64,000 nt of DNA from Rhodospirillales bacterium (lineage in GTDB: Bacteria; Pseudomonadota; Alphaproteobacteria; Rhodospirillales; Shumkoniaceae). The DNA lies in the NCBI GenBank assembly GCA_016776725.1, contig JADHSV010000006.1, positions 1 through 64,000 on the forward strand, written 5' to 3'. Under the pieces are notes generated by a model, which saw only the letters and a program-made list of their open reading frames with translations, was not told the origin of the DNA and did not search any database. How positions within the stretch are numbered: the stretch's first letter is position 1; every line of letters begins with the position of its first letter. Made by a program: the position numbers and the translations under genes. Positions 1 through 64,000 of the stretch are shown here, one piece after another.

Positions 1-1
1 C

Positions 2-608
<607 letters not shown>

Positions 609-612
<4 letters not shown>

Positions 613-2378
613 ACCAGCAGAAGCTGCCGTTCCCCGCAGAACGTAAACCATGGGAAACCAATCGCGTCCGGCTCGAAGGGTCGCGAAAGCGCGCGTTGGA
701 TACCGGCCGCAACAGGGTCGTGGTGACGGCCGTTTTGTTCGGGCTGGCCTTCAGCGTCATTGCCGGACGACTGGTCGATCTGACGGTTTTGGACCGTTCA
801 CGTGAACCGCAACTGGCCCAAAGCCAGGATGCGGGCTCATGGACCGCCGAACGGGCCGATGTTCTGGACCGCAACGGGTATGTTCTGGCCACAAGTCTGC
901 CGACGGTTTCCGTTTATGCCGATCCGCGCGAAGTTCTGGATCCGGTCGATGCTGCCAACCGTTTGGGCGCGGTGCTTCCCGATCTGGACCGCCACGCGAT
1001 TGCGACAAAACTTTCCTCGCCGTCGCGGTTTGTTTGGATCCGGCGCAACCTGACGCCGACCCAGCATCATGAAATCAACCGTCTCGGTCTTCCGGGAATT
1101 CAATTCCAGCGCGCCGAACGCAGGGTCTATCCCCACGGCCGCGCGGCGGCTCATGTTCTCGGCCTGACCGATCTGGACGGACGCGGCATTGCCGGTGTCG
1201 AACGGTTCTTCGACGCCCGCCTTCGCGAACGCGCCGGACCCTTACATCTTTCGCTCGATATCAGGCTGCAATCCATCGTGCGCGACGAACTGGCCAGCGC
1301 CGTTCAGGAGTTTCGCGCGCTGGGTGGCGCGGCGGTCGTTCTGGACGCCAATACCGGCGAAACCCTGGCCATGACCTCGCTGCCGGACTTCGACCCCAAT
1401 ATTTCCGAAACCCTTCGCGGCGAGGCCGGTTTCAACCGGGCCGCCAAGGGCGTCTATGAAATGGGTTCGACCTTCAAGCTGTTCACGGCGGCCATGGCGC
1501 TGGATGCCGGCACCGTAACCCTTGAAGGCGGCTACGACGCGTCCAAGCCCATCCGCGTCGCGCGTTTTACAATTTCGGACTACCACGCCAAAAACCGCTG
1601 GCTGTCGGTTCCGGAAATTCTGGTTCATTCATCCAACATCGGCGCCGCCAAAATGGCCGTGGATGTGGGCGGCAAAGTCCAGCGCGATTATTTGAAGCGC
1701 CTGGGTTTGTTGTCGTCTCCGGCGGTCGAGTTGCCCGAGGTGGGCCGCCCGCTTTCCCCCGGAACGTGGCGCGAGATCAACACCATGACCATTTCCTACG
1801 GTCACGGTATTGCGGTGAGCCCGCTGCAACTGGCCAGCGCCGTTTCCACGCTGGTGAACGGCGGCGTGCAATACGGGCCGACCCTGCTGCGGCACGAGCC
1901 CGGCTCGTCCATTGCCGGTGAGCGGGTCCTGACCGCCGATACCTCCAAAAAAATTCGTGGACTGATGGAACTGGTGGTCAAGCACGGAACCGGCAAAAAC
2001 GCCGCCGTCGCGGGTTACCGGGTCGGTGGAAAAACCGGAACGGCGGAAAAGCAGGTTGGCGGCGGATACCGCAAGAAAAGCCTGATTTCGTCCTTCGTTG
2101 GCGCATTCCCCATGGAAAAGCCGCGCTACGTGATTCTGGCTTTGGTCGACGAACCGAAAGGCAACAAGCGCACCTTCAATTACGCCACGGGCGGCTGGGT
2201 GGCCGCACCCATGGTCGGGCGGATTATCGAACGGATGGCTCCCTTGTTGGGTATTGCGCCGGCCTCAATCGAGGATGGCGGCAAGCGCCGCAACGCAAAA
2301 CCGACCCAAGGAACCCTATTGGTCGCACTCAGGGAAGCCATCGCCGATGCGAGGGAGACCCGAGGTGCGTCTCACTGA
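609..2378 (+). CDS. ftsI: FtsI / PBP3, septal peptidoglycan D,D-transpeptidase
   Basis: A 589-residue class B penicillin-binding protein. An N-terminal membrane anchor lies at about residues 37-57, followed by the PBP dimerisation domain (about 65-230) and a transpeptidase domain. The active-site motifs are intact: S287-T-F-K with the nucleophile serine, S341-S-N, and K475-T-G-T. It cross-links septal peptidoglycan together with its glycosyltransferase partner FtsW, encoded at 7782. Its end overlaps murE by 14 bases. Length and motif spacing are typical of division-specific FtsI and not of elongation-specific PBP2, which normally sits next to rodA and mreCD. Confidence 0.95.
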
Positions 2379-3834
2379 ATTGATAAACGGAGATGAAACG
2401 CAATTGGCTGGATTGACGGAATTCGGACAGACGGAAATTACCGGACTTACCTGCGACTCACGCATGGTTCGCCCCGGTTTTCTGTTTGCCGCATTCCCCG
2501 GTGATCAGGCCGACGGTCGCGAGTTTATCGCCGAGGCTCTTGGACGTGGGGCCACCGCGGTCCTTGCGCCGCCGGGCACGCGCCTGCACCCACCGACACA
2601 GCCCGCCAGCCTTCTTACCGTGGAAAACCCGCGCCGCGCATTTGCCCAAATGGCAGCGCGGTTTTACCAATTTCAGCCCCGGACCATCGCCGCCGTCACC
2701 GGCACCAACGGAAAAACCTCGGTTGTTTCCTTCCTGCAGCAGATGTGGACCCGGCTGGGACACGATGCTGCGTGCATGGGAACCCTGGGCGTCAGCGGGC
2801 CGGGCATTGAAGTGGGCGGAAACCTGACGACGCCGGATGCGGTCGAGGTGCACCGCGTGCTTTGCGAAATTGCCGAGGCCGGTATCGAGCGTCTGGCCTT
2901 GGAAGCATCCAGTCACGGACTGGATCAGTTCCGGCTGGACGGCGTTCGGGTGTCGGTCGCCGGTTTTACCAATCTTAGCCGCGACCATTTGGATTACCAC
3001 GGCTCCATGGAAGCCTACGCGGCGGCCAAGCTGCGGCTGGTCGAGGATTTGATCGAACCGGGCGGCACGCTGGTTCTCAATGCCGATGACGATCACGCTC
3101 AGCCGTTCGCTGAAGCAGCAAAGCGTCGGGGATTGCGCGTTATCTCTTATGGCCGCAAGGGCCGCGACGTCCGCCTGATCGACGTCGAACCCGGCGCCGA
3201 GGGTCAGAAACTGCAGCTCGAAATTCTGGGCAACACCTGTTCGCCGGAACTCCCGCTGGTCGGCGCATTTCAGACGCACAACGTCTTGTGTGCCCTGGGT
3301 CTGGCCATTGCCTGCGGCGAGGACGCGGCGCAAGCGGCAGGCTCGCTCGAACACCTTGAAGGGGTTCGCGGCCGCCTTGAATTGTGCGCCCGGCATGCGA
3401 ACGGCGCGCCGGTTTTTGTCGACTATGCACACACGCCCGATGCCCTGGCCAGCGTTTTGGCAGCACTTCGCCCGCATGTGAGCGGGCGGCTTGTCGTCGT
3501 TTTCGGCTGCGGCGGCGACCGGGACGCGGGTAAGCGCCCGCAGATGGGACACATCGCGTGCGAAAACGCCGATACGGTGTTCGTCACCGACGACAATCCG
3601 CGCAGTGAGGATGCGGCTGAAATCCGCAGGCAGGTCCTGGATGGCTGCGCCGATGCGACCGAGATCGGCGACCGCGCCCAGGCTATCGCGGTGGCGATTG
3701 GGACATTGAATGCAGACGATTTGCTGGTGGTTGCCGGAAAAGGGCACGAGAAGGGGCAGATCGTAGGGTCCGAGGTTCTGCCGTTCGACGACGCGCAGGT
3801 GGTTCGTGACGTCATCGCGGGGGTCGAACCATGA
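2365..3834 (+). CDS. murE: MurE, UDP-MurNAc-tripeptide synthetase (meso-DAP adding)
   Basis: A 489-residue cytoplasmic Mur ligase that adds meso-diaminopimelate to UDP-MurNAc-L-Ala-D-Glu using ATP. The P-loop G113-T-N-G-K-T-S and the D410-N-P-R motif are visible; DNPR is the signature of enzymes that select meso-DAP over lysine, which fits a Gram-negative wall. The frame is open back to 2254, but I place the start at the GTG at 2365: a GGGAG sequence lies just upstream, and the protein then begins at the usual point (RLTELINGDE) while overlapping ftsI by only 14 bases. The stop overlaps the murF start as ATGA. Confidence 0.94.
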   Translation: MRLTELINGDETQLAGLTEFGQTEITGLTCDSRMVRPGFLFAAFPGDQADGREFIAEALGRGATAVLAPPGTRLHPPTQPASLLTVENPRRAFAQMAARFYQFQPRTIAAVTGTNGKTSVVSFLQQMWTRLGHDAACMGTLGVSGPGIEVGGNLTTPDAVEVHRVLCEIAEAGIERLALEASSHGLDQFRLDGVRVSVAGFTNLSRDHLDYHGSMEAYAAAKLRLVEDLIEPGGTLVLNADDDHAQPFAEAAKRRGLRVISYGRKGRDVRLIDVEPGAEGQKLQLEILGNTCSPELPLVGAFQTHNVLCALGLAIACGEDAAQAAGSLEHLEGVRGRLELCARHANGAPVFVDYAHTPDALASVLAALRPHVSGRLVVVFGCGGDRDAGKRPQMGHIACENADTVFVTDDNPRSEDAAEIRRQVLDGCADATEIGDRAQAIAVAIGTLNADDLLVVAGKGHEKGQIVGSEVLPFDDAQVVRDVIAGVEP

Positions 3835-5285
3835 CCGGCCGCACAAATGAAACAACTGTGTTGTGGACCGCCGCCGAGGCGGCCGAGGCCACCGGCGGGC
3901 GCGCTTCGGGTAATTGGTCGGCCATGGGCGTCTCCATCGACAGCCGTACGGTGCAAGCAGGCGATCTGTTCGTCGCCATCGCCGGGCCGTCCTTCGATGG
4001 CCATGAATTCGTTGCCGATGCGCTGGCGCATGGTGCAGCCGCGGCAATCGTGTCGCGCCCCATGGACGGCGTGGCGGACGAACAACTGCTTTTGGTCGAA
4101 GATTGCCTCGCGGCTTTGTCAGCTTTAGGGGGAGCGGCCAGGGGCCGAACCCGCGCAACCGTTATCGCGGTTACCGGAAGTGTCGGAAAAACAGGCACGA
4201 AGGACGCGCTTAAATCGACCCTTGGCCGCTATTCCTCGGTTCACGCCAGCATCGGCAACCTCAACAACCACTGGGGCCTGCCGCTAAGTCTGGCCCGCCT
4301 GCCGCGTGATGTTGATTTCGCGGTGCTGGAAATGGGCATGAACCACAGCGGCGAGATTTCGCCCCTGACACGGCTTGCCCGCCCGCATGTGGCGCTGATT
4401 ACCACGGTGCAGCCCGTTCACAGCGAATTCTTCGCCAGCGTGGAAGAAATCGCCGACGCCAAGGCCGAAATTTTCGAGGGTGTCGAAGCGGGCGGCGCGG
4501 CGGTGCTCAATCGCGACAACCCGTATTTCGACCGTCTGGCCGAAGCGGCACGAAAAAACGGGATTGAACGGATCATCACCTTCGGTGCCGATGAAACGGC
4601 CGATGTGCGGCTGCTGGGTATCCAGAAGCAAAGCGACGGGTCCCTGGTTCGCGCCGCCATGGGGTCCGAGGCGATCCGCTTTCGCATGGGCCTTCCGGGC
4701 CGCCATTGGGTGGAAAACGGCTTGGCCATTCTGGCGACCGTGTGGGCCGCGGAGGGCGACGTCCTTGCGGTCGCCGCGTCGCTTGGCGATCTGCAAGCGC
4801 CTGCGGGGCGCGGGCAGCGTCATAGCATTCGCCTGGGTGACGGCGCGTTCGAACTTATCGACGAAAGTTACAACGCCAGCCCGGTTTCGATGCGCGCCGC
4901 GTTTGAGAATTTGGCCCTTGCCACGCCGCAGGGTGACGGTCGCCGCATCGCCGTTTTGGGGGACATGCTGGAGTTGGGCGCGCAATCGCCGGATATGCAC
5001 GCCGGCCTCGCCGAACCTTTGCAGCGTAGCGGAATTTCAAGGGTTTTCACCGCCGGGACCGACATGGAGCTTCTTTGGGAAGCGCTGCCCAATGATCTGC
5101 GCGCGGGACATGCGGCGAACGCCGAAACCCTGGCGCCGATGGTCACGGCGGCCATTCGTGCGGGCGATGTGGTGATGGTTAAGGGATCGGCGGGAAGCCG
5201 CACGACCAAGGTGGTCGAGGCGCTTCTGGCTTTGGGCGCCAACGGCGGCAACGGAACACCTGAAAAAGTGGTCAACGGGAGTTAA
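3831..5285 (+). CDS. murF: MurF, UDP-MurNAc-pentapeptide synthetase
   Basis: A 484-residue Mur ligase that attaches D-Ala-D-Ala to the UDP-MurNAc-tripeptide, completing the cytoplasmic pentapeptide precursor. It has the P-loop G116-S-V-G-K-T and the three-domain layout of the family, with the central ATPase motif ending in an [10 protein letters not shown] segment (around residues 165-175) characteristic of MurF. It overlaps murE by four bases and is followed after only eight bases by mraY, so it is co-transcribed. Its D-Ala-D-Ala substrate is made by Ddl, encoded further down at 12413. Confidence 0.95.
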
Positions 5286-5293
5286 CGCGAAAC

Positions 5294-6382
5294 ATGCTCT
5301 ATAACCTACTCGTCCCGTTGGCTGATCAGATCGCCGTGTTGAACGTGGTGCGTTACCTGACGTTCCGCACGGGCGCGGCGGTGATGACCGCGCTGATCAT
5401 CAGCTTCCTGCTGGGACCGGTACTTATTCGGCATCTTCGCAAAGTGCAGATCGACGGCCAGCCCATCCGCGACGACGGGCCGGAAAGCCACCTGATCACC
5501 AAAAAGGGAACCCCGACCATGGGCGGGTTCCTGATCTTGCTGGCCATTTTGTTCTCGACCCTGTTGTGGGCCAATCTGGAAAACGGCTTTGTCTGGATCG
5601 TTCTGTTCGTCACGGTCGGTTTCGGCGCCATCGGGTTCGCCGACGACTGGATGAAGGTTTCGCGCCGCGAAAGCAAGGGACTGCCCGGAAAAGCCAAGCT
5701 TCTGGCGCAAACGGCCATTGCCCTGGCGGCAACCCTTTGGATCATGCAGCTTCTGCCCGACGCGCTGAGCACGTCTTTGGCGGTGCCGTTCTTCAAGGGC
5801 GTTCTGCTAAATCTCGGCTGGTTTTTCGTCGTTGTTTCCCTGTTTGTGATGGTCGGCGCATCCAATGCGGTGAACCTGACCGACGGCCTCGACGGCCTGG
5901 CCATCGTTCCGGTGATGATCGCCATCGGCGTTTTCGCGCTGATCGCCTATCTGGTCGGGCATAGCGGTTTTTCGGGTTACTTGCAGCTTCATTACGTTCC
6001 CGGCAGCGGCGAACTTGCCGTCTTCTGCGGCGCGCTGGTTGGCGCCAGTCTGGGCTTCCTGTGGTTCAACGCCCCGCCGGCAGCGGTGTTCATGGGCGAT
6101 ACGGGATCCTTGTCGCTGGGCGGCGCGCTGGGCGCGATCAGTGTCATCACCAAGCACGAACTGGTTCTGGCCATCGTCGGCGGCTTGTTCGTTCTGGAAA
6201 CCGTTTCGGTCATCGTGCAGGTGGCGTCGTTCAAGCTAACGGGACGCCGCGTCTTCCGCATGGCGCCGTTGCATCATCATTTTGAAAAGAAGGGCTGGGC
6301 GGAGTCGACCATCGTTATCCGCTTCTGGATCATCGCCACCATCCTGGCGTTGATCGGCCTTTCCACACTGAAGCTTAGGTGA
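5294..6382 (+). CDS. mraY: MraY, phospho-MurNAc-pentapeptide transferase
   Basis: A 362-residue polytopic inner-membrane enzyme that transfers phospho-MurNAc-pentapeptide to undecaprenyl phosphate, giving lipid I. About ten hydrophobic segments are visible. The conserved cytoplasmic motifs are present: the FADDW region (about residues 114-120), [10 protein letters not shown] (about 193-202) and the HHHFE segment near the C-terminus (about 327-333). The length matches proteobacterial MraY. It sits eight bases after murF and its stop overlaps the region of the murD start. The product is the substrate of MurG, encoded at 8900. Confidence 0.96.
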
Positions 6383-6390
6383 GGGCGGAG

Positions 6391-7785
6391 ATGATCGCAG
6401 TTTCCTCCTTTGCCAATCGCTCTGTCGCCGTTGTCGGCCTTGGCCGCTCGGGTCTGGCTACGGCGCGCGCGCTGGCCATGGGCGGTGCAAATGTGTGGAC
6501 GTGGGACGATAACGAACGCGCCCGCGAAGCCGCCATTGACGAAGGCTTCGACGTGTTCGAACCGGCCCCCGAAACCATGACCGATACGTCGGCTGTCGTT
6601 CTCAGCCCCGGTATTCCGCTGACCCATCCCGAACCCCACCGCGTGGTTGGGCTGGCTCGCGATGCCGGCTGTCCGGTGATCGGCGATATCGAGCTTCTGG
6701 CGCGATCACAGCCTCGGGCCACCTACGTTGGAATTACCGGAACCAACGGAAAATCCACCACCACATCGCTGGTCGGCCACATTCTTTCGCAATCGGGCCG
6801 CAAGGTGGAAGTGGGCGGAAACCTGGGCGCTCCGGCGTTGGGGCTGGCGGAACTGGGGACCGAAGGCGTCTATGTTCTGGAGCTGTCGTCCTATCAGCTC
6901 GATTTGCTGGATGAAGCAACCTTCGACATTGCCGTTCTGATCAATATTTCGCCCGACCATCTGGACCGTCACGGCGGGATGGACGGCTACGTGGCGGCGA
7001 AACGCAGGATTTTCCGCTCGAACGGTTCGCGTCTGATCGCCATCGTCGGCGTCGATGACCGGCATTCGGCTGAAATTTTCGCGCAATTGAACGCCGGGAG
7101 CGAACGGCGGGTCATTCCCATCTCGATCAAGAGCCCGGTGGCCGGTGGCGTGTATGTGGCTGGTGGCCAACTGATTGATGACCAGTGCGGCCGCGCGGAA
7201 CCGGTTCTTGATTTGACCGGCGTGGCCAACCTGCCCGGCGAACACAATTGGCAAAACGCAGCGGCAGGTTACGCGGCGGCGCGGGCGGCGGGCGTTGCGC
7301 GCGATGAAATCGTTGCCGCGATCACGACCTATCCGGGGCTGGCCCATCGCCAGGAAAACCTGGGAACGGTCGACGGAATTTCCTTCGTTAATGACAGCAA
7401 GGCGACCAACGGCGAAGCCGCCGCGCGCGCACTTGATTGTTACGAAAACGTTTACTGGATCGCCGGCGGTCTGGCCAAGGAAGGCGGCCTCGAACCGCTT
7501 GAAGGGCGCCTTTCAGGGGTTCGGCACGCGTTCCTGATTGGCGAGGCCAAGGATGCTTTTGCCAAAATCCTTTCCGGCAAGTGTGCTGTTAGCGTTTCCG
7601 GAACCCTTGACGTTGCTGTTGGCGAGGCCTTTGACGCGGCTGTGGCGGATGGATTGCCGAACGCCGTCGTTCTGCTTTCACCGGCTTGCGCGTCTTTCGA
7701 TCAGTTCACCGATTTCGAAGCGCGCGGCGACGCCTTCAGGCAGATGGTCAAGGCCCTTACCGATAGCCGGGGGGTGCTCGCATGA
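6391..7785 (+). CDS. murD: MurD, UDP-MurNAc-L-Ala:D-glutamate ligase
   Basis: A 464-residue Mur ligase adding D-glutamate to UDP-MurNAc-L-alanine. The N-terminal Rossmann-like motif VVGLGRSG and the P-loop G117-T-N-G-K-S-T are clear, as is the NDSKATN motif near residue 332. A GTG at 6379 would add four residues, but the ATG at 6391 gives the usual N-terminus and has a GA-rich Shine-Dalgarno stretch at 6381-6390 and just upstream. The stop overlaps the ftsW start by four bases. The order mraY-murD-ftsW-murG is standard for the dcw cluster. Confidence 0.94.
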   Translation: MIAVSSFANRSVAVVGLGRSGLATARALAMGGANVWTWDDNERAREAAIDEGFDVFEPAPETMTDTSAVVLSPGIPLTHPEPHRVVGLARDAGCPVIGDIELLARSQPRATYVGITGTNGKSTTTSLVGHILSQSGRKVEVGGNLGAPALGLAELGTEGVYVLELSSYQLDLLDEATFDIAVLINISPDHLDRHGGMDGYVAAKRRIFRSNGSRLIAIVGVDDRHSAEIFAQLNAGSERRVIPISIKSPVAGGVYVAGGQLIDDQCGRAEPVLDLTGVANLPGEHNWQNAAAGYAAARAAGVARDEIVAAITTYPGLAHRQENLGTVDGISFVNDSKATNGEAAARALDCYENVYWIAGGLAKEGGLEPLEGRLSGVRHAFLIGEAKDAFAKILSGKCAVSVSGTLDVAVGEAFDAAVADGLPNAVVLLSPACASFDQFTDFEARGDAFRQMVKALTDSRGVLA

Positions 7786-8903
7786 ATATCGGGCGCACCG
7801 ATACGAGCGTGCTGGGCCGCTGGTGGTGGACGGTGGATCGCTGGACCTTGACCGCGCTTATTCTCATTGCCGCCATCGGGGCCGTGCTGACGCTGGCCGC
7901 GTCGCCGCCCGCCGCCGAGCGTATCGGGCTTGATACCTATCACTTTGCCCGCAGGCAGTTCGTCTATCTGCCGCTGGCGCTGATGGTCATGGTTGGGGCG
8001 TCTCTCATTTCGGTGCGCGGCGTGCGCCGTCTATCCACGGTGGTCTTTGCCGGAGCCGTCCTTTTGATGGTGGCGGTTCTTCTGTTCGGGGCCGAAATCA
8101 AGGGCGCGACCCGGTGGATTCAAATCGGCTCGATCTCGCTGCAGCCGTCGGAATTCATCAAGCCCAGCTTCGCCGTGCTGTCGGCCTGGATGTTCGCCGA
8201 ACAAAGACTTGATGGGCGGTTCCCCGGAATTGCCATCGCCACCGGCCTGTTCGTGTGCGTCGCCTTCCTTCTTTTGATGCAGCCCGATGTCGGCATGACC
8301 ATCGTGGTTTCGGCCATTTGGGCCGTTCAGTTTTTCGTCGCCGGGTTGCCGCTGGCCTGGGTGGCAATCATTGCCGCGGTTTTCATGGGTGCGGGGATCG
8401 GCGCCTATTTCACATTCGATCACGTGCAGTCGCGCATCGACCGCTTCTTCGATCCTTCGGCGGGCGAAGGTTATCAGGTGATGCAGGGGCTCGAAGCGTT
8501 CCGTAACGGCGGTCTTTTCGGGCGCGGCCCCGGCGAGGGCGAAATCAAGGCCGTTCTGCCCGACGCCCACACCGATTTCGTGTTCGCCGTCGCCGGCGAG
8601 GAATTCGGCCTTCTGGTGTGTCTTTTGATCGTCGTGCTTTTTGCCTTCGTCGTGCTCAGGGGGTTTGCCCGAATTCTCAAGGAAGAAAACCTGTTCATCG
8701 TTTTGGCCGTGGCCGGATTGCTGGTGATGTTTGGTCTTCAGGCCATTATCAACATGGCGTCTGCCATTCATTTGATGCCGCCAAAGGGCATGACGCTGCC
8801 GTTCATTTCCTATGGCGGCTCTTCCATTATCGCGCTGGCCCTGACCATGGGCATTGTCCTGGCGTTGACAAGATCGCGGCCTGGACAGGGGGCGGACCAA
8901 TGA
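7782..8903 (+). CDS. ftsW: FtsW, septal peptidoglycan glycosyltransferase (SEDS family)
   Basis: A 373-residue SEDS-family membrane protein with roughly ten transmembrane segments. It polymerises lipid II glycan strands at the septum in partnership with FtsI. SEDS signatures are visible: the IGSISLQPSEF region (about residues 110-120), a large periplasmic loop with the FGRGPGEGE motif (about 246-254), and a C-terminal SYGGSS motif (about 345-350). It is called FtsW and not RodA because it lies between murD and murG. It overlaps both neighbours by four bases. Confidence 0.94.
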   Translation: MNIGRTDTSVLGRWWWTVDRWTLTALILIAAIGAVLTLAASPPAAERIGLDTYHFARRQFVYLPLALMVMVGASLISVRGVRRLSTVVFAGAVLLMVAVLLFGAEIKGATRWIQIGSISLQPSEFIKPSFAVLSAWMFAEQRLDGRFPGIAIATGLFVCVAFLLLMQPDVGMTIVVSAIWAVQFFVAGLPLAWVAIIAAVFMGAGIGAYFTFDHVQSRIDRFFDPSAGEGYQVMQGLEAFRNGGLFGRGPGEGEIKAVLPDAHTDFVFAVAGEEFGLLVCLLIVVLFAFVVLRGFARILKEENLFIVLAVAGLLVMFGLQAIINMASAIHLMPPKGMTLPFISYGGSSIIALALTMGIVLALTRSRPGQGADQ

Positions 8904-10039
8904 ACGCGTCCCGAAAATCCACGGTCGTTCTGGCCGCCGGCGGCACCGGGGGACACGTGTTCCCGGCCCTGGCTCTGGCGTCCGAGCTTGCCCGCCAGAA
9001 CGTTGGCGCAGCTTTGGTGACCGACGAACGCGGCAGTGCCCATGGCGGCGGCTCCGACGGCATCGACGTGCATCGCGTTCAGGCCGGTGGTCTGGCGGGG
9101 AAGGGCGTTTTCGCCCGCATCAGAAGCGTTTCGGAACTGGCCATTGGAACCCTGCAGGCGCGCCGCCTTCTCAAAAGCATCGCGCCTGACGCCGTTGTCG
9201 GGTTTGGCGGGTATGCCTCGGTTCCGACCATGCTGGCCGCCCGCATGGCCGGAATCAAAACGGCCATTCATGAGCAAAACGCCATTTTGGGCCGCGCCAA
9301 CCGCATGCTGGCATCAAAGGCTGCCGCCATCGCCACCTCGTTCGAGGAAACCGCGGGCCTTCCGCCCGGATCGGCCCCGCGCGTAACGCACACCGGAATG
9401 CCGGTGCGTCCGGCCATTGCTGCCATGCGGGATCGTGATTTCCCGGCACTGGAAACGGATGGCGCGATTAACGTTCTCGTTCTAGGCGGCAGTCAGGGTG
9501 CGCACGTTTTGTCGGAAGTCATTCCGCCGTCCGTGGGACAGTTGCCCGACGACATTCGCCAGCGGCTTCGCATGACCCAGCAGTGTCGGCCCGAGGATGT
9601 GGAGGCGACCGAAGCGGCTTACCGCGCGCACGGAATTAAGGCCGAAATTGCAACCTTCTTCGCCGACGTTCCCGAACGTCTTGCCGCGACGCACCTTTTG
9701 ATCGGCCGGTCCGGGGCTTCCACGGTGGCCGAGGTCTTGACGGTCGGAAGGCCGTCGATCCTGGTGCCCTATCCGTATGCGGCGGACGATCATCAGTCGT
9801 TTAATGCGCACGCCGTGGCCGATGCGGGCGCGGGGTGGCTGATGCCGCAAAACGCTTTTGATCCACCGGCTTTGGCCGCGCGTCTTCAATCACTTTTCAG
9901 TTTGCCGGCGACCCTTGAGAAGGCGGCTGCGGCGGCTCGTTCCGTGGGACGGGCCGACGCGGCCGCAGGGTTGGCCGTCATGGTTTCAAACCTTCTGCCG
10001 TCCGGCAGCAAAAACAACACCCGGGAGAATGGGGCATGA
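8900..10039 (+). CDS. murG: MurG, lipid II synthase (GlcNAc transferase)
   Basis: A 379-residue GT-B, family GT28 glycosyltransferase that moves GlcNAc from UDP-GlcNAc onto lipid I at the inner face of the cytoplasmic membrane. The N-terminal G14-G-T-G-G-H motif and a second glycine-rich loop ([11 protein letters not shown], about residue 194) are present. The C-terminal half has the [10 protein letters not shown] sugar-nucleotide motif. The frame is open upstream to 8618, inside ftsW, but the ATG at 8900 gives the correct N-terminus and overlaps the ftsW stop by four bases. The stop overlaps murC. Confidence 0.95.
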
Positions 10040-11466
10040 TGGCGCTGCCGCTCAATATCGGTCCCATGCATTTCGTCGGTATCGGCGGAATCGGCATGAG
10101 CGGCATCGCCGAGATTCTGCACAACCTGGGTTATCGTGTTCAGGGTAGCGACCTCGCCGAGAATGCCAACGTCAAGCGTCTCAGGAAGATGGGCATTTCC
10201 GTTGCCATCGGCCACGCGGGCGAAAACATCGGCGAGGCGCAGGTGCTGGTGACCTCGTCGGCGGTGAAGGCTGACAATCCGGAAGTGGCGGCGGCGCGCA
10301 AAAGCCTGATCCCCATCGTGCGCCGGGCCGAAATGCTGGGCGAACTGATGCGCCTGAAATGGTCCATCGCGGTCGGCGGAACGCACGGAAAAACCACCAC
10401 GACATCGCTGATCTCGGCGGTTCTGGATGCGGCGGCGGTTGATCCCACCGTGATTAACGGCGGCATCATCAACGCGTTTGGATCCAACGCCAAGCTGGGC
10501 GCGGGCGACTGGTTGGTGGCCGAAGCCGACGAGTCCGACGGCACGTTCGTTAAACTTCCGGCAACCATCGCCATCGTCACTAACATCGATCCGGAACATC
10601 TGGATCACTACGGCACGTTCGACGCCTTGCGCGCAGCCTTCCGCGTGTTTGTGGAAAACATCCCGTTCTACGGTTTCGCCGCACTTTGCATCGACGATAA
10701 CGAAGTGCAGGCCCTTATCCCGAAGGTGACCGATCGCAGGGTCGTGACCTACGGCTTCAGCCCGCAGGCCGATGTCAGGGCCATCAATCTGAAGACCGTT
10801 CCCGGCGGCAGCCGGTTTGATGTGGTGTTGACGGACCGCAAGCTGGGAACCAGCCGCACCATCGAAGGCTTGAGCCTGCCCATGTCGGGCGAACACAACA
10901 TCTGCAATACCCTGGCCGCCATCGTCATCGCCAACGAAATGAAAATCGAGGAGCCCGTTCTGCGCCGGGCACTGGCCGATTTTGAAGGGGTCAAACGGCG
11001 CTTCACCAGGACCGGCGAAGTGGACGGCATCGGCGTTGTGGACGACTACGGCCACCATCCGGTTGAAATCGGCGCGGTGCTGCGCGCCGCGCGCATGGAA
11101 GCCAAGGGCAAGGTCGTTGCCGTGGTTCAGCCCCATCGCTATTCGCGCCTGCAAAACCTATTCGAGGGCTTCTGCACCTGCTTCAACGACGCCGACGTGG
11201 TGGTCGTCGCCGACGTATATGCGGCCGGCGAAGCGCCTATTGCCGGTGTCGACCAAAAGGCCCTGATTGACGGTCTGCGCGCCCACGGCCATCGCATGGT
11301 GGTGCCGCTGGATGACGCTACCGACCTTCCCGGAGTGATTAACGATCTGGCCCGCCCCGGCGATCTGGTGGTTTGCCTGGGCGCCGGAAACATCACCGCA
11401 TGGGCCAACGACTTGCCTGCGCAATTGACCCGCCTTCGTTACGCCGACACGGACGGGGGTAACTGA
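10036..11466 (+). CDS. murC: MurC, UDP-MurNAc:L-alanine ligase
   Basis: A 476-residue Mur ligase catalysing the first amino-acid addition to UDP-MurNAc. The N-terminal nucleotide-fold motif [12 protein letters not shown] and the P-loop G115-T-H-G-K-T are diagnostic of MurC; the histidine in the P-loop separates it from MurD, MurE and MurF. There are two adjacent ATG codons at the start; the first overlaps the murG stop and follows a GGGAGAA ribosome-binding site. The stop shares one base with the murB start (TGATG), a strong sign of coupled translation. Confidence 0.95.
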
Positions 11467-12416
11467 TGGCGCAGATGACTAAACCCCTCACCGGCGGATT
11501 GATCGAACGGCTGCCCAAGGTTCGCGGACACTACGAGGCCGGTTTCGATCTGTCGAAAATCACCTGGTTTAGGGTTGGCGGTCCGGCGGAGGTCATGTTC
11601 CGGCCCGCCGATGCCGACGATCTGGCTGGTTTCCTGTCACGCAGGTCCGTCGACGTTCCGGTGTCGCTGGTTGTTGGTGTGGGCTCCAATTTGTTGATCC
11701 GCGACGGCGGCGTTCCCGGCGTGGTGATCCGCCTGGGCCGTGAAATGGGCGCCATCGTCGCCAAGGGAACGGACATTCGGGCGGGCGCAGGCGCCATGGA
11801 CATTCATGTTGCGCGCGCGGCCATGGACGCAGGCATCGAAGGTCTTGAGTTCCTGAACGGCATTCCCGGCACCATCGGCGGCGCACTGCGCATGAACGCG
11901 GGCGCCTACGGTACCGAATTGAAGGACATTTTCGTTGAAGCCGAGGCCCTTGACCGAAACGGCACGAAACACAGGTTGCGCGCCGAGGACATGGGTTTTT
12001 CGTACCGCAGTTGCGCCATTGCCGCCGACTGGATTTTCACGTCCGTCCATCTGCGCGGCCAAAAGGGCCGGCGCGAGGATATCGAGCGGCGCATGGTGCA
12101 TATCCAGTCCGAGCGTGAAACCACCCAGCCGGTCCGTTTCGCCACCGGCGGCAGCACCTTCAAGAACCCCGCCGGCGCCAGCGCCTGGGAACTGATTGAA
12201 CAGGCCGGATGCCGCGGGATGCGCCGTGGCGGCGCGGTGGTTTCCGAAAAACACTGCAATTTCCTGATTAACACGGGCGATGCAAGTGCTGCCGACCTGG
12301 AAGGCCTGGGTGAAGAGGTTCGCCGCCGCGTGGCCGAGGTAACGGGTGTTGAACTCGAATGGGAAATCCGACGCGTCGGGGTTGCCGACCCGGCGTTGGG
12401 AAAGGAGACGCCATGA
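11466..12416 (+). CDS. murB: MurB, UDP-N-acetylenolpyruvoylglucosamine reductase
   Basis: A 316-residue FAD-dependent reductase that converts UDP-GlcNAc-enolpyruvate to UDP-MurNAc, upstream of MurC in the pathway. Visible family motifs are TWFRVGGPAEV (about residues 36-46), the FAD-binding GVGSNLLIRDGG loop (about 70-81), the GIPGTIGGALRMNAGAYG segment (about 134-151) and GGSTFKNP near residue 223. The length and lack of an insertion resemble type II MurB enzymes common in alphaproteobacteria. The gene overlaps ddl by four bases. Confidence 0.95.
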   Translation: MAQMTKPLTGGLIERLPKVRGHYEAGFDLSKITWFRVGGPAEVMFRPADADDLAGFLSRRSVDVPVSLVVGVGSNLLIRDGGVPGVVIRLGREMGAIVAKGTDIRAGAGAMDIHVARAAMDAGIEGLEFLNGIPGTIGGALRMNAGAYGTELKDIFVEAEALDRNGTKHRLRAEDMGFSYRSCAIAADWIFTSVHLRGQKGRREDIERRMVHIQSERETTQPVRFATGGSTFKNPAGASAWELIEQAGCRGMRRGGAVVSEKHCNFLINTGDASAADLEGLGEEVRRRVAEVTGVELEWEIRRVGVADPALGKETP

Positions 12417-13315
12417 GTAAACATGTGGCCGTTCTCATGGGCGGATGGTCCGCCGAACGCGAGGTCTCGCTGGTCAGCGGCGCATCGTGCGCCAACGCCC
12501 TGCGCGAAGCCGGTTATCAGGTGACCGCCATCGACGTCCAGCGCGACGCGGGCGCCCTGCTGACCCGTCTGTTCCCGAAACCCGACGCGGTGTTTAACGC
12601 CCTGCACGGTCGCTTCGGCGAAGACGGATGTATCCAGGGCCTGCTGAATATTCTCGACGTTCCCTATACCCACTCGGGCTTGATGGCGTCGGCGCTGGCC
12701 ATGGATAAGCCGATGGCCAAGCGCATGGCCGCCGCTGCCGGGGTTCCGGTGGTCGAGGACCGCGTCGTCAGCCGGGCCGAGCTGCTGGAGGGCGATCCCA
12801 TTGCGCGGCCCTTCGTGGTCAAGCCGCCGAATGAAGGTTCCAGCGTCGGAATCTATTTCGTCATGGACGGCGATTCCCGCGACGTCATTGCCGAGCGCTG
12901 GCCGTTCGGTAACGAGGTGATGGTCGAGGCGTACATTCCGGGACGCGAGCTGACGGTTTCCGTCATGGGAGGCCGCCCGCTGGCCGTGACCGAGATCGTC
13001 ACCGAGCGCGAGTTCTACGACTACGACGCCAAGTACGTCGATGGCGGATCGCACCACGTAATTCCCGCCGATATCGACGCGGGCACCTACGACGAGGCCC
13101 TTCGCCTGGCCGGTGTGGCGTTCAAGGCATTGGGCTGCCGCGGGGTGGCGCGGGCGGATTTCCGCTTCGATGGCGAGAACCTCTATTTCCTCGAAATCAA
13201 TACGCAACCGGGCATGACGCCGACATCGCTCGTGCCGGAACAGGCCGCTCACGTTGGAATTTCGTTTTCCGAGTTGTGCGGATGGATGGTCGAAAACGCG
13301 GAGTGCGACTCATGA
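12413..13315 (+). CDS. ddl: Ddl, D-alanine:D-alanine ligase
   Basis: A 300-residue ATP-grasp enzyme producing the D-Ala-D-Ala dipeptide used by MurF. The N-terminal GGWSAEREVSL motif, the ATP-grasp segment FVVKPPNEGSSVGI (about residues 140-153) and the C-terminal FLEINTQPGMTPTSLVP metal-binding segment are all visible. The frame opens earlier (12359), but the ATG at 12413 has a perfect AAGGAGA Shine-Dalgarno at 12402-12408 and gives the normal N-terminus. It overlaps murB and ftsQ by four bases each. Confidence 0.96.
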   Translation: MSKHVAVLMGGWSAEREVSLVSGASCANALREAGYQVTAIDVQRDAGALLTRLFPKPDAVFNALHGRFGEDGCIQGLLNILDVPYTHSGLMASALAMDKPMAKRMAAAAGVPVVEDRVVSRAELLEGDPIARPFVVKPPNEGSSVGIYFVMDGDSRDVIAERWPFGNEVMVEAYIPGRELTVSVMGGRPLAVTEIVTEREFYDYDAKYVDGGSHHVIPADIDAGTYDEALRLAGVAFKALGCRGVARADFRFDGENLYFLEINTQPGMTPTSLVPEQAAHVGISFSELCGWMVENAECDS

Positions 13316-14157
13316 CGAACAAAAACTCCACACCTAAAGGCAAGAAAAAGAGCCAACCCCGTCGGCGGGTGAAGCCGCTTTGGAAGCGGGCCGGAACCCT
13401 GGCGCTGGGCGGTGCGCTGCTGGTCGCGGCATCGGGCTTCGGTGGCTGGTGGGCCTGGCAGGACGGCATGATTTTACGCGGCGTTCAGCACGTAAAATGG
13501 GCCGCGATCGCCACGTCGGTGGAAATGGGGTTGGGCGTGCGCGACGTGCTGGTGGTCGGCCGCCGCGAAACCCCGCGCGAGGAGCTTCTGAAAGCGGTCC
13601 GGCTGGCCCGGGGCGCGCCGATCCTGGCGTTCGATCCGCAGGCCGCGAAAGCGCGCATCGAAGCCTTGCCGTGGGTGCGCTCGGTTTCCGTCCAGCGGCA
13701 GCTTCCCGACACCGTCTATTTGCGCCTGATCGAACGGCGCCCGCTGGCGGTTTGGCAGCATGACGGAAACCTGTCGCTGATCGACTACGACGGCGCGGTC
13801 ATCGTGAAAAACGATCTGCAACGCTACGCCAATCTGCTTCTGGTGGTTGGCGAGGATGCGCCGGTTCATGCCGCAAGCCTTCTCGAAATGCTGTGGAACC
13901 AGCCGAAACTGATGTCGCGGGTACGCGCCGCCGTGCGCGTTGGGGGACGGCGCTGGAACGTGCGTCTGGATAACGGCATTGACGTTCGCCTGCCCGAGGA
14001 AGGACCGGCGTCGGCATGGGCGCGTCTGGCCGAATACGACCGTGAACATAACGTGCTGACCAAGGATATCGGTGTCCTTGATCTGCGGCTTCCGGACCGC
14101 CTGATCGTGCAGAAGACCAACCGCACAAGGCAACGGGGCGGCGGCACGGAAACTTAA
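13312..14157 (+). CDS. ftsQ: FtsQ, cell division protein (DivIB family)
   Basis: A 281-residue bitopic protein with a lysine/arginine-rich cytoplasmic tail (about residues 1-28), one transmembrane segment (about 30-52), a POTRA domain (about 70-140) and a beta domain. FtsQ is the scaffold that brings FtsL-FtsB and FtsW-FtsI to the Z ring. The strongly basic N-terminal tail is typical of alphaproteobacterial FtsQ. The ATG at 13312 overlaps the ddl stop; an in-frame ATG at 13276 would extend far into ddl and is less likely. ftsA follows after 37 bases. Confidence 0.9.
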   Translation: MTNKNSTPKGKKKSQPRRRVKPLWKRAGTLALGGALLVAASGFGGWWAWQDGMILRGVQHVKWAAIATSVEMGLGVRDVLVVGRRETPREELLKAVRLARGAPILAFDPQAAKARIEALPWVRSVSVQRQLPDTVYLRLIERRPLAVWQHDGNLSLIDYDGAVIVKNDLQRYANLLLVVGEDAPVHAASLLEMLWNQPKLMSRVRAAVRVGGRRWNVRLDNGIDVRLPEEGPASAWARLAEYDREHNVLTKDIGVLDLRLPDRLIVQKTNRTRQRGGGTET

Positions 14158-14194
14158 GACGAAACGCAATTTTTGCGAGGGGAACCCGAGGGGA

Positions 14195-15460
14195 ATGAAG
14201 AAGAACGGCTCGAACGGTAAGGTCCGAAACGGACTGGTGGCTGCGCTGGATATCGGCTCCACCAAGGTCGCGTGCTGTATCGCGCGCACCGGCGGGGAGC
14301 GCGGGCTGGATATCGTCGGCGTCGGTCATCAGATTTCGCGCGGAATTCGTTCGGGCGCCATTGTTGATATGGAAGCGGCCGCCGAGTGCATCCGCGCCAC
14401 CGTTGAGACCGCCGAACAAATGGCCGGCGAGAACATTCGCCAGGTGGTCGTCAACCTTTCGGGCGGCGAGCCGAAGTCCCGCCTGATCGCCTATGAAATT
14501 TCCATCGCCGGGCATGAAATCAACGATGCCGATCTGCGCCAGGTGCTGGACCCGTCGGTTTTGAACCAGGACCGGCCCACCGATCACGAGACCATCCACG
14601 TTCTGCCGGTCGGCTACAGCATTGACGGCAATCGCGGCGTCAGCGACCCGCGCGGGATGTTCGGCGAACGGCTGGGGGCCAACGTCCATGTGGTCAGTGC
14701 CAGCGGTGGCGCGGTGCGCAATCTCACCACATGCATGGCGCACTGCCATCTGGAAATTGAATCGAAAGTGATTTCACCGTTTGCCTCGGCGCTGGCTTGT
14801 CTGGTCGAGGATGAAAAGAAACTTGGCGTCACCCTCATCGACATGGGCGGCGGCACCACGACCATCGCCGTCTACTTCGATGGCGAACTGGTTCATACCG
14901 ACAGCGTCCCCGTCGGTGGAATTCACGTGACCAACGATATCGCGCGCGGCCTGTCGACACCGGTCGCCCATGCCGAACGCATGAAGACGCTGTACGGCAG
15001 CGCCGTCCCGTCGCCGTCGGATGACCACGAAGTTCTGAAGGTTCCGCTGATCGGCGAGGACGACAACGGCGAAACCAACCCTGTGCCCCGTTCCATGCTG
15101 GTCGGCATCATCCGCCCGCGTATCGAGGAAACCTTCGAGATGGTGCGGGCGCGGCTCGAGGAGACCGGCTTCGACAAGGTTGCCGGGCGCCGCGTCACGC
15201 TTACGGGCGGGGCAAGTCAGCTTCCGGGTGTCGGCGATGTCGCCGGCATGATTTTGGGCAAGCAGGTTCGTCTGGGCAAGCCCCAGGCCATTCGCGGTCT
15301 GGCCGAAGCCACCAGTGGCCCGGCGTTTTCAACCTGCGTGGGCCTCATTCGGTTTGCGATCAACAATCCGGCGGTAGAGCCAAGTGCGGCCTACCGCCCA
15401 GCAGAGGTTCCGAGCGGCCGACTGGGTCGGATCGGACAGTGGTTACGTGAGAATTTTTAA
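14195..15460 (+). CDS. ftsA: FtsA, actin-like cell division protein
   Basis: A 421-residue actin-fold ATPase that tethers FtsZ to the membrane and recruits later division proteins. The phosphate-1 motif (ALDIGSTKVACCIA, about residues 13-26), the FtsA-specific 1C insertion, the phosphate-2 motif (IDMGGGTTTIAVY, about 215-227) and the adenosine motif (TGGASQLPGVGD) are clear. The C-terminal residues (GRLGRIGQWLRENF) form the expected amphipathic membrane-targeting helix. A GAGGGGAA stretch upstream of 14195 serves as ribosome-binding site. Confidence 0.96.
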   Translation: MKKNGSNGKVRNGLVAALDIGSTKVACCIARTGGERGLDIVGVGHQISRGIRSGAIVDMEAAAECIRATVETAEQMAGENIRQVVVNLSGGEPKSRLIAYEISIAGHEINDADLRQVLDPSVLNQDRPTDHETIHVLPVGYSIDGNRGVSDPRGMFGERLGANVHVVSASGGAVRNLTTCMAHCHLEIESKVISPFASALACLVEDEKKLGVTLIDMGGGTTTIAVYFDGELVHTDSVPVGGIHVTNDIARGLSTPVAHAERMKTLYGSAVPSPSDDHEVLKVPLIGEDDNGETNPVPRSMLVGIIRPRIEETFEMVRARLEETGFDKVAGRRVTLTGGASQLPGVGDVAGMILGKQVRLGKPQAIRGLAEATSGPAFSTCVGLIRFAINNPAVEPSAAYRPAEVPSGRLGRIGQWLRENF

Positions 15461-15580
15461 CGGGAGAGCAAGCGGATCACACGGACCGCCAAATTGCGGT
15501 TCACACACTTTAGCAAAGCCCGTTTCGAGCGGGCGAACACTGGGTAGCCTTGGTATCGACAATTTTTTGCGGAGGGAGAC

Positions 15581-17197
15581 ATGAGTATCAACCTGAGCGT
15601 ACCGAATACAACAGAGACGCCGGAGTTGCGTCCCCGAATTGCCGTTTTTGGTGTCGGCGGAGCGGGATGCAATGCCGTTAACAATATGATTCAAGCCAAT
15701 CTGGAGGGGGTGAACTTCGTGGTCGCCAACACCGACGCGCAAGCGCTGGCGCTGGCCCAGACCGACACCCGCATTCAGTTGGGCGCAACGGTAACGCAAG
15801 GCCTGGGGGCGGGCAACCGACCCGAGATCGGGCGAGCCGCGGCCGAAGAAACCTTGACCGAGATTGCCGGCCATCTGGAAGGCAGCAACATGGTCTTCAT
15901 CACCGCCGGCATGGGCGGTGGAACGGGAACCGGGGCCGCGCCCGTTATCGCGCGTGCGGCCAGGGAACTTGGCATTCTGACGGTTGGTGTCGTCACCAAA
16001 CCCTTCCAGTTTGAAGGGGCGCACCGCCAACGCATCGCCGACGCCGGGATCGAGGAGTTCGAGCAGTTCGTCGATACCCTGATCATCATTCCCAACCAGA
16101 ACCTGTTCCGTGTCGCCAACGAGAAAACAACGTTCGCCGATGCCTTTAAAATGGCCGACGACGTTCTTTATTCGGGCGTGCGCGGGGTAACCGATCTGAT
16201 GATCATGCCCGGTCTGATCAATCTGGATTTCGCCGATATTCGTTCGGTTATGAGCGAAATGGGCAAGGCCATGATGGGAACCGGCGAGGCCGAGGGCGAA
16301 CGCAGGGCGCTGGATGCGGCCGAAGCGGCCATCGCCAATCCGCTTCTTGATGATATTTCCATGAAGGGCGCCAAGGGCGTTCTCATCAATATCACGGGCG
16401 GCTCCGATATGACGCTCTTTGAAGTGGACGAGGCGGCCAACCGCATCAGGGCCGAGGTCGATTCCGACGCCTACATCATTTTCGGTTCGACCTTCGATGA
16501 TCAACTCGAAGGGAAAATGCGGATTTCGGTCGTTGCCACCGGGATGGACGCCAACGTTCACGTCCAGCCTGCACCGGTCACGCTGGATGTCATCGCGCCC
16601 GTGCGTCCCGTTGAGGAACCGCGTGAGCCAGAGATCAAGGAAGAGGCTCCGGCAGCGGTCGTCTCGTTGACGCCCGAAATGGCCCTGACTGCGGAACTTC
16701 CGGAAGAAAAGGCCGAAGCTGAAACCGAAACCGAAATCGAGGCCGAAGCCAAACCGGAAGAGAAAAAGGCCGCGGGCGCGCTTGATCACTTCGCCCCTGC
16801 CGACACCAGCCAGGCACCGCCGCCACCGGCGACCCCGGCTGCCAACGCCGCAAACGCGTTCATTCCGGCGCCGCCGTTGGAAAAGACGGCGGAACCGGCC
16901 CCGCGCAAAGCCGAACCCTTTGCCGGCGCCGCCATGGCCAACGGAGCCAAGACGGCCCCGAAACCGGCCGAGCCAAAGACCGTGAAAGCCCGTGGTATCA
17001 GCCTGTTTGAGAAGGTTACGGGAACCGGAAGGGCGGCCAAGGCGAAGGCGGACGCACCGGCCGAGGTTATTAGCGCACCTGTGCCTGCGGCAAAACCGGC
17101 GGTTGGCAGACTGGACCCGGCGGATCGAATTCCCGAGGCCCAATCGGGTGACGATCTTCTGGATATTCCGGCTTTTCTCAGAAGGCAGGCCAATTAA
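15581..17197 (+). CDS. ftsZ: FtsZ, tubulin-like division GTPase with long linker
   Basis: A 538-residue FtsZ. The tubulin signature G112-G-G-T-G-T-G lies within a fully conserved GTPase and polymerisation domain ending near residue 320. A long linker (about 320-510) follows, first glutamate-rich, then alanine/proline-rich. The protein ends with the conserved C-terminal peptide [15 protein letters not shown] that binds FtsA and other partners. E. coli FtsZ is about 383 residues; the extra length is all linker, a known alphaproteobacterial trait. GGAGGGAG just before the ATG is a strong ribosome-binding site. The 120-base gap after ftsA is the largest inside the division genes and could hold an ftsZ promoter, though I see no convincing -35/-10 pair. 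Confidence 0.97.
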
Positions 17198-17248
17198 TGC
17201 TAACCAATTGAGTTTCCGAAACAATTGGAAACAATGATTGATTTGAGT

Positions 17249-17284
17249 GCTTCGAGGGGGCCTGTTAAAAAGCACCCTCGAAGC
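17249..17284 (+). other. Hairpin between ftsZ and lpxC
   Basis: A perfect 10-base inverted repeat (arms 17249-17258 and 17275-17284, GCTTCGAGGG paired with CCCTCGAAGC) encloses a 16-base loop. It lies 52 bases after the ftsZ stop and 80 bases before the lpxC start. Only a weak T-rich stretch follows, so it is a poor intrinsic terminator; it may attenuate read-through or protect the 3' end of the ftsZ message. Confidence 0.5.
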
Positions 17285-17363
17285 CTTCATTTTGTTGGCC
17301 CTATGTAAAAACGCGAATGGCGCGTAGTTACGAAAAGTCGAGAACGGGAAAAGAATAGGAAAA

Positions 17364-18350
17364 ATGGGATTCCCTGAAATCAGGCGCCAGCCGATCGATC
17401 AGTTGAACGAAGTAAAGATCGATACGCAAAAGACACTTAAGAGCTCGATTTGTTGCACGGGTGTTGGTCTGCACTCGGGCGCCAAGGTTTCCATGGTTCT
17501 CAAGCCTGCTGAAGTCGATGCCGGTATTACTTTCCGGCGGACCGACATTGGCGGCAAGGGCGCGGTCATTCGCGCACACTGGAAAAACGTGGTCGACACC
17601 AGGCTGTGCACCGTTCTCGGTAACGCCGAAGGCACGACCATCGGCACCGTCGAGCACCTCATGGCCGCCTTGGCCGGCAGCCGGATCGACAACGCCGAGA
17701 TTGAAATCAACGGCCCTGAAATCCCGGTTATGGACGGTAGCGCCGAACCGTTCGTTTTTCTGATTGAATGCGCGGGTGTTCTGGATCAGGGCGCGCCGCG
17801 CCGCGGCATTCGGATTTTGAAGCCTGTCAAGGTCGAGGAAGGCGGGGCTTCGGCCGCCCTTTATCCCGGGCAGGGAAGCACAATCGGTTTCGAGATCAAG
17901 TTTGACGGCACGCTGGTCGGTCGCCAGACCATTTCGCTGGGCCTGGTGAACGGCACGTTCAAGAAGGAACTGTCGCGGGCCCGCACCTTTGGTTTCCTTC
18001 ATGAAGTCGATCAGCTTCGGGCCAACGGTTTCGCCCTTGGCGGCTCGCTGGACAACGCGGTTGTGGTCAGCGGCGACAAGATCATGAACGAGGGCGGTCT
18101 GCGTTACGACGACGAATTCGTCCGCCACAAATCCCTGGATGCGCTGGGCGATTTGTATATGGCGGGCGCGCCGATTATTGGCCATTTCGAGGGGCAGTGT
18201 TCGGGCCACGCGTTGACCAATAAGCTTCTCGAGGCCTTGTTTGCGGACCCGGAGAACTGGTGCGAGGACATGGTTACGGACGACTTCGGAGACGAAGCCG
18301 TCGCCAGCGTCTCCAGCGACGAGACCGTGGAACTGGCGGCAAGCGCCTGA
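17364..18350 (+). CDS. lpxC: LpxC, UDP-3-O-acyl-GlcNAc deacetylase
   Basis: A 328-residue zinc-dependent deacetylase that catalyses the committed step of lipid A synthesis. The N-terminal motif ([16 protein letters not shown]), the metal-binding HLMAAL segment (about residues 98-103) and the second metal-ligand region [14 protein letters not shown] (about 253-266) are present, as is GH at about 272-273. Placement right after ftsZ is conserved in many proteobacteria. An AATAGGAA stretch precedes the ATG. A short acidic C-terminal extension (about 305-328) is not part of the catalytic fold. A strong terminator follows. Confidence 0.96.
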
Positions 18351-18374
18351 ACGCGCCTTCCGCTCATGAGTGCG

Positions 18375-18412
18375 AAAAAATGTCCCTCGGGTAACGCGAG
18401 GGACTTTTTTTT
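18375..18412 (+). terminator. Intrinsic terminator after lpxC
   Basis: A perfect 8-base stem (18382-18389 GTCCCTCG with 18397-18404 CGAGGGAC), seven-base loop, then eight T residues (18405-18412). Six A residues precede the stem. It begins 25 bases after the lpxC stop and closes the whole division/cell-wall transcription unit before bamD. Confidence 0.9.
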
Positions 18413-18494
18413 GAGCGGTTCATGATATAGTCCGCCGACGCGGCGGGGGCGAACGGTTTCCGTTGTGCATTTTTCGTAGACGCGACTTGAGACG

Positions 18495-19358
18495 ATGAAC
18501 CGATTATTGCTGCGATCAGTTATTTTGGCTTTGTGTACGGTCCTTGTGGCCTGCGCCGGCGATGACGACCCCGAATACGTCGAGCGTCCCGTGGAAGAGC
18601 TCTACAACGAAGCCATGGATTCCATGCAGGCCGGCAAGTTTTTCTCGGCCGCGCAGCTGTTCGACGAGGTCGAGCGCCAGCACCCTTATTCCAGCTGGGC
18701 CACCAAGGCCCAATTGATGGCGGCCTTCGCCCACTATCAGAACGGCAAGTACGACGAGGCCATCGTCGCCCTGGACCGGTTTATCCAGCTTCATCCGTCC
18801 AACCGCGACGCGCCCTACGCCCATTATCTGAAGGGACTTTGCTATTACGAGCAGATTTCCGACGTCAAGCGCGACCAGAAAATGACGGAACTGGCGCTGA
18901 AAAGCTTTGAGACGCTGATCGCGCGTTTCCCCGAAAGCAAGTTTTCCAAGGATGCCCGCGTCAAGCTGGACCTCACCTATGACCACCTGGCCGGAAAGAC
19001 CATGGAAATCGGCCGGTATTATCTGCGCCAGGGGCATTATCTGGCGGCAATCAACCGGTTTCGCGCGGTTGTCGAACAGTACGAGAAGACGACCCATTCC
19101 CCCGAGGCCCTGCACCGTATGACCGAAGCCTATCTCGCCCTTGGTTTGAAACAGGAAGCGCAGCGGACCGCTGCCGTTCTTGGCCATAACTTTCCGGGCA
19201 GCGAATGGTACATTGACGCCTACGAACTGGTGGAACAAAAGCGCATCCGGCCCGAGGAAAAACCCTGGTATCAGGTGTGGGACGGCAATGACGCCCCTGA
19301 GGCGCCGAAGGCGCAGAAGATCGAGACCAAGGAAGAACCCTGGTACATATTCTGGTAA
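18495..19358 (+). CDS. bamD: BamD, outer-membrane assembly lipoprotein
   Basis: A 287-residue lipoprotein. The signal peptide ends in a lipobox (LVAC), so the mature protein would begin at about Cys20 and be lipidated. The body consists of tetratricopeptide-like repeats (about residues 35-245; for example the QHPYSSWATKAQLMAAFAHY repeat) as in BamD/YfiO, the essential partner of BamA in beta-barrel insertion. The C-terminus contains two similar short EEPWY/EKPWY segments. It is the first gene after the lpxC terminator and is followed after 27 bases by recN, a pairing common in alphaproteobacteria. Confidence 0.93.
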   Translation: MNRLLLRSVILALCTVLVACAGDDDPEYVERPVEELYNEAMDSMQAGKFFSAAQLFDEVERQHPYSSWATKAQLMAAFAHYQNGKYDEAIVALDRFIQLHPSNRDAPYAHYLKGLCYYEQISDVKRDQKMTELALKSFETLIARFPESKFSKDARVKLDLTYDHLAGKTMEIGRYYLRQGHYLAAINRFRAVVEQYEKTTHSPEALHRMTEAYLALGLKQEAQRTAAVLGHNFPGSEWYIDAYELVEQKRIRPEEKPWYQVWDGNDAPEAPKAQKIETKEEPWYIFW

Positions 19359-19385
19359 CGCCAAGGACCGTGGATAATTGCCGGT

Positions 19386-23676
<4,291 letters not shown>

Positions 23677-23677
23677 A

Positions 23678-24247
23678 TCAGTCGCGCTCCTTCAATACGG
23701 CGTCCACGGCGGCGCTTACGGCCTTGCCGTCGGGCGCGTCGCCCGTCAGGCGTTCGGCGGCGGTGGCGGCCACGTCAAGGGCCAGATCGCGCACACCGGC
23801 GACGGCTTCCTGCGTCGCTTTGGCGATCCGCTGTTCGGCTGCCGTGACCTTCGCGCTCAGGCGTTCGTTTAACTCGTCATGGCGCGAGGATGCGTCGGCG
23901 CTCATGGTGTTGCGAGCTTCGGCCACAACTCCCTGGGCGTTTTGCCGGGCCTCGGCGATTGCCTGCTCATAAGCGTCCGCCAATGCCTGGGCATCGGCCT
24001 TCAACGTCTGCGCACGTTCCAGATTGCCCTCGATACGATCCTTGCGGGCAGCCAGCACGCTGCCGATTTTCGGCAACGCTACCCGGGACATCAGCACGTA
24101 AAGCACGGCAAACGTGATCACCAGCCAGACAAGCTGAGGCGCGAACTTGGACGCGTCAAGCTGCGGCAGGCCCGCCGCAAAGGCGGGAGCCACATACCCC
24201 GACACGGCTATGGTAAGAGCCGGTAATCCCCAGGTGGATTTGCGCAT
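23678..24247 (-). CDS. atpG: ATP synthase F0 subunit b'
   Basis: A 189-residue second stator subunit (b', also called AtpF2 or AtpG). Unlike subunit b it has an N-terminal extension resembling a signal sequence (about residues 1-24), then the membrane helix (about 38-55, PQLVWLVITFAVLYVLMS) and a long coiled coil. Photosynthetic and alphaproteobacterial enzymes use a b/b' heterodimer, which explains two adjacent related genes. An AGGAG ribosome-binding site lies seven bases before the ATG. A large hairpin separates it from atpE. The name atpG is used in some annotations for F1 gamma, so b' is the safer label. Confidence 0.9.
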   Translation of the reverse strand: MRKSTWGLPALTIAVSGYVAPAFAAGLPQLDASKFAPQLVWLVITFAVLYVLMSRVALPKIGSVLAARKDRIEGNLERAQTLKADAQALADAYEQAIAEARQNAQGVVAEARNTMSADASSRHDELNERLSAKVTAAEQRIAKATQEAVAGVRDLALDVAATAAERLTGDAPDGKAVSAAVDAVLKERD

Positions 24248-24264
24248 TTCACGCTCCTGCGAAA

Positions 24265-24313
24265 AGACACGTGCCTGCCTGGCCCGAACAAGCGGGCCGG
24301 GCAGGCGGTGTCT
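24265..24313 (-). other. Large intercistronic hairpin directly after atpE
   Basis: Arms 24273-24286 and 24293-24306 form a 14-base GC-rich stem with one mismatch and a six-base loop. Outer arms 24265-24270 (AGACAC) and 24308-24313 (GTGTCT) extend it past a small internal loop. On the transcribed strand the structure begins with the first base after the atpE stop codon and ends 17 bases before the b' start. There is no T-run, so it is more likely an RNA-processing or stabilising element than a terminator. Confidence 0.65.
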
Positions 24314-24538
24314 TCAGGTGAACAGGATCAGGAACGAGATGAGAAGCGCGTACAGCGCAACCGCCTCAACCAGCGCGAAGCCCAGCATGGCCAGACCGAA
24401 CACCTGTGAACGGGCGGCCGGGTTGCGCGCGATGGAGCTGATCAGCGACGAGAAGATATTGCCGATACCGGCGCCCACGCCACCCAAACCAATAACGGCG
24501 AGGCCGGCCCCAATCATTTTCGCGGCAGCAAGTTCCAT
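24314..24538 (-). CDS. atpE: ATP synthase F0 subunit c
   Basis: A 74-residue hairpin of two membrane helices that forms the rotor ring. Helix 1 contains the glycine repeat ([10 protein letters not shown], residues 17-26), the polar loop is R38-N-P and helix 2 carries the proton-binding E58 (FALVEAVAL). I do not see the residues typical of sodium-binding c subunits, so proton coupling is expected. The gene lies between atpB and the b' gene. The c subunit is needed in many copies, which makes the hairpin immediately downstream interesting. Confidence 0.96.
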
Positions 24539-24569
24539 GGTCCTATTTCCTCATTTGCTCAATAAACAA

Positions 24570-25295
24570 TTAATGCAGATGGATAGCGTCGTTGAGATAC
24601 AGGCATGTGAGAATGGTGAACACATAGGCCTGCAAAAACGCCACCAAAAATTCAAAACCACTTAATGCGACATCAACGGTCAGGGGTGCCCAGCCGCCGA
24701 TAATTCCCAACGGAATGACAAAACCGGCGAACACCTTCATCATCGTGTGTCCGGCCATCATATTCGCGAACAGCCGGATGGAAAGACTTACCGGGCGCGA
24801 TAAGTAAGACAGGACTTCGATGGGAATCAGTATGGGCGCCATGATCATCGGCACGCCCGTGGGCATGAAAAAGGTAAAAAAGTGAAACCCGTGCCGAACG
24901 ATGCCGATAACCGTCACGCCAATAAAGACGAACGCGGCCATGGCGAAGGTGACGATGATATGGCTGGTAAAGGTGAAACTGTAGGGGATCAGGCCGATCA
25001 GATTGCCAAAAAGAATGAACATGAACAGCGAGAACACGAACGGGAAATACCTGCGTCCTTCGCTGCCCACATTGTCGCGCACCATTCCGGCAATGAACTC
25101 GTAACTGAGTTCGGCCATGGACTGCCAGCGCCCCGGAACGATTGACCGGCCGCGTACGCCGAAGACAAGGAACACGCTGACCGCGATCACGGTTAAAACC
25201 ATGAAAACGCCCGAATTGGTCAACGAAACATCGACGCCGCCGATCTCGATGGGCGCAACGGTGGTGATTTCAAACTGATGCAGTGGGTTGGCCAA
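24570..25295 (-). CDS. atpB: ATP synthase F0 subunit a
   Basis: A 241-residue membrane protein forming the proton half-channels next to the c ring. Five or six membrane segments are visible. The essential arginine lies in SLSIRLFANMMAGH (about residues 172-185), the hallmark of subunit a. The N-terminal HQFEITTV segment and C-terminal AFLQAYVFTILTCLYLNDA match the family. It follows atpI by 31 bases and precedes atpE by 31 bases. Confidence 0.96.
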   Translation of the reverse strand: MANPLHQFEITTVAPIEIGGVDVSLTNSGVFMVLTVIAVSVFLVFGVRGRSIVPGRWQSMAELSYEFIAGMVRDNVGSEGRRYFPFVFSLFMFILFGNLIGLIPYSFTFTSHIIVTFAMAAFVFIGVTVIGIVRHGFHFFTFFMPTGVPMIMAPILIPIEVLSYLSRPVSLSIRLFANMMAGHTMMKVFAGFVIPLGIIGGWAPLTVDVALSGFEFLVAFLQAYVFTILTCLYLNDAIHLH

Positions 25296-25326
25296 CTTTT
25301 TATTCCGCCTTTGCCGTTTCCTGCTT

Positions 25327-25683
25327 CTAGCGTTTGTCGCTTTTTGACGATTCGTTCATTTCATCCGAATAACCGGCGGCCAGGCCCATTCCCGAGGCCG
25401 CACGGTAGACATTCAATATCCCGGCGGCAGCGCCGAGAAAGAAGAACACCACCAGAAACCATGGTGTGGTGTCAAGCCATCTGTCAAGCAGAAGGCCAAT
25501 TCCAACGCCGACGGCCAAGGCTGCCACCAGTTCGACCCCGATGCGAAACGCCATGCCGAAACCGGATGCCTGGCCGCGCAGGATCGGTCCTTTGCCTTTT
25601 GCCGCCGCTTCTCCTTCTTCCCTGGCGCGCTTGATCCGGGCGTCCAAATCATCCAGCGATCTGCGGGAATCTTCGTCGCTCAT
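25327..25683 (-). CDS. atpI: AtpI, ATP synthase assembly protein (AtpI/Mg-uptake family)
   Basis: A 118-residue protein with a charged N-terminus (about residues 1-40) and two membrane segments (about 45-70 and 75-100). This matches the small AtpI/F0F1-ATPase assembly family, which helps assemble the c ring. Family identity is mainly by size, topology and first position in the atpI-B-E-F'-F operon. The ATG is at 25681-25683 (minus strand). A good promoter lies 35-63 bases upstream. Confidence 0.85.
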   Translation of the reverse strand: MSDEDSRRSLDDLDARIKRAREEGEAAAKGKGPILRGQASGFGMAFRIGVELVAALAVGVGIGLLLDRWLDTTPWFLVVFFFLGAAAGILNVYRAASGMGLAAGYSDEMNESSKSDKR

Positions 25684-25717
25684 CGGGTCTCCGCCAGCCA
25701 GTCACGTCTGTAGGCGG

Positions 25718-25746
25718 ACGTTAATGGCGCGCACCCCACCTGTCAA
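25718..25746 (-). promoter_or_regulatory. Promoter of the F0 ATP synthase operon
   Basis: On the minus strand a perfect -35 TTGACA (25741-25746) is followed after 17 bases by TAACGT (25718-25723) as -10. The predicted start of transcription is about 30 bases before the atpI ATG. It is the only good sigma-70-like pair in the 127-base gap between smc and atpI. Confidence 0.6.
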
Positions 25747-25810
25747 GAACGAAAGGACGCATCAACTCGTTGAATATATTGAAAAAAAATGGAAATCGCG
25801 TGACTTGTTA

Positions 25811-28800
25811 TCAGGCCGATTCACGAAGTTCCACGGCCCGCTGAAGATCGACCGAGACAAGCTGCGAAATGCCGCGTTCGGACATGGTGACGCCGAACAG
25901 CCGGTCCATGCGCGCCATGGTCATGCGGTGATGGGTAATGACCAGGAAATTGGTTTTTCCGGCGCGCGCCATTTCCTCGACCAGCGTGCAGAAGCGATCC
26001 ACGTTGGCGTCATCCAGCGGCGCGTCGACTTCGTCCAGCACGCATATGGGCGCCGGGTTGGTCAGGAACACCGCAAACATCAGGGCCAGCGCGGTTAGCG
26101 CCTGTTCGCCGCCCGACAGCAGTGAAAGAATTTGCAACCGCTTCCCGGGGGGGCTGGCCATGATTTCCAAGCCGGCTTCAAGGGGATCGTCCGATTCGGT
26201 CAGCGCCAGATGGGCGCGGCCGCCGCCGAACAGGCGCACGAACAAGGCACGGAAGTGTCCATCGACTTCTTCGAACGACGCCACCAGCCGTTGCCGGCCT
26301 TCGCGGTTCAATTCGGAAATGCCGCGCCGCAGTTTCTCGATGGCGCGGGTAAGGTCGCCCTTCTCGGTTTCCAGGCCTTCGATCTGTTCGTAGAGTTCGG
26401 TGGCTTCGTGTTCGGCCCGCAGGTTCACCGGCCCCATGGTGTCGCGTTCGCGCTGCAGCCGCTCGACCCGTTTTTCGATGGCTTCCAGATCGGGCAGTTC
26501 CACCTCTTCCTTAAGTTCGGCCACCGCGGCCAGATTTTCGGGCCGGCAGTCAAGGCGTTCCATCACCCGTTCACGCAGACTTTGCGTGGCCTGCTGCGCT
26601 TGCTCGACCGCGCCTTCCGCCCGCACCCGGTCTTCGCGCGCAGCCGCCAGGGAATTTTCGGCCTGACGCAAAACCTGATCGGCCTCTGTCAGTCGCAATT
26701 CGGCCTTCGCCAGATGGTCGGCGGCCGAATTGCGGTTTGTTTCGGCCCCTTCGATCAGGCTTAGCAGGGCCTGACGCTTTTCGTCGATCTCGGCGGGACG
26801 GACGGCCAGCTTTCCGGTTTCCGATTCGATTGCCTGTTTGCGTTCCGCCAGTTGTTCCAGACGGCGCGTCGCACCCTCGCCGCGATCGCGCCACGACGTC
26901 AGTTCACGTGAAATCGCCTCCTGCCTGTTGCGTCGGTCACGGGCCAGGCGCGCCAGCGAATCATGCGCACTTTGCCGTTCCACCTGTTCGGCGCGCCTTT
27001 CAGCCAGTTCGGCGCGCAGGGCGGAAATATCATCGCGGGCCTGGGTGGGGTCGGGCAGGGAGGCCAACGCGTCCGCGGCCTCCTTGGCATGTGTTTCGGC
27101 TTCGGCCAGATCCGCCGCGATGCGTTCGGCGGCTTCCGTCAATCCCGCCAGCCGCGAGTCGATCTGCGAGGCCTTTTCCCTGAGCTGCGACAAGGCATCA
27201 CCCGCCTGCGTATTCGCGGCGTCGGCGGCCAGGGCATCGCGCCGGGCCACGGCTTCGCCCTCGGCGGCGGCGGCGGCCCGGGTTTCGGCTTCTTCGACGC
27301 GGGTTGCGGCCACCGATACGGCCGCTTCGGCATCGCTCATCTGGGCGCGGACTTCGGCCAGACGGTTGCGCTGCTCAAGACGCGCGGCGGCAGCCGTGGG
27401 CGCGCCCGCCGAAACCGTAAATCCATCCCAGCGCCACAAGGCGCCGTCGCGGCTGACCAACCGCTGGCCCGGTTTCAGGGACACGCGCAGGGCGGAACCC
27501 GCACTTTCGTCAACGACCACGCCGATCTGCGAGAGCCTGCGGGTCAATGCCGCAGGGCCTTTCACGAAACCGCTCAAAGGTTCGCACTTGCCGGGCAGGG
27601 GTTGGGGGTCGTTCAGCGCGTCAAGGGTATGCCAATGAACGGGAGCGGGCTCGTCGGCGGGAGCCGAAAGATCCTCGCCCAGCGCAGCACCCAACGCCAC
27701 CTCGAACCCGTGTTCGACGGAAACCGAATCGATCAACGGCGGCCAGCTATCCGATTGCCCGGCCTCAAGCACATCGGCCAGGGCCTTGGCTTCGGCTTCA
27801 AGGCGTGCGAACGCCGATTGGGTTTCGTGAAGGCTGGCGACGATCTCGCGCACGTGGGCGTCGGCTTCGGCTCGGTGATTGCCGGCGGCCTCTGCGGCTT
27901 CGCGTCCCTTTTCCGCAGCTTCGCGCGCGTCGGCCAGCGTGCGTTCCGTGGCCTCCATCTGCCCCGGATCGACGGCGCCTGCTTCAATGGCCGAACGTTG
28001 GGATGCGTTTTCCTCGCGCTGTTGCGCCAGCATTTGCCGACGCTGGTTCTGTTCGTCCGCCCGGCGAACAAGGGCGTTTTTCCTAGCCTCGTCGGCAGCG
28101 ATCCTGTCGGTCAATTCGGCGTGGCGGGTTTCAAGCTCGACAACCACCTGGCGGATCGCCTGAAGGTTGGCTTCGGCGTCCTTTTCGGCGGTTTCCTCGT
28201 CGGCGCGGGCCTTTTCAATCTCTTGCGCTTCGGCTTCCAGCGCGCCGATTGCGGCAACGGCGTCGGCGGCCAGCGAGCCCTCGCGTTCGATATCCGTTGC
28301 GATCTGGGCTAGACGCGCGCGGCACTCGGCCTGTGCTTCGGCGACCCGCTTTTCTTCGGCGTCCAGCCCTTCGCGCGCGATGGTGACCCGTTGCAATTCA
28401 GCCGCGGCCTCGGCCTCGGTCTGGCGCAGGGACGGCAATGCGGCGGCGAATTCCGCCTGAAGGCGTGACGCCTCGGCGGACGCCGCCGTCAGGCGTACGA
28501 CAGCCGCTTCGGCTTCCTTGCGGTGTTCGCCGCTACGTTCCTGGGTTTCTTGCGCCGCGGCCCAGCGCATGTGGAAAAGGGTGGCTTCGGCGCGCCGGAT
28601 ATGGCCACTGAGATTGCTGTAGCGCGATGCCTGACGGGCCTGCTTTTTCAGGGTCTTGTGCTGGACTTCCATGGCCCCCAGCACATCTTCCAGCCGCACC
28701 AGATTGGTCTCGGCGGCGCGCAGGCGAAGTTCAGCCTCGTGGCGCCTGGAATGCAGTCCGGTAATGCCCGCCGCTTCCTCCAGCAAGACCCGCCGCGCCG

Positions 28801-29272
28801 TTGGTTTGGCGGCAATGATGTTACCGATTCGGCCCTGGCTGACCAGGGCGTTGGAACGCGGGCCGGTTGCGGCGTCGGCGAACAGAAGCTGTACGTCGCG
28901 GGCGCGCACCTCCTTGCCGTTGACGCGGTAGGTCGATCCGCTTCCGCGCTCGATGCGGCGGCTGACGTCCAGATCGTCCATGTGGTTGAAGACGGCCGGG
29001 GCGCTTCGATCGGCGTTGTCCATTCCAAGAATGACTTCCGCCATGTTCCGCGCCGGGCGGTCGCGCGTGCCGCCGAAAATAACGTCGTCCATTTCGCCGC
29101 CGCGCATCTGCTTGGCCGACGATTCGCCCATGACCCAGCGTAACGCTTCAACCAAATTCGACTTGCCGCAACCGTTGGGGCCGACGATTCCCGTCAGCCC
29201 CCGCTCGATCAAAAGCTCGGTCGGTTCAACGAAGGATTTGAACCCGGTAAGTCGAAGTCTGGTAAAGCGCAA
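25811..29272 (-). CDS. smc: SMC, chromosome condensation ATPase
   Basis: A 1153-residue structural-maintenance-of-chromosomes protein. The N-terminal ATPase half has Walker A (G31-P-N-G-C-G-K-S-N). Two long coiled-coil arms flank a hinge (about residues 495-640), and the C-terminal half carries the ABC signature (LLSGGEQALTALALMFA) and Walker B (PICVLDEVDAPLDDANVDRF). The arms are very rich in Ala and Glu. SMC dimers with ScpA/ScpB (not encoded here) organise and segregate the chromosome. It starts 15 bases after the DsbA-like gene, so it is the last gene of a three-gene operon. Confidence 0.96.
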   Translation of the reverse strand: MRFTRLRLTGFKSFVEPTELLIERGLTGIVGPNGCGKSNLVEALRWVMGESSAKQMRGGEMDDVIFGGTRDRPARNMAEVILGMDNADRSAPAVFNHMDDLDVSRRIERGSGSTYRVNGKEVRARDVQLLFADAATGPRSNALVSQGRIGNIIAAKPTARRVLLEEAAGITGLHSRRHEAELRLRAAETNLVRLEDVLGAMEVQHKTLKKQARQASRYSNLSGHIRRAEATLFHMRWAAAQETQERSGEHRKEAEAAVVRLTAASAEASRLQAEFAAALPSLRQTEAEAAAELQRVTIAREGLDAEEKRVAEAQAECRARLAQIATDIEREGSLAADAVAAIGALEAEAQEIEKARADEETAEKDAEANLQAIRQVVVELETRHAELTDRIAADEARKNALVRRADEQNQRRQMLAQQREENASQRSAIEAGAVDPGQMEATERTLADAREAAEKGREAAEAAGNHRAEADAHVREIVASLHETQSAFARLEAEAKALADVLEAGQSDSWPPLIDSVSVEHGFEVALGAALGEDLSAPADEPAPVHWHTLDALNDPQPLPGKCEPLSGFVKGPAALTRRLSQIGVVVDESAGSALRVSLKPGQRLVSRDGALWRWDGFTVSAGAPTAAAARLEQRNRLAEVRAQMSDAEAAVSVAATRVEEAETRAAAAAEGEAVARRDALAADAANTQAGDALSQLREKASQIDSRLAGLTEAAERIAADLAEAETHAKEAADALASLPDPTQARDDISALRAELAERRAEQVERQSAHDSLARLARDRRNRQEAISRELTSWRDRGEGATRRLEQLAERKQAIESETGKLAVRPAEIDEKRQALLSLIEGAETNRNSAADHLAKAELRLTEADQVLRQAENSLAAAREDRVRAEGAVEQAQQATQSLRERVMERLDCRPENLAAVAELKEEVELPDLEAIEKRVERLQRERDTMGPVNLRAEHEATELYEQIEGLETEKGDLTRAIEKLRRGISELNREGRQRLVASFEEVDGHFRALFVRLFGGGRAHLALTESDDPLEAGLEIMASPPGKRLQILSLLSGGEQALTALALMFAVFLTNPAPICVLDEVDAPLDDANVDRFCTLVEEMARAGKTNFLVITHHRMTMARMDRLFGVTMSERGISQLVSVDLQRAVELRESA

Positions 29273-29287
29273 CGAACCCGATCTCCG

Positions 29288-29896
29288 CTATTTTGCCTTT
29301 TCCAGGGCCGCGTCGATGACCTTCTGGAATTCCTCGAACGGAAGGTTGCCCGAAATTGTTTTGCCGTCGATGACGAAGCTGGGCGTCGATTCGATGTCAA
29401 ACTTCTCACCGTCTTCGGCGGCGCGTTTCTGGATGCTCTCAAACAAAGCCTGATTATTTAGGCACGCGTTGACTGTTTCCTCGGACATTCCGCCCATCCG
29501 CGCCATGCGGGTGAGTTCCAGCAGCGGATTGTTGCTTCCCGCCCAGGTCCGCTGGCTGCGGAACAGAACTTCAAGGAACCCGAAATAACGGTCCGGGCCC
29601 GCGCAATGGGGCAGCATCGAGGCGATCAGCGCCAGCTTGCCCAAGGGAAAATCACGAAACACCAGCCGCACCTTGCCGGTATCAATATAGGCTTTCTTGA
29701 TCTTGGGCAGGGTTTCGGCGTGGAACGAGGCGCAATGTCCGCACGTCAGGGACGAATGCTCGGTAATGGTCAGGGGCGCGTCCGCGCTGCCCAGCGCCAT
29801 TTCAACGAGGGCGCCGTCGGCATCGGCGGCGTCAACCACGCCTCCGACAAGGCTGATTCCCAGAACAAACACTAAACCTAGTAGGCTTTGCCTCAA
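29288..29896 (-). CDS. DsbA-family thiol-disulfide oxidoreductase
   Basis: A periplasmic thioredoxin-fold protein with active site CGHC (in SSLTCGHCASF) and a DsbA-type helical insertion. The cis-proline loop is visible as STPSFVIDGK. I place the start at the TTG (29896), preceded by a GGAAGGGAG ribosome-binding site. This gives a compact signal peptide (hydrophobic core LLGLVFVLGISLVGGVV, cleavage after VDAA). An ATG at 29941 is also in frame but adds a charged 15-residue lead and has a poorer site. Its role is disulfide formation or isomerisation in secreted proteins. It is linked to the DUF721 and smc genes, an order seen in many alphaproteobacteria. Confidence 0.85.
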   Translation of the reverse strand: MRQSLLGLVFVLGISLVGGVVDAADADGALVEMALGSADAPLTITEHSSLTCGHCASFHAETLPKIKKAYIDTGKVRLVFRDFPLGKLALIASMLPHCAGPDRYFGFLEVLFRSQRTWAGSNNPLLELTRMARMGGMSEETVNACLNNQALFESIQKRAAEDGEKFDIESTPSFVIDGKTISGNLPFEEFQKVIDAALEKAK

Positions 29897-29976
29897 TTTG
29901 GTTCTCCCTTCCACAACATGTTGGCGACTATAGATTCGCATGGACTAATCCACAAGACAGGTTTTATGCACAGGGT

Positions 29977-30510
29977 TCAATCAGATGAAGGCTCTTTGGA
30001 TCGGATTTTTACCGATTGTCCGAGGGACTGAAGCGCCGCGCGAAGTTCTTCGTCTTCGATGTCCGACAGCCGCTCAGCGATGGCTTTTTCATCCTGCGGA
30101 TCAATTTCCTTCGGTGGTTTGACTTCGGCATCCCTGGCAACGGCGACAGGGGCCTGCTTCATGCTGAGGCGGGCCACCGCGCGATACCCGAAATACCCGT
30201 TAATTCGCTCCAGAATAAGGGGTTCGTCATGTTGGATTTGGGTGGCGATGGCGCCGCTTGCCACCCGTAAGTGCAAAGTACCCCCCGCCCGTTCCCCGGT
30301 GGGAAACGAGAGTTTCTCCGGCGCGGTCACCTTGGCAAAGGCGGTCCCGACGATGGCAGGCCAGTTGCGAACGATGGCGCCATCGGCAAGTCCGCGTTTT
30401 CCAAACAATGGTTTGGTGATTTTTTCGACCGCGACACCCAGCGCCTTGGGCGCGCCGGTGCGCTGCCGCGAGCGAAATTTTTCCCAGGCCTTATTTGCGT
30501 CCTTGGTCAT
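29977..30510 (-). CDS. DUF721 (DciA-like) domain protein
   Basis: A 177-residue protein with an N-terminal DUF721 domain (about residues 15-110: the VRNWPAIVG motif, then a KLSFP strand and LHLRVASGAIATQIQHDEPLIL). DUF721 is shared with DciA, the ancestral loader or operator of the replicative helicase DnaB, but I cannot confirm that activity here. The C-terminal third is acidic and helical (AIAERLSDIEDEELRAAL). The frame stays open upstream across mutY, but the ATG at 30508-30510 gives the correct domain start and leaves a 30-base divergent gap to mutY. It is the first gene of the operon with dsbA-like and smc. Confidence 0.8.
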   Translation of the reverse strand: MTKDANKAWEKFRSRQRTGAPKALGVAVEKITKPLFGKRGLADGAIVRNWPAIVGTAFAKVTAPEKLSFPTGERAGGTLHLRVASGAIATQIQHDEPLILERINGYFGYRAVARLSMKQAPVAVARDAEVKPPKEIDPQDEKAIAERLSDIEDEELRAALQSLGQSVKIRSKEPSSD

Positions 30511-30540
30511 ACCGGCCAATATGGTACGAACAGGACCGAT

Positions 30541-31605
30541 ATGAAACAAGCAAGCCACATTACCGGAAGAAGAATGGGCCTCGCCGTGCTCGAGTGGTAC
30601 GACGCCAACGGACGGGAATTGCCGTGGCGGGCCAAATCCGGACGCGTGCCCGATCCCTATTTCGTGTGGCTTAGCGAGATTATGCTGCAGCAAACAACGG
30701 TGGCCACGGTCGGCCCCTATTTTGCCTCGTTCATGGAAAAATGGCCGACGGTCTCTGACTTGGGTCGCGCTTCGCTGGATGACGTTTTGCATGCCTGGCA
30801 GGGGCTGGGGTATTACGCGCGGGCGCGCAATTTGCGTAAATGTGCGCGAATCGTGGCTGACGAATATGGCGGAAAGTTTCCGGGCGACGAAGCGGAATTG
30901 AGGAAGCTTCCCGGGATCGGTCCCTATACGGCGGCCGCCATTGCGGCGATTGCCTTTGGGCAGCACTCGATTCCCGTGGACGGAAATATCGAGCGGGTGG
31001 TGTCGCGGCTATTCATGATCGGCGAAAGCGGGCCTGCCCTGAAGGCGCGGGTGGCCGAGGCGGCCTCGCCCCTGGTGCCGGATCGTCCCGGTGATTTCTG
31101 GCAGGCGGTCATGGATTTGGGGGCAACCGTGTGCCGCCCCAAGGGGCCGATCTGCGAGGACTGCCCATTGGCGGCGTATTGCCGGGCCTTTGGGGAAGGA
31201 AATCCGGCAGGATTTCCCCGCAAAAAGAAAAAGGCCGCCAAGCCCACCCGATACGGCATCGCCTTTTTAGGGGTTGGCCCGGCCAACGAAATCATTTTAC
31301 GGCGAAGGCCGCCTGCGGGTTTGCTGGGTGGGATGATCGAAGTCCCGTCCACCGACTGGCGCGAGCAGCCCTGGCGCATGGAGGAGGCGCTTCGGTTTGC
31401 GCCCGCGCCGTCTCATTGGAAGGAGATTGACGGCGTCGTGCGCCACACGTTTACCCATTTCCATTTGGAACTGAGCATCGCGCGGGGCGCCATCGACGCC
31501 GCGTCATCCATCGACGGTTTCTGGTGCCTGCCGAACGAACTGGACGGTCAGGCGCTGCCGACCGTCATGAAAAAAATTATTCGTCGTAGGACATCAGGGT
31601 CGTAA
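30541..31605 (+). CDS. mutY: MutY, adenine DNA glycosylase
   Basis: A 354-residue base-excision enzyme removing adenine mispaired with 8-oxoguanine. It has E46 in [10 protein letters not shown], the helix-hairpin-helix LPGIGPYTA, catalytic D147 (PVDGNIERV), and a [4Fe-4S] cluster bound by C198, C205, C208 and C214. A C-terminal MutT-like recognition domain follows (about 230-345). The start at 30541 gives the right N-terminus; an in-frame ATG at 30574 is a shorter alternative. Its last 29 bases overlap the end of apt on the opposite strand. Confidence 0.95.
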
Positions 31606-32092
31606 TCGGAACGTCCACCTTCGAGCGCCCGTTCAGGAAGGTCAATTCGATGATGCAGGCGGCCGCCGTGACCTCGGCCCCGACTTTTTTGAAAAGCTCG
31701 ACCGAGGCGGCCAAGGTTCCACCGGTGGCCAGCAGATCGTCCAATAGAACGACTTTCTGGCCCGGTTTAACCGCGTTATCCCGAATCTCGATAGTATCGG
31801 TTCCGTATTCCAGCGCGTATTCGTGCGAAATTGTTTTACCGGGAAGCTTGCCCTGTTTGCGGACCATGACGAAACCGCATCCGAGCTTGAGCGCCAACGG
31901 GGCCGCCACCAGGAAACCGCGCGATTCGACACCCGCCAGGATGTCCGGGCAATGGGGAGCCACGGCCTTGGCCATACGGCTCATGGCCACGCTCCAGGCG
32001 TCCGGATGGGCCAGCAGGGGCGAAATATCGTAAAAATTGATGCCCGGTTTGGGGAAGTCGGGGATCGATGCGATGTGATCTTTTAAATTCAT
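31577..32092 (-). CDS. apt: Adenine phosphoribosyltransferase
   Basis: A 171-residue type I phosphoribosyltransferase salvaging adenine with PRPP to AMP. The PRPP-binding motif [13 protein letters not shown] (about residues 117-129) and the N-terminal [14 protein letters not shown] segment are diagnostic. An upstream in-frame ATG (32146) exists, but the ATG at 32092 gives the family N-terminus with an AGGA site just before it. The gene converges on mutY, with a 29-base overlap of the two coding ends. Confidence 0.95.
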
Positions 32093-32453
32093 TTTCCTAC
32101 CAAAGCTCAGTTTCTCGGGTGCCGATTCGCGACGGTCATAACACAAAAAGGCGTTGATTGCCGCTATTGAAGATTACGAAATATCCGGAAAAACGCCCAC
32201 AAGAAAACAAAATAATCGTGCGTGGTTGTGCGCTTCCCCCTATCAACGTTATAGTAGTTAACATGCGGGGTTGTTTCCGAGGATAACAATTCCGATATGG
32301 CAAGTGCTGGTTTTGGGTCTGCAAGGGGAGGCGGAAAACACAGTCAAAGCCGGTGCTGGGCGGAGGAATGGGATCAAATGAGACATTCCCGAAGGACCCC
32401 ATTCACCGCAATTACCCAATTTGCATCTTTTTCTAACAGGGAGGCGTAAAGCC
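32093..32453. other. 361-base intergenic region between apt and the TAXI receptor
   Basis: No credible gene is visible. It must hold divergent promoters for apt (minus) and the TRAP operon (plus). The plus-strand part downstream of about 32260 reads as a long untranslated leader that contains an imperfect hairpin (32360-32409) and ends in an AGGGAGG ribosome-binding site at 32439-32445. Confidence 0.5.
32226..32255 (+). promoter_or_regulatory. Possible promoter of the TRAP operon
   Basis: TATAGT (32250-32255, five of six to consensus) lies 18 bases after TTGTGC (32226-32231, only three of six). The -10 is good and the -35 weak, which would fit an activator-dependent promoter. If right, the leader before the receptor gene is about 190 bases. 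Confidence 0.3.
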
Positions 32454-33455
32454 ATGAAAAAACTGCTTCTAGCTGGTGTGGCGTTGGCGTTCGGCGTAAC
32501 TGCGATGGCCATGGGCACGCAGCCGGCCGATGCGGCGAAGAAGACCTTCATCGCCATTGGCACGGGTGGTCCGACGGGGGTGTACTTCGTCACCGGTAAC
32601 GCCATCTGCCGTATGATTCATAAGGCCGCCGCCGAAGGCCGCAAGACCGGCCGCAAACACGGCATCCGTTGCTCGGCTCCGTCAACCGGCGGATCGACAT
32701 ACAACATTGGGCAGATCCGCGAAAACGAGTTGGACTTCGGCGTCGCCCAGTCCGACTGGCAGTATCACGCTTATAACGGCTCCAGCAAATTTGAAGGCAA
32801 CGCCTTCAAAAACCTGCGCGCCGTATTCTCGGTCCATCCCGAACCGATCCAGATCATTGTCGGCAAGGGTTCCAGCATCGACAGCTGGGAAGGCTTGAAA
32901 GGCCAGAAGGTCAATATCGGCAATCCGGGTTCGGGGCAGCGCGGCACCGCCGACTTCCTGATCAAGGAATCGGGCTGGACCAAGGCCGACTTCGCCTTGG
33001 CGGCTGAACTGACCTCGACCGAACAGTCCAAGGCCCTTTGTGACGGCAAGATCGATGCAATGTTCTACACCGTTGGTGTTCCCAATGCCGGTGTGGCTGT
33101 GGCCACCGACGGCTGCGGTGCCAAGATCGCCAACTTCGATGGCCCGCTGGCCAAGAAGATGGTGACGCCTGATCGTCCGTACTACGCCTGGGCGACCATT
33201 CCCAAGGGTACCTACAAGACGACCACTGCCGACGTGAAAACATGGGGCGTCAAGGCGACCTTCGTGACCAGCGCCACGGCTAGTGACGATGTGGTTTACG
33301 AAGTCGTGCGTGCGGTGTTTGAAAACCTCGACGATTTCCGCGCCCTGCATAAGGCCTTCACCAACCTTGATCCGAAAACCATGATCAAGGACGGCCTTTC
33401 GGCTCCGTTACATCCCGGCGCCATCAAGTACTACAAGGAAAAAGGCTGGATGTAG
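32454..33455 (+). CDS. TAXI-family TRAP transporter solute receptor
   Basis: A 333-residue periplasmic binding protein. The signal peptide is about residues 1-28 (charged start, hydrophobic core, cleavage after ADAA). The mature part begins with the TAXI signature (FIAIGTGGPTGVYF), then the STGGSTYNIGQI region and an LGTxGS-like segment (NIGNPGSGQRG). TAXI receptors deliver a solute, often a dicarboxylate or glutamate-like compound, to a fused TRAP permease; the ligand cannot be read from sequence. The frame opens at 32421, but the ATG at 32454 has the strong AGGGAGG site. It is first in an operon with the permease and UspA. Confidence 0.93.
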   Translation: MKKLLLAGVALAFGVTAMAMGTQPADAAKKTFIAIGTGGPTGVYFVTGNAICRMIHKAAAEGRKTGRKHGIRCSAPSTGGSTYNIGQIRENELDFGVAQSDWQYHAYNGSSKFEGNAFKNLRAVFSVHPEPIQIIVGKGSSIDSWEGLKGQKVNIGNPGSGQRGTADFLIKESGWTKADFALAAELTSTEQSKALCDGKIDAMFYTVGVPNAGVAVATDGCGAKIANFDGPLAKKMVTPDRPYYAWATIPKGTYKTTTADVKTWGVKATFVTSATASDDVVYEVVRAVFENLDDFRALHKAFTNLDPKTMIKDGLSAPLHPGAIKYYKEKGWM

Positions 33456-33475
33456 ACCCTTAGGGGTTTAAACGA

Positions 33476-33510
33476 CCGGCGCCTCCGCGAAAGAAACGCG
33501 GGGGCGCCGG
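33476..33510 (+). other. GC-rich hairpin between receptor and permease genes
   Basis: A 14-base stem (33476-33489 with 33497-33510), one U-G wobble and a seven-base A-rich loop, 20 bases after the receptor stop and 33 bases before the permease start. No T-run follows. Such structures after binding-protein genes usually stabilise the upstream message, giving more receptor than permease. Confidence 0.65.
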
Positions 33511-33543
33511 AACTATATCATCGGGGAACGGGGGATCGGGCTT

Positions 33544-35952
33544 ATGGCGGACGCAACAACTCCGGCGGCCGAACCGGCGGCGGAAGACTTGCAGGAAACC
33601 CTTGAAGACATCGAGTCCACGGGGCGCAAACACGGCGCACAGGCCGCAATGATTATCGGCCTTATCGCCGCCGCGTGGTCGATTTTTCAGCTTTGGATCG
33701 CCTCGCCCATACCGTTCTGGATAAATTTCGCCATTATCACCGACGTTCCCGCCCGCGGCATTCATTTGGGCTTCGGGCTTCTTCTCGTTTATCTGATTTT
33801 CCCGGCTTCGAAAAAATCGACCGATGGCCGCATTCCCAAGCGCGATATTCTATTTGCGCTGGTCGGCAGTTCGTGTGCGCTGTACATGTTTCTTGGGTGG
33901 GAGGGTATCGCCACCCGCGCTGGTACGCTGCTTTTCTATAACATCGATCTTTTCGGCTATTCCTTCAAATTTCCGTTCGAGGTGATCCTCGGTTGGACCG
34001 GAATTCTGCTGCTTTTGGAATCAACCCGGCGGGCCATTGGTTTGCCGCTGGTTGTCGTTTCCTCGATGTTTATTCTTTATTCCATTTTCGGCCAGTCCAT
34101 GCCGGACATTATCTCGCATCGCGGCGTTTCGCTTTCGCGCCTTGCCGGATACCAATGGCTGGGTGGCGAGGCTATATTTGGCATTCCCATCGACGTGACG
34201 ACCAGCTTTGTTTTCCTGTTCGTTCTGTTCGGCGCGATCCTGGATAAGGCGGGGGCGGGCAAGTATTTCCTTGATCTGTCATTTGCCCTGGTCGGCAAAT
34301 ATCGCGGCGGACCGGCCAAGGCGTCGATCCTGGCCTCGGGCATGACAGGGTTGATTTCGGGTTCCTCCATTGCCAACACGGTGACCACCGGCACGTTTAC
34401 CATTCCGGTCATGATGCGCACCGGAATGCCTGCGGTGAAGGCGGGCGCTATTGAAGTGGCGGCGTCGGTCAATGGCCAGATCATGCCGCCGATCATGGGC
34501 GCAGCCGCGTTTATCATCGCCGAGCTGGTTGGCATCAGCTACTTCGAGGTCATCAAGCACGCCTTTGTTCCGGCGTTCATCTGCTATATCGCGCTGTTAT
34601 ACATATCGCATCTGGAAGCCTTGAAACTGGGCCTGCGCGGGTTGCCGCGAGACGAAATCCCGCGTCTTCGCAAGACCTTCCTAAGCGGCGTTCATTTCAT
34701 CATTCCGATCCTCGTGCTGGTCTATCTCTTGATGGTCGAACGATGGACGCCGAGCAGTTCCGTTTTCTATGCAATCTTGCTGATGATGCTTATCGTGCTT
34801 GGCCAGAAGTTGATTGGTGTTTACAGGAACGGCGGAACTGATTTCGGCACCGCGTTCAAGGAAGGAATGGGCGATATTTACGCCGGTCTGGTCGGCGGCG
34901 CGCGCAACATGATCGCCATTTCCGTGGCCGTGGCGACGGCGGGAATTATCGTCGGCTCAGTCAGTTCAACCGGCCTGAACAATGCGCTGATCAGCGTGGT
35001 CGAGGCCGTTTCGGGCGGCAACGTCTATATCCTGCTGGGCATGACGTCGCTTCTTTGCCTGCTGCTGGGTATGGGCCTGCCGACCACGGTCAATTATCTG
35101 GTGGTGGCTTCTCTGCTGGCGGGCGTGGTGGTTGAACTGGGTGCGGCTTCCGGTCTGGTGCTGCCGCTTATCGCGGTTCATCTGTACGTGTTCTATTTCG
35201 GGCTGATGGCGGATGTGACGCCGCCGGTTGCCCTGGCCGCCTTCGCTGCGGCGGCCATATCGCGGGCCGATCCCATCAAGACCGGCGTTCAGGCGTTCTT
35301 CTATGAAATCCGCACGGCGATTTTGCCGGTGGTGTTTATCTTCAATCCGGAACTGCTGCTGATCGGGGTGACCAGTGTATGGCACGGGCTGACGATTTTC
35401 ATCGTGTCGCTGATCGCGATCCTGTGTTTCAGTTCGATGACGCAGCACTACATGCTGGTCCGGAACAAGTGGTACGAGGGGATTTTGCTGGGCGTCGTCA
35501 TGGTCGGCCTGTTCCGCCCGGACGTTTATCTAGACAGGGTCTATCCGGCGTTCTCGCCGCTTGATCTGGAGAAATTCGTGGCCGGCGAGGTGACCGGAAG
35601 GCCCGGTTACGACGTGCGTTTTCATGTTACCCGCGAAACCGAATATGGTGATCGGTACCGTTTGTACCGGATGGTGACACCCGAATTGGGTGCCGCCACC
35701 GAACAGGGGCTGTACGGAGCGAAAATCGTTGCCGAAGAAGATGACCGTTATGTGATCGCCGAACTTACCGAGCGTGGCATTGCTGAAAATTCAGGAATGA
35801 AGGTTGGTTTTGTCGTCACCGGAATCGACGTCGAGCAAAGCGGACGGCCGCCGAAGGAAATGGTCTATCCGATCATGCTGTTGCTCTTGGGGCTTGTGAT
35901 CTTGCTTCAGGTGGGGCGGTTGCGCCGCCAAAAGGCTGCAGAAGCCGCGTAA
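33544..35952 (+). CDS. TRAP transporter fused permease (4TM-12TM, DctQM type)
   Basis: An 802-residue inner-membrane protein. The N-terminal part (about residues 35-200) corresponds to the small 4TM DctQ subunit. The large DctM-type ion-coupled channel follows (about 215-630, with repeated motifs such as GLISGSSIANTVTTG and GMGLPTTVNYL). Fusion of the two is usual for TAXI systems. After the membrane part is a soluble C-terminal domain (about 670-775, DUF3394-like; its GIAENSGMKVGFVVTGIDV stretch looks PDZ-like), then one final membrane helix. Transport is expected to use a sodium or proton gradient. It sits 88 bases after its receptor and 23 before uspA. Confidence 0.92.
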   Translation: MADATTPAAEPAAEDLQETLEDIESTGRKHGAQAAMIIGLIAAAWSIFQLWIASPIPFWINFAIITDVPARGIHLGFGLLLVYLIFPASKKSTDGRIPKRDILFALVGSSCALYMFLGWEGIATRAGTLLFYNIDLFGYSFKFPFEVILGWTGILLLLESTRRAIGLPLVVVSSMFILYSIFGQSMPDIISHRGVSLSRLAGYQWLGGEAIFGIPIDVTTSFVFLFVLFGAILDKAGAGKYFLDLSFALVGKYRGGPAKASILASGMTGLISGSSIANTVTTGTFTIPVMMRTGMPAVKAGAIEVAASVNGQIMPPIMGAAAFIIAELVGISYFEVIKHAFVPAFICYIALLYISHLEALKLGLRGLPRDEIPRLRKTFLSGVHFIIPILVLVYLLMVERWTPSSSVFYAILLMMLIVLGQKLIGVYRNGGTDFGTAFKEGMGDIYAGLVGGARNMIAISVAVATAGIIVGSVSSTGLNNALISVVEAVSGGNVYILLGMTSLLCLLLGMGLPTTVNYLVVASLLAGVVVELGAASGLVLPLIAVHLYVFYFGLMADVTPPVALAAFAAAAISRADPIKTGVQAFFYEIRTAILPVVFIFNPELLLIGVTSVWHGLTIFIVSLIAILCFSSMTQHYMLVRNKWYEGILLGVVMVGLFRPDVYLDRVYPAFSPLDLEKFVAGEVTGRPGYDVRFHVTRETEYGDRYRLYRMVTPELGAATEQGLYGAKIVAEEDDRYVIAELTERGIAENSGMKVGFVVTGIDVEQSGRPPKEMVYPIMLLLLGLVILLQVGRLRRQKAAEAA

Positions 35953-35975
35953 CCGAACGGATAAGGGGGAACGGC

Positions 35976-36407
35976 ATGTTCAAGCATATCCTGCTGCCGA
36001 TTGATCTGAATACCGAGCATTCGTGGAAGAAAGCGCTGCCGGTGGCCGTGGAGAATTGCAAGAATTTCGGGGCGACGCTGCATGTGATTACCGTGGTTCC
36101 CGATGTCGGTGCGAACGTTGCTGTCGCACAATTTTTTCCGGACGGCTACGAAGACAAAATGCTCGAACAGGCGCACGACGATCTTCACGCCTTTTCGGCG
36201 CGTGAAATCCCCGAGGGCGTCCGGGTCCAGCACATTATTTCCCACGGAACGATCTACAAGGAAATTCTGGAGGCGGCGGCCAAGGTAAAGGCCGACCTTG
36301 TGATTATGGCGGCGCATGGTCCCGGATTGGGGGACTATCTGATCGGCCCCAATGCGGCCCGGGTGGTGCGTCACGGCGAGTGCTCGGTGTTGGTGGTCCG
36401 CGACTGA
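35976..36407 (+). CDS. Universal stress protein (UspA family)
   Basis: A 143-residue single UspA domain. It starts MFKHILLPIDL and contains the ATP-binding pattern near the C-terminus (GPGLGDYLIGPNAARVVRHGECSVLVV, matching G-2x-G-9x-G-S/N with small deviations). An AAGGGGG site precedes the ATG. It is the third gene of the TRAP operon. A USP called TeaD controls the TeaABC TRAP transporter in Halomonas, so this protein may adjust transport activity in response to ATP; this is inference from context. Confidence 0.9.
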   Translation: MFKHILLPIDLNTEHSWKKALPVAVENCKNFGATLHVITVVPDVGANVAVAQFFPDGYEDKMLEQAHDDLHAFSAREIPEGVRVQHIISHGTIYKEILEAAAKVKADLVIMAAHGPGLGDYLIGPNAARVVRHGECSVLVVRD

Positions 36408-36415
36408 AAACTCAA

Positions 36416-36442
36416 ACGCCCCGGCGCGACCGGCCGGGGCGT
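36416..36442. terminator. Bidirectional terminator-like hairpin
   Basis: A perfect 9-base stem (36416-36424 ACGCCCCGG with 36434-36442 CCGGGGCGT) and nine-base loop lie between the convergent uspA and cytochrome c genes. T-tracts on both sides are weak, so it may act as a terminator for either strand with limited strength. Confidence 0.55.
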
Positions 36443-36467
36443 CGAAATTCATTGTATTGGCAAGCGC

Positions 36468-36875
36468 TTAGTTGATCGTCACGATATAGGCGGTGACGTC
36501 CTGGCGTTCCGCTTCCTTCTTCAGCTTGAAAACCATCTTCGATTTGGCCTTCTTGTTGCCGGTAACTTTGCGCATGTATTTTTTCGGATTGGCCAGATAT
36601 TCGATGATTTTTTCCTCGTCCCAGGTCAGGCCCGCTTCACCGGCTTCAATATAACTTTTCGAATATTTGAATTTCGGAACGGTTCCCGCCTGCCGATCGA
36701 GCACGCCGAAAAGCGACGGTCCGACACGGTTCTTGCCGGGCGCGATGGCATGGCACGCCTTGCACCGCTTCTTGTAAATCGATTCGCCGTTTGCGGCATC
36801 ACCAGCCGTCGCCGGACCAGCTGCCACAAGGAGTGCGACAACACCGCTCAGGGCGAAAGAAATTGCCTTAATCAT
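36468..36875 (-). CDS. Class I c-type cytochrome
   Basis: A 135-residue periplasmic cytochrome. The signal peptide is residues 1-24 (cleavage after ATA), the heme c site is C38-K-A-C-H42 near the N-terminus of the mature protein, and a methionine in the lysine-rich C-terminal third (KYMRKV or SKMVFK) would be the distal ligand. Size and the WDEEKIIEYLANPKKYM segment resemble cytochrome c2/c550, electron carriers to oxidases or reductases. The start is the ATG at 36875 with an AAAGGA site; an upstream ATG (36896) would add seven residues. Confidence 0.9.
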   Translation of the reverse strand: MIKAISFALSGVVALLVAAGPATAGDAANGESIYKKRCKACHAIAPGKNRVGPSLFGVLDRQAGTVPKFKYSKSYIEAGEAGLTWDEEKIIEYLANPKKYMRKVTGNKKAKSKMVFKLKKEAERQDVTAYIVTIN

Positions 36876-36923
36876 CGTGATCCTTTCCAAAAACAACCGT
36901 GTTTAACAAAACTGGGTGGCGAT

Positions 36924-36951
36924 ATTATCGACGTGTAGTATTTCCAGGCAA
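36924..36951 (-). promoter_or_regulatory. Likely promoter of the cytochrome c gene
   Basis: Minus strand: TTGCCT (36946-36951) and GATAAT (36924-36929) separated by 16 bases, giving a predicted transcript start about 40 bases before the ATG. Confidence 0.4.
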
Positions 36952-37035
36952 CCGCCGTCGTCACCCATTTGCGATTACAGATGTGCGATTGATAGAAGGG
37001 TTTGGCAAGGTTTAGATACTTTTTTTGTCGCAGCA

Positions 37036-37065
37036 TTGGAAGCCGACGATATATGGCACTATAAT
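37036..37065 (+). promoter_or_regulatory. Likely promoter of the DUF2336 gene
   Basis: A perfect TATAAT (37060-37065) lies 18 bases after TTGGAA (37036-37041, four of six). The predicted transcript starts about 30 bases before the ATG at 37102 and includes a GGGGGAG site at 37083-37089. Confidence 0.55.
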
Positions 37066-37101
37066 CGCCGCTTCGATTTCCTGGGGGAGCATTGTTAGCC
37101 C

Positions 37102-38235
37102 ATGGTTTCCAACGTCCTTTCACATAGCGATGTGGCAGAATTACTTTCCGATCCGTCCGTTGTTAAGCGGGAGGAAACGGCGCGCAAAATTTCGTTGGAC
37201 TTTGACCGAGGCTCTCTGACGGAAACGGAAAAAAATCTGGCCGAGGAAATCTTCCGTTTGATGGTCAAGGATGCCGAGGTGAGGGTGCGCGAAGCGCTTG
37301 CCAACAATCTCAAATCCAATCCGATGGTGCCGCGCGACGTGGCCGTTTCCCTGGCGATGGACGTCAATTCTGTGGCGTTGCCGATTCTGGAATCATCGGA
37401 AGTCCTGACCGACGAGGATTTGGTGGAGATCATCAGCGGGCATGATCCCGACAAGCAATCGGCAATCGCGAGCCGGCCCAATGTTTCGGAAGCGGTTTCC
37501 GAGGCGATTGTCGAATCATTGGACGAAGCGGCTGTGTCGCGGCTGGTCTCCAATCCGGGGGCCGAGATATCGGAAGGATCATTGGGCAAGGTCGTTGATG
37601 CTCTGGGGGACCGGGACGCGATACAAGACGCGATGGTGCGCCGTCCGCGCCTTCCGGTCACCGTGTCGGAACGATTGGTGAGCCTGGTTTCCGAAAACAT
37701 GATGGCGCAGATTGAAAGCAAGGTCGACCTTTCGCCGACCGACATGACCGATCTGGTGTTGCAGATTCGCGAGCGCGCCATTCTTTCGTTGTCGTTTGAA
37801 AGCGGCGGCGACGAACTTGAACAGCTTGTGATGCAGCTGCGAAAGAAGAAAAGGCTGACGCCGTCAATTTTGGTGCGGTCCTTGTGCGTTGGGGATTTGG
37901 CATTTTTTGAAACCGCCATCGGCCAACTGGCGGGCGTATCTGCTCGCAATGCGCGCGAATTGATCCACGATGACGGCGGATTGGGGCTTCGCGCCATTTC
38001 CGAGCGTGCTGGAATTCAGAGACAGTATTTCCCCGCCATTCGTGCCGCCGTCGATGTGGCGCGTGAAACCGAGTACGATGGCGGCGATCACGACCGCGAA
38101 CGCTTCTCGCGGCGGATGATTGAACGGATTCTGACCCAGTACGGCGATCTCGGCGTTGATCTGGAAGCCGATGATCTGGACTATCTTCTCAAGAAGATGG
38201 ACGGGCTGCCCATCGATCCCATTGATGGGGGCTGA
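37102..38235 (+). CDS. DUF2336 domain protein (alpha-helical repeat)
   Basis: A 377-residue protein with no membrane segment or signal peptide. The first 280 residues look like HEAT-type helical repeats, with recurring patterns such as DAEVRVREALANNL, NPMVPRDVAVSLAMD and RPRLPVTVSERLV. This resembles DUF2336, a family common in alphaproteobacteria and without an established function. The C-terminal part (about 300-377) is charged and ends in an acidic helix. The stop lies two bases from the end of the convergent DctP-like gene. It is probably a cytoplasmic scaffold; no catalytic motif is visible. Confidence 0.75.
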   Translation: MVSNVLSHSDVAELLSDPSVVKREETARKISLDFDRGSLTETEKNLAEEIFRLMVKDAEVRVREALANNLKSNPMVPRDVAVSLAMDVNSVALPILESSEVLTDEDLVEIISGHDPDKQSAIASRPNVSEAVSEAIVESLDEAAVSRLVSNPGAEISEGSLGKVVDALGDRDAIQDAMVRRPRLPVTVSERLVSLVSENMMAQIESKVDLSPTDMTDLVLQIRERAILSLSFESGGDELEQLVMQLRKKKRLTPSILVRSLCVGDLAFFETAIGQLAGVSARNARELIHDDGGLGLRAISERAGIQRQYFPAIRAAVDVARETEYDGGDHDRERFSRRMIERILTQYGDLGVDLEADDLDYLLKKMDGLPIDPIDGG

Positions 38236-38237
38236 GC

Positions 38238-39371
38238 TTAAGGGCGGCCCAGTTCGCGCCAGATCGAGTAGTCCTCGCGAAAAGCCTGCAGCGATTTCCA
38301 AACGCGTTTGAAATCCTTGTCGTTTTTCGATTGTTCCGCAGCCACCTGAAGCCATGCCTTTTCCAGGGCCGCGATAATTTCCGCCGGCCAACGATGGATT
38401 TCAACCCCTGTCGCATAGATGTTTTTCAGCGCGGCGAACTGCGTCGCTTCGGCTTCGGCCAGGCCATGGCGGATGTTGTCGCCGCAGACGGCTTCAACCC
38501 GTGTTTTCGCCATTGGTGTCAGCGCTTCCCATTTTTCCAGGTTGATCATCAGCTCAAACAGGGTCGAAGGCTGATGCCATCCGGGGAAATAGTAGTGCTT
38601 CGCCATCTTGTGAAGGCCCAATTGAAAATCGACCGAGGGCAGGGAAAATTCGGCTGCGTCTATGGCGTTCGATTCCAGGGCCGGGAACACCTCGTCGTCG
38701 CTCAGATTGGCAATCTCAACGCCCAGTTTCTCCAGTACGCGTGCGCCCAGGCCGCGAAAGCGGGCTTTCAGTCCGCCCAGATCCTCGAGGGTCAGGATTT
38801 CGTCGCGGAACCATCCTGAGGCCTCCGGCGCAATAATGCCGCAGGCGACGCCGTGAACTCCTTTCCGATGATAGATTTCATCATAAAGTTCCCGGCCGCC
38901 GCCGAAATAGAACCAGGCCATGAATTCCGGGGGGTCCGGCCCGAAGGGGACGGAAGAGAACAGGTGCATGGCAGATACGTCGTCTTTCCACCGCCCCGGC
39001 GAGGCGAAGGCAGCCTCTACGGCGCCTGATTTCACCGCGTCGAACAACTCTGCACTCGGCACCAGTGTGTCGGGCTCGTGGAACTTGATCTCCATTTCGC
39101 CGCCCGATATGCGCCAAATTTCACTGCTGACACGGGAGGCCAGGGTTCCCAGCTGCGGCAACGAGCCCGCATAGGCGCTGGCCATGCGCCAGGAGATATC
39201 AGGCGCGCTGGTTTCCACGGATACGGCCTTTGCCGACGGCGGCGAAAGGTGCTCTATGCGCTCGCCGGAGACGGACGTTGAAAGATTGTGCAGTCTTGGG
39301 GCAAGAAACGTCGCGCCGATGACGACGCCGACAACCGTTCCAATGATAATCCCGATAATCGCATTGCGCAT
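38238..39371 (-). CDS. Membrane-anchored DctP-type TRAP solute receptor
   Basis: A 377-residue protein with an N-terminal hydrophobic helix (about residues 4-25) that lacks an obvious cleavage site, so it may stay anchored. A linker (about 28-58) follows, then a DctP-fold binding domain. Family features are WRMASAY, GELF-like SAELFDAVKSGAVEAAF, the ligand-arginine region LGGLKARFRGLGARVLEKLG and the YYFPGWHQPSTLFELMIN segment, as in 2-oxoacid receptors such as TakP. No permease genes are adjacent. It may serve a permease elsewhere or act as a sensor. It has its own transcription unit, with the tRNA-Pro terminator upstream. Confidence 0.82.
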   Translation of the reverse strand: MRNAIIGIIIGTVVGVVIGATFLAPRLHNLSTSVSGERIEHLSPPSAKAVSVETSAPDISWRMASAYAGSLPQLGTLASRVSSEIWRISGGEMEIKFHEPDTLVPSAELFDAVKSGAVEAAFASPGRWKDDVSAMHLFSSVPFGPDPPEFMAWFYFGGGRELYDEIYHRKGVHGVACGIIAPEASGWFRDEILTLEDLGGLKARFRGLGARVLEKLGVEIANLSDDEVFPALESNAIDAAEFSLPSVDFQLGLHKMAKHYYFPGWHQPSTLFELMINLEKWEALTPMAKTRVEAVCGDNIRHGLAEAEATQFAALKNIYATGVEIHRWPAEIIAALEKAWLQVAAEQSKNDKDFKRVWKSLQAFREDYSIWRELGRP

Positions 39372-39439
39372 GCGATTGCTCCCTCGTTGATACCGCCTGT
39401 TTTTTCTTCCGGCCTATTCTTAGGTTTAGGGAGACTGAC

Positions 39440-39465
39440 AAAAAAACCCCTTGCAATGCAAGGGG
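39440..39465 (-). terminator. Intrinsic terminator after tRNA-Pro
   Basis: On the minus strand an 8-base stem (39458-39465 with 39447-39454, CCCCTTGC/GCAAGGGG), three-base loop and seven T residues (39446 down to 39440). It lies 26 bases after the tRNA 3' end. Confidence 0.88.
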
Positions 39466-39491
39466 GTAATCATCGTTCGCAACGGTTTAGT

Positions 39492-39568
39492 TGGTCGGGG
39501 CGATAGGATTTGAACCTACGGCCTCTGCGTCCCGAACACAGCGCTCTACCAGGCTGAGCTACGCCCCG
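39492..39568 (-). tRNA. tRNA-Pro, anticodon CGG
   Basis: A 77-base minus-strand gene that folds as a full cloverleaf. The acceptor stem is CGGGGCG/CGCCCCG, D stem GCTC/GAGC, anticodon stem CTGTG/CGCAG with loop TTCGGGA (anticodon CGG), T stem GTAGG/CCTAT with TTCAAAT loop, discriminator A and an encoded CCA end. It reads CCG proline codons, which are frequent in this GC-rich genome. A clear promoter lies upstream and a terminator downstream, so it is a single-gene transcript. Confidence 0.97.
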
Positions 39569-39585
39569 ATCCGTCGCGGAGACGG

Positions 39586-39614
39586 TTTATAGCGCCCCGC
39601 GAAGCGAAGGGCAA
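39586..39614 (-). promoter_or_regulatory. Promoter of tRNA-Pro
   Basis: Minus strand: TTGCCC (39609-39614), 17-base spacer, TATAAA (39586-39591). A GC-rich stretch follows the -10. The predicted start is about ten bases before the mature 5' end of the tRNA. Confidence 0.65.
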
Positions 39615-39649
39615 GAACCGTTTGGAAGATGTTTCTGAATGGCGTGGCG

Positions 39650-40669
39650 TCAGTGGGCGCGCTGAATGCAAAAGTCGATCAGGTCGGTCAACGCGGCCTT
39701 TTCGGGGCAATCGCGGAAAATGCCCAGAGCGTCCCGCGCGATGGAGCCGTAGTGGCGGGCGCGTTCGACGGTATCGTCCAGTGCGCCGTACTTTTCCATT
39801 AGCCGGGTCGCGTTTTCGAGGTCGCCATCCTGCTGGTTCAGGTCCTCCAGCGTGCGCCGCCAGAAGGCGCGCTCGTCCTCGTTTCCGCGGCGGAATGCGA
39901 GAACAATCGGCAGGGTGATCTTGCCCTCGGCGAAATCGTCGCCGACGGTTTTGCCCAAGGTTGCCTGCTTGGCCGAGAAGTCCAGCACGTCGTCAATCAG
40001 CTGGAAAGCGATGCCAAGGTTTTGCCCGTAGGATTGAAGCGCTTCGCATTCCACCTTGGGCCGCTCGGCGACGACGGCGCCAATTTGGCAGGCGGCGGCA
40101 AAAAGCTCGGCGGTCTTGGCCTTGATCACTTCCATGTAAGCCGATTCGCTGGTTTGCGTATCGTTGGCGGTTACCAGTTGCGCCACTTCGCCTTCGGCAA
40201 TAACCGATGACGCGCGCGAAAGAATGGCCAGCACTTCAAGCGATCCGTCCTCGATCATCAACTCGAACGATCTGGCAAACAGAAAGTCCCCAACCAGAAC
40301 GCTGGTCTTGTTTCCCCAGACGGCGTTGGCTGAGGCCAGTCCGCGGCGCAATTCGCTATGATCAACCACATCGTCGTGCAGCAAAGTGGCGGTATGGATG
40401 AATTCCACGCAGGTTGCCAGCGCGGTATGGCGCATGCCCGAATAGCCGCACATGCGGGCCGACGCCAGTGTCAGGATCGGGCGAAGCCGCTTGCCGCCGG
40501 CCGCTACGATATGCCCGGCCAGTTGCGGAATTAGCGCTACGGGGCTGTGCATGCGCTGCACGATCAGGGCGTTGACCGCCTTCAGGTCGTCGGCCACAAG
40601 CGCGGTCAGCGCTTCCAGTGACGGCTTTCTTTCGCGTTCGCCATTAAGATCGACAACGATACCCAACAC
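39650..40669 (-). CDS. ispB: Polyprenyl diphosphate synthase (octa/decaprenyl type)
   Basis: A long-chain trans-isoprenyl diphosphate synthase making the quinone side chain. Both aspartate-rich motifs are present: DDVVDHSELRRG (first, about residue 93 of the GTG form) and DDVLDFSAKQ (second). KRLRP, for IPP binding, is near residue 65. I place the start at the GTG (40669), which has GGGAG just upstream and gives 339 residues; an ATG at 40714 would add 15 residues. The chain length cannot be fixed from sequence, though alphaproteobacteria with Q-10 usually make the decaprenyl form. It is divergent from the tRNA methylase gene. Confidence 0.9.
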   Translation of the reverse strand: MLGIVVDLNGERERKPSLEALTALVADDLKAVNALIVQRMHSPVALIPQLAGHIVAAGGKRLRPILTLASARMCGYSGMRHTALATCVEFIHTATLLHDDVVDHSELRRGLASANAVWGNKTSVLVGDFLFARSFELMIEDGSLEVLAILSRASSVIAEGEVAQLVTANDTQTSESAYMEVIKAKTAELFAAACQIGAVVAERPKVECEALQSYGQNLGIAFQLIDDVLDFSAKQATLGKTVGDDFAEGKITLPIVLAFRRGNEDERAFWRRTLEDLNQQDGDLENATRLMEKYGALDDTVERARHYGSIARDALGIFRDCPEKAALTDLIDFCIQRAH

Positions 40670-40709
40670 ATTTCTCCCGCAAGACTTGACCTTTTCGCGT
40701 AGTCTCAAG

Positions 40710-40739
40710 AGCATATGGATGCTCAGGCATGCGGGTCAA
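40710..40739 (-). promoter_or_regulatory. Promoter of the polyprenyl synthase gene, with palindrome
   Basis: Minus strand: TTGACC (40734-40739), 18-base spacer, TATGCT (40710-40715). A palindrome GAGCAT-ATGG-ATGCTC (40709-40724) overlaps the -10 and part of the spacer and could be an operator. Confidence 0.5.
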
Positions 40740-40753
40740 GCCTGTGAGATAGG

Positions 40754-41509
40754 GTGACGGACGTGAATGAACCAATTGTGAGCAATGATACGGTCCTGGG
40801 CGGACGCGTTAGGGTGTTCCAGCCCGTCACCGGTTATCGGGCGGCGATTGATCCCGTTCTTCTCGCTGCCTCAATACAGGCCGGTGCGGGCGAAAAGGTG
40901 CTCGATGTGGGTTGCGGGGTGGGCGCGGCCGCCTTGAGCCTTGCCGCGCGCCTTGTCGACATTCGCGTTTGGGGCATTGAGGTTCAGCGCGAACTGGTTC
41001 GGCTGGCCTTGCAAAACGTCACCGCCAACGAGATGACGGGACGTGTTGATTTGATGGGCGGCGATTTGCTTTCCCCGCCGCCGCGTCTGGGCCCCGGAGG
41101 GTTTGACCATGTCATGGCCAATCCGCCCTTCGAGGTGGCGGGAACCGGCAACGCGCCACCCGATGCCGGCAAGGCGGTGGCCTCGGTCGAGGGCGAAGCA
41201 CGGCTCGTGGACTGGGTTTCTTTCTGTCAGCGCATGGTGCGCCATAAGGGCAGCGTCACGTTCATTCATCGCGCCGACAGGCTGGACGAACTGCTGGCGG
41301 CCATGCGCGGCGGTCTGGGCGATCTGGTTATGTTTCCGCTTTGGCCGGGAAATTCGGGCAAGGCGGCAAAAAGGGTATTGGTGCGCGGTCGCAAGGGCGT
41401 TGCCGCGCCGCTCAGAATCTTGCCGGGACTGGTTTTACATGGCGAAGGCGGGGCGTACACGGCCGAGGCGGACGCCGTGCTGCGAGATGCAGGACCGTTG
41501 GTTTTTTAG
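40754..41509 (+). CDS. tRNA1(Val) A37 N6-methyltransferase-like enzyme (TrmN6 family)
   Basis: A 251-residue class I SAM methyltransferase. The SAM motif is VLDVGCGVGAAALSLAARL (about residues 49-67) and the NPPF catalytic motif (MANPPFEV, about 118-125) marks N6-adenine or related amino methylation. Overall it matches the YfiC/TrmN6 family that modifies A37 of tRNA1(Val). The start is a GTG; another GTG at 40763 is better spaced from AGGG and may be the true start. It is followed after 26 bases by the S49 peptidase, and the same neighbour order is familiar from other alphaproteobacteria. Confidence 0.82.
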   Translation: MTDVNEPIVSNDTVLGGRVRVFQPVTGYRAAIDPVLLAASIQAGAGEKVLDVGCGVGAAALSLAARLVDIRVWGIEVQRELVRLALQNVTANEMTGRVDLMGGDLLSPPPRLGPGGFDHVMANPPFEVAGTGNAPPDAGKAVASVEGEARLVDWVSFCQRMVRHKGSVTFIHRADRLDELLAAMRGGLGDLVMFPLWPGNSGKAAKRVLVRGRKGVAAPLRILPGLVLHGEGGAYTAEADAVLRDAGPLVF

Positions 41510-41535
41510 TCATTTTTTATGCAGGAGCGCCGTTA

Positions 41536-42366
41536 ATGGATTTCACTTCGCTGATCAGCAAATTTCGCAAACGGGCCCCGGTGGTTGCCGTTCTGCCGTT
41601 ATCGGGCGTGATCGGGCAGGCGGGGTCTGCGCGCAAGGGCTTGAACATGGCGTCGCTGGCCGGACCCATCGAGCGCGCATTCAAGATGCGAAACCTGAAA
41701 GCCGTGGCGCTGGCCGTCAACTCGCCCGGTGGATCGCCCGTACAGTCGGCGCTGATCGCCAAGCGAATCCGGGCGCTGGCAACTGAAAAGGAAATTCCGG
41801 TCGTCGCCTTCGCCGAAGATGTGGCCGCGTCGGGCGGTTATTGGCTGGCATGCGCCGCCGACGAGATTTTTGCCGACCCGAACTCCATTATCGGCTCCAT
41901 TGGCGTGGTCTCCGGCGGCTTCGGTTTTCCCGAGCTTTTGAAGCGCCTGGGCGTGGAACGGCGATTGCGCACGGCGGGCGACAGCAAAGCCATGCTGGAC
42001 CCGTTTTCCCGCGAAAAGGCGGAAGACACGGAGCATTTGCAGGGCATTCTCTCCGAGATGCATGAGAATTTTAAGGAAATGGTCCGTGCGCACCGCGGCG
42101 ACAAGCTGAAGAAGAAAGGCGAAGACCCGTTCAGCGGCGCCATTTGGACCGGAAACAAGGCGCTGGAAATGGGCCTTATCGACGGCATCGGTGATTTGCG
42201 TAGCGTCATGCGCGAACGTTTCGGCGAGAAGGTCAAGCTGCGTCTGGTCCGCGTCGAGAAGGGCGGCTGGCTGCGCCGTAAGCTGGGCCTGTCCGCCGGT
42301 ACATGGGCCGACGAATTGCTGGGCGCCATCGAGGATCGCATGAGGTGGGGGCGCTTCGGCCTGTGA
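41536..42366 (+). CDS. S49 family serine peptidase (SppA/SohB-like)
   Basis: A 276-residue short-form signal-peptide-peptidase-like protease. The core has the AVNSPGGSPVQS oxyanion region (about residues 62-73) and the nucleophile serine in DVAASGGYWLACAAD (about residue 99). The general-base lysine is expected near LLKRLGVERR (about 140). It lacks the duplicated domain of E. coli SppA and has no strong N-terminal membrane helix, so it may be peripheral. The open frame extends upstream into the methylase gene, but the ATG at 41536 with a GCAGGAG site gives the usual start. Its role is degradation of cleaved signal peptides or other membrane peptides. Confidence 0.9.
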   Translation: MDFTSLISKFRKRAPVVAVLPLSGVIGQAGSARKGLNMASLAGPIERAFKMRNLKAVALAVNSPGGSPVQSALIAKRIRALATEKEIPVVAFAEDVAASGGYWLACAADEIFADPNSIIGSIGVVSGGFGFPELLKRLGVERRLRTAGDSKAMLDPFSREKAEDTEHLQGILSEMHENFKEMVRAHRGDKLKKKGEDPFSGAIWTGNKALEMGLIDGIGDLRSVMRERFGEKVKLRLVRVEKGGWLRRKLGLSAGTWADELLGAIEDRMRWGRFGL

Positions 42367-42404
42367 TCCTTGACCGGGCGGCGGGCGGCATCTAAAAGAA
42401 CAAC

Positions 42405-42662
42405 ATGCTTGGGCTCAGCATCGGAAAGATATTACTGACGGCGGCCGTTATTGCGGCCGTCTTTTATGGCTGGAAGTGGCTTAGCCGGGTCCAGCAGCTT
42501 GGCGCCGCGACCCGGAAAAAGGTAAATAAGAAGACCGGCAACGGCGCACCGCCTCCGGCAAACGAAGCGGTGGATATGGTCCAGTGTCCGGCCTGCGGCG
42601 ATTTCATTGCCGCCCATGGCGCGCGAAGCTGCGGCCGCGACGATTGCCCTTATCCGGGGTAA
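42405..42662 (+). CDS. Small membrane protein with C-terminal zinc-ribbon-like motif (PP0621-like)
   Basis: An 85-residue protein. A hydrophobic helix at about residues 6-22 is followed by a basic, Ala/Pro-rich linker (about 28-55). The short cysteine motif (CPACGDFIAAH, then CGRDDCPYPG) could bind one metal ion. The layout resembles PP0621-type proteins, which have no known function. It is 38 bases after the S49 peptidase and before the glyQ promoter, so it is probably co-transcribed with the peptidase. Possible roles are metal-dependent assembly or regulation at the membrane, but nothing in the sequence proves this. Confidence 0.65.
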   Translation: MLGLSIGKILLTAAVIAAVFYGWKWLSRVQQLGAATRKKVNKKTGNGAPPPANEAVDMVQCPACGDFIAAHGARSCGRDDCPYPG

Positions 42663-42687
42663 TTCGGTCTCTTAGGTCCAAGTATTC

Positions 42688-42716
42688 TTGACCGGCTGGC
42701 GACAGCGCATTATGTT
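42688..42716 (+). promoter_or_regulatory. Promoter of glyQ-glyS-ppdK
   Basis: TTGACC (42688-42693, five of six), 17-base spacer, TATGTT (42711-42716, four of six), with the predicted start about 30 bases before the glyQ ATG. Confidence 0.5.
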
Positions 42717-42752
42717 CCGCGCCGGAAATTCCACCGGAAAATCAGAAATCAC

Positions 42753-43622
42753 ATGCCAGATAAGAAGCCCAGCTTCCAGTCCATGATTCTTGCTTTGCAG
42801 TCCTTTTGGGCCGAGCGCGGATGTGTGTTGTTGCAGCCCTACGATATGGAAGTAGGCGCCGGCACGTTCCATCCGGCGACAACCCTAAGAGCGCTTGGCC
42901 CGGACAACTGGAAAGCCGCATACGTGCAGCCTTCGCGCCGTCCCACCGACGGACGCTACGGCGAAAACCCCAACCGCTTGCAGCATTATTACCAGTATCA
43001 GGTGGTTCTGAAACCGTCGCCCGACGACGTTCAGCAGCTTTATCTGGACAGCCTGCGATGTCTGGGTGTCGATCCCGAGTTGCACGATATCCGATTCGTT
43101 GAAGATGACTGGGAAAGCCCGACGCTGGGTGCCTGGGGCCTGGGCTGGGAAGTCTGGTGCGACGGCATGGAGGTGACGCAGTTCACCTACTTCCAGCAAG
43201 TTGGTGGCATCGAATGCGCGCCGGTCACCGCCGAAATCACCTACGGCATCGAACGTCTGGCCATGTTCATCCAGGAAGTCGAGAACGTTTACGACCTGGA
43301 CTGGAACGGCGAGGGCGTCACCTACGGCGATGTCTTCCTGCGGTCTGAGAAGGAATTCTCGGCCTATAACTTCGAGCACGCCAACACGGCCGTATTGTTC
43401 CAGCATTTCAAGGACGCCGAGGCCGAGTGCAAGGCGCTGCTGGACCAGTCGCTGGCGCTTCCGGCCTACGATCAGTGCATCAAGGCCAGCCACACGTTTA
43501 ATCTGCTGGACGCGCGCAACGTGATCAGCGTAACCGAACGCGCCGCCTACATCGGGCGCGTCCGCGCGCTGGCCAAGGGTTGCTGCGAAACATGGCTATC
43601 CGGCCAGAAGGCGGGGGACTGA
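42753..43622 (+). CDS. glyQ: Glycyl-tRNA synthetase alpha subunit
   Basis: A 289-residue catalytic subunit of the heterotetrameric bacterial GlyRS. It contains the class II aminoacylation core: the [18 protein letters not shown] start, the [16 protein letters not shown] segment and motif-2-like [20 protein letters not shown]. Near-identical stretches run the length of the family. It charges tRNA-Gly together with GlyS, whose gene begins three bases later. It is probably the first gene of a glyQ-glyS-ppdK operon. Confidence 0.97.
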
Positions 43623-43625
43623 TCC

Positions 43626-45704
43626 ATGGCCGAACTACTGCTTGAATTGTTCTCCGAAGAAATCCCCGCGCGCATGCAGGCCCGCGCCGCCGACGATCTG
43701 AAACGTCTGGTCACGGCGGGGCTGAAAGACGCCGGACTTACCTTCGACAAGGCCGAAGCCTTTGTCACGCCGCGCAGGCTGACCCTCGTGGTCGACGGCC
43801 TGCCACTGGCCCAGCCTGACGTAAAGGACGAGCGCAAAGGCCCGCGCGTCGGTTCGCCCGAGCGCGCCATTGAGGGCTTCCTGAAAGCCGCCGGGCTTGC
43901 CAGCCTTGATGATTGCGAAACCCGCGAAGACCCCAAGAAGGGCGCCTATTTCGTGGCCGTGATCGAACGCAAGGGGCAGGCCACCGCGCGCGTACTTCCC
44001 GAGATCGTGTCGGCGGCCATGACAGCGCTACCCTGGCCCAAGTCCATGCGCTGGGGAAATTACGGGGTGCGCTGGGTGCGCCCGCTGCACAGCATCTTGT
44101 GCCTGTTTGACGGCGCTGTCGTTTCGGTCGAGTTCAATCACGTGACGGCAGGCAGTTCCACGTTCGGCCACCGCTTCCTGGCCCCCGACGCGTTCGCAGT
44201 CACCGACTTTGCCGACTATCAGGCCAAATTGCGTACAGCCAAGGTCATGCTGGATGCCGCCGAGCGGCGCGAGTTTATTCTGGCCGAAGCCGAGAAACTG
44301 GCCAAGGACGCCGGACTTAGGTTAAAGGCTGATCAAGGTCTTTTGAACGAGGTCGCCGGATTGGTCGAATGGCCGGTGGTTCGCATGGGACGTATTGACG
44401 AGGCTTTCATGGACCTGCCCGCGGAAGTGCTGGCCACCTCCATGCGCGCCCATCAGAAGTATTTCTCTGTTCTGGACGGCAAGGGCGATCTTGCGCCCCG
44501 GTTTATCTTCGTTGCCAATAACGAGGCCCGCGACGGCGGCGCTGAAATTATCAAGGGCAACGAGCGCGTTCTGCGCGCCCGCCTGGCCGATGCCAAGTTC
44601 TTCTGGGATCAGGACCGCAAGGCGCCGCTCGAGGCGCTGGTCGATACCCTGGGCGACCGGGTTTTCCACGCCAGGCTGGGCAGCGATCTGGCGCGTGTTA
44701 AACGAATCCGCGAACTGGCCAAAACCATTTCGGCCCATGTGGACGGCGCAAACGAGGCCGACGCCGATCGCGCGGCGCTTCTGTGCAAGGCCGACCTGAC
44801 CAGCGAAATGGTTTACGAGTTCCCCGAACTTCAGGGGATCATGGGCCGCTACTACGCGCTGAATGACGGCGAGAAGGCGGATGTGGCCGAGGCCATCGCC
44901 GAACATTATTCGCCGCAAGGACCGGGCGATGACTGTCCGGCCAATCCCGTCAGCGTGGCCGTGGCATTGGCCGACAAGATCGACATGCTGGTCGGCTTCT
45001 TCGCCATCGACGAAAAGCCGACGGGGTCGAAAGACCCGTTTGCGCTGCGCCGGGCGGCGCTGGGCGCCATTCGCCTGATCGTCGAAAACGGCTTGCGGGT
45101 TCCGTTGTTCGAGGTGTTCGAGCGCGCGCGTACGCTTTATGCCGGAGACGGGATTTCGTCGGCGGAAACCCTGAACGTGAAAGAGTTGCTTGACTTTTTC
45201 GCCGATAGGATGAAAGTGCACCTCCGCGAGAAAGGCGTACGGCACGATTTGATTGCCGCCGTCTTCGCCCTTGGCGGCGAAGACGATCTAGTTCGCCTGC
45301 TTGCCAGGGTCGACGCCCTGGCGGCGTTCCTGGATACCGAGGACGGAGCCGATCTGCTGACGGCCTTCCGGCGCGCCGCCAACATCGTCCGTATTGAAGA
45401 AAAAAAGGACGGTGAAAGCTACGCGGTCGAGGCGGATGCGAAGTTGCTTCGCCAGGACGAAGAAAAGGATTTGAGCGGGAAGCTTGGGGAAATCATGCCC
45501 CAGGTCGCCCAACATATTCGTGACGAAAAGTTCGATACGGCCATGAGTACACTGGCGCGCCTGCGCAAGCCGGTGGATGCCTTCTTCGACGACGTCACGG
45601 TTAATTGTGAGGAACCGGATCTTAGAAAGAACCGGTTGTGTCTGTTATCAACAATCCGGTCGGCGCTGTCACAAGTAGCCGACTTCTCAACGATAGAAGG
45701 GTAG
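43626..45704 (+). CDS. glyS: Glycyl-tRNA synthetase beta subunit
   Basis: A 692-residue tRNA-binding subunit. It begins with the family signature ([17 protein letters not shown]) and has the HD-like and DALR anticodon-binding regions in its second half (for example [30 protein letters not shown], an established GlyS hallmark seen here in full). Length is normal. It starts directly after glyQ, and its stop lies five bases before the ppdK ATG. Confidence 0.97.
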
Positions 45705-45709
45705 GAACG

Positions 45710-48385
45710 ATGGCTAAATGGGTTTACAGCTTTGGTGGCGGCACCGCAGATGGTGGTTCTGAACTGCGCAATCTGCTGGGTGGCAAGGGCGCCAACCTGG
45801 GCGAAATGTGCAAAATCGGCACGCCGGTACCTCCGGGATTCACCGTGACGACGGAAGTCTGCACGTACTACTACGAAAACGGCGAAACCTACCCCGGCGA
45901 ATTGAAGGATCAGGTCCGCTCGGCCGTCACCAAGCTTGAAGACATCATGGAATGCAAGTTCAACAGCACGGAAATGCCGTTGCTGCTGTCGGTCCGTTCC
46001 GGCGCGCGCGCTTCCATGCCGGGCATGATGGATACGGTTCTGAACCTGGGCCTTAACGCCGAAACCGTCGAGGCCATTGCCAAGGCGACCGGCGACGAAC
46101 GCTTCGCCTATGACAGCTATCGCCGCTTCATCCAGATGTATTGCAACGTGGTGCTGGACATCGATCACCACAACTTCGAAGCCATTCTTGAAGCCCACAA
46201 GGCCAAGCACGGCTACAAGCTCGACACCGAAATGACCGGCGACGATCTCAAGATCATGGTCAAGGACTACGAAGCCAAGGTCGTCGAGATGGCCGGCGCA
46301 CCCTTCCCGCAGGATCCGTGGGAGCAGCTTTGGGGCTCCATCGGCGCCGTCTTCGGCAGCTGGATGAACCCGCGTGCCTGCACGTATCGTCGACTGCACT
46401 CCCTGCCCGACCATTGGGGCACGGCGGTCAACGTTCAGGCCATGGTGTTTGGTAACATGGGCGAAGATTGCGCCACCGGCGTTTGCTTCACCCGTAACCC
46501 GGCCACCGGCGAAAACGCCTACTACGGCGAATACCTGATCAACGCCCAGGGCGAAGACGTAGTTGCCGGTATCCGTACCCCGCAGCCGCTCAGCCTCGCC
46601 GAAAAGGAAACGGCGCAGACCGATCTTCCCAGCCTGGAAGAGGTCATGCCCAGCCTTTACAAGGAACTGTGCGACATTCGCGAACATCTCGAAGAGCACT
46701 ACACCGACATGCAGGACATGGAGTTCACCATCCAGCAGAACAAGCTGTGGATGCTTCAGACCCGTACCGGCAAGCGCACCGCCGCCGCCGCCCTGCGCAT
46801 CGCCGTCGAGATGAAGGAAGAAGGCCTGATCGACGAGAAAGAGGCCGTGCGCCGGGTTGATCCGGGCGCGCTTGATCAGCTTCTGCACCCAACCCTGGAT
46901 CCCAAGGCCGAACGCACGACACTGACCAAGGGCCTGGCCGCGTCGCCGGGTGCTGCCACGGGCAAGGCCGTTTTCAGCGCGTCTGACGCGGAAAGCTGGG
47001 TCGAGCGTGGCGAAAAAGTCATGCTGTGCCGCATTGAAACCAGCCCTGACGACATCGGCGGCATGCACGTTGCCGAGGGCATTCTGACCTCGCGCGGCGG
47101 TATGACCAGCCACGCTGCCGTGGTTGCCCGCGGCATGGGCACCCCTTGCGTTTCGGGCGCCGGTGATCTGGAAATCGATTACGCCGCCAAGACCATGAAG
47201 ATTGCCGGCGAAACCATTTCCGAAGGTGACGTCATCACCATCGACGGTTCCAGCGGCGAATTGTTCCTGGGCTCGGTTGCCACCATTCAGCCCGAGCTGA
47301 CCGGTGACTTCGGCAAGCTGATGACGTGGGTTGACGGCATTCGCACCATGAAAGTGCGCACCAACGCCGAAACCCCGTTGGACGCCGCCACGGCCATCAA
47401 GTTCGGCGCCGAAGGCATTGGCCTGTGCCGTACCGAGCACATGTTCTTCGATCCCAAGCGCATCATTCACGTGCGCGAAATGATCGTCGCCAAAACCGAA
47501 GAAAAGCGCCGTGCGGCCCTCGACAAGCTGCTGCCCTACCAGCGCGAGGACTTCGCCGAGCTGTTCCGCATCATGGACGGCCTGCCGGTGACCATCCGCC
47601 TGCTCGACCCGCCGCTGCACGAGTTCCTGCCGCATACGGACGCGGACTATCAGGAAGTCGCCGAAGCTGCCGGTATCACGGTTGACGAAATCAAGACCCG
47701 TGCGGCTTCCCTGCACGAGTTCAACCCGATGCTTGGTCATCGCGGTTGCCGTCTGGGCGTTGCCTATCCGGAAATCACCGAAATGCAGGCCCGCGCCATC
47801 TTCGAAGCGGCTTGCATCGTTGCCGGTGAAGGCAAAAAGGTTCTGCCGGAAGTCATGATCCCGCTGGTCGCGCTGACCGCCGAGTACGACATGCTCAAAA
47901 TCGTCGTTGACGACGCCGCCAAGGCGGTCTTCGCCGAGAAGGGCAGCGAAGTCGAGTACATGGTCGGGACCATGATCGAAGTGCCGCGCGCGGCCTTCGT
48001 TGCCGACAAGATCGCCGAAGGGGCCGAGTTCTTCAGCTTCGGCACCAACGACCTGACGCAGATGGGCCTGGGGCTGTCGCGCGATGACGCCGGCAACTTC
48101 CTCAAGATCTATCTGGACAAGGGCGTCATGGAAGTTGACCCGTTTGTCAGCATCGATGAAGAAGGCGTTGGCGAACTGGTTCGCATCGCCGCCGAGAAAG
48201 GCCGTTCCACCCGCCCCGATATCAAGCTTGGTATCTGCGGCGAACACGGTGGCGACCCGGCATCCATCCATTTCTGCCAGAGCGTTGGCCTGACCTACGT
48301 TTCGTGCTCGCCCTACCGTGTGCCGATTGCACGGCTGGCGGCGGCGCAGGCGGCCTTGGGCGTCAAGGGCGAACAAAACGCCTAA
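45710..48385 (+). CDS. ppdK: Pyruvate, phosphate dikinase
   Basis: An 891-residue enzyme that interconverts pyruvate, ATP and phosphate with PEP, AMP and PPi. It has the N-terminal ATP-grasp domain, the swivelling domain with phospho-histidine H468 ([15 protein letters not shown]), and a C-terminal PEP/pyruvate barrel ending in the [10 protein letters not shown] active-site cysteine motif. The lack of a PEP-synthase-type C-terminus and the overall length separate it from PpsA. It allows gluconeogenesis or PPi-linked glycolysis. The open frame starts at 45638 inside glyS, but the ATG at 45710 with AGGA upstream gives the proper [11 protein letters not shown] start. A strong terminator follows. 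Confidence 0.97.
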
Positions 48386-48415
48386 GCTCAATACCGTTAA
48401 AAAGTCGAAAAGAAG

Positions 48416-48445
48416 CGGAGGCCTTCCGGGGCCTCCGTTTTTTTT
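48416..48445 (+). terminator. Intrinsic terminator after ppdK
   Basis: A perfect 8-base stem (48416-48423 CGGAGGCC with 48430-48437 GGCCTCCG), six-base loop and eight T residues (48438-48445), 31 bases after the ppdK stop. Confidence 0.93.
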
Positions 48446-48492
48446 GTATACGGGGAGGAAGTGATGTGAAGCAACCGCGAGGAAGCCAAACG

Positions 48493-49683
48493 ATGAACGC
48501 CAAATCAGATGCAAGCGCCCCCACAACCACCGAAGCCATGGGCATTTTCGAACGTTACCTGACGGTGTGGATTGCGCTGTGTATCGTGGGCGGAATAGCG
48601 CTGGGCAAGGTTGCGCCCGACGTGGCCGTTTATCTGGACGGCCTGACCCTGAATATCGACGGCGCGCCGGTTGTTTCCATTCCCATCGCCATATGCCTGT
48701 TTTTCATGATGTATCCGATCATGGTGAAGATCGACTTCGCCCGCGTGGTCAAGGCGGGCCGCACCGTCAAACCGGTGGGCCTGACGCTGTTCATCAACTG
48801 GGCCGTCAAGCCCTTCACCATGTACGCCATCTCGTTTTTGTTCCTGGGCATTCTGTTTCGCGGCTTCATCGGCGCCGACGCCATGGACCTTGTGAAGCTG
48901 CCGCTGGGCGTGGATTTGCCCGCCGGGGCCGAATACGGCGCGGGCAAGGTGATGCTGGTGGATGGCGTGAAAATGCTGCAGGTGCCCCTGTGGCGCAGCT
49001 ATCTGGCGGGCTGCATCCTGCTGGGCGTTGCGCCGTGTACGGCCATGGTTCTGGTCTGGGGCTACCTTTCGAAGGGCAACGACGGGCATACCCTTGTCAT
49101 GGTCGCCATCAACTCCCTGACCATGCTGGTGCTGTACGGCGTGCTGGGCGGTTTTTTGCTGGGTGTGGGCAGGCTGCCGGTGCCGTGGGAAGCCTTGCTG
49201 CTGTCCATCGGTATCTACGTGGCTTTGCCCCTGGTCGCGGGCTATTTCTCGCGCCAGTGGATCATCGCGGCGAAAGGCGAAACCTGGTTCAAGGAGAAGT
49301 TCCTCCACGTCCTGACCCCCATCACCATCATCGCCCTGCTGATCACGCTGGTTTTGCTTTTCTCGTTCAAGGGCGAGGTGATCACCGCCAACCCCCTGAC
49401 AATAGTATGGATCGCCGTCCCCCTCTTCCTGCAAACCGTCCTCATCTTCGCGCTCGGCTACTGGCTCGCCAAAAAAATGGGCCTCACCTACGACAACGCC
49501 GCCCCGACAGCCCTAATCGGCGCCTCCAACCACTTCGAGGTGGCGATTGCAACGTCGGTAACGCTGTTCGGCCTGTCGTCGGGCGCGGCGCTGGCCACAG
49601 TCGTCGGCGTGCTGATAGAGGTGCCGGTGATGCTGATGCTGGTTAGGGTGTGCCTAAGGACGCAGGGGTGGTTCGCGAAATAA
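48493..49683 (+). CDS. ACR3-family arsenite efflux permease
   Basis: A 396-residue membrane protein of the bile/arsenite/riboflavin transporter superfamily with about ten hydrophobic segments. The ACR3 hallmark cysteine is in [19 protein letters not shown] (C182). The conserved C-terminal segment [17 protein letters not shown] is also clear. An insertion of about 35 residues (about 118-155) between membrane segments 3 and 4 is unusual for the family. The start is the ATG at 48493; a GTG at 48466, better spaced from GGGGAGGAA, would add nine residues. No arsR, arsC or arsH is adjacent, so arsenic control cannot be read from context. It ends five bases from the convergent pentapeptide-repeat gene. 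Confidence 0.88.
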
Positions 49684-49688
49684 CGGGG

Positions 49689-50885
49689 CTACTTGATGCG
49701 GAAGTGGTTGCGGACTGCGAGAAGGAACAGGAAGATTAGCGCCGTCGAGAATAGCGTTTGGCCGAGACCAGCATATGCTACCGCGTCTGGAAACACTCCG
49801 TCGCCGTACAAGCATTCATAGGTTAGGCGTAGTTTTTCAGTATCGGCCAGTCCCGCAAAGATCAAACCCTTGCGAACAGATAAATAAAGCGCGGAGGCCC
49901 ATGGATCGCAGTCCGTGATTTGGTTGCTTTTGTAAATTAGCGCGAATGCAAAAGTTGAGGCGCACCACCATAGAATCGGCAACATCATCGAACGTCCAAA
50001 ATTTGAAAAAACCTGATAAAACCATCCCGCCCAATAACGCGTGCCTCCGGGCCAAACGGCTTTTTCCTTGTGAAACAGGTTGCGCAGGTTCGGAAACGCT
50101 CGATCTCGCACACCGCGTTGCGCCTTGATCTCCTCGGCGAAGAATTTCTGTTCGCGTTCGTGGTCGTGGGCCTGAACGGCAAGGCGCTTTAACGCTCGCC
50201 ATTTTCCAGTGTCGTCCCTTTGCTTGGATATCGGTAATCGTCGGCTTCTGGGGATGCGAGCTATATCAAGTCTTGGCGCTTCGACAAAATGCGCTTGCTC
50301 GAAATCGGGCACTTGGCTGAACTTGGTGTGTTCAAGCCTGAAATGGCTTTCGCTATTAATTGCGACGAAATTTGCCTGCTTCTGAAATTTGGAAAAGTCA
50401 AAGATAGTTTGGTCCGCGAAAAAGGCCCTTCTAAAGGTCGCTACCGTATCGAAATTTACATCGAAGAACGACGCGGCGGCGGAGAACTTCGCCCCGTGGA
50501 ATAGCGCGTCTTCAAGGAACTTTGTTTGATTGAACGACACGATTCCAGAAAACTCGACGTCGATGAACCACGCACTCGTGGAAAATGTGGTGTTATCGAA
50601 TGCCGCATTCCCCGAGAATGTTGCAGAAACGAATTGTGCGTCCTTGAAGAATTGCACCTTGTGAAAATTGGCAGCGCCCGGAAATACAAAGTCGTTAAAA
50701 TCGGCGATTTCCTCAAAAGTATGATTGAAGAAAATGGCATTTGTGGTGCGAATCCAGGTATCCCTTTCCTTTGCCCACTCCCCACGCTCTTTGAAATACG
50801 TCCGCTCGGCCAGCATCCTTTCGGCCCAGGCGTTCCACGCTTTCCGGCCCTGTTCGTAAAGTGCGAGGCTTTCTTCCTTATTCAT
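49689..50885 (-). CDS. Pentapeptide-repeat-like protein with C-terminal membrane domain
   Basis: A 398-residue protein of unknown function. After a charged N-terminal helix (about residues 1-40), residues 55-200 show phenylalanine at five-residue spacing (ANFHKVQFFKDAQF, GNAAFDNTTF and similar), the pattern of a right-handed pentapeptide beta-helix. A basic linker (about 215-285) precedes a membrane part: one helix at about 300-320, an amphipathic stretch near 333-347 and a last helix at about 375-392. The two-helix plus intervening-segment layout recalls pore domains, but no TxGYG-type filter is present. The gene is AT-richer than its surroundings, indicating transfer. It lies next to a toxin-antitoxin pair on the same strand. 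Confidence 0.7.
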   Translation of the reverse strand: MNKEESLALYEQGRKAWNAWAERMLAERTYFKERGEWAKERDTWIRTTNAIFFNHTFEEIADFNDFVFPGAANFHKVQFFKDAQFVSATFSGNAAFDNTTFSTSAWFIDVEFSGIVSFNQTKFLEDALFHGAKFSAAASFFDVNFDTVATFRRAFFADQTIFDFSKFQKQANFVAINSESHFRLEHTKFSQVPDFEQAHFVEAPRLDIARIPRSRRLPISKQRDDTGKWRALKRLAVQAHDHEREQKFFAEEIKAQRGVRDRAFPNLRNLFHKEKAVWPGGTRYWAGWFYQVFSNFGRSMMLPILWWCASTFAFALIYKSNQITDCDPWASALYLSVRKGLIFAGLADTEKLRLTYECLYGDGVFPDAVAYAGLGQTLFSTALIFLFLLAVRNHFRIK

Positions 50886-51002
50886 AGCCGCCCCAACCCA
50901 ACAATTACTTCAAACAATATCCACGGCCACAACCGTGACATGTCCGGGGTGGAGCGTCAACGATGGGGGAGGGATGAGCGGGAACGGCGATCCGACGGGC
51001 TA

Positions 51003-51326
51003 TCACCCCGCAATCGCCCTTGCCCCGTGGCGTTCAAGCATGGTCAGGAGTTTGGCGGCGGGGCCGCTGGGGTGTTTGGGTTTTTTGGCTTCCCAGGATT
51101 GCACGGTTTTCAGGCTGACGTTGAGCAGTCGCGCCATTTGGCTTTGGGTCAGTTCTTCGCGGGCGCGGACGAACTTCACGCGCTCGGGGGTGTATTCGGG
51201 GATGGTTTCCAGACACGCGTCATCGAAGTATTGCATTTCGGTGTCGGGCATCAGGCCGATTTTATGCAGATCACTTGCGCTTTCGTGAAGCGCTACGTAG
51301 GCGTCCGATTTATAGGTTTTCTTCAT
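51003..51326 (-). CDS. Xre-family antitoxin of a RelE-type module
   Basis: A 107-residue DNA-binding protein. The C-terminal half is a helix-turn-helix (about residues 48-95; VKFVRAREELTQSQMARLLNVSLKTVQSWEAKKPKHPSG), matching HigA/NadS-like antitoxins with the characteristic W-E at the end of the recognition helix. The N-terminal half would wrap the toxin. It overlaps the toxin gene by 17 bases, toxin first, as in HigBA-type systems. It probably binds the palindrome in the module promoter. Confidence 0.85.
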   Translation of the reverse strand: MKKTYKSDAYVALHESASDLHKIGLMPDTEMQYFDDACLETIPEYTPERVKFVRAREELTQSQMARLLNVSLKTVQSWEAKKPKHPSGPAAKLLTMLERHGARAIAG

Positions 51327-51693
51327 GGCAATTCACCTCGAATAAAACGTTCTCGTCCATTGCCAGCGCCAGTTGCGCGTTGTTCAGGGCGATGTACGCT
51401 TTCGCCAGTTTCTTGTAGTCGCGCTCTTCGTCTTTCGCGATGTTATCCTTGGCGCTTTTCTCGAACGCATACATGAAGAACGTCTTGTTGCCCTTCACAT
51501 AAGCCAGAATAGCTCGATGCCCGCCGGACTTGCCGCCCCCTTTTCTCGGGATGCGTTTTTTGAAGAGGTTGCCGCCGTAATCGGCATCGACCAAGCCACT
51601 TTGAATCTCCGCCACCGCCTTGCACAATTGGGCGTCGGAGATGTCCTGCTTCCTAGCGTATCTGTTAAAGAACTTGTTTTTGAAAATACGCAC
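51310..51693 (-). CDS. RelE-like toxin (Gp49/HigB2 type)
   Basis: A 127-residue protein of the RelE-like toxin family first described from phage-derived Gp49. Visible features are the IFKNKFFNRYARK start, a DADYGGNLFKKRI segment, the lysine-rich GGGKSGGHRAILAY strand and FFMYAFEKSAKDNI. These toxins usually cleave mRNA on the ribosome. The start is a GTG at 51693 with GAGGG upstream. It is the first gene of the module, controlled by a promoter that contains a palindrome. The family is often on mobile islands. Confidence 0.87.
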   Translation of the reverse strand: MRIFKNKFFNRYARKQDISDAQLCKAVAEIQSGLVDADYGGNLFKKRIPRKGGGKSGGHRAILAYVKGNKTFFMYAFEKSAKDNIAKDEERDYKKLAKAYIALNNAQLALAMDENVLFEVNCHEENL

Positions 51694-51706
51694 GGTCGCC
51701 CTCGTT

Positions 51707-51745
51707 ACCTACTTAATAGTACACCTACTCGGTAGGTATCGTCAA
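51707..51745 (-). promoter_or_regulatory. Promoter and operator of the toxin-antitoxin module
   Basis: Minus strand: -35 TTGACG (51740-51745), 18-base spacer, -10 TACTAT (51716-51721). The spacer contains a perfect palindrome ACCTAC-TCG-GTAGGT (51723-51737). A third copy of the half-site lies at 51707-51712, just downstream of the -10. Bound antitoxin would cover both promoter elements, the usual autoregulation of such modules. Confidence 0.65.
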
Positions 51746-51756
51746 TGCCGTCCCCC

Positions 51757-52407
51757 TCACCGATGCACATAAATCGTCCATTCATCGAGCGGGTAGTTGC
51801 GCATGACGGTGACTTGGGGGGAGAGTTCTTGGGTGCAGAAGTCGCGGAATTCTTGCCAGTCGGCGTAGTAGAGGTCGCTTTCCTTGCGGTTTTTGGTGCG
51901 CCGGCAGAGCATGTTGAAGGCCAAGCCCTTGCGGGTCATGGACCATAGCTGTCTGAGGCTGCCCTCCACGTAGGCGGACCAGTCGCGGTCGTGCTGATCC
52001 AGCTTCATGTTGTAGGAGCCGGACACGAAGGAATAGTCGGCGACTTCAGTGGCGATCATGCTTTGGGTGAAGGTGGCGCGCGCATCCTTGATGCGGGCTT
52101 TTGCTTCAAGAAGCATTTCGTCGCAAATGTCATAGCCGATAAAGCGGCTGCCCCGCATGACCGGCCGATCGGCCAGATAATCGAAAAAAGCCCCGTAGCC
52201 GCAGCCCAGGTCATTGATGGTGATGCCACCCTTATCGTCTCGCAAATCAACAACGCCCAGCAGAACTTCGAAGCGAAGGTACTGGCCTTCCAGGGTTTTC
52301 CAATAGACGCCGCGCGGGCTCGATCCGCATTCGCGCAGGCGCAAGGTATATTGCGAGGCGATGGGGCCAAGCCGCCGGGCGGCGTCTCTGATAAATTCCG
52401 GGTCCAC
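51757..52407 (-). CDS. Class I SAM-dependent methyltransferase, substrate unknown
   Basis: A 216-residue soluble protein with a Rossmann SAM-binding motif (INDLGCGYGAFFDYLA, about residues 63-78) and an acidic strand (FIGYDICDEML, about 88-98). The C-terminal part has conserved-looking aromatic positions (DLYYADWQEFRDF). The start is a GTG with an AGGAG site six bases upstream. It follows ygfZ by nine bases and is co-transcribed with it. I do not recognise a named subfamily; small-molecule methylation is as likely as macromolecule methylation. Confidence 0.75.
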   Translation of the reverse strand: MDPEFIRDAARRLGPIASQYTLRLRECGSSPRGVYWKTLEGQYLRFEVLLGVVDLRDDKGGITINDLGCGYGAFFDYLADRPVMRGSRFIGYDICDEMLLEAKARIKDARATFTQSMIATEVADYSFVSGSYNMKLDQHDRDWSAYVEGSLRQLWSMTRKGLAFNMLCRRTKNRKESDLYYADWQEFRDFCTQELSPQVTVMRNYPLDEWTIYVHR

Positions 52408-52416
52408 GTATCGCTC

Positions 52417-53283
52417 CTAAAAGTCGGCCCAATCGGGTTTGATCGGAACAACGACGGTGTCGCCCGCCACACATTCCGCCGCGCCGTCCATGGCGTCAAT
52501 CCTAATGACCGCCATGCCCAAATCGGCCATGCCGGACCGCATTTCGCCCACGTCGCGGCCCTCGCGCAGAATTGGTGTTCCAGGGGCGGGCAGGGGGCCC
52601 GTTACCTTAACCGGAACCAGCCTGCGTTTTACCAATCCCCGGTATTTCATTCGCGCCGTCAATTCCTGGCCCAGGAAGCAGCCCTTGTCCCAGTCGATGC
52701 CATTGAGCTCGGCAAACCCCGCCTCCAAAAGAAGGGTTTTTTCCACGATCATGTCGCGGCTGCCGTCGGGCAGGCCCAGACGCAGGCGCATCTCGTCATA
52801 GGCGGCAACGTCGGCGGCGACGCATCCGGCAACGTCCCGGCCTACCGGAAGAACGGCGCGCGCGCCCGCTTCGGCGAGCCTTGGATCGACAAACGCGACC
52901 CCGCCATTTAGGGATGTTGCGTTTCCGGCCACGTCTTCCAGACCCAGGCACTGGGCCGCACCGTCACCAAATATGGCAGCGATGGTGAAGTCGTCGGTTC
53001 GTTCGGTGATCTCGACCTTGGCCCGCAGCTTGTACATGGACAGGCGGCGCACGAAATCGCCGGCGCGCGCGGCCTCGCAATCCAGGAACAGGGTTCCGTC
53101 CATCTCAAACACGAAGAAGTCAAACAGGAATTTTCCCTGCGCCGTCAGAAAGGCGGCGTATATGGCGCGATTCGGCCCGACCTTGGTGACATCGTTGGAA
53201 ACGAGGCCCTGCAGAAAGCTGCGCGCGTCCTCGCCGCCGACGGCGATCAGCGCGCGCTCATTCAGTATCGTGAAACTCGGCAT
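52417..53283 (-). CDS. ygfZ: YgfZ/GcvT-domain Fe-S cluster assembly protein
   Basis: A 288-residue GcvT-fold folate-binding protein. The diagnostic KGCFLGQE motif (YgfZ consensus K-G-C-[FY]-x-G-Q-E; about residues 197-204) is complete. YgfZ, the bacterial counterpart of IBA57, helps build or repair certain [4Fe-4S] enzymes such as MiaB. The start ATG (53283) has a GGGGGAA site. It is divergent from the glycosyltransferase operon and heads a two-gene unit with the methyltransferase. Confidence 0.9.
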   Translation of the reverse strand: MPSFTILNERALIAVGGEDARSFLQGLVSNDVTKVGPNRAIYAAFLTAQGKFLFDFFVFEMDGTLFLDCEAARAGDFVRRLSMYKLRAKVEITERTDDFTIAAIFGDGAAQCLGLEDVAGNATSLNGGVAFVDPRLAEAGARAVLPVGRDVAGCVAADVAAYDEMRLRLGLPDGSRDMIVEKTLLLEAGFAELNGIDWDKGCFLGQELTARMKYRGLVKRRLVPVKVTGPLPAPGTPILREGRDVGEMRSGMADLGMAVIRIDAMDGAAECVAGDTVVVPIKPDWADF

Positions 53284-53426
53284 GTTCCCCCGTTTATTCT
53301 CGTGGCATCATAGGTTGCTATTTGGCGCGGGTTCGGGCCTATGCAAGTATGAATTCTGAACGTATAACACGCGCGGATGACAATGCACGCGAACCACCGT
53401 TTGAACAACTGCCGACTTGCCGCGCC

Positions 53427-54389
53427 ATGAGGATTCTGTTCATCACCGCGACCCGCATCGGCGATGCCGTTCTATCGACGGGAATCCTGGATCACCTGAT
53501 CGGGCGCTATCCGGGCGCGCGCATTACGGTGGCCTGCGGTCCGGCGGCGGCGCCGTTGTTCGAAGCCGTTCCCAATTTGGAACGCATCATCGTTCTGCGC
53601 AAAAAGAAATGGTCCCTTCACTGGCTGGGTCTGTGGACCTCGTGCGTGGGGCAATTCTGGGATGTGATGATAGATTTGCGCCGCGCGCCGCTATCGTATT
53701 TGCTGGCCGGGCGCGACACGCGCCATCTGCCGCGCAACAGCGCGGACGCGCACCGCGTGGTCGATCTGGCCGGATTGCTAGGGCTGGCCAACGATCCCCC
53801 GGCGCCGCGACTGTGGGCCAGCGAAGCCCACGAAGGGCGCGTCGGTGAATTGATCGGCGAAGGCCCGCCGGTTCTGGCCATCGGTCCCACAGCCAACTGG
53901 GAGGCCAAGACCTGGCGGCCCGGATCATTTGCCGAATTGATAGCGCGGCTAACCGCGCCGGACGGCATCTTGCCGGGTGCGCGTGTTGCCTTTTTCGGTC
54001 ACGCAGATGAACGCGCGGGCGTGGCGGAACTGATCGATACGGTGCCGGTGGATCGATGCATCGATCTGATGGGCGGACCGCATCTTCTGGAGGTGTTCGC
54101 GTGTCTGAAACGCTGCGCGCTTTATGTGGGCAACGATTCGGGGTTGATGCATATTTCGGCGGCTGCCGCAATTCCGACCCTGGGCCTTTTCGGCCCCAGT
54201 CGCGAAGAGCTTTACGCGCCTTGGGGGGCGCGGTGTGCCGTCGTCCGAGGTCCCAAGGAGTTTTTCGATATATTCCCCGAAAATTTCGACCATCGCGACA
54301 CGGCGTCATTGATGGACGGTCTGAGCGTGGACGCGGTGGAAGAAGCGGCCAACGGCCTGTGGCGGGCATCGAAGGAGGCGCAGGCATGA
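53427..54389 (+). CDS. Glycosyltransferase family 9 (heptosyltransferase-like)
   Basis: A 320-residue GT-B enzyme of the ADP-heptose:LPS heptosyltransferase family. It starts RILFITATRIGDAVLSTGIL, has a TANWEAKTWRPGSFAELI nucleotide-sugar motif (about residues 152-170) and the YVGNDSGLMHISAAAAIPTLGLFGP acceptor/donor motif (about 230-254). It would add an inner-core sugar to lipopolysaccharide. An in-frame ATG (53349) and TTG (53322) upstream would lengthen it, but the family normally starts at the RILF strand. It is the first gene of the operon and overlaps the next by four bases. Confidence 0.87.
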   Translation: MRILFITATRIGDAVLSTGILDHLIGRYPGARITVACGPAAAPLFEAVPNLERIIVLRKKKWSLHWLGLWTSCVGQFWDVMIDLRRAPLSYLLAGRDTRHLPRNSADAHRVVDLAGLLGLANDPPAPRLWASEAHEGRVGELIGEGPPVLAIGPTANWEAKTWRPGSFAELIARLTAPDGILPGARVAFFGHADERAGVAELIDTVPVDRCIDLMGGPHLLEVFACLKRCALYVGNDSGLMHISAAAAIPTLGLFGPSREELYAPWGARCAVVRGPKEFFDIFPENFDHRDTASLMDGLSVDAVEEAANGLWRASKEAQA

Positions 54390-55144
54390 GCGCACCCAAA
54401 CTGAGCGCCGTAATCTCGGTTCACAACGAAGCGCACCAGCTTGCCGATTGTCTGGAACGGCTGAAGTTTGCCAATGAAATTGTTGTGGCGCTGGATAAAT
54501 GCACGGATGCATCCGGGGACATCGCTAAAACGTTCACCGATCGCATCATCGAGGGAAGCTGGCCCACCGAAGGCCAGCGCCGCAATGCCGCCATCGCGGC
54601 TTGTCATGGCGACTGGATTTTCGAGATTGACGCCGATGAGCGCGTGCCCGACGCGCTGGCCGATGAAATCCGCCGGACCATCGAAACCACGGCCTTCGAC
54701 TGGCACGAAATCCTGGTCGATAACTATATCGGCCAACGTCTGGTGCGCTGGGGTTGGGGGGCGTCGTTCGGCAAGGCAGCCTATCCGGGCCTGTTTCGCA
54801 AAGGCGTAAAGGTATGGGGCGATCAGCGGGTCCATCCGCGCCTTGAATGGTCGGGGCGCAAGGGACCCATGTTGAAGGCGCGGCTCGATCATTATGTGGA
54901 TCGCAACATCTCCGACATGATCCGCAGGCTCGATAACTACTCGACGGCACGGGCGGCGGATTTGCGGCAATCGGGCGATATCGGGTCGTTGCCCAACAAC
55001 GTCAGGCGTCTGTTTTCGCGTTTCATCAAATGCTATGTCATGCGCAAGGGGTATCGCGAGGGCGGTTACGGTTTGTTGATCGCGCTCTTTGCCGGACTTT
55101 TTCCGCTGATCTCCCACCTCAAGGCGCGGCTGGAGAAAGGCTAG
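54386..55144 (+). CDS. Glycosyltransferase family 2 (LPS core type)
   Basis: A 252-residue GT-A glycosyltransferase. It starts LSAVISVHNEAHQLADCLERL and has the DxD-like site in IFEIDADERV (about residues 77-86). The segment GEGQRRNAA-like (WPTEGQRRNAAI, about 59-70) and the C-terminal RFIKCYVMRKGYREGGYG segment resemble WaaE/KdtX core beta-glucosyltransferases. The last 30 residues are hydrophobic with basic ends and may associate with the membrane. It overlaps the GT9 gene by four bases, so both likely act on the same glycan. Confidence 0.87.
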   Translation: MSAPKLSAVISVHNEAHQLADCLERLKFANEIVVALDKCTDASGDIAKTFTDRIIEGSWPTEGQRRNAAIAACHGDWIFEIDADERVPDALADEIRRTIETTAFDWHEILVDNYIGQRLVRWGWGASFGKAAYPGLFRKGVKVWGDQRVHPRLEWSGRKGPMLKARLDHYVDRNISDMIRRLDNYSTARAADLRQSGDIGSLPNNVRRLFSRFIKCYVMRKGYREGGYGLLIALFAGLFPLISHLKARLEKG

Positions 55145-55147
55145 AGC

Positions 55148-56182
55148 ATGGCTCGTATCGTTTTCGCCGACGACGGTATCCAATTCGATGGCCGCACCAT
55201 TGAAGAACGTCCGCTCGGCGGCGTCGAAACCTCCGTCGTGTTTTTGCTGGAGGAATTGGCCAAGCGCGGACACGAGGTCATCGCGCGCAACAAATGCGCC
55301 GCTCCACTTGTTCACAACGGCGTTGATTGGGCCCCCATCGGCGGCAATATGCCCGATGAAGCCGATCTCTATATCGCCAATCGCGGCGATAAGCTGTTGC
55401 CGCTGATGCCGCGCGCCAAACGAACGGTTTTCTGGATACACAATCCGGCCCAGTATTTGCTGAAGTGGCGGTATTTGTCGAAGCTGTGGCGCATCAAGCC
55501 GGCCATTGTGTTTATCGGCGATTATCACGAAACCACCTATCCGCGCTGGGCTCCGGCGGGGGATCGCATCGTGATCCCGTACGGCCTGCCGGACGTTTTC
55601 CGCAAGGCTGAAACGGCCAGTGAACCGCCACCGCCACGCGCCGTCTTCACATCCAATCCGCTACGTTCGCTGGATTGGTTGCTGGATCTGTGGGTCGGCG
55701 AAATCCGCCCCAAGGTTCCGGGTGCGGAATTGCATGTTTTTTCGGGCCCCCGAACCTACGGCAGCGCGGGCGAGGCCAAGGCCGACCCCATGAAAACGGT
55801 GCTGGATAAGGCGCGCGCGCTGGCGGGAGAGGGCGTCGTTTTGCGCGATCCGCTGCCCAAAAAAGAACTGGCCGGCGAATTGCGCGCTTCTCGCGTCATG
55901 CTTTATCGTGGCGATCTGAACGAAACGTTTTGTCTGGCCCTTGGCGAGGCGCAGGCGGTCGGGGTTCCCGCCGTGGTGCAAAAGCTGGGTTCCGTGGTCG
56001 AGCGGGTCGTTGACGGGGAAACCGGCTTCGTCGCCGATGATGACGCCGCTTTCGCCGATGCTGCCATTCGCCTGCTGGGCGATGACGATCTTTGGTCCCG
56101 GTGCCACGATGGCGCTTTGGCAAAACAAAGACGGTGGGGGTGGCCCGAAGCGGCTGCAGCTTTTGAGGGGTTGATTCCATAA
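55148..56182 (+). CDS. Glycosyltransferase family 4-like, first copy
   Basis: A 344-residue GT-B enzyme. The N-terminal domain contains the GGVETSVVFLLEELAKRGHEV acceptor motif (split by a short loop). The C-terminal domain has the VMLYRGDLNETFCLALGEAQAVGVP donor-site motif with the catalytic E-x7-E-like pair around residues 257-265, then GETGFVADDD. The precise sugar is not predictable. It sits three bases after the GT2 gene and overlaps the next glycosyltransferase by one base, so it is part of the same glycan assembly operon. Confidence 0.83.
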   Translation: MARIVFADDGIQFDGRTIEERPLGGVETSVVFLLEELAKRGHEVIARNKCAAPLVHNGVDWAPIGGNMPDEADLYIANRGDKLLPLMPRAKRTVFWIHNPAQYLLKWRYLSKLWRIKPAIVFIGDYHETTYPRWAPAGDRIVIPYGLPDVFRKAETASEPPPPRAVFTSNPLRSLDWLLDLWVGEIRPKVPGAELHVFSGPRTYGSAGEAKADPMKTVLDKARALAGEGVVLRDPLPKKELAGELRASRVMLYRGDLNETFCLALGEAQAVGVPAVVQKLGSVVERVVDGETGFVADDDAAFADAAIRLLGDDDLWSRCHDGALAKQRRWGWPEAAAAFEGLIP

Positions 56183-57234
56183 TGCGCGTTCTTCAAGCCA
56201 TGGCCGGAGCAAAACACGGCGGTGCGGAAGCCTTTTTCATGCGGCTTGTTCCGGCTATTCATCGGGCAGGCGTCGAGCAGTTAGTGATGATCCGCAGGAA
56301 CGCCGAACGGGCTGCGGCATTGCGCGAAGCGGGCATCGAACCGGTGGAAGTTCCCTTTGGCGGGGCGCTGGATATGGTCACGCCCCTGGCGTTCAGGCGT
56401 GAAATCAAGGGGTTCAAGCCCGATGTGGTGCTGACCTGGATGAACCGTGCGACGAAATTCTGTCCGGCCGGTGATTTCGTACACGTCAGCCGCCTGGGCG
56501 GTTATTACGATTTGAAATACCATCAGGCTTGCGACCATCTGGTCGGCAACACGCCGGACATTCGCGATTATCTTATTGGCGAGGGCTGGCCCGCCGAAAA
56601 GGCGCACTATCTTCCCAATTTCGTCGATCAGGCGTCCGCCGAGCCGTTTGATCGAAAAGAACTGTACACGCCCTATAACGCCCGTGTGATTTTCGCCATG
56701 GGCCGCCTTCACGAAAACAAGGCGTTCGACGTGCTTCTGGACGCCATGGCGCGCATGCCGGATGTTTACCTGTGGATCGCGGGCGACGGACCGTTGCGCG
56801 AAGAACTTGATACCCAGGCCGAAAGCACCGGCGTCAAACCCCGGATACGCTTTCTGGGTTGGCGCGAAGATACGGCAGCACTTCTGGCGGCGTGCGACAT
56901 ATTTGTTTGTCCGTCGCGGCATGAGCCGCTGGGCAATGTGGTGCTTGAAGCCTGGGCGGCCCGTAAACCCGTCGTCGCGGCTGACAGCGCCGGGCCGGGC
57001 ATGCTGATCGATCATATGAAAAGCGGGGTTTTGATCCCGGTCGACGATTCGGAAAGTCTGGCCAACGCAATTCTGGCCGTGTTCGAGGACGACGACCTGC
57101 GAGGCCAGATTGCCCATGGCGGCCGGGCCGCGTTTGAAGCGAATTACACGGAACCCATTGTCGTTGGCAAGTACATCAAACTGTTCGAGCGTCTGATGGC
57201 TGAGAAGTCTCATAATTCCAAGGACCCTGGATAA
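56182..57234 (+). CDS. Glycosyltransferase family 4, second copy
   Basis: A 350-residue GT-B retaining glycosyltransferase. The N-terminus (RVLQAMAGAKHGGAEAFFMRL) and the Rossmann donor domain (IFAMGRLHENKAFDVLLDAMA, then CPSRHEPLGNVVLEAWAARKPVVA with the catalytic E-x7-E around residues 252-260) are textbook GT4. It shares one base with the preceding gene's end and one with asnB's start (ATAATG / TAATG-type junctions), implying coupled translation. Its likely role is core or O-chain assembly of lipopolysaccharide. Confidence 0.9.
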   Translation: MRVLQAMAGAKHGGAEAFFMRLVPAIHRAGVEQLVMIRRNAERAAALREAGIEPVEVPFGGALDMVTPLAFRREIKGFKPDVVLTWMNRATKFCPAGDFVHVSRLGGYYDLKYHQACDHLVGNTPDIRDYLIGEGWPAEKAHYLPNFVDQASAEPFDRKELYTPYNARVIFAMGRLHENKAFDVLLDAMARMPDVYLWIAGDGPLREELDTQAESTGVKPRIRFLGWREDTAALLAACDIFVCPSRHEPLGNVVLEAWAARKPVVAADSAGPGMLIDHMKSGVLIPVDDSESLANAILAVFEDDDLRGQIAHGGRAAFEANYTEPIVVGKYIKLFERLMAEKSHNSKDPG

Positions 57235-59009
57235 TGTGCGGCATCGCCGGATTAATGACTGCTGACGGCCAGGCGCCGGACCAGCGGGTGTTAAAGATCC
57301 TGGCGGATGCGTTGGCGCATCGCGGACCCGATGGCCGGGGAATGCACGTGGTGGGATCGGTGGGCCTTGTGCAGACCCGTCTGGCCATCATCGATCTGGA
57401 AACCGGCGATCAACCGCTGTTTGCGCAATCCGCGCAAGGGAACAGCGCGGCGCTTGTCGCCAATGGCGAGATTTACAATTTCATCGAACTGCGCGCCGGG
57501 ATGGGCGAGGTTGGTTTCACGACCAAATCGGATTGCGAACCGCCGTTGCATCTGTATCTGCGACACGGGATCGAATATACGCGCCATCTGCGCGGCATGT
57601 ATTCCATCGCCATTCATGATGCGGACCGCGACCGCCTGGTTCTCTCGCGCGACCCCTTCGGAATAAAGCCGATCTACTACATTGAAAACGAGACCGGCTT
57701 CGCGTTTGCTTCCGAACCCCAGGCCCTGATAGCCGCGGGATTGGCGGCGCCGGTGTTGCGCAAGGGTCCGCCGGACGAACTGCTGCAGCTGCAGTTCACG
57801 ACCGGCCGCGCAACTGTTTTCGACGGCATTGAACGGGTTTTGCCCGGCGAAACCATCGTTGTCGAAAAGGCTCGTATCATTGAACGAAGCCAGGCCGGCG
57901 CGTTGCCCGCGGAAGCGCCGGTCCCGCGCGGGGCCGCCGACGCTCTGGACGAGTTGGATCGGGTTCTCAATGACAGTGTCGGCGTCCATCAGCGATCGGA
58001 CGTGCCGTTCGCCATGTTTCTTTCGGGCGGCGTCGATTCGTCCGTTCTGCTGGCCATGATGGCGCGCCTTAACGAACGGCCTGTGCGGGCCTATACAGCC
58101 GGTTTCCCCGGCACAAGCGCGCGGGATGAACGCGACCACGCCCGCGCGGTGGCCAAGGCCACAGGGACCGATCATGTGGAAGTGGCCTTTGATGAGGGTG
58201 ACTTTTGGAATCTGCTTCCTGAAATTGCCGCCGCCATGGACGACCCGGCCGCCGATTACGCGGTGCTGCCCACCTACAAGCTGGCCCAGGCCGTTCATGC
58301 CGATGGCCTGAAGGTGGTTCTGAGCGGCGAGGGTGGCGACGAACTATTCGCCGGGTATGGACGGTACCGTACCGCGACCCGAAACTGGCCATTGGCGAAG
58401 CCCATGCGCCGCAAGGGCATCTTCAATGGTCTCGGCGTTTTGCGCGATGCGGATAAGGCGCGATCCTGGCGTGCCGGGATTGCGGCCGCCGAGCGCACCT
58501 TTGACCGGACAGCGCTGACCGGTCTGCAGATGATGCAGGCCATCGACTGTGTTGACTGGCTTCCCCATGATCTTCTGACGAAACTGGACCGGTGCCTGAT
58601 GGCCCATGGCGTCGAGGGGCGGGTTCCGTTTCTTGATGCACGGGTGGCTGAATTCGCTTTCCGTTTGCCAGATACCCTTAAGGTCAAGCGCGGGCTTGGC
58701 AAATGGATTTTGCGCCGCTGGTTGGAAACGGGCTTGCCCGTATCCAAACCGTTTGCCAAAAAACGTGGCTTCACGGTGCCGGTCGGTGAATGGATTGCCT
58801 CGCGAGGGAGCCAGTTGGGGCAATTGGTCGCCGTCCAGCCGGGGATTATTGAGGTTTGCCAGGCGGGCGCGGTGGAAAAGCTGTTTGCGGCGGGCGGGAA
58901 GAAACAGGGAAAGGCGGCCTGGACGCTGCTTTTCTATGCGTTGTGGCATCGGCGGCACATTCTGGGCAAGATCCCGGCGGGCGATGTGTTTGAGACGTTG
59001 GCGGAGTAG
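57234..59009 (+). CDS. asnB: Asparagine synthase (glutamine-hydrolysing) family amidotransferase
   Basis: A 591-residue two-domain enzyme. The N-terminal class II glutaminase starts at the processed cysteine (MCGIAG) and the synthetase domain carries the PP-loop S264-G-G-V-D-S. It uses glutamine and ATP to amidate a carboxylate. AsnB-like enzymes inside sugar clusters can amidate uronic acids on surface glycans instead of making asparagine. Here it is embedded after four glycosyltransferases, so either role is possible. It is followed after six bases by the ArsR-like gene. Confidence 0.9.
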   Translation: MCGIAGLMTADGQAPDQRVLKILADALAHRGPDGRGMHVVGSVGLVQTRLAIIDLETGDQPLFAQSAQGNSAALVANGEIYNFIELRAGMGEVGFTTKSDCEPPLHLYLRHGIEYTRHLRGMYSIAIHDADRDRLVLSRDPFGIKPIYYIENETGFAFASEPQALIAAGLAAPVLRKGPPDELLQLQFTTGRATVFDGIERVLPGETIVVEKARIIERSQAGALPAEAPVPRGAADALDELDRVLNDSVGVHQRSDVPFAMFLSGGVDSSVLLAMMARLNERPVRAYTAGFPGTSARDERDHARAVAKATGTDHVEVAFDEGDFWNLLPEIAAAMDDPAADYAVLPTYKLAQAVHADGLKVVLSGEGGDELFAGYGRYRTATRNWPLAKPMRRKGIFNGLGVLRDADKARSWRAGIAAAERTFDRTALTGLQMMQAIDCVDWLPHDLLTKLDRCLMAHGVEGRVPFLDARVAEFAFRLPDTLKVKRGLGKWILRRWLETGLPVSKPFAKKRGFTVPVGEWIASRGSQLGQLVAVQPGIIEVCQAGAVEKLFAAGGKKQGKAAWTLLFYALWHRRHILGKIPAGDVFETLAE

Positions 59010-59015
59010 AGATCG

Positions 59016-59459
59016 GTGGCAAGAAAAGTAAGTTGTTCGGTGCGCTGCCTGTCGGAAATCGAGGTCGAAAAGGCGCGGCGCTCACTTGGTGACGCCGATG
59101 CGATCATGGTGCCCTATACCTGCAAGGTCTCCGGAAAAACCGAGGAAATCCTGATGGTTTCCGAAGCCGCGGCCGAAATTCTGGCGGCGACACTGGGCAA
59201 GTTCGGCGGCGTTATGGCGGTGAAGATTTTTGCCGCTGTCGTTTCAACCGAGCTTTGCGCATGTGATATCGCCACCCTGATGGGCGAAGATGAAGAGGAT
59301 GTTCTGGCCGAAATCGACCGCTTGACCGAAGGCGGTTTTTTGTTCGGCCACGAAATCGACGGCATGAATTATTTTGGCGCGGGAAATCCGCCGTTAAGGC
59401 GCTTTTTCCTGAGCCGTTTCGCCGCGTTGAAAATCGGGCCGGACAAGGCTGGGAGTTAG
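59016..59459 (+). CDS. Diverged ArsR/SmtB-like winged-helix protein
   Basis: A 147-residue protein starting at GTG. Residues about 65-125 follow the ArsR winged-helix layout: a KIFAAVVSTELCACDIATLMG helix-turn, then VLAEIDRLTEGGFLFGHEIDGMNYF for the recognition helix and wing. ELCACD is nearly the ELCVCD metal-binding box of ArsR/CadC. The recognition helix is acidic (GEDEEDVLAEID) where DNA-binding members are polar or basic, so DNA binding is doubtful. Two more cysteines (C7, C11) lie in the N-terminal region. Context: between asnB and the ParB-like gene, each 4-6 bases apart. Confidence 0.55.
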   Translation: MARKVSCSVRCLSEIEVEKARRSLGDADAIMVPYTCKVSGKTEEILMVSEAAAEILAATLGKFGGVMAVKIFAAVVSTELCACDIATLMGEDEEDVLAEIDRLTEGGFLFGHEIDGMNYFGAGNPPLRRFFLSRFAALKIGPDKAGS

Positions 59460-59463
59460 GTGC

Positions 59464-59709
59464 ATGAAAACCATCGTTATCAACATCGACAAGATTTATG
59501 TTCCGGTCAAATCGGTGAAGAACGCCGATGATGCACGCGTCGACGCCTTGGCTGAAGAATTCATGGAGACTGGCAAGATCACGCCTATTCGTGTGCGGGA
59601 TGACGGAAAACGATATGTTCTCGTCAACGGGGTTAACCGGCTGGCGGCGATGAAGGCGCTGGGCGAGGAAACCATTGTCGCCTTTCTGGTCCGCGCGGTT
59701 CAGCATTAG
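59464..59709 (+). CDS. Stand-alone ParB/sulfiredoxin-fold domain protein
   Basis: An 81-residue protein consisting almost only of a ParB N-terminal/Srx fold. Residues show NIDKIYVPVKSV, LAEEFMETGKITPIRVR and the box GVNRLAAMKALG (G-x-x-R-x-x-A as in ParB box II). Sulfiredoxins have a catalytic cysteine (GCHR) at this place; here it is valine, so sulfinic-acid reductase activity is unlikely. No DNA-binding helix-turn-helix follows. It lies four bases after the ArsR-like gene and 22 before the M20 peptidase. It could be a nucleotide-binding or protein-interaction module. Confidence 0.65.
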   Translation: MKTIVINIDKIYVPVKSVKNADDARVDALAEEFMETGKITPIRVRDDGKRYVLVNGVNRLAAMKALGEETIVAFLVRAVQH

Positions 59710-59731
59710 TTCCAACAGGAGAAACAAAAAA

Positions 59732-60859
59732 ATGACGAACAATTCCGGCTTCGACACACAGGAAATCCTTGGCGGTATCCGCGAATGGGTTGAAATCGAA
59801 TCACCCACGGATACGCCCGAAGCAACCAATCGCATGGCCGATAAGGTCGAGGCCGACTTTGCAGCCCATGGCGGCAAGATTGACCGCATTGCCGGAACGC
59901 AGGGGTTCGGCGATTGCTTAAAGGTTCGCACGCCCTGGGGCGGTGATGGCAAGGGCATTCTGGTTCTGTCGCACATTGATACGGTTCACCCCATTGGCAC
60001 CCTTGAGCGCCTGCCGTTCAGGGTCGAAGGGGATATCGCCTACGGGCCGGGTATTTTCGATATGAAGGGTGGGGCTTATCTGGGTTTCCACGCGTTTCGC
60101 AACTACTGCCGTCAGGGCAAGGAAACGCCGCTGCCCATCACTTTTCTTTTCAATACCGACGAGGAAATGTGCAGCCGCTCGTCGCGCGACCTGATTATCG
60201 CCGAAGCGCACAAGCACAAGTACGTTCTGGTTCTGGAACCGGCGCGGGACGGCGGCAACGTGGTCGGCGCGCGAAAGGGAACGGCGCGCTTCGTGCTCGA
60301 CATTCAGGGTCGGCCCGCGCATTCGGGGTCGCGTCACGCCGATGGCCGCAGCGCGATTAAGGAACTGGCCCGGCAAATCATAGATATCGAAAGCATGACC
60401 GATTACGAGCGTGAATTGACCGTCAACGTCGGCGTCATTTCGGGCGGCTCGCGGCCCAACGTGATACCGGAGTTCGCTTCCGCCGAGGTCGATATGCGTC
60501 TTCCCACCAAGGCCCTTGCCGACGAAATGATCCCCAAGGTCGCCGGTCTCAAATCCTACGATCCGGACGTTACAATCAAAGTCAGTGGCGGGGCCGAACG
60601 CCCGCCGTTTGAACAGACCGAAGCCGGTGTGGCGCTATTTGAACATGCCCGCAAGGTGGGCGCGGAACTGGGAATGAATCTGGAAGCGGTGAAAGCCGGC
60701 GGCGCATCGGACGCCAACTTCGCCGGGCCGATCACGCCGGCGCTGGATGGCCTGGGCGTCAACGGCGACGGCGCCCACACCATGAACGAACAAATTACCG
60801 TTTCACTGCTGGCGCAGCGCGCGGAACTGTTTTACCGCCTGCTCGGATCGCTGGAGTAA
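59732..60859 (+). CDS. M20-family metallopeptidase (glutamate carboxypeptidase-like)
   Basis: A 375-residue cytoplasmic zinc peptidase. The metal ligands and base are visible: H81 and D83 (SHIDTVH), D110 (FDMKGG), E144-E145 (TDEEM), a downstream glutamate (VLEPARDG) and a C-terminal histidine (GAHTMNEQ). A dimerisation lid domain (about 180-290) splits the catalytic domain, as in CPG2-type glutamate carboxypeptidases. It cleaves an amino acid or acyl group from a small peptide-like substrate that cannot be named. The ATG at 59732 has an AGGAG site ten bases away. It is the last gene of the operon and converges on the cyclase gene. Confidence 0.9.
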   Translation: MTNNSGFDTQEILGGIREWVEIESPTDTPEATNRMADKVEADFAAHGGKIDRIAGTQGFGDCLKVRTPWGGDGKGILVLSHIDTVHPIGTLERLPFRVEGDIAYGPGIFDMKGGAYLGFHAFRNYCRQGKETPLPITFLFNTDEEMCSRSSRDLIIAEAHKHKYVLVLEPARDGGNVVGARKGTARFVLDIQGRPAHSGSRHADGRSAIKELARQIIDIESMTDYERELTVNVGVISGGSRPNVIPEFASAEVDMRLPTKALADEMIPKVAGLKSYDPDVTIKVSGGAERPPFEQTEAGVALFEHARKVGAELGMNLEAVKAGGASDANFAGPITPALDGLGVNGDGAHTMNEQITVSLLAQRAELFYRLLGSLE

Positions 60860-60890
60860 GGGGGCTCTTCGACGCAGCGGGTGCCATATG

Positions 60891-63800
60891 TTAGATTTTA
60901 TCCACTAGCAACGCCTTGGCGTTTTTCAGGTCGGCGGTGTCAAACCCTTCGGTGAACCAGCCGTATATTGGCTGGACCAGTTCGCGGGCTTCCTTGGATT
61001 TTCCTTGCGCTTGAAAGAGCCGCGCGAGGCTTATTGCAGCGCGCAGTTCCAGGGACTTCGCGCTCTGTCTCCGCGCGACCGCTATGGCCCGGCTGAAACA
61101 GGCTTCGGCCTGTCCTTGGTTGTCTGCGGATCGGGACAGCAGGAGCTCACCCTTGAGCCGATGAAGTTCTGCTTCCCAGGTTTTCTCGCCGCTCTGCTCC
61201 ACTGACTCTAGCGCTTCTGCGAGTTCAACCAGTCCTCGGTCAGCCTGCCCGGCCTTTCCAAAGGTCTCGGCAAGAAGCGCCAGGAGATAGGATTTGCGTT
61301 GTTCCGTTCCGGTCGCTCGCAGCGCCTGGAGACCCTCTTGAATATCCTTAATCCCTTCGTCGGTCCGCCCTTGAGCCGCCACCGCCCATCCTCGCAAAGC
61401 CTTTGTTGCCGCCGCGAACTGCGGGCCAATACCGTGCTCGGCACACATCGCCAGTGTTGCCTCTGCGTGTTCCTGTGCCAGCCGGGCTTCCCGGCGGAAC
61501 TGCCTGAGAAAGGCTGAGAAGCTGAGCGCCAGAACGAGGCTGAAGGGGTGCGACAGCGTTTCGGCCAAGGCCATTGCCTTGCGCGCCATTTTCTGAGCCT
61601 GATCCGCATAGCCAAGGAACCACAGGGTCAAAGCCGCATGGTTCAGGCAACAGACCCCAGGGTCATGGCCACCATAGATAAAGGCGTGGGAGCCGTGTTC
61701 GTCCAGACTGTAGAGGGCCAGACCCTGGTCCAGGTGCTCTCGGCATGCCGGAAGGTCCGGAAGGCGAAAATAATTTGTCCAGGCTGCGTGGTGAGCCTGC
61801 AAGAGGAGCCCCGAGTCCGGCTGTTGTTTGGCCAGTGCCAGCGCTTCATCCGCCAAGTCTTGCGCCTGCTTGAGCTGACCGCGCTGTTGGCAGACCAACC
61901 ACAATCCCCAGGTAACGGTGAAAAGCTGAGAGACTTCCCCTATTTGGTGGCAAAGTTCACGGCTGCGGAAGTACGTCTGCTCCACTTCCGGCGCCGCCCA
62001 ACCCTTTGTGGACAGCAATGCGGTTGCCAGAGTGAGCCGCATGCCCAGTTCTTTCTTTGAGCGCTCCCGATTTTCGGGAAGGTCGTCCACGAGCTCGAGC
62101 CCCTTGGTAAGGTGAGCGATGGCTTCGAGGTTTGCCGAGCGCTCGACGGCGCGCTGTCCGGCCCGGTGCCAATAGGCGACCGCCGGTTCGATCTGCCCGG
62201 CCACGGTGTAGTGCTGGGCCAATAGCTCCGGTTGGGTCTCGACGGTCTCCGGGAACCGTTGCTCCAGCGCCTCGGCGATCCGCTGGTGGAATTGCCGCCG
62301 GGTGCCCTTCAACAATGACTGATAGGCCACGTCCTGCACCAGGGCATGCTTGAACTCGTATGTGACGTCGGGCGGCAGGTTATGGCGGTAGATGAGGCCC
62401 GCGTCCAGCAGTTGGGAGAGCGCGTCGTCAAGCGCTTCCCCCTCGAGCGGCGATACGGCGGCCAACAGCTCAAGGCTGAACGTCCGGCCCAGGGTGGCCG
62501 CCAGTTGCGCCACCTCCTTGACCTGTGCCAGACGATCCAGCCGGGCCATCAGCGAGTCCTGCAACGAAGCCGGAATGGCAAGCGGCGGCAAGGGCCCCGA
62601 CAGGACATACTGGTCCCCGTCGTCGTCCAGGAGGTCCGATTCCAGCACCGTCTTGGTCAGTTCCTCGACGAACAGCGGCACGCCGTCGGTCTTGGCGGCG
62701 ATCTCGTCGACAATCTCCTCGGGCATGGCCTTGCCCCCTGCGACCTTGGAGATCATCGCGAGGCTCTCCCTGCGGCCGAGGCGGTTAAGGGTGAGTCCGG
62801 TGATGTGAGTACGGTCGCGCCAGGGCGGATCGAACTCGGGCCGGTAGGTGAGTAAAAGAACAACGCGGGACGAGCGCAGATGCTCGATCAACAGGCTCAC
62901 CAACTCCAGCGTCGAGGGATCGATCCAGTGCAAATCCTCGATCAACATCAGCACCGGGTCCCGGGAAGCTATCGCTTCGATCACCGCGACCAGCGCTTCG
63001 AAAATCTTCTTTTTCATCTCGTCGGCGTTCAAGGGCGGCGCTGGATACCTCTCGCCCGTCGGCAGTGACAGAAGGGACGCCAGCAGGGGCTCAATTTCCG
63101 GGACCGGGAGGCCAAGCTCGTCCAGCACCGCCTCCAGCTTGTCCAGCTTCGCCGCCGCGTCGTCTTCTTTGCCAAAGCGCAGGGCGCGCTCGAGGTGGTC
63201 GATGGCAGGGTAAAAGGCGGTGTTCTTGTGAAAGGGCGAGCAATAGTACAGCACCCGGTGGTGAAGCTCGCCCTCCAGTCGTTCGCGGAAACTCCTGACA
63301 ATTCGCGATTTGCCGACCCCGGCTTCGCCCGAAAGCAGGACCACCTGGCCCACGCCGTCCTTCACCTGATCCCACCGTTTGACCAGCAGCCCGATTTCCT
63401 CCTCGCGTCCGACGAGGGGGGTCATGCCCGCCGCGTGAGCCGCGTCAAAGCGGCTTTCCGCAGCGGCTTCGCCGACCACCCGCCAAGCTCGAACCGGGGT
63501 GGAAAACCCCTTCAAATCACGACTTCCCAGGTCTTTATGCTCGAACAGGCCGCTTACCAGGTGATGGGTTGCAGGGGCGATCAGCACCGTGTTGGGCTCG
63601 GCAAGCCCCTGCAGGCGCGCGGCAAGATTCGGCGTCTCGCCCAGAACCGCGCTTTCCTCGGATGCGCCCTCGCCGATCATGTCGCCGACGACCACCAGAC
63701 CGGTGGCGATGCCGATGCGAACCTGCAGCGCAAGGTCGTCCAGGGGGCGCAGTTCGCGCACCGCCTCGACGATGCCGAGGCCGGCCCGTATGGCTCGCTC

Positions 63801-64000
63801 GGCGTCGTCCTCGTGGGCCTGGGGATAGCCGAAATAGACCAGGATACCGTCGCCCATGTAGCGGGCGATGAAGCCCCCGAAGCGCGCAATCACTCCGGCG
63901 CAGCAGTCTTGGTAGGTGTGGATCACCTCACGCAGGTCTTCCGGATCAAGCCTCTCGGAAAGCGCCGTCGAACCGACCAGATCGCAGAACATCACCGTCA
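60891..64000 (-). CDS. Adenylate cyclase / AAA ATPase / TPR signalling protein (5' end outside window)
   Basis: At least 1,036 codons are visible and the frame stays open to the window edge, so the true start is upstream. The visible N-terminus (VMFCDLVGST) begins the class III cyclase domain: metal aspartates in FCDLVG and GDGILVYFG and the NLAARL transition-state motif are kept, so it may be active. A STAND/AAA-type ATPase follows (Walker A GEAGVGKS at about residue 223, Walker B-like VLMLIEDLHW). The C-terminal half (about 560-1030) has many TPR-like helices. Such proteins join cAMP synthesis to a regulated switch. Related proteins often carry a zinc-ribbon or SAM domain first, which would be outside the window. 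Confidence 0.88.
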   Translation of the reverse strand, partial: TVMFCDLVGSTALSERLDPEDLREVIHTYQDCCAGVIARFGGFIARYMGDGILVYFGYPQAHEDDAERAIRAGLGIVEAVRELRPLDDLALQVRIGIATGLVVVGDMIGEGASEESAVLGETPNLAARLQGLAEPNTVLIAPATHHLVSGLFEHKDLGSRDLKGFSTPVRAWRVVGEAAAESRFDAAHAAGMTPLVGREEEIGLLVKRWDQVKDGVGQVVLLSGEAGVGKSRIVRSFRERLEGELHHRVLYYCSPFHKNTAFYPAIDHLERALRFGKEDDAAAKLDKLEAVLDELGLPVPEIEPLLASLLSLPTGERYPAPPLNADEMKKKIFEALVAVIEAIASRDPVLMLIEDLHWIDPSTLELVSLLIEHLRSSRVVLLLTYRPEFDPPWRDRTHITGLTLNRLGRRESLAMISKVAGGKAMPEEIVDEIAAKTDGVPLFVEELTKTVLESDLLDDDGDQYVLSGPLPPLAIPASLQDSLMARLDRLAQVKEVAQLAATLGRTFSLELLAAVSPLEGEALDDALSQLLDAGLIYRHNLPPDVTYEFKHALVQDVAYQSLLKGTRRQFHQRIAEALEQRFPETVETQPELLAQHYTVAGQIEPAVAYWHRAGQRAVERSANLEAIAHLTKGLELVDDLPENRERSKKELGMRLTLATALLSTKGWAAPEVEQTYFRSRELCHQIGEVSQLFTVTWGLWLVCQQRGQLKQAQDLADEALALAKQQPDSGLLLQAHHAAWTNYFRLPDLPACREHLDQGLALYSLDEHGSHAFIYGGHDPGVCCLNHAALTLWFLGYADQAQKMARKAMALAETLSHPFSLVLALSFSAFLRQFRREARLAQEHAEATLAMCAEHGIGPQFAAATKALRGWAVAAQGRTDEGIKDIQEGLQALRATGTEQRKSYLLALLAETFGKAGQADRGLVELAEALESVEQSGEKTWEAELHRLKGELLLSRSADNQGQAEACFSRAIAVARRQSAKSLELRAAISLARLFQAQGKSKEARELVQPIYGWFTEGFDTADLKNAKALLVDKI

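Follow-up and report, generated by a model that had tools for sequence, protein, structure and literature searches.

A glycosyltransferase-asnB cluster of the Rhodospirillales carries, in one family, a three-gene tail that includes a minimal ParB-fold protein

The window analysed here comprises 64,000 nucleotides (positions 1 to 64,000 of contig JADHSV010000006.1) of a Rhodospirillales bacterium, whose source assembly (GCA_016776725.1; designated G000) totals 2.48 Mb in 52 contigs and is 74% complete. On the forward strand, a co-directional run of genes opens with a GT9 glycosyltransferase of the heptosyltransferase family (53427..54389; PF01075, 85 bits), the reading frame of which is open from 53322, and continues with a GT2 glycosyltransferase (54389..55144; PF00535, 41 bits), which is kept upstream across the order, and with two further glycosyltransferases, GT4a (55148..56182; PF13692, 48 bits) and GT4b (56182..57234; PF13692, 126 bits). 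GT4b overlaps by 1 base with asnB (57234..59009), which is predicted to encode an AsnB-type glutamine-dependent amidotransferase of 591 amino acids; from GT9 to asnB all overlaps or gaps are of 3 bases or fewer. Three more genes in the same orientation lie beyond asnB, at intervals of 6, 4 and 22 bases: one for an ArsR/SmtB winged-helix-fold protein of 147 amino acids (59016..59459; GTG start, a start near 59040 also being compatible with codon statistics and with relatives), one for a minimal single-domain ParB/sulfiredoxin-fold protein of 81 amino acids (59464..59709) and one for an M20 metallohydrolase of the carboxypeptidase G2 type (59732..60859; 375 amino acids from the ATG).

The first-pass annotation had described the last four genes as a set lying on one strand 4-22 bases apart and encoding AsnB, an ArsR-like protein, a ParB/Srx domain and an M20 peptidase; these coordinates were confirmed, and the domain assignments held in family scans, profile search and Foldseek comparison. 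The start of that set at 57234 is arbitrary, however, since GT4b overlaps asnB and the co-directional run begins at approximately 53427. Scans for promoters and terminators gave no excess over shuffled sequences.

The gene neighbourhood of asnB was compared across the order, with the open reading frames of relatives called by a simple codon-score script. Of the 297 genomes, 238 carry an AsnB orthologue, almost invariably as a single copy at E <= 1e-120. Among the 30 best-scoring AsnB loci, GT4b adjoined asnB in 29, often with a 1-base overlap, and GT4a preceded GT4b in most; as these proportions refer to the best-scoring loci, the uniformity across the order may be overstated. In the larger loci, found in many families, ygfZ lies on the other strand and is followed by GT9-GT2-(GT2)-GT4a-GT4b-asnB, the GT9 orthologues being approximately 320 amino acids in length; many families also have a dihydroorotase gene farther downstream of asnB. 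A 350-amino-acid amidohydrolase adjoining asnB in other families was considered as a second amide-breaking enzyme and was rejected, as it corresponds to dihydroorotase (TIGR00856). From this gene order and the GT4b adjacency, we conclude that an old glycosyltransferase cluster ends, throughout the order, in a conserved asnB gene. The label 'LPS core' is probably appropriate for this cluster, given its GT9 heptosyltransferase-family gene. A search of the LPS-core and Azospirillum literature revealed nothing on this cluster, and neither the cluster nor the four-gene composition was described anywhere in the literature within reach, in agreement with the earlier statement that no such system was known.

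The AsnB protein passes the cut-off of the asparagine synthase equivalog TIGR01536 (414 bits against 267) and retains the catalytic motifs, namely the N-terminal Cys2 and SGGVDS at position 264. Together with the nearly invariable single copy per genome, this score favours the view that AsnB is the cell's ordinary asparagine synthetase and that its position behind glycosyltransferase genes is historical. The preservation of the GT4b adjacency in many families argues against that view, as may a substitution in the putative substrate pocket. The Asp-binding positions of E. coli AsnB were taken to be 384 and 387; on this assumption, Lys450 of the window protein aligns with Arg387, and all 35 orthologues have Lys there; three residues earlier stands Leu447, next to a conserved Asp446. 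E. coli AsnB binds aspartate through an Asp and an Arg (PMC8554201). Aspartate is thus far a possible substrate of AsnB.

Genomes were also searched for the route of Asn-tRNA formation. No AsnRS gene (asnS) scored over the cut-off in any of the 17 genomes examined, while gatB was detected in 16 of the 17, and GatB was present in all fourteen high-quality genomes tested. The argument rests on the relatives, because the 74% complete G000 assembly itself gave a match to neither gatB nor asnS. The presence of GatB and absence of AsnRS indicate that Asn-tRNA is formed by transamidation, and that AsnB is therefore not needed for tRNA charging. For this reason AsnB is likelier to amidate a surface sugar, in the manner of WbpS, than to feed protein synthesis, and its being the ordinary asparagine synthetase appears rather unlikely.

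AsnB-type enzymes are known to modify cell-envelope polymers. WbpS (PGN_1234) and WbqG make uronamides in surface sugars (PMC7468200), and other AsnB enzymes amidate meso-diaminopimelate (mDAP) in the peptidoglycan of Gram-positive bacteria (PMC8554201). Amidated mDAP has also been reported in Acetobacteraceae (PMC8554201), which, with the activity of the Gram-positive homologues, would be consistent with mDAP rather than a sugar as the substrate of AsnB here. Because the genes conserved in the cluster encode glycosyltransferases, with none recognised as a peptidoglycan gene, we consider amidation of mDAP quite improbable.

Since AsnB is encoded among glycosyltransferase genes, a sugar is the most plausible target of its amidation, and we favour, with modest confidence, a reading in which the 3' end of a surface-glycan cluster (probably LPS core) is here joined to a lineage-specific tail, and in which AsnB amidates a sugar. 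AsnB would spend glutamine and ATP to convert the carboxyl group of a uronic acid, built or transferred by GT4b, to an amide, as WbpS and WbqG do, and the amidated surface glycan would thereby lose a negative charge. Two observations count against sugar amidation: AsnB falls under the cut-off of the WbpS-type family TIGR03108 (363 against 817 bits), and no gene for sugar-acid biosynthesis was identified within the cluster.

The three genes downstream of asnB have a much narrower distribution. Only four genomes (G000, G001, G003 and G004) have the ArsR-fold, ParB-fold and M20 genes in this order behind asnB; they represent three genera within a single family of uncultured Rhodospirillales and share 50-73% protein identity. 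L058 and L059 (both Rhodospirillales bacterium) are the closest named relatives that carry this locus. In G001, G003 and G004, GT4b is the sole transferase before asnB and GT4a is missing, such that the set common to all four genomes is of five genes, GT4b-asnB and the trio. Purifying selection acts on the genes (dN/dS 0.02-0.20, G001 against G004) and synonymous sites are near saturation between the window and G003 (dS 1.6 or more); by these sequence comparisons, the conservation of the four-gene order is judged to exceed chance. G002, a member of the same family, keeps asnB and the glycosyltransferase cluster, lacks the trio and has its M20 gene on another contig. In genus g36, of another family, asnB and parB are adjacent without the ArsR-like and M20 genes. 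For the asnB-parB adjacency, a single origin in both families was not rejected (AU test, P = 0.19), and the two are not united in the best tree, the ParB tree being built on 83 columns and poorly resolved. The trio is thus a tail added behind asnB within one family, and the conserved adjacency in distant genera that a gene-neighbourhood search might have revealed was not seen for the four genes together.

The 147-amino-acid protein had no match in Pfam or NCBIfam. A profile of it retrieved SmtB/ArsR structures (E 2.5e-10), and its structural model (pLDDT 89) is of a helix-hairpin followed by a winged helix; SmtB, AntR and SqrR ranked highest in Foldseek. The fold, and an ELCxCD motif in the window copy, are what would be expected of a normal DNA-binding, metal-sensing ArsR repressor of its own operon. 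The net charge of the recognition helix, however, ranges from -3 to -7 across the four family members (-7 in the window copy) against +2 in SmtB, the SmtB segment being that of the profile alignment (a CadC segment was used for comparison as well), and the CxC pair is absent from G001 and G004. The protein thus shares the winged-helix fold and helix order of the ArsR/SmtB repressors, but differs from them in an N-terminal helix-hairpin extension, an acidic recognition helix and an unconserved metal site; it has neither the polar or basic recognition helix nor the conserved metal-binding pair of Cys residues of that group. A role as a conventional repressor is accordingly unlikely, and, because the recognition helix is acidic, the protein may work through protein contacts instead of reading DNA. 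Its close orthologues are confined to the one family and are always beside asnB. More distant relatives lie beside a two-component system (L054) or 2-oxoglutarate dehydrogenase genes (L055), and a class-wide search with the ArsR-fold profile gave only weak matches outside the family.

The 81-amino-acid protein scored slightly below the cut-off for ParB_N (PF02195; 23.8 bits against 26.3), while PF02195 was matched in 20 of 20 of its relatives. Foldseek comparison of its model (pLDDT 87) gave sulfiredoxin as the top match (TM 0.83), followed by ParB. ParB box I and box II (GxxR) are present as TPIxVR and GxHR motifs, the latter in 56 of 58 relatives, with GVNR (Asn for His) in the window copy. 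Box III, the HTH and the dimerisation domains are absent, the chain ending at residue 81. The sulfiredoxin signature, which we take to be a catalytic Cys before His-Arg (GGCHR), was likewise not seen, the Cys being found in 0 of 58 relatives, with L, V, Y, I or K in its place. The protein may bind a nucleotide through its GxHR-type loop.

Relatives of this protein were present in 63 genomes of the order (at least 100 bits), and in 7 of these no more than 5 kb separated the gene from asnB, a count for which both coordinates were listed in 39 of the 63 genomes. Of 79 named loci, 77 fell in the ParB-like cluster after gene calling, with asnB beside 5 and absent from 72 of these. The family is widespread in Alphaproteobacteria as an orphan gene; in Microvirga several copies occur per genome, many of them on plasmids, with cold-shock, DUF6894 and trehalose-phosphate synthase genes as neighbours. 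No match to the protein was obtained among 50,697 phage records. In Sneathiella, an M20-like gene beside the ParB-like gene encodes a protein of 486 amino acids on the opposite strand, and this arrangement was taken as chance. Members carry the NCBI name 'ParB N-terminal domain-containing protein', and the family is, as far as we could find, annotated yet unstudied.

The M20 protein matched PF01546 (94 bits), and its closest solved structure was 1CG2 (E 7.7e-39). The metal-ligand and catalytic Glu motifs are in place (SHIDT at 80, GIFDMKGG at 107, NTDEE at 141, LEPA at 168 and GDGAHT at 345), and on these motifs the enzyme is probably active. It resembles carboxypeptidase G2 in its full-length match and metal-ligand motifs, and differs in that it falls under the cut-off of its nearest NCBIfam family, NF005678 (372.8 bits against 386). 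The gene adjoins asnB in this one family only; elsewhere its contexts are varied and its neighbours have no shared theme.

The first-pass annotation had proposed that the four genes form a closed module, in which an amide or peptide produced by AsnB is broken down by the M20 enzyme and sensed by the two small proteins. The gene order kept in four genomes and three genera at the identities given above, and the asnB-parB adjacency in g36, are in its favour. More than 230 genomes, however, have an AsnB orthologue and no trio, M20 is beside asnB only here, the ParB-like gene is mostly elsewhere, and G002 has kept asnB and its cluster without the trio. The pairing of a making and a breaking enzyme is unsupported and was rejected on gene neighbourhoods, and the closed module as a whole is very improbable. 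What stands of the proposed functional unit is the conserved gene order within one family, while AsnB itself belongs with the upstream glycosyltransferases. The small genes had also been expected to remain with asnB or M20; this holds for the close ArsR-like orthologues and fails for the ParB-like gene, found without asnB nearby in 56 of 63 genomes and 72 of 77 loci, and by the same measure for the M20 gene.

In the favoured reading, of an amidating AsnB at the end of a surface-glycan cluster, the three tail genes might be co-transcribed passengers or modulators, and the M20 enzyme might cleave, in the cytoplasm, amides of N-acyl or peptide-like type whose C-terminal residue is acidic. A more specific scheme, in which the ParB-fold nucleotide binder and an ArsR-fold protein without DNA binding constitute an NTP-dependent regulator of the surface-sugar amidotransferase, tuning glycan charge, is highly speculative. 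An AsnB annotated as asparagine synthase is the order-wide end of a glycosyltransferase cluster in genomes that form Asn-tRNA by transamidation, and surface-sugar amidation is therefore directly testable. The locus further draws attention to a family of 81-residue, single-domain ParB-fold proteins that is widespread in Alphaproteobacteria, and this minimal family is its most distinctive piece.

Compared with known systems, the locus shares with WbpS/WbqG (TIGR03108 type) an AsnB-type two-domain amidotransferase amid glycosyltransferase genes, which would make a uronamide, and differs in that its AsnB belongs to a separate subfamily (the 363 against 817 bits noted above). With the N-acetylglutaminylglutamine amide locus (AsnO, TIGR03104) it has in common an AsnB relative and a metallopeptidase gene in one operon; that locus presumably carries an M42 peptidase and the Ngg acetyltransferase, whereas here AsnB falls under the TIGR03104 cut-off (280 against 570 bits), the peptidase is of the M20 type and an acetyltransferase gene is absent. 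A 2025 survey of the ParB-CTPase fold reported that single-domain bacterial members are mostly long, with forms of approximately 100 amino acids in phages and some archaea, and that nucleotide specificity is not predictable from sequence (PMC12704722). Like the orphans of that survey, the 81-amino-acid protein has the ParB/Srx fold and GxxR loop and lies outside parAB operons, but it differs in its length of 81 residues, in being alphaproteobacterial and in lacking the box III region, HTH and dimerisation domain. The locus as a whole is a local variant of known AsnB-containing surface-glycan clusters and not a new stand-alone system of amide metabolism.

In the copy of the 81-amino acid ParB-fold protein encoded in the window (59464-59709), the conserved histidine of the GxHR loop was found to be replaced by asparagine, a substitution seen in only 2 of the 58 relatives, this copy included. 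The gene for this protein is present in multiple copies per genome in Microvirga (loci within L067-L135), where many of the copies are plasmid-borne and the genes nearby include those for cold-shock proteins, DUF6894 proteins and trehalose-phosphate synthase.

In the AsnB tree, the AsnB of G002 (L207), a genome of the same family which lacks the ArsR-fold, ParB-fold and M20 trio, clustered with the AsnB proteins of other families, apart from the four of its own family. In different families, the place 3' of asnB is occupied by dihydroorotases of two types, PRK09060-like and TIGR00856 (loci L192, L193, L224 and L226 compared to L173, L185, L213 and L217), which looks like displacement in place.

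A large protein encoded on the reverse strand (60891-63995) reaches the end of the window and has a guanylate cyclase domain, an AAA_16 ATPase and TPR repeats. The N-terminal part of the TOMM kinase/cyclase model is missing from it within the window, and its score against that model was 627 bits, below the cut-off of 706; the protein is related to the model.
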